Source: an uncultured Massilia sp. (GTDB lineage Bacteria > Pseudomonadota > Gammaproteobacteria > Burkholderiales > Burkholderiaceae_D). From it: 38,407 bases of DNA. The stretch lies in contig CAJYQM010000041.1 of the NCBI GenBank assembly GCA_913777025.1, forward strand, positions 1 through 38,407, read 5' to 3'. Shown here one piece after another: positions 1 to 38,407 of this stretch. How positions within the stretch are numbered: the stretch's first letter is position 1; each line of letters begins with the position of its first letter. The notes beneath the pieces are model-generated. The model saw only the letters and a list, made by a program, of their open reading frames with translations, searched no databases and was not told where the DNA came from. The position numbers were made by a program, and so were the translations under genes.

Positions 1-211
1 AGCGCATTCGAGATCCAGCCGAACAGCGGCGAGCTGTTCGAGACCAGTCCCGCTTCCACGCCGACCAGGCATTCCAGGCGCAGGTCGCCCAGGCGCCGCG
101 TATCGGGCGGCAGGCCGGGCGTGGTGACTTGCGCCTGGAATGCCTGGTCGGCGTGGAAGCGGGACTGGTCTCGAACAGCTCGCCGCTGTTCGGCTGGATC
201 TCGAATGCGCT
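1..211. repeat. Terminal inverted repeat / fold-back junction at the left edge
   Basis: Positions 1-82 are a perfect reverse complement of 130-211. The pairing continues to 86/126 with one mismatch (83 versus 129). The roughly 39-base loop is 87-125. Read on the minus strand, 128 down to 1 encodes TTPGLPPDTRRLGDLRLECL and onward, which is the same peptide as the plus-strand gene that follows, extended upstream. The plus-strand copy loses the native upstream codons at about 126. The end of the loop (GGTGAC, 123-128) nearly matches GGCGAC of the native sequence, as expected if a 3' end folded back and primed on itself. I therefore regard 1-125 as probably artefactual. A genuine inverted duplication is possible but less likely. 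Confidence 0.9.
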
Positions 212-503
212 GAGCAGCCCGGAGCAGGTGTGCAACAGCCCGGACGGCAATTTCCTGTTCTTCACGGAGCGCCCCGTGTTCTCGGTGACCCTGCGCGCCG
301 GCGAGCGCACCGAAATCCTGCCCTTCCGCATGCTGTACGCCGGCGGCGAGCAGACCCGCGACATGCTCGACTACTGCGATTGCCAGGTCTTGCTCGACCG
401 CACCTATTACGCGCCGATCTGGGACCGCAGCTGGCCAGACGACACCCTGGTCAGCTTCGAGTACATGGATGACCCGGCGCCCGCAGCGGAGACCCGGCCA
501 TGA
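126..503 (+). CDS. Hypothetical protein, 5' end lost at the fold-back
   Basis: I do not recognise this protein family. The frame is open to the window edge, but codons upstream of about 126 belong to the inverted copy, so the true N-terminus is missing. The best reconstruction joins the minus-strand reading of 128-87 (VTTPGLPPDTRRLGD) to LRLECLVGVEAGL here. The visible part is soluble-looking, with no membrane segment, rich in aromatic residues (FLFFTERPVF, DRTYYAPIWDRSW) and with a CDC motif. It ends in a proline/alanine tail. The stop codon overlaps the ATG of the next lipoprotein gene (ATGA at 500-503), so the two are probably co-translated and may act together at the envelope, which is an inference. 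Confidence 0.6.
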   Translation, partial: DLRLECLVGVEAGLVSNSSPLFGWISNALSSPEQVCNSPDGNFLFFTERPVFSVTLRAGERTEILPFRMLYAGGEQTRDMLDYCDCQVLLDRTYYAPIWDRSWPDDTLVSFEYMDDPAPAAETRP

Positions 504-814
504 AGCGCTACATATTTATATTAGCGGCCACGCTGCTGGCCGGCTGCGCCACCCAGCCTCCCCAGCCGGGCACCGTGGTGGCCGCCGACCGCTTCACCGA
601 GCAAGTCGTGCCGGGACGCACCACGCGCGCCGAACTGCTGGCCGCCTTCGGGGCGACCAAATCGGTCGTGTTCGACAGCGGCCACGAAGCCTGGCTGTAT
701 TCGGCCAACGCCACCAGCGGGCGCAGCGAGGAAGTGGTGGTGCTGCTGGACCGCGAAGGCATCGTGCGCAAGCTGCGGCGGCGGCCGCCCTACCCGACCG
801 ACCCGCAACGCTGA
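500..814 (+). CDS. Small outer-membrane-type lipoprotein, SmpA/BamE-like
   Basis: A 104-residue predicted lipoprotein. The N-terminus MKRYIFILAATLLAGC is a short signal peptide ending in a clear lipobox (LLAGC), so Cys16 should be lipidated. The body after the linker has PGRTTRAELLAAFGATKSV followed by short beta-prone segments (EAWLYSAN, EEVVVLLDREGIVRKL). This resembles the small BamE/SmpA fold, in which a helix-turn near the N-terminus precedes a beta sheet. The resemblance is by pattern only, and it is unlikely to be BamE itself because this is an isolated locus and the protein lacks the typical BamE signature. It overlaps the preceding gene by four bases (ATGA), implying translational coupling. 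Confidence 0.7.
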   Translation: MKRYIFILAATLLAGCATQPPQPGTVVAADRFTEQVVPGRTTRAELLAAFGATKSVVFDSGHEAWLYSANATSGRSEEVVVLLDREGIVRKLRRRPPYPTDPQR

Positions 815-866
815 GCGCAGTTTCGTGGCAGAATCAAAAGCTTTCCAACCTGCCTCTGCCACGACC

Positions 867-1244
867 ATGTTCGACCACGATTCCCCAGCCGCCGTCGTCC
901 AGCGCCAGCTCGACGCCTACAAGGCCCGCGACGTCGAGGCCCTGCTCGCCACCTATGCACCGGACGCGCGCCAGTACGAGCTCGGCGGCAACCTGCTGGC
1001 GGGCGGCCACGACGCCATGCGCCCGCGTTTCGCCCAGCGCTTCGAAGAACCCGACCTGCATGCGCGCCTGGTGCAGCGCGTGGTGATGGGCAACGTGGTG
1101 ATCGACCATGAGGTGGTCACCCGCAATTTCCCCGAAGGCAAAGGGGCGATCGAACTGGTCGCGATCTACGAGGTGGTGGAAGGCCGCATCCGTACGCAGA
1201 CCGTCCAGCTCGGCACAAAGCGGATCGACAGCGCGGCGGCCTGA
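867..1244 (+). CDS. NTF2-like / SnoaL-type protein
   Basis: A protein of about 125 residues with the layout of the nuclear transport factor 2 / SnoaL fold. The N-terminal helix SPAAVVQRQLDAYKARDVEA is followed by a LLATYAPDARQYE segment and then several beta strands. Members are small pocket proteins acting as isomerases, as hydrolases or as ligand-binding proteins of unknown role, and nothing here fixes the substrate. Start choice: ATG at 867 gives the normal N-terminus for the fold. A GTG at 825 in frame would add 14 residues, and neither has a good ribosome-binding site. A hairpin at 1271-1294 follows the gene. Family call is fairly safe; function is unknown. Confidence 0.7.
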   Translation: MFDHDSPAAVVQRQLDAYKARDVEALLATYAPDARQYELGGNLLAGGHDAMRPRFAQRFEEPDLHARLVQRVVMGNVVIDHEVVTRNFPEGKGAIELVAIYEVVEGRIRTQTVQLGTKRIDSAAA

Positions 1245-1270
1245 CGCCGAATCATGTAGAGTTCAACGAA

Positions 1271-1294
1271 CGGCGGGCAGTTTGACGCCCGTCG
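1271..1294 (+). terminator. Possible terminator hairpin after the NTF2-like gene
   Basis: CGGCGGGC (1271-1278) pairs with GCCCGTCG (1287-1294), allowing one G-T pair, around an eight-base loop. There is no strong T-run after it (AATCTTGG), so intrinsic termination would be weak. It lies in the 96-base gap before the thioesterase gene. Confidence 0.3.
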
Positions 1295-1340
1295 AATCTT
1301 GGTAATGGAGCGGCTTACCCGCACAGGATAGAATTCACGC

Positions 1341-1784
1341 ATGGCACGACTACAGCTCAATTTTCCAGATGACCAGTACTATTACTCGACGCTGCTGACG
1401 GTGCGCGTCACCGATATCAACGCCGGCAATCACCTGGGCAACGACTCGATGATCTCGATGATCTCCGAGGCCCGGGCGCGCTTCCTTTTCGAGTACGGCG
1501 TCGCCGAAACCGAGCGCGACGGCACTGGCATCATCGTCACCGACCTCGCCACCACCTATCGCGCCGAAGCGCATGCGCGCGACCAGTTGCTGTTCGAAGT
1601 CGGCGTCATGGATTTCAACAAGTACGGCGGCGACGTGATCTTCCGCGTGACCCGGCCCAAGGACCAGAAGCTCGTCGCCATGGCCAAGCAGGGCTTCGTC
1701 TTCTACAACTACAAGACCAGCCAGGTGGTCGCCATGCCGGAAGAGTTCAGATCGAAGTTCGAGCGGGTCAACTGGATCGACTGA
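1341..1784 (+). CDS. Acyl-CoA thioesterase family protein (4HBT hot-dog fold)
   Basis: A 147-residue single hot-dog domain. The segment VRVTDINAGNHLGNDSMISMISEARARF is the usual 4HBT/YbgC-type pattern: a strand, the active-site region around N-H-L-G-N, then the long central hot-dog helix carrying the Glu of SEARARF. It continues with beta strands (TDLATTYRAEAHARDQLLFEV; GGDVIFRVTRPKDQKLVAMAKQGFVFYNY). Such enzymes hydrolyse acyl-CoA thioesters in the cytoplasm; the acyl chain preferred here cannot be read from sequence. The classical YbgC Asp of VxxxDxDxxGHVNN is represented by D in VRVTDINAGNHLGN. It stands alone between the NTF2-like gene and the sigma factor gene. Confidence 0.85.
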   Translation: MARLQLNFPDDQYYYSTLLTVRVTDINAGNHLGNDSMISMISEARARFLFEYGVAETERDGTGIIVTDLATTYRAEAHARDQLLFEVGVMDFNKYGGDVIFRVTRPKDQKLVAMAKQGFVFYNYKTSQVVAMPEEFRSKFERVNWID

Positions 1785-1799
1785 GTTCATAAAAAAGCG

Positions 1800-1844
1800 G
1801 GAACTTCTTCCCTCCCCTGGCGGAATATGGGCAAACGACCCATA
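1800..1844 (+). promoter_or_regulatory. Candidate ECF-type promoter and inverted repeat upstream of the sigma gene
   Basis: GGAACTT (1800-1806) matches the -35 element typical of RpoE-like ECF promoters. About 16 bases later lies GAATAT (1823-1828), a plausible but unconvincing -10. An inverted repeat TATGGG (1826-1831) / CCCATA (1839-1844) sits directly in front of the ATG at 1847, where a ribosome-binding site would normally be. It could therefore be an operator or a translation-limiting hairpin. Autoregulation of an ECF sigma factor is common in the family, and here it is an inference. Confidence 0.35.
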
Positions 1845-1846
1845 CC

Positions 1847-2437
1847 ATGACCGCTTCCGCCAACCAACCCGCCGATACCGACCTGCTGCGCCAGATGCGC
1901 AGCGGCGCCGCCCACGCCTTCGCGGCGCTCTACCGGCGCCATCAGGGTCCGCTGTACCGCTTCGCCCTGCTGCGCTGCGGTGCGGCCGAGATCGCCGCCG
2001 ACGTCGTGCAGGAAGCCTTCATGGGTTTACTGACCGGGCGCTTCCAGTTCGACCCGCTGCGCGGCCAGCTGCAGCATTTCCTGTTCGGCGTGGCGCGCAA
2101 CCTGATCCTCAAGCTCGAGGAAGGCCGGCGCCGCCACGTGGCGCTGGCGCTCGACGATGACGAGGACGCCCCCGAAATCGCCGACGACCAGGCCTGCCCG
2201 CTGGGCCGCGTGCTCGGCAACGAAACCGCCGAGCAGGTCCGGCGCGCACTGTCCCTGCTGGCGCCACATTACCGCGACGCCGTGATCCTGTACGAACTGC
2301 ACGGCCTGTCCTATGCCGAGATCGCCGGCATCTGCCAGATCGACATCGGCACCGTGCGCTCGCGCCTGTCGCGCGGCCGCGCGGCAATGGCCAGGCGCCT
2401 GGCGGCCTGGCACAAGCTGGACATGGTGCAGGCATGA
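1847..2437 (+). CDS. ECF-family RNA polymerase sigma factor
   Basis: A 196-residue sigma-70 family factor of the extracytoplasmic-function class. Region 2 is at roughly residues 20-95 (AFAALYRRHQGPLYRFALLR, then AADVVQEAFMGLL and FLFGVARNLI). Region 4 is at about 130-185, with the helix-turn-helix GLSYAEIAGICQIDIGTVRSRLSRGR. There is no region 1.1 or 3, as expected for ECF factors. It would recruit core RNA polymerase to a small regulon under stress. The stop overlaps the start of the next gene (ATGA, 2434-2437), the classic arrangement of an ECF factor with its anti-sigma factor. There is no Shine-Dalgarno sequence in front of the ATG; an inverted repeat occupies that place. Confidence 0.93.
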   Translation: MTASANQPADTDLLRQMRSGAAHAFAALYRRHQGPLYRFALLRCGAAEIAADVVQEAFMGLLTGRFQFDPLRGQLQHFLFGVARNLILKLEEGRRRHVALALDDDEDAPEIADDQACPLGRVLGNETAEQVRRALSLLAPHYRDAVILYELHGLSYAEIAGICQIDIGTVRSRLSRGRAAMARRLAAWHKLDMVQA

Positions 2438-2955
2438 GAAAGATGGATGACATGGAAACCCGAGACCCGATGTTCGCTGCAATGTTCGACCCATTGCGCA
2501 GCGAGATGGACACCCTGGACACGCCGCGCGGCGTCGAGAAGGAACTGATGCAGGCCTTTGCCCGGCAATTCCCACGCAAGCGCCGCTGGTACCAGGCTTG
2601 GCGGGCGCGAACCTGGGCACTGGGCGCCAGTCTCGCGGCCGGCGCCCTGGCCGTGACGCTGACCTTGGGCGCGCTGATGGGCCCCCAGCCCGCGCGGACC
2701 GGCATGCCGGCGGACGGCAACGCGGCCCTGGTCACGCGCAGCGATGACGGCGGCCTGTTCATCGCCCTCGATTCGCTCGAACGCATCGAACAGGAACCGG
2801 CCCCGCGCATGGTCGAGACCGAGGTACCGCGCAGCAGCCTGGCCGCGCTGGGCGTGCCCCTCACCCCCGACAACGCCGGCGACGCCGTGAAAGCCGAACT
2901 GCTGGTGGCCAGCGACGGCCAGCCGCTGGCGCTGCGCCTGAGTGCCGTCAACTGA
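2434..2955 (+). CDS. Probable membrane anti-sigma factor
   Basis: A 173-residue protein with an acidic/charged cytoplasmic N-terminus (about 1-59), one membrane segment at about 60-83 (TWALGASLAAGALAVTLTLG) and a periplasmic C-terminal domain of about 85 residues. This single-span topology, with the cytoplasmic part facing the sigma factor, fits an anti-sigma factor. The gene overlaps the ECF sigma gene by four bases and is followed 20 bases later by a secreted protein. No HxxxCxxC zinc motif is seen, so it is not of the ZAS class. The call rests mainly on position and topology, as the sequence itself is not one I recognise. Confidence 0.6.
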   Translation: MRKMDDMETRDPMFAAMFDPLRSEMDTLDTPRGVEKELMQAFARQFPRKRRWYQAWRARTWALGASLAAGALAVTLTLGALMGPQPARTGMPADGNAALVTRSDDGGLFIALDSLERIEQEPAPRMVETEVPRSSLAALGVPLTPDNAGDAVKAELLVASDGQPLALRLSAVN

Positions 2956-2975
2956 TCGTCTATAAGGAGGAAACC

Positions 2976-4007
2976 ATGAACAAACTGATGCCGAGTCTGA
3001 CACTTGCACTATTGCTGTCCGCTGCTTTCGCACCGGCCCAGGCCTGGGAAACCGGCGCCGACCAGCCGGCCACGCGCGCCCCCGACGGCAGCGTCACCCT
3101 GCGTTTCGACTCGATGGTGACAGGGCGCGACGGCACCAGCATCCTGAAGCTGAACCCCGTCAAGAACGCTCCCTACAGCGCCCAATCCGTGATCGAACGC
3201 ACCCAGGCCCTGGGCGACGGCAACCAGATCAGCAACCAGCGCAGCCCGACCACCTATTACCGCGACAGCGCCGGCCGCACGCGCCAGGAAATCCGCGACG
3301 ACAAGGGCGAGATCCGTACCGTGACCATCAGCGACCCGGTCGCCGGCGCCACCTGGGTGCTCAAGCCGGAAGAGCGCACCGCGATCAAGCTGCCGAAAGG
3401 CGGGCGTCACGGCTTCGCATCGCGCGAAGGCAAGCTGCCGCAGATCGAGCGCCGCAAGAGCGCCGACGGCAGCGAGGAAATCATCGTTAAGCGGGTCCAG
3501 CGCGTGGACGGCGAGGCGCGCCAGCGCATGGGAGACAATGTGCGCATCCAGGTGGCGAGCGCCCTGGACGCGAACGGCGCCGCCCTGCGCGACATGCCGG
3601 GCCGCCTGGGACCCTTGGCCAGCGCCTTCGGCGACGCCAAATGGGCGGCCAGGGCGACGACGAAGGACTTGGGCACGCGCGACTTCAACGGGGTGAAAGC
3701 GGAGGGCAAGCTGCGCAGCTACGAAATCCCGGCCGGCGAGATCGGCAACCGCAACCCGATCGTGGTGTCCGACGAGACCTGGACCGCGCCGGAGCTGAAA
3801 CTGACGGTGTACACGAAACACAGCGACCCGCGCAGCGGCGATGCCGTGTTCCGCCTGGAGAACCTGAAGCGCGAGGAGCCGGCGGCAGCGCTGTTCAGCG
3901 TGCCGGCCGACTACACGGTCAAGGAGCCGCTCAAGGAAGCGCCGAAGGAAGCGCTGAAGGAAGCGCCCAAGGAAGCACCCAAGGAAGCGCCGGCCAGGGC
4001 GCAGTAA
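2976..4007 (+). CDS. Secreted protein with C-terminal Lys-Glu-Ala-Pro repeats
   Basis: A 343-residue exported protein. The signal peptide is MNKLMPSLTLALLLSAAFAP with likely cleavage after AQA (residue 23). The body, mainly beta-prone, contains QRSPTTYYRDSAGRTRQEIR and a later RENPIV/TWTAPELKLTVYTKHSDP-like segment. I know no precise family, though the layout resembles periplasmic sensor or DUF4412-like domains. The last 28 residues are a low-complexity tail of KEAP/KEAL units repeated about five times. The ribosome-binding site AAGGAGG (2963-2969) is the strongest in the window. Position right after the sigma/anti-sigma pair suggests it is the output or the signal-sensing partner of that system, which is an inference. 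The coding repeats span 3925-3995. Confidence 0.8.
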   Translation: MNKLMPSLTLALLLSAAFAPAQAWETGADQPATRAPDGSVTLRFDSMVTGRDGTSILKLNPVKNAPYSAQSVIERTQALGDGNQISNQRSPTTYYRDSAGRTRQEIRDDKGEIRTVTISDPVAGATWVLKPEERTAIKLPKGGRHGFASREGKLPQIERRKSADGSEEIIVKRVQRVDGEARQRMGDNVRIQVASALDANGAALRDMPGRLGPLASAFGDAKWAARATTKDLGTRDFNGVKAEGKLRSYEIPAGEIGNRNPIVVSDETWTAPELKLTVYTKHSDPRSGDAVFRLENLKREEPAAALFSVPADYTVKEPLKEAPKEALKEAPKEAPKEAPARAQ

Positions 4008-4024
4008 GAACCTGTGCGGTTCTT
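4006..4024. terminator. Hairpin in the convergent gap between the KEAP protein and katE
   Basis: AAGAACC (4006-4012) and GGTTCTT (4018-4024) form a perfect seven-base-pair stem with a five-base loop. The stem overlaps the stop codon of the KEAP-repeat gene and lies 21 bases from the katE stop. There is no long T-run on either side, so it may be a weak bidirectional terminator. Confidence 0.35.
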
Positions 4025-4045
4025 GCTGCGCCTGGCCGGTACCTC

Positions 4046-6445
4046 TCAAATCATCGGCGGATCGGTCTCGCGCACGAACGCGCGGTGGCTGCCGAGCGCG
4101 TCGACGAAGGCACCCAGCGGCGCATCCACCAGCAGGCCCGGATCGGCCGCACCGTCCGGCAGGGTCGCCGGCACCATCGCCTTGGCCAGCAAATCGGCGC
4201 CGGCGCCCAGTACCAGGATCGGCTTGCAGTGGCGGTACTGCTCGCGCACGAAGTCGATCGCATGGGCGTTGCGGGCCAGCATGGCGACGGCCTTGGCGCC
4301 GTCCGGCACGATCATCGCGTCGTACATCACCGACGGACCGGCTTCCAGCGAGATTTCGACCTCCAGCGGCGCCCCACCCTCGGCCTGCACCTTGCCCAGC
4401 ATGTTGCCGACCAGGCGCGGCACGGCGCCGGCGTCGAGCAGCTGCTCGTAGATGGCGCGCACCGATGCGCCGTCCACGCCCGGCGCCACCAGGATCGCCA
4501 CGCGGCGGGTCGCCGCACCGGTCTGGCCAGGACGGCTCAGCAGCGACAATGCCGGCGACGGCGCGTACTCGGGCACCGGGGCCTCGCTGGCGCGCGGCAG
4601 CGGTGCCGGCACGTCCATGCCGAGGCCTTCGGCGACCTTGGCCACCAGGTCGGCATCGACATTCGCCAGCAGGGCCAGGATGCGCTCGCGCACGGCCGGG
4701 GTCTGGACCCGGGTCAGCTCGAAGCGGAAGGCGTTCGCGATGTGGGCCTGCTCGACCGGGGTCTGGCTCTGGTAGAAGAGGCGCGCCTGGCCGTAGTGCT
4801 CGGCGAACAGTTCGGGATTGCCGCGCACTTTATCCACGCTGGCAAATTGCTCGGGGAAGCTGGTAAAGCCCATCTTGCCGGCCTGGAACGGGCAGCCGCC
4901 ACCCAGCGAGTTCGGCTCGTAGTTCACGCGTCCACGGTGGATGGCCTGACGGTGGAAACCGTCGCGCTGGTTGTTCTGGATCTGGACGACCGGCGAGTTG
5001 ATCGGGATCTCGTGGAAGTTCGGGCCGCCCAGGCGGGTCAGCTGCGTATCCTGGTAGGAGAAGTTACGGCCTTGCAGCAGCGGATCGTTGGAAAAATCGA
5101 TGCCCGGCACCACGTGCGAGGTACAGAACGCCACCTGCTCGGTCTCGGCAAAGAAGTTGTCCGGATTACGGTTCAGCACCATGCGGCCGACCGGGGTCAC
5201 TGGCACCAGTTCTTCCGGCACCAGCTTGGTGGCATCGAGGATGTCGAAGGGGAAGGATGCGGCCTGTTCTTCGGTGAAGACCTGCAGGCCCAGTTCCCAT
5301 TCCGGGAAGTTGCCGGATTCGATGGATTCCCACAGGTCGCGCCGGTGGAAGTCCGGATCGGCGCCCGAGATGCGCACCGCTTCGTCCCACACCAGCGAGT
5401 GGGTGCCCTGCAGCGGGGTCCAGTGGAATTTCACGAAGCGCGCTTCGCCCTGGGCATTGATCAGGCGGAAGGTGTGCACGCCGAAGCCTTGCATGGTGCG
5501 GTAGCTGCGCGGGATCGCACGGTCCGACATGACCCACATCAGCATGTGCGCGATTTCCGGCGACAGGCCGGCGAAATCCCAGAAGGTGTCGTGCGCGGTG
5601 GCCGCTTGCGGCATGGCGTGGTGCGGTTCCGGCTTGGCGGCGTGCACCAGGTCCGGGAACTTCATCGCATCCTGGATGAAGAACACCGGGATGTTGTTGC
5701 CGACCAGGTCCCAGTTGCCTTCCTCGGTGTAGAACTTGACCGCGAAGCCGCGCACGTCGCGCGCTGTGTCGGTCGAGCCGCGTTCGCCGGCGACGGTCGA
5801 GAAGCGCACGAACACCGGCGTGCGCTTGCCCTTGGCGGCGAACGGCACGGCGCGGGTCAGGCCGCTGAAGTCGTCGTAGGCCTCGAAGAAGCCGTGCGCG
5901 GCCGAACCGCGCGCATGCACCACGCGTTCCGGAATGCGCTCGTGGTCGAAGTGGCTGATCTTTTCGCGCAGGATGAAGTCTTCCAGCGCGGTCGGGCCGC
6001 GCAGGCCGATCTTCAGCGAGTGCTGGTTGTCGGCCACCGGCACGCCCTGGTTGGTGGTCAGGTGGCGGGCGGACGGGTCGACGCGCACGCGGTCCAGCGG
6101 CGCCACGGTCGGGTTCTCGCCGACCGGCGGCTGGCCGCTGCCCACCTTGTCCGAGCTGGCGATCTCGGTAGCCGTGCTGCCGGTGGTGGCCGGGCTGGCC
6201 GGCTGGCGCTGCGCGCCTTCCTGCGGCGTGCGCGCGGCATCGCCGTACTCGGCCGGCTTGTTCGGGTTGAACGGCATGTCGGCCGCCAGCTCCTTTTCGT
6301 TGGCGACCTTCTCGAGGAGGCGATCGGCGACCGGGTTGGGCGGACCCAGGCGCGACGGCGGCGTCGGGTCGGAAGGCCCTGCGACGGTGCTCAGTACCGA
6401 GCCGGCACCGTCGGCGGAAGCGGGTTGATTCTTACTTGTGGTCAT
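4046..6445 (-). CDS. katE: Large-subunit (HPII-type) catalase
   Basis: A 799-residue haem catalase converting hydrogen peroxide to water and oxygen. The core spans about 128-630. The active-site His177 lies in [14 protein letters not shown], the distal Asn250 in [11 protein letters not shown], and the haem-ligand Tyr464 in [16 protein letters not shown]. These sit at a constant offset of 49 from E. coli KatE His128/Asn201/Tyr415. Residues from about 646 to the end form the DJ-1/PfpI-like C-terminal domain specific to large catalases. The N-terminal extension (1-125) is low-complexity and longer than in E. coli. The residue equivalent to E. coli His392, which is cross-linked to the haem Tyr there, is Cys441 here. 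The ATG is preceded by GAGGAC. The gene stands alone on the minus strand and is convergent with the KEAP gene. Confidence 0.97.
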
Positions 6446-6502
6446 ATCGTCCTCGATGATGGATTGTTGGGTCTACATATTCAACAACCAACATAAAGGA
6501 CC

Positions 6503-6560
6503 AGTGGCTCAACCACTGTTAGTTCACTAACAGATCAAGAATTAAATCATTAAATGATTT
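6503..6560. promoter_or_regulatory. AT-rich intergenic block with three inverted repeats upstream of katE
   Basis: The 134-base gap between katE and the DUF3016 gene is much richer in A/T than its surroundings. It holds AGTGG/CCACT (6503-6507 and 6513-6517), CTGTTAG/CTAACAG around TTCA (6516-6533), and AAATCATT/AATGATTT around a single A (6544-6560). The first two overlap, so they could be alternative hairpins or operator half-sites for katE control. No OxyR-type ATAG spacing and no convincing sigma-70 pair was found, so the binding factor is unknown. Confidence 0.45.
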
Positions 6561-6575
6561 CTATCATTGCGATAG
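6561..6575. terminator. Hairpin just after the DUF3016 gene
   Basis: CTATC (6561-6565) pairs with GATAG (6571-6575) around a five-base loop, four bases beyond the stop of the minus-strand DUF3016 gene. On the plus strand it is followed by six T. For the DUF3016 transcript it is followed only by AAATCATT. It is a weak terminator candidate. Confidence 0.3.
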
Positions 6576-6579
6576 TTTT

Positions 6580-7077
6580 TTATCGGCGCCGGTTCGGCAA
6601 GGGTGCAATTGTCTTGTCGAACCACTCGTCGATCATTTTCTTCTCATAGTGCAGCGGCTCGCTCTCGTTGAAGTGCAGCGAACTCTGCTGGTAGTTCATG
6701 TCGGCCAGCTTGGCCGTGCCGCTCTTGATCACTTGCCCGTTCTGTTCGATCGCGTAATTCAGTTCCATGCGCGGCCAGTCGGCGCGGCCGGTCAGCACGC
6801 GCAGGTCGCGGCCGGCATTGGCGTTCGGGATGATGCGGCCGGCGGGGTCGAAGTCGGTCACTTCGATGCGCAAGTCCTGGCCTTGCGGCAGGTTCTTGCC
6901 CAGCGACTGGAAGTAATCGGTCAGCTGCTCCAGCATCTGCTCGCGCTCCCAGGGCGAAAACGGCAAGTCATAAAAGGTCTCCGGCTTCACGTACGTCACG
7001 TTTACGGCAGCCGAGGCAAGGCCGGCGCTCAGCGCCAGCAGGCCCGTCAGGGCCAATCGCGTCATCAACGAATTCAT
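6580..7077 (-). CDS. DUF3016 family secreted protein
   Basis: A protein of about 165 residues with a signal peptide (MNSLMTRLALTGLLALSAGL, cleavage near ASA-AVNV). The mature part matches the DUF3016 pattern: VTYVKPETFYDLPFS near the start, a helix EQMLEQLTDYFQSLGKNLP, then strands DLRIEVTDFDPAGRI and RMELNYAIEQNGQVIKSGTA, ending in HYEKKMIDEWFDKTI. The family is periplasmic with unknown function. Start: ATG at 7077 has AGAGG eight bases upstream. A GTG at 7098 in frame would lengthen the signal peptide unnaturally. It is transcribed in the same direction as katE but separated from it by an AT-rich regulatory block. Confidence 0.85.
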   Translation of the reverse strand: MNSLMTRLALTGLLALSAGLASAAVNVTYVKPETFYDLPFSPWEREQMLEQLTDYFQSLGKNLPQGQDLRIEVTDFDPAGRIIPNANAGRDLRVLTGRADWPRMELNYAIEQNGQVIKSGTAKLADMNYQQSSLHFNESEPLHYEKKMIDEWFDKTIAPLPNRRR

Positions 7078-7247
7078 TTGTTGTCCTCTCTTGTTCACCT
7101 TCCCCAGATGGTGAATATACGCCGCTTTTTACAGCCCTGTCCGTCTGTGGGAGTTCACTAGTTTGTATCGGAATGTTAGTGCGCGCACAGGGCATTGGCG
7201 GCGCCGCGGGCACAATCGGGCTCGACAGAACTTCGCGGGAGCGCGCC

Positions 7248-7985
7248 GTGCCGGAAGGTCCATCACTGTATATATTGAAGGAACAGACGGCCCGGTTCGT
7301 GGGCAAGGAGATCGTGCGCGCCGAAGGCAACACCTGGGCCATCGACACCGCGCGCATGCTGCACCAGCCCATCGTGTCGCTGCGTACCTGGGGCAAGCAC
7401 TTCCTGATCCAGATGCCGACCATGGTGGTGCGCATCCATTTCCTGCTGTTCGGCACCTACCGCATCAACGAGCGCCGCGACAAGCCGCCGCGCTTGTCGC
7501 TGGGCTTCGCGGACGGCAGCGAGATCAATTTCTACGCTTGCTCGGTCAAGGAAATCGACTGCGACATCGACGCCATGTACGACTGGGCCGCCGACGTCAT
7601 GTCGGACGACTGGGATCCCGCCAAGGCACGCAAGAAGCTGCGCGCAAACCCGGACATGCTGGCCTGCGACGCCCTGCTCGACCAGGATATCTTTTCGGGC
7701 GTGGGCAACATCATCAAGAACGAGGTGCTGTTCCGCATCCGGGTCGACCCGCGTTCCACGGTCGGTGCCCTACCGCCCCCCAAGCTGCGCGCACTGGTCC
7801 AGGAAGCGCGCCGGTACAGCTTCGACTTCCTCGCCTGGAAAAAGGAATTCACCCTCAAGCAGCACTGGCTGGCGCATGCCCAAAAGATTTGTCCACGCTG
7901 CAATATCCCCTTCCACAAGGCCAACCTCGGCAAGAGCAACCGGCGCAGTTTCTGGTGCGAACGTTGCCAGAAGCGCTACGGCTGA
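7248..7985 (+). CDS. nei: Endonuclease VIII-type DNA glycosylase (Fpg/Nei family)
   Basis: A 245-residue base-excision repair enzyme that removes oxidised bases and nicks the strand. The start is GTG at 7248, giving the obligatory Pro2-Glu3 (PEGPSLYILKEQT). After Met removal, Pro is the Schiff-base nucleophile and Glu the general acid. A catalytic Lys candidate lies in WGKHFLIQM. The helix-two-turn-helix is LLDQDIFSGVGNIIKNEVLF, and the C-terminal zinc finger is CPRC...WCERC with the Arg in NRRSFWC. The length is near that of Nei/Fpg (about 265). Upstream in-frame codons would displace the Pro and are excluded. The gene is divergent from the DUF3016 gene. Nearness to katE fits an oxidative damage theme, but no shared promoter is visible. 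Confidence 0.93.
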   Translation: MPEGPSLYILKEQTARFVGKEIVRAEGNTWAIDTARMLHQPIVSLRTWGKHFLIQMPTMVVRIHFLLFGTYRINERRDKPPRLSLGFADGSEINFYACSVKEIDCDIDAMYDWAADVMSDDWDPAKARKKLRANPDMLACDALLDQDIFSGVGNIIKNEVLFRIRVDPRSTVGALPPPKLRALVQEARRYSFDFLAWKKEFTLKQHWLAHAQKICPRCNIPFHKANLGKSNRRSFWCERCQKRYG

Positions 7986-8049
7986 GCCGCTCTCCGCATC
8001 AAGGTGTTGCGGCATTCCCCTATTTGATTACCAGTCGGAATATTTCCTG

Positions 8050-8078
8050 TTGTTAATAGAAACTGCTCGTACTACAAT
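8050..8078 (+). promoter_or_regulatory. Sigma-70 promoter of the HD-GYP gene
   Basis: TTGTTA (8050-8055) and TACAAT (8073-8078) are separated by exactly 17 bases. They lie in the A/T-rich 166-base gap before the REC-HD-GYP gene, giving a leader of about 65 bases. Confidence 0.55.
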
Positions 8079-8151
8079 CAGTTCGCAGCTACATTGATTT
8101 GTCACAATCCTTATTCCCTCGCTTGACACATTTACGATATTGGATCGACTT

Positions 8152-9657
8152 ATGTCATTCCTGTCTTCTGCCACGCCGAAACTCGCTCCCTGGAAAGTCC
8201 TGCTCGTCGACGATGAGCCCGATATCCACGACATCACCAAGCTGACACTGTCGCGTTTCCGCCTCGATGGCCGCGCCCTGACTTTCCTGCATGCCTACAG
8301 CGGTGCGGAAGCGCGCGAGGTGCTGGCGCGCGAGAAGGACATCGCGCTGGTGTTCCTGGACGTGGTGATGGAGCGCGAGGACAGCGGCCTGGAAGTGGCG
8401 CGCTGGATGCGCCAGGAACAGGGCAACCAGTTCACCCGCATCGTGCTGCGCACCGGCCAGCCCGGCCAGGCGCCGGAGGAGCGCGTGATCGTCGACTACG
8501 ACATCAACGACTACAAGGAAAAGACCGAGCTCGACCGCACCAAGCTGTTCACCACGACCTTCGCCGCACTGCGCGCCTACCGCGACATCATGAAGGTCGA
8601 GGACGCCCGCCGCGTGCAGCAGAATTACCGCGAAGGCCTGGAGCGCGTGATCGCGGCCTCCGGCCACCTGTTCCGCCAGCGCAGCCTGAAGGATTTCGCC
8701 AGCGGCCTGCTGCAGCAGGTGGTGGCACTGCTGCGGCTCGAGCAGAGCATGTTGCTGCGCGTGGCCGGCGCCAGCGTGATCACCGGGGCGAGCCAGTACG
8801 AAGTGCTGGCGCGCATCGGCGAGCCCGGCATCGAGGACATCGGCCCGGAACTGGTGGCCCAGCTCGACGAGGCGCGCCACAACCGCATTTCCAAGCTGCA
8901 TGGCGACACCTATGTCGGCTACTTCCCGAACAACAGCGGCAAGGCCTCGCTGCTGGTGCTGAAAGGCGTGGAAGAGATTTCCGAGATCGACGTCCAGCTG
9001 CTCGACGTGTTCTGTTCGGGCGTGGCGATCGCCTTCGACAACATCCTGCTGAACCAGGAAATCACCGACACCCAGGCCGAACTGATCCTGCGCCTGGGCG
9101 ACGTGGTCGAATCGCGTTCGAACGAAGCCGGCAATCACGTGCGCCGCATGGCCCAGGTCTGCCACATGCTGGCCCAGGCCTCGGGCATGCCGGAAGACGA
9201 GACGGCAGTGCTGATGCACGCCGCGCCCATGCACGACGTCGGCAAGATCGCCACGCCCGACGCGGTGCTGCTGAAACCGGGCCGCCTCACGCCCGACGAA
9301 TGGGAGGTCATGAAGCAGCACCCGACCGTCGGCCTGCAGATCCTGGACGGCTCGCAGCGCCCGATCCTGAAGGCGGCCGCCGTGATCGCCCACCAGCACC
9401 ACGAGAAATGGGACGGCAGCGGCTATCCGCAGGGCTTGAAGGGCGAGCAGATCCATCCGTATGCGCGCATCGTGGCCGTGGCCGACGTGTTCGACGCCTT
9501 GACCCACGAACGCTGCTACAAGGAAGCCTGGCCGATCGGCCAGGTGCGCGACTACCTGCGCGAGGTGGCCGGCAAGCATCTCGATCCCCATTACGTGGAA
9601 CTCCTGATCCAGAACATCGACAAGGCGGACGAGGTCAACCGCCTCTGGCCCGACTGA
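8152..9657 (+). CDS. Response regulator with DUF3369 and HD-GYP domains
   Basis: A 501-residue protein predicted to hydrolyse cyclic di-GMP under phospho-control. The receiver domain occupies about 13-140 with the acidic pair D20/D21 and phospho-acceptor D70 (LVFLDVVM). A DUF3369 (GAF-like) region follows at about 165-300. The HD-GYP domain is at 305-490, with the HD pair H361-D362 in MHDVGKIATPDAVLLKPGRL, then HHEKWDGSGYPQGLKG (GYP at 424-426). All canonical HD-GYP motifs are intact, so activity is expected. ATG at 8152 is preferred over the TTG four codons upstream. The next gene is a hybrid histidine kinase 73 bases downstream, which may phosphorylate it (an inference from adjacency). Confidence 0.95.
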   Translation: MSFLSSATPKLAPWKVLLVDDEPDIHDITKLTLSRFRLDGRALTFLHAYSGAEAREVLAREKDIALVFLDVVMEREDSGLEVARWMRQEQGNQFTRIVLRTGQPGQAPEERVIVDYDINDYKEKTELDRTKLFTTTFAALRAYRDIMKVEDARRVQQNYREGLERVIAASGHLFRQRSLKDFASGLLQQVVALLRLEQSMLLRVAGASVITGASQYEVLARIGEPGIEDIGPELVAQLDEARHNRISKLHGDTYVGYFPNNSGKASLLVLKGVEEISEIDVQLLDVFCSGVAIAFDNILLNQEITDTQAELILRLGDVVESRSNEAGNHVRRMAQVCHMLAQASGMPEDETAVLMHAAPMHDVGKIATPDAVLLKPGRLTPDEWEVMKQHPTVGLQILDGSQRPILKAAAVIAHQHHEKWDGSGYPQGLKGEQIHPYARIVAVADVFDALTHERCYKEAWPIGQVRDYLREVAGKHLDPHYVELLIQNIDKADEVNRLWPD

Positions 9658-9730
9658 CAGGGGCTCCCGGGACAATCTTCACGTTGTCGGGTAGTATCTC
9701 GGCATTCCGCCGGCCATACCGGCTTCCAAG

Positions 9731-11938
9731 ATGCGTATTCGAACCCGACTCCTGATCCTCATCCTCGCCATCGTGCTGCCGGCCTTCGTCGCGGCCGCGC
9801 TGGCGGTCGGCTACGTCTATGTGGAAGAGCGGCGCGCCCAGGAAAACAGCGTGACCGAGGCGGTGCGCGCGTTTGCCCTGCTGGTCGACAACGAACTCGA
9901 GACCAGCGAAGGCACCCTGCATGCGCTGGCCAGCTCGCCGGCCCTGGTCCGCGGCGACCTCGATACCTTCTACAGCCACGCCAGGGAGTTGGCGTCCACG
10001 CCCGACACCGCCATCGTCCTGTACACGCCCGACGGCCAGCAAGTACTGAACACGCGGGTCGCGCCGGGCACGCCGCTGCAGGCCGGCCGCGCGTCGAACA
10101 TGGCGGCGCTGATGCGGCGCTACGGCGCCGGCCGCACCCTGGTGTCCGACCTGTTCCCGGCCACGCAGGGCGAGGGGTATGACTTCGTGGTCCAGGTGCC
10201 GGTGCGCGTGCATGGCGCGGTGCGCTACTTCCTGAGCATGAGCGTGCCGGCGGCCAGCCTGCAGCACCTGCTGGAGATCCAGCACTTCCCCGCCCACTGG
10301 CAAGCCGTGATCGTCGACCGCGGCAACCGGATCGTCGCGCGCACGCGCGAACCCGAGCGCTTCCGCGGGCGCCAGGTGGGCGCCGAGGCGCTGCACGAAT
10401 TCAGCACGCGCGCCGAAGGCATCTTCAACGGCATCAACCTGACCGGCACCCCGATGCAGGGCTTCTTCGGCACCGTCCCCGACATCGGCTGGAAGGTCAT
10501 GATCACGATTCCCCAGGCCGAGCTGCGCCGCGTGCCGCTGCATGCCGCTGCCTTCCTCGGCGTGATGATGGCGCTGCTGCTGGTGGTGGCCGTGGCCGGC
10601 GCACGCTGGATCGGCCGCCGCGCCATCGCCCCGATCGAAGACCTCGGGCGCAGCGCCGAAGACCTCGGCAAGGGCCGCGAAGTGACGTACACGCCGCAAA
10701 AAGTGGCGGAACTCGATGCGGTGGCGCGCCGCATGGCCGAGGCCAGCGTCGAGATCCGGCGTGCGCGCGGCGAACTGGAACAGCGCGTGGCCGAAGCGGT
10801 GGCCGCCAGCGAACAGGCGCAGCAGGCGCTGATGCGCAGCCAGAAGCTGGAAGCGCTGGGCCGCCTCACCGGCGGCATCGCCCACGAATTCAACAACCTG
10901 CTGCAGACCCTGACCACCGCCCTGCAACTGGCCGCGCTGACGGCGACCCAGCCCAAGGTGCAGTCGCTGATCGACACCTGCAAGCGCACGGTGGCGCGCG
11001 CCAGCGCCCTCACCGCCCGGCTCGGCGCCTTCGGCCGCGTACAGGATGCCAAGCTGATGACCGTCGACCCGGCCGAGCAGGTGCGCAACGCGATGCAGCT
11101 GATCCGCGGCGTGCTGCGCCAGGGAATCAGCGTCGAGATGGATTGCGCGGAGCACACCTGGCCGGTCACCATCGACCCGCTGCAGTTCGACCTGGCCCTG
11201 CTGAACCTGGCCATCAACGCGCGCGACGCCATGCCGGACGGCGGCACGCTGCGCCTGCAGGTGCGCAACGCCAGCGTGGCGGCGGCGATCGACCGCGCCG
11301 GCGGCGACTACGTGGCGGTCACGGTGGCCGACACCGGCTGCGGCATGCCGCCCGAGGTGCTGGCGCGCGCCATCGATCCCTTCTTCACCACCAAGGCGCC
11401 GGGCCAGGGCACCGGCCTCGGGCTGCCCCAGGCTTATGCCTTCGCCACCCAGTCGCAGGGCTGGCTGGCCCTGTCCAGCGAGGTCGGCGCCGGCACCACG
11501 ATCGAACTCTGGCTGCCGCGCTCGTCGCAGCCGCTGTCCCTGGGCGCGCGCTTGCTCGAGGAGGATGGCGCCATGCCCCAGGCCAGCGGCCGCATCCTGT
11601 TCGTCGAGGACGACCCGCTGGTGCGCGAGGCGGTGGTCAGCGGCCTGGAAGACGCCGGCTTCGACGTGGTCGTGGCGGTCAGCGGCGACCGCGCGCTGGC
11701 GATGCTCGAGAACGGGCTGGACGCCGATGTCGTCTTTTCCGACATCGTCATGCCGGGCCAGGTGAGCGGCATCGACCTGGCCGGCCTGCTGCGCGAGCGC
11801 CGTCCCGGCCTGCCGGTGGTGCTGGCCACCGGCTACACCGACCAGCGCGTCGTGGTGCCGGGAGTGCAGGTGCTGGCCAAGCCCTACGAGATCGGCCAGC
11901 TGGTCGAGCTGCTGGCCGGACTGGCGCGCCCGACGTAA
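9731..11938 (+). CDS. Hybrid sensor histidine kinase with C-terminal receiver
   Basis: A 735-residue membrane kinase. The first transmembrane segment is about 7-29, followed by a periplasmic Cache-like sensor domain (30-270) and a second membrane segment at about 273-295. A HAMP-like linker and coiled coil lead to the HisKA/HATPase core, with phospho-His385 in [14 protein letters not shown], the N-box around Asn496 ([14 protein letters not shown]), the G1 box DTGCGMP and the G2 box [13 protein letters not shown] receiver domain follows at about 620-733 with D671 (FSDIVMP) and K717. The short [12 protein letters not shown]-box with NARDAM is typical of kinases with attached receivers. It is probably co-transcribed with the upstream HD-GYP regulator. 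The stop lies only three bases from that of the convergent lipoprotein gene. Confidence 0.95.
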
Positions 11939-11941
11939 GCC

Positions 11942-12271
11942 TTACAGCTTGAGCAAGACCCGCTTGCCGGCAACGGCCACGGTGCAGGTGGCGCCCAGCC
12001 CGTGGCCGGACGGCGTGGCGCAGGTGGCGTGCACCGGCTTGCCCTGGAAGTTGCCGGCGAACTCGCCCTTGCCGCTCAGCAGCGAGACGCGGTCTTCGAT
12101 CACCTTGGCATCGTTGACGAAGATTTTCACGTCGCTGCTGTCGACCAGCTCACCGCGGATCTTGATCGCGCCGTCGGCGCTGACGTACTGACTTCCCGTG
12201 ACGGGGGTGGTGAGGGAACATGCCGGGAGGAGAAGGATCAGCCCGGCGCTGACTGCGATATTTCGTAACAT
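11942..12271 (-). CDS. Small hypothetical lipoprotein
   Basis: A 109-residue protein with a signal peptide and lipobox (MLRNIAVSAGLILLLPAC, modified Cys18). The mature part is beta-rich: GAIKIRGELVDSSDVKIFVND, then KVIEDRVSLLSGKGEFAGNF and a C-terminal TCTVAVAGKRVLLKL. Two further Cys in HATCATPSGHGLGATCTV could form a disulphide. I do not recognise a family. It is convergent with the hybrid kinase (three-base gap). A -10-like TACAAT (minus strand, 12294-12299) stands 23 bases upstream of the ATG, without a good -35. Confidence 0.7.
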   Translation of the reverse strand: MLRNIAVSAGLILLLPACSLTTPVTGSQYVSADGAIKIRGELVDSSDVKIFVNDAKVIEDRVSLLSGKGEFAGNFQGKPVHATCATPSGHGLGATCTVAVAGKRVLLKL

Positions 12272-12455
12272 ATTTCCGAATGGTTCCGTGTTTATTGTAA
12301 GCGTCTTTCAGGAAAGCAATATTTTAGACGGGAAATATCCAGCAGGAAATGTCAAACATTCATAAGTGTCGGTATTTTGCAGCAAAAATGTTTTTCTTTT
12401 GCAATATGAATATTGTTGATTTATCGAAATTTCTGACGATGACCGGGAGCCATCG
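12272..12455. other. A/T-rich divergent intergenic region
   Basis: These 184 bases separate the divergent lipoprotein and PPC-domain genes. They are strikingly A/T-rich compared with the flanks. They contain TTTTGC/GCAAAA around one A (12375-12387) and AATAT/ATATT near 12403-12413. The only promoter-like hexamer found is TACAAT on the minus strand (12294-12299). No open frame worth calling is present. A regulatory role is likely but undefined. Confidence 0.4.
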
Positions 12456-12887
12456 ATGAGCCTGGAGAGCATGATGAATGCATTGCCCTTGCGTATCCCA
12501 GCCGGCGCCGACCTGCGTGCCGTACTGGCCGCCGTGCCGGCCACGCATGGCGTGGAGGCCGCCTTTGTCGTGCAGGGAATCGGCAGCCTGTGCGTGGCGA
12601 TGATCCGCTGCGCCGGCCGGCCGGACTTGAGCGAATTGCGCGGCGATCTCGAGATCCTGACGCTGGGCGGGTCGCTGTCGCCGGACGGACCGCACCTGCA
12701 CATCTCGGTGTCCGACGCGGCGGGCCGCGTGACCGGCGGTCACATGGGCCCCGGCTGCGTGGTGCGCACCACCGCGGAGGTCCTGGTGGCGCTGCTGCCC
12801 GGCTACCGTTTCAGCCGCGAGGACGATCCGGCGACCGGGTTCAAGGAATTGCGCGTCGCCCTCAAGCCTGGAGCGGCGCCTTCTTGA
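12456..12887 (+). CDS. PPC/DUF296 domain DNA-binding-like protein
   Basis: A 143-residue single-domain protein matching the PPC (plant and prokaryote conserved, DUF296) fold. It has LRIPAGADLRAVLAAVPATHGVEAAFVVQGIGS, then a central LEILTLGGSLSPDGPHLHISVSDAAG, and GGHMGPGCVVRTTAEVLVALL. The GGHM-GPGCxV motif and the PHLHISVSD histidines are the family hallmark. In bacteria these are trimeric proteins of uncertain role, lacking the plant AT-hook. The start at 12456 has GGGAG upstream; ATGs six and seven codons later are possible. The 3' end overlaps that of the convergent GAF kinase gene by 26 bases, so the two messages are antisense to each other there. Confidence 0.88.
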   Translation: MSLESMMNALPLRIPAGADLRAVLAAVPATHGVEAAFVVQGIGSLCVAMIRCAGRPDLSELRGDLEILTLGGSLSPDGPHLHISVSDAAGRVTGGHMGPGCVVRTTAEVLVALLPGYRFSREDDPATGFKELRVALKPGAAPS

Positions 12888-14850
12888 GCTGTTGCGGGAA
12901 GCGCAGGTAGTACTGCAAGCCCTGCCCCGGGCTGCTCTCGACGCGCACCGTCCCGCCGAGCGCACCGGTCACCAGGTTATACAGGATGTGCCCGCCCAGG
13001 CCGCTGCCGCCATTGCCGCGCTTGGTCGTGAAGAAGGGGTCGAACAGCTTGGCCAGCGTGTCCGCGTCCATGCCGGCGCCGTCGTCGCCGTATTCGAAGG
13101 CGACGCTGTCGCCTTCGGGTGCGGCGCGGATCCAGATGCGGCCCGGCCGCTCCTGGTCGCCGCTGCGCTCGAAGCCGTGCACCAGCGAGTTCATCACCAT
13201 GTTGGTGAGTATCTGCGACACCGCGCCCGGGAAGCTCTCCAGCACCAGGTCCCTGGGACAGCTCACCTCCACCTTCACCGGCCGTCCCTTGAGCTTCGGC
13301 TGCAGCGACAGCAGCACCTCGTTCACGTAGCCGGCCAGGTTGAAGCTGCGGATGTCGCCCGAGGACTGGTCCACCGCCACCTGCTTGAAGCTGCGCACCA
13401 GGGCGGCGGCACGCTGGGTGTTGGTGGTCATGATGCGCAGCGACTGGTCGACCACGTCGAAGAAGCCTTCCAGGCTCTCTTCCGTCATCTGGCCGGCCTC
13501 CAGTTCCTCGCGCGTGAGCTTGAGTTCCTGCACCAGGTGGCTGGTGGCGGTCACGCAGATGCCCAGCGGGGTGTTGATCTCGTGCGCCACGCCGGCCACC
13601 ATCTGGCCCAGCGAGGCCAGCTTTTCCTGGCGCACCAGTTCCGACTGCGCCTGCTTCAACTGGTTCAGGGCCTGGGCCAGCGCCGCGTTCTGGTGTTCCA
13701 GGCTGTCCTTGGCCTTGCGGATCGCGCGGTCGGCCTGCATGCGCGCGATCGCCACCGCCACGTGGCTCGAGATGAAGGCCAGCAGGTCGAGTTCGCTCTT
13801 GGTATAGACGATGGTCGGGTCGTAGCTCTGCACCACCAGCACGCCGTAGGCCTGGTCGTTGACCAGCATCGGCGCGCCGATCCAGCTGGTGACGTCGGTG
13901 TTGCCGAGCGGCGCCTTGATCTTGCCGGCGGCCTGCAGGCGCGCGATGCTGCCGGCGTCGTGCAGCTGGGCCTGGCGCGACTGCAGCACATACGACACCA
14001 TGCCGGCGCCGGGCGGGAAGCGCTGGTGCGGCGTGTAGGTGTCGCGCTCGTCCACATGGTAAGGCACGCTCAGTTCGCCCGTGTCCGGGTGGTTCAGCGC
14101 GATCAGGAAGTTCTTCGCCACCATCAGCTCGCCGATGATGCGGTGCAGGCTGGCGGCCAGCGCCTCGGGTTCCAGGGCAGCCGCGGACAGGTCGGCGATC
14201 TGGTACAGCGCGTGCTGGATCTGCTCGGCGCGGCGGCGCTCGGCCACCTCGCGCGCCAGCGCGCGCGTGCGCTCCTGCACCGCGCGTTCGAGCCGGTCCA
14301 TGCTCTGCAAGCCCTGCAGGGCGTTCGACACGTGGTGGGCGATCTGCGCGAACAGCGCCTCGTCTTCCTCGCTGTAGGTGTGCTGCGGCAGGTGGCTCTG
14401 GATCACGATGGCGCCCATCACCTCGTGCTGCTGGTCGAGCAGCGGGCAACCCATCCAGTGCTCGGCGATGCTGCCGCGGCCCCAGTTGCGGCCGCCGTTA
14501 CTGACTTCATTGCGCGCGCGCATCTGATCGCCAGTGATGCTCATCGCCTTCTTGTTCAGCATGACCCAGGCGGTGGGCGACTGTTCGGGCGAAGCCAGGG
14601 TCACGCGCTCTTCGGGGCTGGGACCCTGGTCGACGGTGTCGACGAAGTAGACGAAGCGCACCGTGCCATCCTCGCGCTCGGCCAGTGCGACATAAAAGTT
14701 ATCCGCATACATGATGCGGCCCAGCGCGCCGTGCACGGCGCCGATGAACTCGGTGATGTCGGTGCAGCTCGCGGACAATTGTCCGATCTCGAGCAGCATG
14801 GACTGCACCGCTTCGAGGCGCGCGAGGCGACTTTCCATCCGGCTTTCCAT
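12862..14850 (-). CDS. Soluble sensor histidine kinase with two GAF domains
   Basis: A 662-residue cytoplasmic kinase. Two GAF modules are seen at about 15-180 and 225-375, each ending with a helix (QIAHHVSNALQGLQSMDRLE; FISSHVAVAIARMQADRAI). A coiled coil leads to the H-box at His423 (GQMVAGVAHEINTPLGI), and the ATPase part has NMVMNSLVHG (N-box), GDDGAGMD (G1) and GGSGLGGHILYNLV (G2). No membrane segment and no receiver are present. The ATG at 14850 has AGGGGG four bases upstream, so the TTG just before is not needed. The N-terminus carries a tandem MESR-MESR. It probably shares a transcript with the acidic protein gene upstream (58-base gap). Its response regulator is not obvious in the window. 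Confidence 0.93.
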   Translation of the reverse strand: MESRMESRLARLEAVQSMLLEIGQLSASCTDITEFIGAVHGALGRIMYADNFYVALAEREDGTVRFVYFVDTVDQGPSPEERVTLASPEQSPTAWVMLNKKAMSITGDQMRARNEVSNGGRNWGRGSIAEHWMGCPLLDQQHEVMGAIVIQSHLPQHTYSEEDEALFAQIAHHVSNALQGLQSMDRLERAVQERTRALAREVAERRRAEQIQHALYQIADLSAAALEPEALAASLHRIIGELMVAKNFLIALNHPDTGELSVPYHVDERDTYTPHQRFPPGAGMVSYVLQSRQAQLHDAGSIARLQAAGKIKAPLGNTDVTSWIGAPMLVNDQAYGVLVVQSYDPTIVYTKSELDLLAFISSHVAVAIARMQADRAIRKAKDSLEHQNAALAQALNQLKQAQSELVRQEKLASLGQMVAGVAHEINTPLGICVTATSHLVQELKLTREELEAGQMTEESLEGFFDVVDQSLRIMTTNTQRAAALVRSFKQVAVDQSSGDIRSFNLAGYVNEVLLSLQPKLKGRPVKVEVSCPRDLVLESFPGAVSQILTNMVMNSLVHGFERSGDQERPGRIWIRAAPEGDSVAFEYGDDGAGMDADTLAKLFDPFFTTKRGNGGSGLGGHILYNLVTGALGGTVRVESSPGQGLQYYLRFPQQLKKAPLQA

Positions 14851-14908
14851 CAATCCCCCTTTGGCATGACTTTGGTAATAAGAAATGCGTCAGGGAAATA
14901 TTAGCAGG

Positions 14909-15400
14909 TCAGCGTGGTGCGCGGAAATCCTTCTCGACCCAGGCCATGGCCGAGGATGGCGACAGCTTGAAGCTCGGCTCCACGCGCACCTGCGCGACCT
15001 GCTCGCCCATCTCGTCGATGGCGGTGAGCACGGCATACGGGTTGTCCTCGTCCGGGACGATGTCGAGCGTCACCTTCAGCTCGCCTTGTTCGGTGGACAC
15101 GACCGTGCTCTTGTGCAACTGCGCATGCAATTGCTGCTCGTGGCGCCGGATCACTTCGGATGCGGTCTTGACCAGCGTGTGGAAGGCATTGATGTCCAGC
15201 GGTTTCGGGTTCTTCTTGTCGCGCCCCATGGTCCACGGGCCGACCAGGGCCGGTTCGGATTCGCCGTCCTTGTACATGGCCACGGCCCAGCCGTCGTCGT
15301 CTTCGTTCTTGATGACGCGCGCGGTCCAGCCGTTGCCCTGCCACAGGCGCGCCTCCTGAACCGGAGCGTCATCGTCGCGTTCGGATACTTCGTCGTTCAT
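14909..15400 (-). CDS. Acidic hypothetical protein
   Basis: A 163-residue cytoplasmic protein with an acidic N-terminus (MNDEVSERDDDAPVQEARLW). The middle, ARVIKNEDDDGWAVAMYKDG, ends in VGPWTMGRDKKNPKPLD, followed by a helical DINAFHTLVKTASEVIRRHEQQLHAQLH. The C-terminal half consists of beta strands and ends FKLSPSSAMAWVEKDFRAPR. I do not recognise a characterised family. The ATG at 15400 has AGAGAG upstream. A longer frame back to 15472 exists, but it would start upstream of the probable promoter -10, so it is rejected. It is likely co-transcribed with the GAF kinase that follows. Confidence 0.75.
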   Translation of the reverse strand: MNDEVSERDDDAPVQEARLWQGNGWTARVIKNEDDDGWAVAMYKDGESEPALVGPWTMGRDKKNPKPLDINAFHTLVKTASEVIRRHEQQLHAQLHKSTVVSTEQGELKVTLDIVPDEDNPYAVLTAIDEMGEQVAQVRVEPSFKLSPSSAMAWVEKDFRAPR

Positions 15401-15443
15401 GCATCGCTCTCTAAATCTCGGTAGGACAATTCCTAAAAAACAG

Positions 15444-15472
15444 ATCATAGGAAATTCCAGCCCGCGAAACAA
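15444..15472 (-). promoter_or_regulatory. Sigma-70 promoter of the acidic protein / GAF kinase transcript
   Basis: On the minus strand TTGTTT (15467-15472) and TATGAT (15444-15449) are separated by 17 bases, 44 bases upstream of the ATG at 15400. An inverted repeat TTCCTA / TAGGAA overlaps and follows the -10. Confidence 0.5.
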
Positions 15473-15492
15473 GCATAAACGCGATTGACGCT

Positions 15493-15708
15493 TCAGTTAC
15501 CTCCGTACATGCGCAAGTCGGGCCTGCGCGGCGGGACGATGGGTGGGCCGGGCGGTGTGTTACGCGGATCGATGGCCGGGTTCGGGATGATCCGGTTGAA
15601 CGGATTGATGATGATGGGCGGAATGGCCGGTGGCGCCGAGGGCGGATTCTTGTGTCCGGCCGCGTCGGCCCGTGCCGTTTCATACGTAAGGTCATGAACG
15701 TTCTGCAT
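15493..15708 (-). CDS. Proline/isoleucine-rich small protein
   Basis: A 71-residue protein of unknown function. The N-terminal third (MQNVHDLTYETARADAAGHK) is ordinary. The rest is dominated by Pro, Ile and Asn (NPPSAPPAIPPIIINPFNRI and DPRNTPPGPPIVPPRRPDLR), probably unstructured or polyproline-like. The gene is judged real because AGGAGG stands six bases upstream of the ATG and a good promoter lies further up (15738-15765). No signal peptide or membrane segment is seen. It resembles in style, not in detail, another small Pro-rich protein at 27268-27441. Confidence 0.65.
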   Translation of the reverse strand: MQNVHDLTYETARADAAGHKNPPSAPPAIPPIIINPFNRIIPNPAIDPRNTPPGPPIVPPRRPDLRMYGGN

Positions 15709-15737
15709 AGGGTCCTCCTGCGACAGAGCAGGCTGTC

Positions 15738-15765
15738 AGTATAGACGCCGCGATTCGCATTGCAA
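15738..15765 (-). promoter_or_regulatory. Sigma-70 promoter of the Pro-rich small protein
   Basis: On the minus strand TTGCAA (15760-15765) and TATACT (15738-15743) are separated by 16 bases, followed by a leader of about 25 bases to the AGGAGG and ATG at 15708. Confidence 0.5.
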
Positions 15766-15936
15766 GGCTTGATTGCGGCCGGGCTCGCCGTTGGCGCCGC
15801 CCCGCTCGCGCTGCCGTTTTTCCCGCTTGGCCCTGCGAAAACGCAGCCTGTCGCACACCGCTGGAGCCCCTGGCGCGCACTGCGTACATTGAAGCCATGC
15901 CCCCGAGGCCAATACCATTCATCAGCGAGGACCATC

Positions 15937-16305
15937 ATGAAACAAAGCGCCGCATTCTTTCTTCTGTTCCTGTTTGCCGTCGTGGCCTGGAGCGCCTCGC
16001 ACCACGGTGCCGACATGGCGTTCTGGATCGACGGCGACGAGATCGACGGCCCGCTGGACGCCCTGCTCGGCATGGTGTTCGCGGGCGGCGGCCTGCTGCT
16101 GGGCGGCGCCATCGCGCTGCTGGTGGGGGCGATCCTGGCGGTGGTATTCGCCGGCGTCGGCATCGTGGTGGTCGCGGCGCTGGGCGTGGCCGCGCTGGCG
16201 GTGGCACTGACGGTGGCGCCCTTCCTGCTGCCCCTGCTGCTGCCGGTGCTGCTGGTCTGGTACCTGGTGGGCCGCTCGCGCCGGCACCAGGTGGCGCGCG
16301 CGTAG
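15937..16305 (+). CDS. Small hydrophobic membrane protein
   Basis: A 122-residue protein with an N-terminal hydrophobic segment (MKQSAAFFLLFLFAVVAWSA, signal peptide or first span). A short acidic hydrophilic stretch FWIDGDEIDGPLDALL follows, then a very hydrophobic Gly/Ala/Val region with two or three spans (VFAGGGLLLGGAIALLVGAI and onward) and a positively charged end (GRSRRHQVARA). I know no function. The start at 15937 is set by the charged Met-Lys signal and the upstream GCGAGG; frames further upstream lack a plausible start signal. The stop codon lies inside the first arm of the REP-like element that follows. Confidence 0.75.
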   Translation: MKQSAAFFLLFLFAVVAWSASHHGADMAFWIDGDEIDGPLDALLGMVFAGGGLLLGGAIALLVGAILAVVFAGVGIVVVAALGVAALAVALTVAPFLLPLLLPVLLVWYLVGRSRRHQVARA

Positions 16306-16413
16306 GGTGGACGGCCCGGCCGTCCACGCGGTGATGGCTGCAGCTTGGGATGTCGTGATCGAGAGCGGCGCTGTTACGTATCACCGCGTGGACAGCGCAG
16401 CTGTCCACCCTAC
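16302..16413. repeat. REP-like inverted pair (two hairpins facing each other)
   Basis: Two 34-base units in opposite orientation: 16302-16335 and the reverse complement of 16380-16413. Both begin GTAGGGTGGAC and end GTCCACGCGGTGAT. Between these, each unit has a self-complementary core that differs between the copies but stays paired (GGC/GCC in one, AGC/GCT in the other). Each unit therefore folds as a nine-pair stem with a three-base loop, and the pair can form a large cruciform. This is the form of bacterial REP/BIME elements. It begins on the stop codon of the preceding gene. Confidence 0.85.
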
Positions 16414-16470
16414 CCGTGACGCTGCCGCTCCTTACAACCCTCCACCAGCCGCATTGCCGCTCCGGCGGCT

Positions 16471-17193
16471 TCAGGCCGATGCGGCCGCGGCGCGTTCCTG
16501 GGCGTACTGGGCGTAGCCGCGGGCGCGCAGCGCGCAGGCCGGGCACACGCCGCAGCCGTAACCCCAGTCGTGGGCGGCGCCGCGCTCGCCCAGGTAGCAG
16601 GTGTGGGTGTCGAAGCGGATCAGGTCGACCAGCGCCTGGCCGCCGCACTGCTCGGCCAGTTCCCAGGTCTGCTTCTTGTCGATCCACATCAGCGGGGTCT
16701 CGACCTTCAGGCGCGTGGCCATGCCGAGGTTGAGCGCGACCTGCAGCGCCTTCATGGTGTCGTCGCGGCAGTCCGGGTAGCCGGAGAAATCGGTCTCGCA
16801 CATGCCGCCGACCAGCACGTTCAGGCCGCGGCGGTAGGCGACCGTGGCGGCCACGGTCATGAACATCAGGTTGCGGCCCGGGACGAAGGTGTTCGGCAAA
16901 CCGTTTTCCTGCATCTTGATCTCGACGTCGCTGGTCAGCGCCGTGTCCGAGATCTTCGAGATCAGGGACAGGTCGATCATGTGGTCTTCACCGAGCCTCG
17001 CATCCCATTCCGGCGACAGCGCGCGCATCCCGGCGAGCACGGTGGGACGCACGGCGAGTTCGATCGCATGGCGCTGGCCGTAGTCGAAGCCGATGGTTTC
17101 GACGTGCGCATAGCGTCGCAGGGCCCAGGCCAGGCAGGTGGTGGAGTCTTGTCCGCCGCTGAATAATACGAGTGCGGTGTCAGGTTGATGCAT
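16471..17193 (-). CDS. queC: 7-cyano-7-deazaguanine synthase
   Basis: A 240-residue enzyme that converts 7-carboxy-7-deazaguanine plus ammonia and ATP to preQ0 in queuosine tRNA-modification synthesis. The PP-loop SGGQDST is at residues 12-18, [20 protein letters not shown] is the family core, and the zinc ligands are THTCYLGE with CGVCPAC near the C-terminus. The ATG at 17193 is chosen because [17 protein letters not shown] is the usual short lead-in to the PP-loop; a frame 14 codons longer begins upstream of the probable promoter -10. No preQ1 riboswitch-like pseudoknot was recognised upstream, and other que genes are not in the window. It is divergent from tamA. Confidence 0.97.
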
Positions 17194-17206
17194 GTTGAAT
17201 ATCCAA

Positions 17207-17235
17207 AATAAAGCGTCCGCCATCCATTTTGACAA
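17207..17235 (-). promoter_or_regulatory. Probable queC promoter
   Basis: On the minus strand TTGTCA (17230-17235) and TTTATT (17207-17212) are separated by 17 bases, placing the start of transcription only a few bases upstream of the queC ATG at 17193. The plus strand at the same place reads TTGACA (17229-17234), a perfect -35 for tamA, but I see no matching -10 for it. Confidence 0.4.
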
Positions 17236-17276
17236 TAAGTTAAGATGTGGCCGGCAGATTGAATGAATGGAGTGAC

Positions 17277-19223
17277 ATGTTTTCCGCGAGACCCGACCAG
17301 ATCACGGCGATAGCGCCGGCGCGACCACGAATTTTGGCACAAATCGTGCTGGGCGTGAACGCAGTGTGCCTGGGTGCGGGTGCGCTGGCCCAGAGTACGG
17401 AGCAGAATGCGGTCCAGGACCCGGCACGGGATCCGGCCCAGGCCGAACCCAAGACCGGCCTCGATTACAAGGTCCGGATCGATGCGCCGCGCAACCTGCG
17501 CGAGCTGCTGGAAAACAATCTCGACCTGATGCGCTGGCGCGGCAATGCCCGCATGGACCTGGAGCAATTGCAGCGCCTGGTCCGCATGGCGCCGGAACAG
17601 GTCAAGACCCTGATCGCCACCGAAGGCTACTACTCGCCGCAAGTCTCGGCCGGCCTGGACACCTCGGGCGGCACCCCGGTCGCGCGCGTGATCGTCGAGC
17701 CGGGCGAACCGGTCGTGGTCGGCGACGTCGACATCGAACTGCGCGGTTTCGCGCCCGCCGACAAGGGCATCACCTCCGGCACGCCGGTGATGGACGCCGC
17801 CAGCCTGCGCGGCCGCTGGACCCTGGGCACGGGCGAACGCTTCCGCACCGCCGACTGGGAAGCGGCCAAGCGCGGCCTGCTGCGCCAGGTCACGCAAACA
17901 CGCTTCCCGCGCGCCCAGCTGATCGACTCCAGCGCCACCGTCGACCCGGACAAGCACCGCGCCTCGCTGAAGGTGGTGCTCGACAGCGGCCCCGAGGTAC
18001 GCCTGGGCGCGCTCAAGATCGAAGGCCTGAAGCGCTACCCGGCCTCGATCATCACCAACCTGAACCGGATCCGCCCCGGCGACGAGTACAGCGAAGCCGC
18101 GCTGCAGGCGCTGCAGGGCCGGCTGCAGGACACCGGCTACTTCAGCGGCGTGGAAGTCAGCGCCGACATGTCCTCGGTGCTGAACGAGCAGGTCAGCGAC
18201 CTGAACCAGGGCGAGAGCCCGGTCCAGACCGGCCAGGCGACCTCGCCGGCGGCCGGCCCGACCACCCTGCCGGTGCTGGTGCGCGTGACCGAGAACAAGC
18301 GCAAGAACCTGTCGCTCGGCGTCGGTTTCTCGACCAACACCGGCGCGCGTACCCAGGCCACCTACGACGACCTGTACGTGTTCGGCAAGCGCATGAAGTC
18401 CAGCGTGCTGTACGAGCAGAAGCAGCAGAGCGCGCGCGCCGACTTTTACTGGCCGACCACCTCGAACGGCTACAGCAACAGCCTGGGCGGCGGCTTCAAG
18501 CGCGAAGACCTGGAAGGGCAAACCACCCGCACCACCGACATCACGGCCAAGCGCGCCTGGGGCTCGCCGCTGCTGGAACGCAGCTGGACGCTGGCGGCGC
18601 TGACCGAACAGGTCACGATCGAAGGCGACACCGAACCCACCTCGCGCGTGAAAAGCCTGCCGCTGACCTTCTCGATCACCAAGCGCGCCCTGGACAATCT
18701 CGTACAGCCGACCCGCGGCTATGCCGCCACCGCCCAGCTCGGCGGCGCGCTGCTGCCGATCCTGACCGACGAAAAATTCGTGCGCCTCTACCTGCGCGGC
18801 GTCGGCTACAAGCCATTGGGACCGGAAGGCACCCTGATCGTGCGCGGCGAATTCGGCGCTGTCGGCTCCAAGGACAAGGACGGCGTGCCCTCCACCTTGC
18901 TGTTCCGCGCCGGCGGCGACGGTTCCGTGCGCGGCTACGCCTACCAGGAACTGGGCGTGCCTGTCGGCAGCGCCATCACCGGCGGCCGCTACCTGTTCAC
19001 CGCCAGTGCGGAATACGATTACTTCTTCAAGCCGCCGTACGGCGCCGCCGTGTTCTACGACGTCGGCAATGCGGGCGATAATTTCTCCGACCTGAAGCCG
19101 AAAGTCGGCTATGGCGTCGGCGCGCGCTGGCGCAGCCCGGTCGGTCCGCTCGCGGTCGACGTCGCCTACGGCCAGGCGGTGAAAAAAGTCCGCCTGCACT
19201 TCTCTCTTGGATTTACTTTCTGA
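17277..19223 (+). CDS. tamA: Outer-membrane TamA (Omp85 family)
   Basis: A 648-residue Omp85-type barrel of the translocation and assembly module, which works with TamB in outer-membrane protein or phospholipid transport to the outer membrane. The ATG at 17277 has GGAGTG upstream and gives a long signal peptide with likely cleavage after residue 38 (GAGALA-Q); a GTG ten codons earlier is less likely. POTRA-like repeats fill about 55-300 ([30 protein letters not shown]). The barrel follows from about 330, with the [12 protein letters not shown] motif (RGY of strand/loop 6) and a terminal HFSLGFTF ending in aromatic Phe as the Bam signal. The stop overlaps the tamB ATG. Confidence 0.95.
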
Positions 19224-22200
19224 TGAACGCCGAAAACCAAACGCCGGAAACGCAAGACAAGGCGCAAGCGCACACGCGGCGCTGGCCGCGCCGGGTCGCG
19301 ATCGGCGTGGCCGTCACGGGTGTCGTGCTCGGCGGCGCCGTCTGGTACCTGGGACGCGAAACCACGCTGCAGATGATCGCCCAGCGCGTCGCCAACGCCA
19401 GCGGCGGCGCCCTCACGCTCGACGGCGTGTCGGGCTCGCTGTACGGCCACATGCACATCAACCGCGTCGTGTACCGCAGCGAGACCTCGGTCCTCACCGC
19501 CGACAACATCGACATCGACTGGAAGCCCTGGCAATACCTGTCGCGCGGCGTCGAGATCAACAAGCTCTACGCCCAGTCGCTGCGCATGGACACGCTCAAG
19601 GAGTCGGATGAACCGGCCACCATGCCCACGCGCCTGGCGCCGCCGTTCAAGGTGGCGGTCGACGATGCGCGCGTCGGCAAGATGGTGTTCGCGAACAAGG
19701 GCGTGGACACTGCCACCATCGAGAACATCCGCGCCGCCGTCCACGGCGACAAGCAGCAGTGGAAGCTCGACTACGCCAAGGCCAGCACGCCCTGGGGCCA
19801 GGTGGCGGCCAGCGGCACCATCGCCAACACGCTGCCGTACAAACTGAATGCGGACGCCAGCCTGGCGCAGGACAAGTCGAATCCGGATTCGATCGGCGCC
19901 CAGTTGAAACTGCACGCCGGCGGCGATTTGCAGCGCACCGTGATCGACGCCAACGGCCAGGCCGCGCGCGCACAAGGCACGGCCAAGCTGGAACTCGCGC
20001 CCTTCGCGGAGATCCCGCTGCAGGCCTTGACGCTGAACGCCCGCAACATCGACCCCGGCTTCTTCAGTCCCACGCTACCGACGGCCGACCTGAACCTGGC
20101 GGTGACGGCGCGCCTGGACGACAAGCGCAACATCGCCGGCTCGGTCGACCTCAGCAACGACGGCCCGCAGGGCACGATCGACCAGCAGCGCCTGCCGCTG
20201 CGGGCGATGCGTGGCCGCCTGGGCGGGAGCTTGTCCGCGATGCAGATCTCGGACGTGCTGATCGACGCCGGCGGCGCCGGTCGCTTTACCGGCGAAGGCA
20301 GCGTGCAGCGCGGCGCGGACGAACAAGGCATCGGCACCGCCCGGTTCACGCTGCACACCGACCGCTTCGACCTGAAGCAGATCCACGCCAGCATGAAGCC
20401 GACGGCGATTGCCGGCGACCTGACGGTGGCGAACCAGCAGGACACCCAGACGCTGAGCGTCAACCTGCGTGACGCCGGCCTGCGCCTGGCGGCCGAGGCG
20501 GCGCTCGCGAACAACGTGCTGACGGTGCGCGATGCGCGCCTGTCCGCGGGCAGCGGCAGCGTGCGCGTGACCGGCAGCGCCAACCTGCTGGATAAAAAGC
20601 CGTTCAAGGTCAACGCGGTCGCCAGCCGCCTCGACCCGGCCGCCTTCGGCGACTTCCCGAAGGCCGACATCAATGCCGAGATCAACGCGTCCGGGGCGCT
20701 GTCCCCGCAGTGGCAGGTCGCCACCGACTTCGCGCTGCGCCCGAGCCGCCTGTTCGGCCAGGCGCTGTCCGGCCGCGGCAAGCTCATGGCGGACGCCGGT
20801 GCGCCGGGTGCCGGCGGCATCGGGGGGGCCAAGCCGGCCGGCGTGCACGTGTACGACGTGGACGCCAACCTGGCCCTGGGCCAGAACGCGGTCGAGCTGC
20901 GCGGCGCCTTCGGCAAGCCGGGCGAAAAGCTGTCGTGGCGCCTGGACGGCCGCCAGCTGAACGCCGTGCGCAGCGACCTGTATGGCGCCCTGCTCGCCAG
21001 CGGCGTCGTCACCGGCACGATGGACGCGCCGCGCACCACCTTCGACGTCGAGGCGAGGAGCCTGGGCTGGGTGGCGCGCGAACGCAAGAACAACAGCGGC
21101 GTCCTGCACGCCAGCGGCGAAGCCTGGCTCGCGGGTGCCGACAAGGCGCGCGTGGTCGAAGTGCGCGCCAAGGGCGACATGCAGCGCCTGAACCCGGCCG
21201 CCTTCGGCTCGCCGCTGGCGGGCAGCATCAGCGGCAATTTCGATGCCAGCGGCAAGACCGGCGCCGACATGGGCGGCTCGGTCAACCTGACCCTGCTGCG
21301 CGAATCGACGCTGTCGAATTCGCCGCTGTGGGGCACCGCAAAGCTGACGGCCGACAAGCGCCACGTCTCGAACGCCGATGTCGACCTGCACCTGGGCGCC
21401 AACGTGATAGCCGCCAAGGGCGCCTTCGGTTCGGGCAAGGACACGCTTGCGTGGCGCATCGACGCGCCGCAGCTGGCTGCCCTCGGCCCGGACTTCGGCG
21501 GCAGCCTGCGCGGCAGCGGCGCCCTGTCCGGCACCATGGACACGCCGTCGCTGTCCGCGACCCTGGAAGGCCAGAACATCCGCCTGATGGGCACCCAGAA
21601 CCTGCGCAGCCTGCGCGCCACCGCCAACCTCGGCGCCGGCCGCGGCGCGGCCGACCCGCTCGCGATCGACGTGCAGGTGGCCGACTACGCGAGCGGCGAG
21701 ACCCGCATCGCGCAGGCGCGCCTGCAATCGACCGGCACCCGCGGCGCGCACACGATCAGCGCCTCGGCGCGCAGCGACGCGTTCGACGCCACCGTCGCGG
21801 TGCAGGGCGGCTTTGCCGGCGACGCCTGGAGCGGCTCGCTGAACACCCTGCAGAACCGCGGCCGCTACGCCTTCACGCTGGCCAATCCGGCGCCGCTGCG
21901 CATCGCCGGCGCCCGCGGTTCGGGCATCGCCGGCCTGGCCAACCCGGACCAGATCACCTTCAACAACGCCGTGGTGCGGCTGCCGGCCGGTTCCATCACG
22001 CTGGAATCGCTGGCCAAGGCCGGCCCGCGCTGGACCTCGCGCGGCAGCGCCACCGGCGTGCCCGTCAGCTACCTGGCGCAAGCCTCGGACGCGGTGCGCC
22101 AGAACCTGCGCGGCGACATGACGCTGGGCGCCCAATGGGCTTTCGACATGCGTGCCCCGGCCGCCGCCGGCGCCGCCCCGGCCCTGAACGGCAATCTGCA

Positions 22201-23725
22201 CGTGTTCCGCGAAAAGGGCGACCTGATCGCCGGCGAGACCGCGCCGGTGGTGCTCGGCCTGCGCCAGCTCGACCTGCGCGCCGACGTCGCCGGCGGCGCG
22301 CTGCGCGGCCAGCTGGCCATCGACGGCAGCCGCATCGGCAACGCGCGCGTGGACGCCACCGCCCAATTGATCAACGGGCGCCTGGACAACGACAGCCCGC
22401 TGAAGATGACCGCCAACGCCAACCTCGGCTCGCTGGCCTGGGTCTCGCCGCTGATCGGCCAGCCCGGCCTGGAGCTGGATGGCGCACTGGCCGCCGCCGT
22501 GACCGCCACCGGCACCACCGGCGCCCCCACGCTGAACGGCACCATCAACGGCGACAACCTGTCGGCACGCTGGCCCGACCAGGGCATCCGCCTGCAGAAA
22601 GGGCAACTGCGGGCCGTACTGGCCGGCGACCAGCTGCAGCTGCAGCGCCTGACCCTGGAAGGCGCCAGCGGCCGCGCCAGCGCCGACGGCACCGTGCGCT
22701 TTGCCGGCGGCGAAACCAGCATGAACCTGCGCCTGGTGGCCGACAAGCTGGCGGCGCTGTCGCGCCCGGACCGCACCCTGATCCTGAGCGGCCAGGCCAG
22801 CGTGGTGCGCGACGCCAACCGCTTCGCCGTCGAAGGCAAGTTCAAGGCCGACCGCGCCCTGATCGAACTGGCGCCGGTGGACCGCCCGACGATCTCGGAC
22901 GACGTCATCGTGCTGGGCCGCGGCACCGACAAGACCAACGGCAAGGCCGCGTCCAAGGAAAAGGCCGTGCCGCTGACGATCGACCTGGCGGCCGACCTGG
23001 GCGACGACTTCCACCTGCGCGGCATGGGCGCCGACACCTACCTGGAAGGCGCGGTGCAGGTGCGCATGGTGGGCGACCGTCCGCCGCGCATCAACGGCAG
23101 CGTGCGTACCGTGAACGGCACCTATGCCGCCTACGGCCAGCGCCTCTCGATCGAACGCGGCGTGGTGAGCTTCAACGGCCCGTACGACAACCCGTCCATC
23201 GACGTGCTGGCGGTACGCAAGCGCCCCGACGGCGAGCAGCTCAGCGAGACCAACGTCGAAGCCGGCGTGCAGGTGCGCGGCACCGCGCTCGCCCCCAGCG
23301 CCAGGCTGGTCTCGACGCCGAACGTCAACGACAGCGAAAAACTGTCCTGGCTGGTGCTGGGCCACGGCATGGAAGGCACGACCGGCAACGAAGCCGACGT
23401 CCTCAGCGCCGCAGCCGGCGCCCTCCTCGGCGGCAAGGGCGGCACCGGCGGCATCCAGAGCAAGCTGGCCAACTCGCTGGGCCTGGACGAACTGGGCGTG
23501 CGCCAGAATGCGGGCACGGCGTCGGGGACGTCGGGGCTGGAAAACACCGTGGTCACGGTCGGCAAGCGGATCTCCTCGCGCCTGTACCTGGGCTTCGAGC
23601 AGGGGGCCGCGAGCGCGACCAGCCTGGTGCGCTTGCGCTACAAGATCAACCCGCGCATCACGCTACAGCTGCAGACGGGGACGAATACGGCGCTGGACGT
23701 GCTGTATTCGTGGGCGTTTGATTGA
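19223..23725 (+). CDS. tamB: TamB translocation/assembly module protein (AsmA-like)
   Basis: A 1500-residue inner-membrane-anchored, periplasm-spanning protein. One N-terminal membrane segment at about 25-43 (AIGVAVTGVVLGGAVWYLGR) is followed by a very long series of beta-strand repeats forming the predicted hydrophobic groove. The DUF490/TamB C-terminal domain covers about the last 350 residues, with INGSVRTVNGTYAAYGQRLS, GPYDNPSIDVLAVRK and the end NTALDVLYSWAFD. It partners TamA; TGATG overlap (19221-19225) links translation. The length is somewhat above the E. coli protein (1259). There is a high content of repeated LxGxxxxD/N motifs but no internal frameshift. A REP-like pair follows the stop. 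Confidence 0.96.
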   Translation: MNAENQTPETQDKAQAHTRRWPRRVAIGVAVTGVVLGGAVWYLGRETTLQMIAQRVANASGGALTLDGVSGSLYGHMHINRVVYRSETSVLTADNIDIDWKPWQYLSRGVEINKLYAQSLRMDTLKESDEPATMPTRLAPPFKVAVDDARVGKMVFANKGVDTATIENIRAAVHGDKQQWKLDYAKASTPWGQVAASGTIANTLPYKLNADASLAQDKSNPDSIGAQLKLHAGGDLQRTVIDANGQAARAQGTAKLELAPFAEIPLQALTLNARNIDPGFFSPTLPTADLNLAVTARLDDKRNIAGSVDLSNDGPQGTIDQQRLPLRAMRGRLGGSLSAMQISDVLIDAGGAGRFTGEGSVQRGADEQGIGTARFTLHTDRFDLKQIHASMKPTAIAGDLTVANQQDTQTLSVNLRDAGLRLAAEAALANNVLTVRDARLSAGSGSVRVTGSANLLDKKPFKVNAVASRLDPAAFGDFPKADINAEINASGALSPQWQVATDFALRPSRLFGQALSGRGKLMADAGAPGAGGIGGAKPAGVHVYDVDANLALGQNAVELRGAFGKPGEKLSWRLDGRQLNAVRSDLYGALLASGVVTGTMDAPRTTFDVEARSLGWVARERKNNSGVLHASGEAWLAGADKARVVEVRAKGDMQRLNPAAFGSPLAGSISGNFDASGKTGADMGGSVNLTLLRESTLSNSPLWGTAKLTADKRHVSNADVDLHLGANVIAAKGAFGSGKDTLAWRIDAPQLAALGPDFGGSLRGSGALSGTMDTPSLSATLEGQNIRLMGTQNLRSLRATANLGAGRGAADPLAIDVQVADYASGETRIAQARLQSTGTRGAHTISASARSDAFDATVAVQGGFAGDAWSGSLNTLQNRGRYAFTLANPAPLRIAGARGSGIAGLANPDQITFNNAVVRLPAGSITLESLAKAGPRWTSRGSATGVPVSYLAQASDAVRQNLRGDMTLGAQWAFDMRAPAAAGAAPALNGNLHVFREKGDLIAGETAPVVLGLRQLDLRADVAGGALRGQLAIDGSRIGNARVDATAQLINGRLDNDSPLKMTANANLGSLAWVSPLIGQPGLELDGALAAAVTATGTTGAPTLNGTINGDNLSARWPDQGIRLQKGQLRAVLAGDQLQLQRLTLEGASGRASADGTVRFAGGETSMNLRLVADKLAALSRPDRTLILSGQASVVRDANRFAVEGKFKADRALIELAPVDRPTISDDVIVLGRGTDKTNGKAASKEKAVPLTIDLAADLGDDFHLRGMGADTYLEGAVQVRMVGDRPPRINGSVRTVNGTYAAYGQRLSIERGVVSFNGPYDNPSIDVLAVRKRPDGEQLSETNVEAGVQVRGTALAPSARLVSTPNVNDSEKLSWLVLGHGMEGTTGNEADVLSAAAGALLGGKGGTGGIQSKLANSLGLDELGVRQNAGTASGTSGLENTVVTVGKRISSRLYLGFEQGAASATSLVRLRYKINPRITLQLQTGTNTALDVLYSWAFD

Positions 23726-23742
23726 AGCTACATGTTGCAGAA

Positions 23743-23829
23743 CGTCGCCCCCGCGAAGGCGGGGGTCCAAGTTGCACGCATTTCGGTAGCGCATGCAGGA
23801 CTTGGGCCCCCGCCTCCGCGGGGGCGACG
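23743..23829. repeat. REP-like inverted pair after tamB
   Basis: Two G/C-rich palindromic units in opposite orientation. The first begins CGTCGCCCCCGCG (from 23743) and runs through GGCGGGGGTCCAAGT. The second, the reverse complement of 23800-23829, has the same order with GAGGCGGGGGCCCAAGT. The stem CCCCCGC/GCGGGGG is present in each, and the pair can form a cruciform. It lies between the convergent tamB and reductase genes, where it may also stop transcription from both sides. The motif is of the widespread ccccgc-ttcg-gcgggg REP type. Confidence 0.8.
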
Positions 23830-23845
23830 TGTCCAGGCAGGTGGC

Positions 23846-24739
23846 CTAGCGTGGAAAATAGCGCTCGCTATCCACATCCTCCAGCAACCCGGCTTCCCTC
23901 GGCACCCACCCCAGCACCTCGCGCGTCCAGCTGCTCGACGCCGGCATGTCCATCCCCACGAACATGCTGAACCACCCGAAGTGCGCCGCCGCCTCCTCGA
24001 CCGGCCTGGCCACCACCGGCATCTCAAGCCTGCGCCCGATCACTTCCGCCAGCTGGCGGAACGGCACGCCTTCGTCGGCCACCGCGTGATAGCTCTCGCC
24101 GCGCGCGCCGCGTTCCAGCGCCAGGCGGTACAGGCGCGCCGCGTCCAGGCGGTGCACGCCGGGCCAGCGGTTGGCGCCCTCGCCGATATAGGCCGAGACG
24201 CCCTTGTCGCGCGCAAGCTTGACCAGCATCGGCACGAAGCCATGGTCGCCTTCGCCATGCGTCGAAGGCGCCAGGCGCACGGTGGAGGCATGGATGCCGT
24301 TCTCGGCCAGCTTCATCGCGGTCAGGTCGGACGCGCGCGGCATGGCCGGCTTGATGGCCGGCGCAGGGTCCCGCTCGGTGGCGGCGCGTCCCGGCGCCAG
24401 GGCGGCCACGCCGGAGGTGACCAGCAAGGGCCGGCTCGAACCTTTCAGTTCGGCCCCGATCGCCTCGATGGCGATTCGGTCCTGCTCGCAGCTGGCGGCG
24501 AAATTGGAAAAGTCGTGGGTGAATGCGGTGTGGATGACGCCGTCTGCGGCTGCCGCGCCGCGGCGCAGGCTGCCCAAGTCCTCCAGCGAACCCTGGTGGA
24601 CCCGGGCACCAGCCTTGGCCAGCACGGCCGCGCCGGCTTCCGAGCGGGTCAGGCCGAGCACCTCATGGCCGCTGGCGATCAATTCCCGGACGACGGCCGA
24701 ACCGACGAAACCGGTGGCGCCGGTAACAAAAACACGCAT
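23846..24739 (-). CDS. NAD(P)-dependent SDR-family oxidoreductase (atypical/extended)
   Basis: A 297-residue Rossmann-fold protein. The nucleotide-binding motif GATGFVG is at residues 7-13 after a short first strand (MRVFVTGATGFVG). Further family marks are GVIHTAFTHDF, LLVTSGVAALAP and a substrate domain ending HFGWFSMFVGMDMPASSSWT. No clear YxxxK pair is visible in the usual place (the region reads PRASDLTAMKLAENG), which suggests an atypical SDR such as a regulator or a different reductase. The ATG has AGGAGA upstream. It is divergent from an XRE-type regulator gene, so probably it is the target of that regulator. Confidence 0.85.
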   Translation of the reverse strand: MRVFVTGATGFVGSAVVRELIASGHEVLGLTRSEAGAAVLAKAGARVHQGSLEDLGSLRRGAAAADGVIHTAFTHDFSNFAASCEQDRIAIEAIGAELKGSSRPLLVTSGVAALAPGRAATERDPAPAIKPAMPRASDLTAMKLAENGIHASTVRLAPSTHGEGDHGFVPMLVKLARDKGVSAYIGEGANRWPGVHRLDAARLYRLALERGARGESYHAVADEGVPFRQLAEVIGRRLEMPVVARPVEEAAAHFGWFSMFVGMDMPASSSWTREVLGWVPREAGLLEDVDSERYFPR

Positions 24740-24833
24740 GGTCTATCTCCTGCTCGTTGAAATTGCGGCTACTATCTGCCTTGCCCCCATCGGGGTAAAG
24801 TAGTGAGCGCATACTGGTATAAGGACTGACAGG
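24740..24833. promoter_or_regulatory. Shared control region of the reductase/XRE divergent pair
   Basis: These 94 bases separate divergent ATGs. They hold CCCC-AT-CGGGG-like symmetry near 24785-24795 and ATAC/GTAT around TG (24811-24820), just upstream of the regulator start. I found no convincing -35/-10 pair. Autoregulation and repression of the reductase by the adjacent regulator is the usual arrangement for such pairs. Confidence 0.35.
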
Positions 24834-25649
24834 ATGGAACTGGGTGACTACCTGAAGGACAGGCGCGCGCGCATCGACGCGGCGGCGCTCGGCTATCCGA
24901 CGGCGCGCCGGCGCACGCCCGGGCTGCGCCGCGAGGAAGTGGCGCAGCGCGCCAACATCAGCGCCACCTGGTACACCTGGCTCGAACAGGGCCGCGGCGG
25001 CGCGCCATCGGGCGAGGTCCTGGAGCGCATCGCGCGGGCATTGATGCTCACCGGCGTCGAGCGCGAACACCTGTTCCTGCTGGGGCTGGGCCGCCCGCCG
25101 GAGCCTCGCTACCCGGTTGAAGCCAGCCTGTCGCCGCGCATCCAGCGCGTGCTCGACGCGCTGCCGTTCAGCCCCGCGTTCGTGAAGACCCTGGCCTGGG
25201 ACGTGATCGCCTGGAACCGCCCCGCCGCCGCCGTATTCGGCTATACCGGCCAGCCCGGCGAGCAGCGCAACATCCTGCGGCGCATTTTCCTCAACCCGCG
25301 CAACCAGCGCATGCAGCAGGACTGGGACAGCGTGGCGCGCTTCGTGGTGGCCGCCTTCCGCGTCGACCTGGCACGCGCCGGCGCCCAGGGCAACGCCGAG
25401 GACCTGGTGCGCGAACTGTGCGCGGCCAGCCCGGACTTCGCCAGGCTCTGGCAAAGCAATGACGTGACCGCCTACAGCGAGGGCAACAAGCAGCTGCACC
25501 ATCCGGTGGCGGGCCTGCTGACCATGGAATATTCGTCGTTCGCCATCGACGGCCGGCCGGATCTCGGCATGATGGTCTATAACCCCGCCACGCCGGAAGA
25601 CGCCGACAAGGTGCGCGCGCTGCTCCTTGCATCGGCGTCGTATGCATGA
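24834..25649 (+). CDS. XRE-type transcriptional regulator with MmyB-like ligand domain
   Basis: A 271-residue regulator. The N-terminal helix-turn-helix covers about 3-80: RRRTPGLRREEVAQRANISA then TWYTWLEQGR, the classic RRTPGLRREEVA pattern of this subfamily. The C-terminal half is a MmyB-like ligand-binding domain: WDVIAWNRPAAAVFGYT, then NILRRIFLNPRNQRM, LVRELCAASPDFARLW and a terminal NPATPEDADKV. Family members usually repress a divergently transcribed oxidoreductase gene and respond to a small, often lipid-like ligand. The divergent SDR reductase fits this well; the ligand is unknown. Confidence 0.93.
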   Translation: MELGDYLKDRRARIDAAALGYPTARRRTPGLRREEVAQRANISATWYTWLEQGRGGAPSGEVLERIARALMLTGVEREHLFLLGLGRPPEPRYPVEASLSPRIQRVLDALPFSPAFVKTLAWDVIAWNRPAAAVFGYTGQPGEQRNILRRIFLNPRNQRMQQDWDSVARFVVAAFRVDLARAGAQGNAEDLVRELCAASPDFARLWQSNDVTAYSEGNKQLHHPVAGLLTMEYSSFAIDGRPDLGMMVYNPATPEDADKVRALLLASASYA

Positions 25650-25713
25650 AAAAATCTGTGCTTGTTGGCAATCCGGCTGTTAGCCTGTTTGCACGACAAC
25701 ACAGGAGAGCAAG

Positions 25714-26196
25714 ATGGCCGCTACGCTCCATTTCATGTGCGGCAAGATGGCCGCAGGCAAAAGCACGCTGTCACGCAAGCTGGCCGAGGAGCACGGGGCC
25801 GTGCTGGTGTCCGAAGACATCTGGCTGCAGCAGCTGTATCCGGACGAGATCAAGGGCTTCGAGGATTACCTGAATTACGCGCGCCGCCTGAAAGCCGTGA
25901 TCCGGCCCCACGTGACCGAACTGCTGCGCCTCGGCTTGCCGGTGGTGATGGATTTCCCCGCCAACGTCCCGGCCCAGCGCGCCTGGTTCCGCGCCCTGCT
26001 CGAGGACAGCGGCGCCAACCACCTCATGCACTTTGTCGACACGGCGCACGAACGCTGCATCGAGCAGCTGCACAAGCGCAACCGCGAACGGCCGCCGGGC
26101 TCGATGCCGATGTCGGTCGAGCAGTTCGAGGCCATCAGCGCGTTGTTCGTGCCGCCGGCGCCCGAGGAAGGTTTTACGATCCAGGTCTACCGCTGA
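25714..26196 (+). CDS. P-loop kinase-like (AAA_33/zeta-like) protein
   Basis: A 160-residue single-domain nucleotide kinase-like protein. The Walker A is GKMAAGKST (residues 10-18), followed by LVSEDIWLQQLYPDEIKGF and a second acidic site in LPVVMDFPANVPAQR. The lid-like region is RNRERPPGSMPMSVEQFEA. The fold matches the AAA_33 group (small-molecule or RNA kinases, related to zeta toxins and to chloramphenicol phosphotransferase). No antitoxin gene is adjacent, so I do not call it a toxin. AGGAGA precedes the ATG. Its end overlaps the convergent hydrolase gene by ten bases. Confidence 0.85.
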   Translation: MAATLHFMCGKMAAGKSTLSRKLAEEHGAVLVSEDIWLQQLYPDEIKGFEDYLNYARRLKAVIRPHVTELLRLGLPVVMDFPANVPAQRAWFRALLEDSGANHLMHFVDTAHERCIEQLHKRNRERPPGSMPMSVEQFEAISALFVPPAPEEGFTIQVYR

Positions 26197-27170
26197 GCCG
26201 CCGGCAGGCCGCGCAGGAAGTCCACGACGGCCGGGACCAACTGCGGGGCCAGCGGCAGCGCCGGGTCGCCATAGGACGCCAGCTGGCGCTGCGGATCGGC
26301 CGGCACGGCCTTCAGCACGTGGTTCATGCCGGGAACGATGCTCAATCGAGCGTCCGGTTTCGCCAACTTGAGCGCCTCGGCCTGGTCGACGCCGACCTGG
26401 ATGTCGGTCGTGCCCTGCACGATCAGCACCGGCATACCCAGCCTGGCGATTTCGGCGGCCGGCTTGATGCGCAGCTGCGACACCAGGTAGGGCTGCACGC
26501 TGGGCCGGTAGAACACCATCAGTTGGGCCGGCACCTCGGCCACCGTCGTGCCGGCCTCCAGCGACGCCAGGATGCGCTCGTTGGCGGCGGCCAGATCGGG
26601 TGGCAGCTTGCCGGCCAGCTGGCGGCGCAGGATGGTGCCGATGCCGTCGGCGATGCCGGCGACCGAGACATAGGCCGCGGCCCCGCCCTGCCGGGCCGCC
26701 ATCATGCCGATCAAGGCACCTTCGCTGTGGCCCAGCACGGTCACGGGGCCGAAGCGGGGATCGGCTTTCAGCTTCGCGATCCAGGCGGCCGCATCATCGA
26801 CGTAGGTGTCGAAACGCAGCGCCGATTCGGATGGCGTGGCGGCCAGGCTGGCGCCCACGCCGCGCTTGTCGTAGCGCAGCGAGGCGAAGCCGGCCTCGGC
26901 CAGGGCCGTGGCCAGCATCCTGAAACTGTCGTTGTGGCCGGGCAGCATCGCGCTGTTGCCGTCGCGGTCGGTCGGACCGGAACCGGCGATGATCAGGACC
27001 ACGGGCGGCTTGGCGCTTGATGCCGGCAGGGCCAGCGTGCCGGCCAGGGTGCCGGCCGGCGTCTCCAGGTTCAGCGGCGCCTCTTTCACCTGTGCCATTG
27101 CCTGGCCAGCCAGGGCCAGCATCAACATCATCCCGACCCGCACCACCGCCACCACCCACGCCTGCCCCAT
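26187..27170 (-). CDS. Secreted alpha/beta hydrolase
   Basis: A 327-residue serine hydrolase with an N-terminal signal peptide (VVRVGMMLMLALAGQAMAQ, cleavage after AMA near residue 26). Catalytic triad candidates: Ser149 in the nucleophile elbow GHSEG (147-151), Asp256 in VQGTTDIQV and His284 in PGMNHVLK. The oxyanion region is IIAGSGPTDRDGN, and RYDKRGVGAS is typical of the family. The substrate is unknown. The ATG has CTGGAGG upstream. Upstream lies an unusually regular promoter with a tandem palindromic operator, so it should be a tightly repressed, inducible gene. No obvious regulator for it lies in the window. Confidence 0.9.
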   Translation of the reverse strand: MGQAWVVAVVRVGMMLMLALAGQAMAQVKEAPLNLETPAGTLAGTLALPASSAKPPVVLIIAGSGPTDRDGNSAMLPGHNDSFRMLATALAEAGFASLRYDKRGVGASLAATPSESALRFDTYVDDAAAWIAKLKADPRFGPVTVLGHSEGALIGMMAARQGGAAAYVSVAGIADGIGTILRRQLAGKLPPDLAAANERILASLEAGTTVAEVPAQLMVFYRPSVQPYLVSQLRIKPAAEIARLGMPVLIVQGTTDIQVGVDQAEALKLAKPDARLSIVPGMNHVLKAVPADPQRQLASYGDPALPLAPQLVPAVVDFLRGLPAAQR

Positions 27171-27182
27171 GCCAGCCTCCAG

Positions 27183-27214
27183 TTAGAAAAATGTCTAATT
27201 AGACGAATATCTAA
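27183..27214. promoter_or_regulatory. Tandem palindromic operator in front of the hydrolase gene
   Basis: TTAGA-N6-TCTAA occurs twice, directly abutting, with a 16-base period (27183-27198 and 27199-27214). The junction forms a perfect 12-base palindrome GTCTAATTAGAC (27193-27204). A further TTAG lies at 27218-27221. The block covers the expected transcription start and the first leader bases of the hydrolase promoter, the classic place for a repressor dimer pair (MarR/TetR/PadR-like spacing). The regulator is unknown. Confidence 0.7.
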
Positions 27215-27243
27215 ATATTAGGCCGGGCAAAACATGCCGTCAA
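27215..27243 (-). promoter_or_regulatory. Sigma-70 promoter of the alpha/beta hydrolase
   Basis: On the minus strand TTGACG (27238-27243) and TAATAT (27215-27220) are separated by exactly 17 bases. This is the best promoter in the window. Transcription would begin near 27208, inside the tandem operator. Confidence 0.7.
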
Positions 27244-27251
27244 TGCGGCAT
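27234..27251 (-). terminator. Terminator of the small Pro-rich gene, overlapping the hydrolase -35
   Basis: ATGCCG (27234-27239) and CGGCAT (27246-27251) make a six-pair stem. On the minus strand it is followed by GTTTTG. It lies 16 bases after the stop of the 57-residue Pro-rich gene and overlaps the -35 of the hydrolase promoter, so upstream transcription and hydrolase initiation could interfere. Confidence 0.4.
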
Positions 27252-27267
27252 GGATAACGTGTCTGAA

Positions 27268-27441
27268 TCAATGCAGCGTACGCCCGATGCTCGGGTTCGG
27301 ATCGGTCACCGGCGGCTCGTCGTTGAGCGGGGTGCGGATCGGCGGCTGGTGCGGATCTGTGCCCTCGAACGGATCCTCGGGTGGCTCCTCGGTAGGGAGC
27401 GGATCGGGGGCGCGGTGCGCCTGGATGGGGGCGATGATCAT
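27268..27441 (-). CDS. Proline/acid-rich small protein
   Basis: A 57-residue protein beginning MIIAPIQAHRAPDPLPTEEP, followed by PEDPFEGTDPHQPPIRTPLN and a short end SIGRTLH. About one quarter of its residues are Pro and many others are Asp/Glu, so it is probably disordered. AGGAG stands ten bases upstream of the ATG (27441), and a hairpin follows the stop, which supports a real gene. The reading frame continues open upstream, but only as high-GC antisense. No family is recognised; compare the small Pro-rich gene at 15493-15708. Confidence 0.55.
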   Translation of the reverse strand: MIIAPIQAHRAPDPLPTEEPPEDPFEGTDPHQPPIRTPLNDEPPVTDPNPSIGRTLH

Positions 27442-27543
27442 GGGTACGGTTCTCCTGAAAAGATGACCAAAACATACCACGGCCAGCGCTTCGGCGACGC
27501 CAGCCTGCATTACAATGGCGGATTCGACTGAAAGGAATCCGCC

Positions 27544-28062
27544 ATGCTGCCTACTCCCGTCGTTGCCGCCGTGGTTGCCCCGCTCGTCCTGTGGCGCATG
27601 TACAGCCGCATCAAGCGCCTGACGACGCGCCAGCTGTCGAAGACGTGGCGCCACCGCACCACGCTGGTGTTCTTCCCGCTGCTGCTGCTGGGACTGGCCG
27701 CGGCCGCGATCCAGGCCGGCGCCATCACGCTGGCCGCCCTGGCCGCCGGCCTGCCGCTGGGCATCGTGCTGGGTCGGATCGCCATCGGCAAGACCCGTTT
27801 CGAGCAGGTCGGCGGCGCGTTCTACTTCACGCCGCACGCGCCGATCGGCATGGCGATCGCCCTGCTGTTCATGGGCCGCATGGCGTATCGCGCCTACGAG
27901 TTCTTTCACCTGGGCGTCGGCCAGCACCACGAATTCGTGACCAGCCCGCTGACCCTGTTCATCTTCGGCCTGCTGGCCGGCTATTACATGACCTTCGCCT
28001 GGGGCCTGCTGGCCTGGCGCCGCCGCACCGCAACCGCACCTACCGTACTGAATCCGCAATGA
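27544..28062 (+). CDS. Four-span membrane protein (paralogue A)
   Basis: A 172-residue inner-membrane protein with about four hydrophobic spans: LPTPVVAAVVAPLVLWRM, FPLLLLGLAAAAIQAGAITL (with the following Ala/Leu stretch), IGMAIALLFMGRMAYRAY and LTLFIFGLLAGYYMTFAWGL, ending in a basic tail. Between spans two and three lies KTRFEQVGGAFYFTP, which is also present in the following gene as RTRFEVTPEGYFFTP. AAGGAAT precedes the ATG. Function is unknown; the layout recalls CcdC-like or DUF1453-type proteins, which I cannot confirm. It is translationally coupled to its paralogue (ATGA at 28059-28062). Confidence 0.8.
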   Translation: MLPTPVVAAVVAPLVLWRMYSRIKRLTTRQLSKTWRHRTTLVFFPLLLLGLAAAAIQAGAITLAALAAGLPLGIVLGRIAIGKTRFEQVGGAFYFTPHAPIGMAIALLFMGRMAYRAYEFFHLGVGQHHEFVTSPLTLFIFGLLAGYYMTFAWGLLAWRRRTATAPTVLNPQ

Positions 28063-28571
28063 GCCTGACCACTGCCGCACTGATTATCCTTGTCCCCTTC
28101 CTGATCTGGCGCATCTACCAGCGTTTGAAGACGCAGATGTCGCGCCAGCGCTCGATCCTGTCGCGCCACTACACCGGCCTGCTCGTGTTCTGCGCGATGA
28201 TCCTGATTCCGGCCACCGAACTCGGCGACCGCCCCTTCCAGCTGGCCGCGCTGGCCGCCGGCGCCATCGGCGGCATCGCGCTGGGCAGCTACGGCCTGCG
28301 CCGCACCCGTTTCGAAGTCACGCCGGAAGGCTATTTCTTCACGCCGCCACAGCGCATGGGCATCCTGGTCGCGATGCTGCTGGTGGCGCGCGTGGTCTAC
28401 CTGGGCATCGAGATCTACATGAACCAGGGCAGCAGCCGGCCGAACCCGCGCTTCACCGACAGCCCGGTGACCATGTTCTGCCTGGGCTTCAGCGCCGCCT
28501 ATTTCGCCACCTTCTCGGCCAGCCTGGTGCGCTGGCGCAAGCAGAAGCGCAAGGAAGTCGACAGCATCTGA
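28059..28571 (+). CDS. Four-span membrane protein (paralogue B)
   Basis: A 170-residue paralogue of the preceding protein with the same order of segments: an N-terminal span (LTTAALIILVPFLIWRIYQR), a basic loop, TGLLVFCAMILIPATELG, the shared RTRFEVTPEGYFFTP motif, MGILVAMLLVARVVYLGIEI and a last span in SPVTMFCLGFSAAYFATFSA, with a basic tail RKQKRKEVDSI. The start is ATG at 28059, overlapping the stop of paralogue A; longer frames upstream lie inside paralogue A and are rejected. The pair probably arose by tandem duplication and may form a heteromer. Confidence 0.8.
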   Translation: MSLTTAALIILVPFLIWRIYQRLKTQMSRQRSILSRHYTGLLVFCAMILIPATELGDRPFQLAALAAGAIGGIALGSYGLRRTRFEVTPEGYFFTPPQRMGILVAMLLVARVVYLGIEIYMNQGSSRPNPRFTDSPVTMFCLGFSAAYFATFSASLVRWRKQKRKEVDSI

Positions 28572-28668
28572 GCCGCCTGTCGTACTCCTTGGCGCCCTCC
28601 AATACCTGAGCCCGCGTCCCGCGTGAAAATGGCCGAGTTGCCAACTCGACACTATCACGGAGGTCGCG

Positions 28669-29634
28669 ATGGTCCTCACCTGTCTCGCCAGGCACTGGCT
28701 GGCACGGCGCCACTACGCTCTGCCGTCCTGGCTGGCCTGCGTGGCGCGCAGCCTGCGCGTCCTGCTGTTCTACCGCGACCACGCGCGCCTGCTGCGGCTG
28801 GACATGTACCGCCACTACCTGGTGCGCGCCCACGACGATGTCTTCCACCACCTGAGCCACCGCGACTACCTCGCCAGGGGTTTGCGCCTGCGCGAGCGGG
28901 TGCGCTGCGTCGGCACCCACTACCGTTTCGAAGAAGCCCGCTTCGACGCCGCCTACAAGCACGCGGTCTACCGCAACGGCGGCCTGCCGCTGTGGCGCCA
29001 CGAGGCCGGCGGCCTCCACTTCACGATCCGGCTCGAACTGGCGCCGCGCCTGGCGCCCGAGGGCGACCTGATGCTGGTGCTCAGCGCCGGCGGGACCTGC
29101 CTGCACCGGCTGTCCTTCAGCTGGGTCGACGGCGCCTTCGACGGCGTGGACGGTATCGGAAACGCCATCGTCCCCTTCATCGCGCGCAACCAGGGACACA
29201 GGGCGGATGCGGCCGAAGCCTTCGCCGCTTTCGAGCAGGCCTTTCCCAACAACTCGCCCAGCTACTTCTGCTTCGCGGCGCTGCAGGGCATCGCGCAGGC
29301 GCTGGGCATGGACCGGCTGCTGGCCGTCAAGTCGGCCTGCCAGTGCGGCTGGAGGCCTGAAGACGACGCGCACTTCGCGAATGCCTACGACGGCTTCTGG
29401 CGCGCGCTGGGCGGCGTCGAAACGACCGGGCCGGCCTGGCGCATCGCCCTGCCTTTTTACCTGAAACCGCTGTCCGGGATGGCGGCCAAGCACCGCAAGC
29501 GCGCGGCCCGGCGGCGCGCGTACTGGCACGCGATCGGCGCCTCGAGCGGACTGGCCGTGCGGCGCCACGTCCTGCCGGCGCATGCCGGCGGCGCGCCGTC
29601 GGGACGCCGGCTCATCTTCCTGCCCACCGGCTGA
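28669..29634 (+). CDS. DUF535 / VirK-YbjX family protein
   Basis: A 321-residue protein of the DUF535 family (E. coli YbjX, Salmonella/Shigella VirK). Family-like features include the N-terminal ALPSWLACVARSLRVLLFYR, RVRCVGTHYRFEEARFDAAY, the central GDLMLVLSAGGTCLHRLSFS, and NNSPSYFCFAALQGIAQALG, then FWRALGG and PFYLKPLSGMAAKHRKRAARR. In enterics members affect envelope resistance to antimicrobial peptides and outer-membrane lipid status; the molecular action is unknown. It has GGAGG nine bases upstream of the ATG. A short palindrome CGAGTTG-C-CAACTCG (28634-28648) lies just before the ribosome-binding site and may be an operator. Confidence 0.85.
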   Translation: MVLTCLARHWLARRHYALPSWLACVARSLRVLLFYRDHARLLRLDMYRHYLVRAHDDVFHHLSHRDYLARGLRLRERVRCVGTHYRFEEARFDAAYKHAVYRNGGLPLWRHEAGGLHFTIRLELAPRLAPEGDLMLVLSAGGTCLHRLSFSWVDGAFDGVDGIGNAIVPFIARNQGHRADAAEAFAAFEQAFPNNSPSYFCFAALQGIAQALGMDRLLAVKSACQCGWRPEDDAHFANAYDGFWRALGGVETTGPAWRIALPFYLKPLSGMAAKHRKRAARRRAYWHAIGASSGLAVRRHVLPAHAGGAPSGRRLIFLPTG

Positions 29635-29637
29635 AAA

Positions 29638-29666
29638 TTGATATAACATCGAATCTCCGATAAAAA
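29638..29666 (+). promoter_or_regulatory. Sigma-70 promoter of the sialate O-acetylesterase gene
   Basis: TTGATA (29638-29643) and TAAAAA (29661-29666) are separated by 17 bases in a short A/T-rich stretch. A leader of about 40 bases follows, with GAGGAGA before the ATG at 29713. Confidence 0.55.
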
Positions 29667-29712
29667 TAGTTAGCGCAAACATTCAGATGCGAGCGCACGA
29701 CGAGGAGACGAG

Positions 29713-31671
29713 ATGAAGCACACCAGACGCATCGCCCTGCCCTTGCTGGCACTGGGCGCCGCATGCCTGCCGGCGCAGGCCGCCGACCCCGCCTTCGCGC
29801 GCGTATTCGGCGACCACGCCGTGCTGCAGCGCGGGGAACCGATCACCGTATGGGGCACGGCCGATGCCGGCAGCGCCCTGACGCTGACGCTGAACGGCCG
29901 CAGCGTCAGCGGCAAGGCCGACGGCAAGGGCAAGTGGCGCCTGCAGCTGCCGCGGCAGCTTGCTGGCGGCCCCTACACCCTGACCCTGTCGTCCGGCGGG
30001 AAATCGGCCAGCGTGAACGACGTCATGGTCGGCGACGTCTACCTGTGCTCGGGCCAGTCGAACATGGAATTCGCGGTCCGGAATTCGACCAATGCCTGGG
30101 GCGCCACCAACGCCTCGGCGAACGGCAAGCTGCGCTTCCTGAACATCGAAAAGACCAGCGCCAACACGCCGCAGGACGAGCTCAAACAGCCGGCCGCCTG
30201 GAAGGTGGCCGCACCGGACACCATCGGCGACGCCTCCGCCACCTGCTACTACATGGCGCGCTCGCTGCAGCAGCGCTATGGCATCCCGGTCGGTTTCATC
30301 AACGCCAGCTGGGGCGGCACCACGATCCAGGGCTGGATCGGCGCCGAATCGCTGCGCACCATGCCGGCCTATGCGGAAGGCGTCGGCCTGCTCCAGCAAC
30401 TGGCCACCGACCCGGCAGGCGCCATGCGGCGCGAAGACGCGCGCGTGGAAGCCTGGTGGGACGCGCACGATCCGGCCGCGGCGCGCGAGCGTGCGTTCAA
30501 GGCGCCGGGTTTCGACGACAGCGCCTGGCCGCAGCTCACGCCTGCCGGCTCGTGGAAGGACAGCGGCATCGCCGCCCTGCGCGATTTCGACGGTGTCGCC
30601 TGGTTCCGCACCACGGTCGATTTGACCGAGGCGCAGGCCGCGAGCGCCAACGCGCTGCAGCTCGGCCCCGTGGAAACCTACGACACGGCCTGGGTCAACG
30701 GCGCGCGCGTGGGCGGCGGTGCCACCGGCTGGATGTGGCGCGACTACCCGGTCCCGCAAGGCAGCTTCAAGGCCGGGCGCAACGTGATCGCGCTGCGCGT
30801 GTTGAACAATGGCGGCGCCGGCGGCCTGACCGGCCAGCCGGCCACGCGCGGCGTGCGCACCGCCGGCGGGGAATTCATCGCCCTGTCGCCAGCCTGGAAG
30901 TACCGCCTCGGCACGCCGATGAAGGGCCAGACGGTGGCGCCTTCGCCGTGGGACGTGCCGACCAGCCTCACCACGCTGTACAACGGCATGATCGCGCCGC
31001 TGGTGGGCTACAAGTTCAAGCTGGCGGCCTGGTACCAGGGCGAATCGAATACCGGCGCGGCCGAAGAATACCGCACGCTGCTGCCGCTCCTGATGCGCGA
31101 CTGGCGCCAGCGCTTCGAGCAGCCGGCCCTGCCCTTCCTGGTCGTGCAGCTGCCCGGCTACGGCGCCGCGCCCAGGGCGCCCGGCAAGTCCGGCTGGGCC
31201 GAACTGCGCGAGGCGGAGGCGCTGGCCGTCAGGAACGATGCGCACGCCGGCCTGGCAGTCACGCTCGACCTCGGCGACCGCTTCGACATCCACCCGACCC
31301 AGAAGACCATCGTCGGCGATCGCCTGGCGCGCGCCGCGCGCGTGGTGGCCTACGGCGACAAGGACGTCACGCCGGGCGGGCCGGAAGCCGTGTCGGTAAC
31401 GCGCGAAGGCGGCGACATCGTGGTCGCCTTCCGCCAGACCAATGGCGGCCTGCTCACCTACGCGTCCGACCGGGCGATCGGCTTCGAAACCTGCGCCGGC
31501 GACAGCTGCAAGTATGCGGAGGCCATGGTGGCGGGCGACCGGGTCGTGCTGAAGGGCGCCAACGCGCCGGGCGTGACGCAGGTGCGCTATGCCTGGGCCG
31601 ACGCGCCCTTCGTGAACCTGTTCGGCGCGGACGATGTGCCGGCGGCGCCGTTCCGCATGGATGTCAAATGA
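29713..31671 (+). CDS. Secreted sialate O-acetylesterase (SGNH-type)
   Basis: A 652-residue exported esterase predicted to remove O-acetyl groups from sialic acids or other acetylated glycans. The signal peptide MKHTRRIALPLLALGAACLP ends at AQA (residue 23). An N-terminal beta domain (PAFARVFGDHAVLQRGEPIT) precedes the SGNH core with Ser116 in CSGQSNMEFAV and the later blocks INASWGGTTIQGWIG and AAWYQGESNTGAAEEY. A beta-sandwich insert (FDDSAWPQLTPAGSW to GWMWRDYPVPQGSF) is usual in this family. The C-terminal part has IHPTQKTIVGDRLARAARVV, with the catalytic Asp/His pair likely at DIHP. It stands alone, with its own promoter; no sialidase or transporter is nearby. Confidence 0.92.
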   Translation: MKHTRRIALPLLALGAACLPAQAADPAFARVFGDHAVLQRGEPITVWGTADAGSALTLTLNGRSVSGKADGKGKWRLQLPRQLAGGPYTLTLSSGGKSASVNDVMVGDVYLCSGQSNMEFAVRNSTNAWGATNASANGKLRFLNIEKTSANTPQDELKQPAAWKVAAPDTIGDASATCYYMARSLQQRYGIPVGFINASWGGTTIQGWIGAESLRTMPAYAEGVGLLQQLATDPAGAMRREDARVEAWWDAHDPAAARERAFKAPGFDDSAWPQLTPAGSWKDSGIAALRDFDGVAWFRTTVDLTEAQAASANALQLGPVETYDTAWVNGARVGGGATGWMWRDYPVPQGSFKAGRNVIALRVLNNGGAGGLTGQPATRGVRTAGGEFIALSPAWKYRLGTPMKGQTVAPSPWDVPTSLTTLYNGMIAPLVGYKFKLAAWYQGESNTGAAEEYRTLLPLLMRDWRQRFEQPALPFLVVQLPGYGAAPRAPGKSGWAELREAEALAVRNDAHAGLAVTLDLGDRFDIHPTQKTIVGDRLARAARVVAYGDKDVTPGGPEAVSVTREGGDIVVAFRQTNGGLLTYASDRAIGFETCAGDSCKYAEAMVAGDRVVLKGANAPGVTQVRYAWADAPFVNLFGADDVPAAPFRMDVK

Positions 31672-31721
31672 GCTTCAACTGAGCCTATACTTCCCGACAT
31701 GATCATCATCGGGGAGAAGAC

Positions 31722-32888
31722 ATGACCTTGAACCGCCGCGGCTTCCTGGGCGCCGTGCCGATCGCTTCCCTGGGCCTGGCCGCAGGCCGGGTCCAGGCTC
31801 AATACCATAGCGGCGCGCCCGCGGCCTCCACGCCTGCGCCCGTCAGCGATTACGACACGCTGGTGCAGCTGTCCGGCGACGCCCTGCCGCGCAACCCGAC
31901 GCTGGAACCGGCGCGCCTGCAGGCGCTGCTCGAACGCCATGCGAAACCGGTCGACGGCTACCTGGCGGGCGGCGCGGTGGCCGAACTGGAAGCGACATTC
32001 TCCGCGCTGCTCGGCAAGGAAGACACGGTATTCATGCCGACCGGGACCCTGGCCAACCACCTCGCCCTGCGCCTGCTGTGCGGCGACAACAGGCACGCGC
32101 TGGTGCAGCAGGAAAGCCACGTCTACCGCGACGAATCGAACACCGTCACCACCCTCAGCGGCATCAACCTGGTCCCGCTCGCGCCGGGCCAGGCTGCGCC
32201 GTCGCTCGACGAGGTGCGCGCCGCGATCGAGCGTGCCGAGATCGGGCCCTACCCGATCAAGGTCGGCGCCATCGCGCTGGAAAGCCCGGTGCGGCGCGCG
32301 CAGGGTGGCACACTGGCGCCGGCGCTGGTAGCAAGCATCGCGCGCCTCGCGCGCGAAAAGCGCATCGGCCTGCACCTGGACGGCGCGCGCCTGCTCTTGA
32401 TGAGCGGCATGGCCGGCTTCGACGTGAAGTCGTACAGCGCCCACTTCGACACGGTCTACGTCTCGCTCTACAAATACCTGGGCGCGCCTTTCGGGGGCGT
32501 ACTGTCCGGCCCGAAGCCGCTGATGGCGAAGGCGCGCGAGCTGCGCCACATCTTCGGCGGCACGATCTACCACGGCTGGCAGGCGGCGCTGCCGGCGCTG
32601 GATGCGCTGGAGGGCGCCGAACAGCGCTTCGCCAGCGTGCGCGCGGCGGGAGAACGGCTGCTGGCGGCGCTGGAACGGGCCCCAGGCTTCAAGGTGCAGC
32701 GGGTGGAAAACGGCAGCAACCTGGCGCTGCTGGAGATCGCACCAGAGCGGCTGGCGGGGCTGGAAGCCAGGCTGCAGAAAGCCAATGTGCGGCTCGGAAA
32801 GATCAACGAAGGGAAGGTGCAACTGGGCTTCAACGAGTCGATCCTGCGGCGCGATACCGCTTACCTGCTCAAGGCGGTGGCGGGATGA
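31722..32888 (+). CDS. PLP-dependent threonine aldolase-like enzyme with apparent Tat signal
   Basis: A 388-residue fold-type I PLP enzyme of the beta-eliminating lyase / threonine aldolase family. The PLP Lys is probably K251 (VSLYKYLGAPFGGVL), with D220 in HLDGARLL holding the pyridine nitrogen, H133 in QESHVYRDE stacking on the ring and MPTGTLANHLAL in the phosphate-binding region. Such enzymes split L-threonine or related hydroxy-amino acids. Unusually, the N-terminus is MTLNRRGFLGAVPIASLGLA followed by AGRVQAQ, a twin-arginine-like signal ending in an AxA-type cleavage site. GGGGAG precedes the ATG. A small membrane protein gene overlaps the stop. Confidence 0.88.
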   Translation: MTLNRRGFLGAVPIASLGLAAGRVQAQYHSGAPAASTPAPVSDYDTLVQLSGDALPRNPTLEPARLQALLERHAKPVDGYLAGGAVAELEATFSALLGKEDTVFMPTGTLANHLALRLLCGDNRHALVQQESHVYRDESNTVTTLSGINLVPLAPGQAAPSLDEVRAAIERAEIGPYPIKVGAIALESPVRRAQGGTLAPALVASIARLAREKRIGLHLDGARLLLMSGMAGFDVKSYSAHFDTVYVSLYKYLGAPFGGVLSGPKPLMAKARELRHIFGGTIYHGWQAALPALDALEGAEQRFASVRAAGERLLAALERAPGFKVQRVENGSNLALLEIAPERLAGLEARLQKANVRLGKINEGKVQLGFNESILRRDTAYLLKAVAG

Positions 32889-33172
32889 TGCAAGCCGCTC
32901 CCGACCAGTCCCAGCCCGTCCACCGTGGCCGCTTCATCCTGAAGCATCTCGGCTTGACGGCCATCGTGGGCTTCATCAGCTTCATGCTGAGCGCCTACTT
33001 CATCACCTTGCTGCTGGCGATCGCACCGCTGTTTGCCATCCCCAAGGCCAACAAGACAGACAGGGCGACCTACGCCATCAGCACCTTGCTTGCGCTCGTA
33101 ATGCTTGCATGCGTCTTTGGCCTGACCTTGCTGTTGTTCGTGATGGCGCTTGGGAACGGCAATTGGCGCTAG
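32885..33172 (+). CDS. Small two-span membrane protein
   Basis: A 95-residue protein with a hydrophilic N-terminus (MMQAAPDQSQPVHRGRFILK) and two hydrophobic spans (GLTAIVGFISFMLSAYFITL running into LLAIAPLFAI, then ISTLLALVMLACVFGLTLLL), separated by the charged loop PKANKTDRAT. I know no family. The start overlaps the stop of the PLP enzyme gene (ATGATG at 32885-32890), so translation is coupled; either ATG could be used. It may be a partner of that exported enzyme, but this is only positional. Confidence 0.7.
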   Translation: MMQAAPDQSQPVHRGRFILKHLGLTAIVGFISFMLSAYFITLLLAIAPLFAIPKANKTDRATYAISTLLALVMLACVFGLTLLLFVMALGNGNWR

Positions 33173-33187
33173 ATTGCGCCGGCGCCT

Positions 33188-33223
33188 GGTGGGTTCGGCA
33201 TGCCTGCGCCTGCCGCGCCCACC
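33188..33223. repeat. Imperfect hairpin in the convergent gap before the SMC gene
   Basis: GGTGGG (33188-33193) pairs with CCCACC (33218-33223), and GGCA (33197-33200) with TGCC (33211-33214), giving a long interrupted stem. It resembles a worn REP unit. Next to it, GCGTAAG-G-CTTACGC (33226-33240) is a perfect palindrome that overlaps the SMC gene stop. Together they could end transcription from both sides. Confidence 0.4.
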
Positions 33224-33234
33224 CTGCGTAAGGC

Positions 33235-36066
33235 TTACGCCGCCTTGGCTTCCTTATCGCCTTCCTTGCGCCGCTGCAGCACGAAGATCGGCTGCGCCCA
33301 CTGCGTATCCTTCTTCTTCTTGCTCGTGATGAGCGTCAGGTCCGAAGGATCGTAGACGTCGGTGTTGTGGGTCAGCGGCGTGGTCATCAGGTACTGGGCG
33401 TCGGTGTTCTTGAGGAACTCGCCGACCAGCTGGATGTTGCGGATGTCCAGGTGGGCGAAGGGTTCGTCGATGAACACGAAGCCGCCGGAACCCTCTTCCG
33501 ATTTCAGCAGGCCGATCAAGAGCACCAGCGACTTCATCACCTGCTGGCCGCCGGAGGCCTCGCCGTCGTTCATGCCGATCTGGCCCTTGCCGTCGAACTT
33601 GAAGCGCACCTGCAGGCCGGCCTGGGCCAGCTGGATGTCGTCGTTTTCCAGGCGCACCGGGTCCACCGAGACTTCGATGTTGGCCAGCTCGCCCAGCTCC
33701 CTGATGTTCTTCGAATAGGTCTTGATCGTGTAGCGCAGGCGCTCGATATAGGCGCCGCGCGCGTTGTCGGTGGCTTCGATCGCGCGGTTGTTCTGGTAGC
33801 GGCGCTCCTCGGTCTCGTTCTGGCGGCCGGACAGCTGCTCGTTCAGGCGCTCGTACTGGTCGATGACGGTCGGGTCCTGTTCCCAGTTGCCGCGCTCCAG
33901 CGAATTGTCCAGCGAATTCATGCGCAGCTTGACCTGGTGCGCGTTCTGGTGGGTCGCCACCAGCGCCGCGCGCTGCTGCGGGTTGCGCCAGCTCTTCGGC
34001 ACGTGGCGCCAGTTGCGGCGCAGCGCCAGCAGGTCGCGCGCGTGCTCGCTGCGCTGCTCGAGCTGGCGGCGGTTGTTCAGGCGCATGCCGGCTTCCGCTT
34101 CCGACAGCGCCATGCGCGCGTTCTGCCAGACGGTGTCGGCGCGGGTGCGGGTGACTGTCGCGTTCTTGATCAGGACCTGCAGCTCGCCCAGGCGCGCGCC
34201 CACCTGCAGGCGTTCGGCACGCAAAGGTTCCAGCGCGCGCGTCGCTTCCTCGAACTCGGCCTGGCGCGCCGCCAGTTCCTTGGCCGCGTCGACGCCGGCG
34301 ATGCGCACGCGCAGGCTCGAGACTTCGGCGGCCAGCTTGCTGATCGCCAGCGTCAGGCTGTCTTCCTGGGCTTCCAGCGACGGCAGCAGCTTCTGGATCG
34401 CTTCCAGGCGTTGGGTCTTGCCGGCCGCGCCGAAACGGTAGCGCGAGGGCTCGACGAACAGCGAGCGTCCGCCGCGCCGTTCGCGGTGGTAGGCGTCCGG
34501 GGTGATCCACTCGTCCGAGTCGCTCTTGAAGCCGGCGTCGACCGACTCCACGCGCTCGATGCGTTCCAGCTGGTCGATCAGCCAGCCCGGGGCCGCGCTA
34601 CTGAAGCGCACGACCGACAGCAGGGTATCGTCCCTGACCACCGGCGCGTCGACGCAATCGGGCACGATGAAGTGGCGGTAACGCTCCTTCTCCGCCAGTT
34701 TATAGGCCGCCGGCGCATCCTTGGCGCGCTCCAGCAGCACCACCGACGCATAGCCGCCCAGCACGCCCTCGACCGCGCCCTGCCATTTCGGGTCCGTCAC
34801 TTCGACGATGTCCGACAGCATGGCGTGCGGGATGCCCGCATCGCGCAGTGCGCGGCGCATCTGGCGCTGGGCTTCCGGTTCCGGCATCGTGGTCTTGCCC
34901 TGTAGCGCCGAGATGGTCGACATCTCGCCGGCGATGCGGGTGGCGACGGCGTCGCGCTCGGCCTTCTTCTTGCCCAGCTCGGCCTCCTTGGCCTGCAGCT
35001 GTTCGGCGACTTCCGCGATGTCGGCGCCGGCGTCCGCCGCCAGCTTGTTCAAGCGCTCCTTCTGCTCGAGCAGGGATTCCAGCGGCTTCAGCTTGGCGTT
35101 GACCTGCGTGAGGCGGCTCGCCAGTTCGCTCGCTTCCCCTTCCAGCTTGACTTCCTGCTGCTGGGCTTCGGTCAAGGCGCGCTGCTGGGCCGCCAGCGCG
35201 TTGCGCTTCTCGGCCAGGATCGAATCGGCCTGCATCAGCGGCTTCTTCGCCTCGCGCAGCTGGCGGCTGATGTTGGCCGCCTTTTCGCGCGCCTCGTGGT
35301 ATTCGAGGCTGGGCAGGACTTCTTCCACCAGGGTCTTGCGTTCCTTGTTCAGGTCTTCCCACTGATGGTAGTTGGCCACGCGCAGCCGCAGGCCCTCGAG
35401 GTTGATGCGCGAGGTTTCCAGTTCGGCTTCGAAGCGCTTCAGCTCGGACTCGGTGTCGCGCTGGTGGCGCTTGGCTTCGTCGTAGGCGTCCAGCACTTCC
35501 TTGTCGCCGAACACCTGGAACACCAGGTCCAGCAGCTGGCGCGGCGAGTATTCGCACAGTTTATCGGTCTCGCCCTGCTCCAGCGCCAGCACCTTGGACA
35601 TCGCCGGCGACAGGCCGGCCGAAGCCAGACGTTTCCGGTAGTTCTCGACGCCGAGCCAGTCGGTGGCGTCGGTGACTTCCTCGATGTCGATGTTCCCGGG
35701 GCGCATCAGGTACTGGCGCTTCCAGTCGCCGCCGTTCTTCTGCACCTGGCAGAACAGCGTCACTTCGTCGTCGCTGAAGAAGCCGGAGTGGCGGAACGGG
35801 CGGTTCGACAGCTGGCGGCCGCTCGGCTTGTTGTCGACCACGGCGCGGATCCAGGCGCTCTGCTGGCCCGAGTGGCGCGCGTAATGCTTGTAGGTGCGCC
35901 CCATCGAGCAGTCCAGGCCGAACAGCGTGCGCATGGCGTCGAGCAGCGTGGTCTTGCCGGAGCCGTTCTGGCCGGCGATGGTGATGATCTTGGCGTCGAG
36001 CGGGATGTTCTTGATCCGCTGCCAGTAGTCCCAGTGGACCAGCTCGAGAGATTTGATGTGGAACAT
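33235..36066 (-). CDS. SMC-family ATPase of a MukB/MksB/JetC-like condensin
   Basis: A 943-residue SMC-like protein, the DNA-loop motor candidate of this operon. Walker A is GQNGSGKTT at 32-40, with the N-terminal head at about 1-190. The first coiled-coil arm is at about 195-390. A hinge-like globular part follows at about 400-545 (PKWQGAVEGVLGGYASVVLL is the SMC-hinge style). The second arm is at about 550-800. The C-terminal head has the signature ASGGQQ (837-842), Walker B FVFIDEP (863-869, Glu868 catalytic) and the D-loop HLD. All ATPase motifs are intact. It is shorter than MukB (1486). It begins nine bases after the winged-helix gene, third in the operon. SbcC or RecN are less likely given its neighbours. 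Confidence 0.85.
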   Translation of the reverse strand: MFHIKSLELVHWDYWQRIKNIPLDAKIITIAGQNGSGKTTLLDAMRTLFGLDCSMGRTYKHYARHSGQQSAWIRAVVDNKPSGRQLSNRPFRHSGFFSDDEVTLFCQVQKNGGDWKRQYLMRPGNIDIEEVTDATDWLGVENYRKRLASAGLSPAMSKVLALEQGETDKLCEYSPRQLLDLVFQVFGDKEVLDAYDEAKRHQRDTESELKRFEAELETSRINLEGLRLRVANYHQWEDLNKERKTLVEEVLPSLEYHEAREKAANISRQLREAKKPLMQADSILAEKRNALAAQQRALTEAQQQEVKLEGEASELASRLTQVNAKLKPLESLLEQKERLNKLAADAGADIAEVAEQLQAKEAELGKKKAERDAVATRIAGEMSTISALQGKTTMPEPEAQRQMRRALRDAGIPHAMLSDIVEVTDPKWQGAVEGVLGGYASVVLLERAKDAPAAYKLAEKERYRHFIVPDCVDAPVVRDDTLLSVVRFSSAAPGWLIDQLERIERVESVDAGFKSDSDEWITPDAYHRERRGGRSLFVEPSRYRFGAAGKTQRLEAIQKLLPSLEAQEDSLTLAISKLAAEVSSLRVRIAGVDAAKELAARQAEFEEATRALEPLRAERLQVGARLGELQVLIKNATVTRTRADTVWQNARMALSEAEAGMRLNNRRQLEQRSEHARDLLALRRNWRHVPKSWRNPQQRAALVATHQNAHQVKLRMNSLDNSLERGNWEQDPTVIDQYERLNEQLSGRQNETEERRYQNNRAIEATDNARGAYIERLRYTIKTYSKNIRELGELANIEVSVDPVRLENDDIQLAQAGLQVRFKFDGKGQIGMNDGEASGGQQVMKSLVLLIGLLKSEEGSGGFVFIDEPFAHLDIRNIQLVGEFLKNTDAQYLMTTPLTHNTDVYDPSDLTLITSKKKKDTQWAQPIFVLQRRKEGDKEAKAA

Positions 36067-36075
36067 GCGCTTTGT

Positions 36076-36822
36076 TTAACCTTGAGTATCGGGTGCGTCG
36101 GCGGGAGCGTCCGCTGCGACCGGCTCGGCCGGCGCGGCTTCCGTCGAAGCGGCATCGTTGGCCGCCTCGCTGGCCGGACGGCGCCGTGCCACCGCCAGCG
36201 GCGCGCGCTTGAACACTTCGGCCAGCGCGCCGTTGATGATGCGTTCCTTGAGCAGGTCGGTGTCCATCAGCAGGTCCAGCAGCGGGCCTTCCAGGATCAC
36301 GTCGCCGCGCCGTTCGATGAAGCCGAGCTTCGAGAGCAGGCCGAGGTTCATGTCCATGCGCGTCTTCTTGCCCAGCTTGTCGCCGAAGTCGGCCAGCAGC
36401 GTGGTGTAGGAGATGCCGATCGACGTGTCCTCGGCGCGCGGGATCGGGTTGTCCTTGTCGAACATGTCGGACTGGTCGACGTCGATCGCCTGGTGGGTTT
36501 CCTGGCGCTGGCGCTTGGGCAGGATGATCTGCGCCCACAGCACGACCAGCAGCGCGACGCCGTCGCGCGTCAGGCCGAAGTTATTGTTCTGCCAGACGTC
36601 CTTGGCGCCGAAGATCTTCGGCTCGACGTTGCGGTGCAGGGCCAGGGTCACGTGGTCGGCATACACGTTGTCGATCAGCTTCAGGCCGGATTCCAGCAGG
36701 CGCTTGTCGACTTCGGTGCGGAACAGGTCGTCGGACAGCGCGCGCTTGACCATCTTGTCGTCGCGGCGCAGGGTCTGGTGCGTGAGCAGTCGCGCGATCA
36801 GGATTTGGGCGTCGTCATTCAT
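36076..36822 (-). CDS. Winged-helix (KITE-like, MksE/JetB-type) subunit
   Basis: A 248-residue protein with a compact helical/winged-helix part (about 1-200) and a disordered Ala/Pro/Glu tail (EAAPAEPVAADAPADAPDTQG). Notable segments are MNDDAQILIARLLTHQTLRR, RDGVALLVVLWAQIILPKRQ, SIGISYTTLLADFGDKLGKKTR, LGLLSKLGFIERRGDVILEG (a winged-helix wing) and the end of the domain LLKERIINGALAEVFKRAPL. Size and position between a kleisin-like gene and an SMC gene match MukE/MksE/JetB. It overlaps the preceding gene by eight bases (ATGAATGA). I base the call on context plus fold pattern, as the sequence similarity to known MksE is not something I can measure here. Confidence 0.7.
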   Translation of the reverse strand: MNDDAQILIARLLTHQTLRRDDKMVKRALSDDLFRTEVDKRLLESGLKLIDNVYADHVTLALHRNVEPKIFGAKDVWQNNNFGLTRDGVALLVVLWAQIILPKRQRQETHQAIDVDQSDMFDKDNPIPRAEDTSIGISYTTLLADFGDKLGKKTRMDMNLGLLSKLGFIERRGDVILEGPLLDLLMDTDLLKERIINGALAEVFKRAPLAVARRRPASEAANDAASTEAAPAEPVAADAPADAPDTQG

Positions 36823-38233
36823 GGCTATCCAGGTTCAAATCGAATGCGGGTGGAATGTACAGGGCGGAGCGCGGCGGCTCGGGCGGCGGCACGACCGACA
36901 GGGCCGCGCGCGACATCGCCGCGACCTGCGGGTCGTCCAGCTCGACCATCTCGTCCTCGGACGTGAACTGCACCGGCAGGCGCGCAAGCTCCGCGGTCGC
37001 GCCCTGCAGGCTGGCCTCGGCGGCATCGCCCAAGAGCGGCAGCAGCGAGGCGCGATAGGACGCCACGGCAAAGCTGGCCGGCAGCAGCGAGTCCTGGATC
37101 GGCACGCTCCTCGGCGCGCCTTCGGCCACTTCCGGGAAGTTGTCCAGGTTGGCGAAGTCGGACAGGCGGGCGATCCAGTCGTTCAGTTCGGCCTGCAGGG
37201 CCGGATTGTCGTTGATGGTGAGCGGCGCGTCCTCGCCGCTGGGCAGGCCGCCCGGCGCGGTGTTGACCGGGCGCTCGGTCATCAACTCTGTCTCGGCGAC
37301 GTCGATCATCTCGGCCGGCGTCATGAACAGCGGCAGCACCGGCCGCTCGATCGCGCCCTCGGCCAGGCTGGCCAGGTCCTCGTGGGCCAGCAGCCAGCGC
37401 TTGATGTCGGTGGTCGACAGGCCGGACTGGCCCAGGTGCACGCGCTGGCGCTCGATCTGGTTCAGCGCGCGCGAGAACATGCCCTGCATGTTCAGCAGCT
37501 GCGACTGGGCGCGCCCGATCGCCTGGGCGGCGCGGTGGGTGGCGGAGTCGGCGTTCTCGTCCGAGGTGATCGCACGCAGGATGACGGAGCCCTTCTCGAC
37601 CCAGTCGCAGGCCGTGTGCCACTTCGCCTGCGAGGCGCGCAGGCGGAATTCGGAACCGGAAGCGATGGCATCGCGGAATTCCTCATGCAGCTCGACCAGG
37701 CGGCCCAGCAGGTGCTTCAGCTGCTCCACCGTGACGCCGCCCACGGCCTGGGCGCCGGCCACCTGCGACAGCAGGAAGCCCATCTCGGCATCGTCTTCCT
37801 CGGGCTTGGCCAGTGCCAGCAGCGTGTCCAGCGCGGCCAGCACGTTACGCGCCAGCGGCGTGATGCGGTAGACCGCGGCCGGGTTGTCCCAGGCCAGCAG
37901 GCCGTGGCTGCGCAGGCGGCCCAGCACCGTTTCCAGGCTTTCCGGGATCAGGTAGGCGAATTTCTGGTTGATGTCGGCGCGCGAAAACGCCGAGTCGGCC
38001 GGGTCCGCGGCCAGCTCGCGCAAGACCAGCAGGCGCACGATGACGCCGTCCTGGCCGCCGTGGAACAGGGCCGTGAACGCCTGCAGCATCGGCTGCGCGC
38101 GCTTGAGCATGTAGACCTGCTCGATCTCGTCCGGCGCGACACCCGCATGGAAGTGGGCTTGCAGCGGATCGATCTCATCCAGGGCTGGGGAATGGGCGTC
38201 GGCGGCGACAGCGCCTGCCAGATTGTCGATCAT
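36815..38233 (-). CDS. Kleisin-like (MukF/MksF/JetA-type) subunit
   Basis: A 472-residue protein, first gene of the SMC operon. The N-terminal domain contains a winged helix (IVRLLVLRELAADPADSAFS, then ADINQKFAYLIPESLETVLG and LRSHGLLAWDNPAAVYRITP). A helical middle region (about 150-330) includes QAIGRAQSQLLNMQGMFSRA and NQIERQRVHLGQSGLSTTDI. A flexible acidic linker and a small C-terminal segment (PRSALYIPPAFDLNLDSHE) follow. This is the layout of MukF/MksF kleisins, which bridge the SMC heads. The ATG at 38233 has only a weak purine-rich site. An extended -10 stands about 58 bases upstream. It overlaps the next gene by eight bases. Confidence 0.7.
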   Translation of the reverse strand: MIDNLAGAVAADAHSPALDEIDPLQAHFHAGVAPDEIEQVYMLKRAQPMLQAFTALFHGGQDGVIVRLLVLRELAADPADSAFSRADINQKFAYLIPESLETVLGRLRSHGLLAWDNPAAVYRITPLARNVLAALDTLLALAKPEEDDAEMGFLLSQVAGAQAVGGVTVEQLKHLLGRLVELHEEFRDAIASGSEFRLRASQAKWHTACDWVEKGSVILRAITSDENADSATHRAAQAIGRAQSQLLNMQGMFSRALNQIERQRVHLGQSGLSTTDIKRWLLAHEDLASLAEGAIERPVLPLFMTPAEMIDVAETELMTERPVNTAPGGLPSGEDAPLTINDNPALQAELNDWIARLSDFANLDNFPEVAEGAPRSVPIQDSLLPASFAVASYRASLLPLLGDAAEASLQGATAELARLPVQFTSEDEMVELDDPQVAAMSRAALSVVPPPEPPRSALYIPPAFDLNLDSHE

Positions 38234-38290
38234 CGTAGGACTTGCCAGTTTTGCATGTCGCGCCCGAGGGCGGACGGAAGCGGGGGCGTC

Positions 38291-38299
38291 AGTATATCA
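38291..38299 (-). promoter_or_regulatory. Extended -10 promoter of the SMC operon
   Basis: On the minus strand TGATATACT (38291-38299) is an extended -10 (TGnTATACT). No good -35 is seen at 16-18 bases, as is common for extended -10 promoters. The leader to the kleisin-like ATG is about 50 bases. Confidence 0.4.
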
Positions 38300-38318
38300 G
38301 TAACACTGAGCAGTTAAG

Positions 38319-38407
38319 CCTAGGCAACTAATAAGAATGGAACCAGGGATTCTACAACTGGCGAATATGCAACGGAATCCCGGTTCCATTCTTATTAGTT
38401 GCCTAGG
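38319..38407. repeat. Terminal hairpin at the right edge
   Basis: Positions 38319-38344 are a perfect reverse complement of 38382-38407 (26 bases, beginning and ending CCTAGG). After a bulged A (38345), GGGATTC (38346-38352) pairs with GAATCCC (38375-38381), leaving a 22-base loop. The outer arm stops exactly at the window edge. As at the left edge, pairing is imperfect only near the loop. It may be a second fold-back artefact. It may instead be a natural hairpin, or the end of a small element with terminal inverted repeats. Confidence 0.85.

Follow-up and report, generated by a model that had tools for sequence, protein, structure and literature searches.

A three-gene SMC, kleisin and KITE operon of Massilia that may be the core of a divergent Wadjet lineage without its nuclease

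The window is a stretch of 38,407 nucleotides that makes up an entire contig (G000:C41) of a Massilia genome of 4.73 Mb, assembled in 542 contigs and 83.5% complete. Three open reading frames lie on its minus strand: F (36815..38233; 472 aa), a kleisin-like subunit in the position of JetA and MukF; E (36076..36822; 248 aa), a KITE-like tandem winged-helix subunit in the position of JetB and MukE; and B (33235..36066; 943 aa), an SMC ATPase in the position of JetC, MksB and MukB. F and E are named from Foldseek matches of their predicted models, B from Pfam, PADLOC and hhalign. An earlier note on this DNA described an operon in the order kleisin-like, winged-helix, SMC, with a compact SMC of 943 residues, and the reading frames confirm both the order and the length. 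The ends of the frames also reproduce its eight-base overlap of F and E (36815..36822, minus strand) and its nine-base gap between E and B (36067..36075, minus strand).

The genes beyond the 3' end of B are on the plus strand and converge on it, with reading frames ending at 32888 and 33172; among these neighbours is a predicted beta-eliminating lyase (reading frame 31722-32885, plus strand). Upstream of F, 174 bases remain before the contig ends. With converging neighbours on one side and the contig end on the other, the absence of a nuclease from the operon, as first noted, holds. The hairpins reported in the convergent gap do not stand out: three terminator-like hairpins were found in 33000-38407, and shuffled sequences gave a mean of 4.4 (sd 2.4). 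On the side upstream of F the contig ends in a perfect 26-base inverted repeat (38319-38344 and 38382-38407) with a 37-base spacer, which was found in 0 of 292 other loci examined and may represent a fold-back of the assembly or a small mobile element.

B carries the motifs of an SMC ATPase. Walker A GQNGSGKTT (residues 32-40; 35947..35973), the ABC signature SGGQ (residues 838-841; 33544..33555) and Walker B FVFIDEPF (Walker B at residues 863-868; 33463..33480), all on the minus strand, are kept in 155 of 155 family members. A probable hinge (residues 415-500; 34567..34824, minus strand) is suggested by a weak match to Pfam SMC_hinge, under the cut-off at E 0.011. B matches Pfam SMC_N at 2.7e-13 and PADLOC JetC1 at 7.8e-19, the latter far under the score of a true JetC (1199.7 bits). 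When the B family was compared by hhalign, probabilities were 96.9-98.8% against three JetC sets, 79% against MukB and 1.4% or less against three controls. Other SMC models fit poorly: the MukB N-terminal model PF04310 reached E 0.012 and 15.8 bits (cut-off 23), NCBIfam MukB 15.9 bits against a cut-off of 699, and SMC_prok_B 75.8 bits, far under its cut-off of 567.

The partners of B are harder to recognise. The HMM searches proposed in the earlier note, which matched B to JetC1, gave no convincing match for F or E among Pfam, NCBIfam or PADLOC models; the PADLOC search of F returned MkoB only, at E 0.008. Models of JetA (DUF3375/DUF5716) and JetB (DUF4194) did not match F or E, and phmmer and profile searches of the PDB returned nothing useful for either. 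By hhalign, comparisons with JetA, JetB, MukF and MukE stayed at or below 1.5%, on a par with controls. The E protein of one divergent relative reached 5.6e-4 against DUF4194, below the cut-off.

Because sequence-profile links to JetA, JetB, MukF and MukE are absent, the identity of F and E rests on partial structural models, which were predicted with AlphaFold from Oxalobacteraceae alignments of 68 (F) and 52 (E) sequences. The F model has a mean pLDDT of 60.2 and is ordered only at residues ~21-265, its N-terminal half. Foldseek placed MukF-containing entries at all of its ranks 1-7 (best 9gm7_C, E 1.3e-4, the one match below E 0.001), so that a MukF-type kleisin fold is predicted for F from the N-terminal half, which alone is reliable. 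The E model (mean pLDDT 55.5) is good at residues 1-60 only, and its ranks 1-4 are all KITE-containing entries: PA14 JetABC (8dk1_F, E 9.5e-4), Nse1-Nse3-Nse4 (7dg2_A), E. coli JetABC (8as8_C) and MAGE-G1/NSE1 (5hvq_C). Subunit identities of the matched PDB chains were read from chain lengths. As partial models of low confidence with low TM-scores (0.18-0.30), they support, without proving, the assignment of F as a kleisin beside MukF and of E as a KITE protein beside JetB.

F, E and B occur on the same strand and in the same order in 154 of 155 loci, the exception being a cut contig of 4.6 kb, and this arrangement is far beyond chance. The 155 loci encode 145 distinct B proteins, because some genomes were entered twice. 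The fixed operon bears on the reading of B as a repair ATPase of the RecN, SbcC or Rad50 kind lying beside two unrelated small genes. The PDB search did find weak similarity of B to Rad50 heads (best 4.9e-6), but such a reading would not account for the constant gene order, the JetC match is stronger, and the predicted folds of F and E resemble MukF and KITE entries. On operon order, partner folds and the JetC match we rejected the repair reading, which is highly improbable; RecN- or SbcC-like matches with unrelated partners, which the earlier note had set against its own proposal, were not seen.

The complex is conserved within the genus and scattered beyond it. B occurs in all 25 genomes sampled from the genus (in one as two pieces), in 2 of 16 other genomes from the order, and in 63 of the 399 genomes and 33 of the 158 genera of Burkholderiales sampled, a widespread SMC complex that defence finders and family libraries overlook. 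Since other families of the order are without it, B is dispensable. Among the best 80 of 396 stretches encoding a B relative, those named at 80-95% identity belong to Massilia, Duganella, Janthinobacterium, Rugamonas and Pseudoduganella (Oxalobacteraceae), apart from a few records that bear other labels. Samples of the class outside the order yielded a single full-length match (G784, of genus g425), and F-E-B is present in 8 of 8 genomes of that genus. All three genes are under purifying selection, with dN/dS of 0.10-0.34 in 30 of 30 comparisons (three genes, ten pairs of Massilia-type relatives).

Two chromosomal sites recur. In families other than Oxalobacteraceae, obgE precedes F in 35 of 50 loci (in 27 within 1000 nt of the frame of F), and many of these loci also carry rpmA, rplU and a divergent polyprenyl synthetase. 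The Oxalobacteraceae site differs: in 60 of 80 loci a DUF3108 gene precedes F by 800 nt or less, and 73 have one anywhere in the locus. The fixed obgE and DUF3108 sites suggest long vertical inheritance.

A search of 80 genomes with JetD_C gave, in three of them, a match just after B, and thereby led to a gene of ~430 aa, here called G, that directly follows B in 12 of 51 loci from Burkholderiales families other than Oxalobacteraceae. From its sequence, G is best described as a divergent JetD nuclease. The four G proteins scanned all matched PADLOC JetD1 (best matches 2.8e-22, 4.4e-16, 9.6e-11 and 2.9e-11), and one of them also matched Pfam DUF2399 and JetD_C. The G family aligned by hhalign with one JetD set (95.9%, E 6e-9), and with two others at 0.2%. 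Acidic motifs of the Toprim type are retained: the E of VEN..FE in 13 of 13 sequences and DxD in 12 of 13. Of the 12 G genes, JetD_C itself detects three.

In Oxalobacteraceae a profile of G matched in 0 of 104 loci, 98 of which extend at least 1.5 kb past B; the JetD gene that the earlier note had envisaged directly beyond the right edge of the window was thus not found among relatives. JetD_C and DUF3322 had no match in the 83.5% complete genome that holds the window, and as JetD_C finds 3 of 12 G genes, its silence there leaves room for a distant G. The proposal of a nuclease-less Wadjet derivative, made in the earlier note, is supported by several lines of evidence: B resembles JetC, the E model JetB and the F model MukF, and kin of the operon carry a JetD-like gene after B.

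The presence of G varies between close relatives at the same site. In genus g425, G occurs in 2 of the 8 genomes. In one G-bearing locus (L248) a DUF938 methyltransferase gene starts 71 nt after G; in L254 the distance from B to the start of the corresponding gene is 72 nt, and in L251, where the match is slightly shorter, 8 nt. What L248 has in common with L251, L253 and L254 is the downstream flank alone (in L253 it lies 929 nt after B), and with L249 only the upstream flank. In a second group both flanks are common to the G-bearing loci L175 and L197 and to L168, which lacks G, and L175 likewise shares both with L178, also without G; other genes occupy the place of G in L168 and L178. L170 and L168 have only the downstream flank in common, and L191 (with G) and L188 (without) have no common flank at the nucleotide level. 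Presence and absence of G at the same site is thus indicated by sequence in two groups and not by every pair compared. No relics of G were found in the nuclease-less loci.

On the family tree G is present in 13 of 65 rows, and simple parsimony needs five changes, which do not fix the direction. These were quick trees for which the program warned of long branches meeting, and their deep order was not used. L192 (a frame running far beyond B) and L205 (a cut contig) were left out of the trees, L182 (a cut G) out of the G tree, and G788 (a gene split over two contigs) out of the B tree. A history running in the opposite direction, in which the ancestor was a condensin without nuclease and G was acquired on several occasions, would suit the 52 of 65 rows without G; G may have been gained separately in group f198, where it forms a long branch. 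We hold such a history to be unlikely as a general account. G is always found in the JetD place after B, and the main clades of its tree are those of the B tree, a pattern that ancient common inheritance would produce. The nuclease was probably lost several times in place, with the motor kept.

A part of the B family still resembles mobile defence genes. On two Variovorax plasmids, pieces of B (L293 6025-7488; L294 6022-8573) are interrupted by the Tn3-like element IS1071 and annotated merely as "AAA family ATPase" and "ATP-binding protein". On the RA8 plasmid, a G-like gene (JetD1 3.4e-15, G profile 8.7e-84) comes after the piece of B, and beyond it lie xseA, xseB and, a few genes on, a BilD-like gene. 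The existence of such G-bearing kin, one of them on a plasmid beside BilD, and the fact that, among profiled proteins, those nearest to B are the JetC proteins of defence systems, would fit an operon that is still devoted to defence, its nuclease-less complex trapping or silencing small circular DNA or borrowing a nuclease encoded elsewhere. JetD_C matches do occur in 11 of 50 nuclease-less genomes, seven of them strong, and belong to separate Wadjets where inspected. The other 39 genomes have no JetD_C match anywhere, and single-copy, genus-wide inheritance at a fixed site is unlike that of mobile defence genes; a continuing defence role therefore seems improbable to us. Three genus relatives (G008, G011 and G012; loci L228, L229 and L230) carry an additional, separate Wadjet-like operon with a strong JetD.

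Comparison with known systems places the operon near several of them and within none. It shares with Wadjet type I (JetABCD, also named MksBEFG or EptABCD) the gene order kleisin, KITE, SMC; B is nearest JetC, the E model is nearest JetB, and kin of the operon have a JetD-like nuclease in the D place. The operon differs in that a co-encoded JetD is absent, both from the window and from the Oxalobacteraceae loci surveyed (in other families, 12 of 51 loci have one), in that F and E are unrecognised by JetA and JetB models, in its inheritance at fixed chromosomal sites, and in the length of B, 943 aa compared with JetC frames of 1122-1210 aa. MukBEF of E. coli also has the order F-E-B with overlapping F and E, and the F model matches MukF, but MukB is 1486 aa long and its model PF04310 stays below cut-off on B. 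Smc-ScpAB has the SMC-kleisin-KITE architecture in common with the operon; B is far under the SMC_prok_B cut-off, and ScpA lies on another contig. Judged by sequence models, the operon is filed neither as Wadjet, its nuclease being absent and the JetA and JetB models silent, nor as MukBEF, nor as Smc-ScpAB.

MksBEF of P. aeruginosa is likewise a nuclease-less three-gene SMC-kleisin-KITE operon beside Smc-ScpAB, and on these shared features (gene order, lack of a nuclease, coexistence) the present operon might simply be a member of that family, with no lineage of its own. The searches made with the MksE model and in Pseudomonadaceae genomes tend to speak against such membership, which we regard as unlikely. 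The MksE model PF21980 has no match in the genome that holds the window, and 388 Pseudomonadaceae genomes, with two candidates scored in each, contained no full-length relative of B; the best partial match there scored 54.8 bits, compared with 1156 bits in g425. Existing models do not clearly place the lineage among described systems, since they fail on F and E and PF21980 is silent. Genomes bearing OprF, tried as a route to P. aeruginosa MksB, held ordinary type I-like Wadjet operons where inspected and no MksBEF.

In E. coli MukBEF replaces Smc-ScpAB, and a control search for ScpA was silent there. Of 62 holders of the operon, 60 have ScpA, among them the genome that holds the window, where it lies on a separate contig (G000:C239). 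The complex would act beside Smc-ScpAB.

We conclude, with a probability of roughly 0.68, that F, E and B form the SMC-kleisin-KITE core of a divergent Wadjet from whose lineage JetD has disappeared, and that this core acts on the cell's own chromosome. Wadjet and MukBEF (PMC10512200, PMC10586767) offer a model for the assembly of F-E-B and for DNA reeling. In Wadjet, JetD is triggered by a fully reeled circle. By this model two B subunits would be joined by the kleisin F, which would bridge their heads, and the KITE protein E would sit on F; the ATP-driven ring would hold DNA and reel in loops over cycles of ATP. As no JetD is encoded with the complex, what remains is the motor, and reeling would no longer end in cutting. 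It would act on the chromosome in compaction, segregation or the clearing of DNA. We think that the three-gene form may now organise chromosomal DNA, a view strengthened by the precedent for chromosome organisation in P. aeruginosa (PMC7485682).

A wider reading, to which we give slightly less than even odds, is that a Wadjet lineage unseen by family models was disarmed in place on repeated occasions across different groups of proteobacteria, and that its motor was retained by selection and became a chromosome organiser. Genus g425, in which some species are armed and others disarmed at the one locus, would have been caught midway, and genus g5 may rely on the motor as its sole condensin. As the B family holds armed and disarmed forms at the same sites, a change from defence to housekeeping, or the reverse, is testable in close relatives one gene apart, and the operon lends itself to studying how a weapon may become a housekeeping machine.

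In both genomes of genus g5 surveyed (G028 and G620; loci L027 and L153) F-E-B is present and ScpA was not found; F-E-B has perhaps taken over from Smc-ScpAB there. The spacing of the genes also varies. Gaps of ~400-800 nt separate F from E in L155, L157, L159, L160, L165, L171 and L174, and E from B in L027, L154, L158, L171 and L200. In L192 (8949-16665) the frame of B is open to 2572 aa, and the match to B covers residues 1-880.
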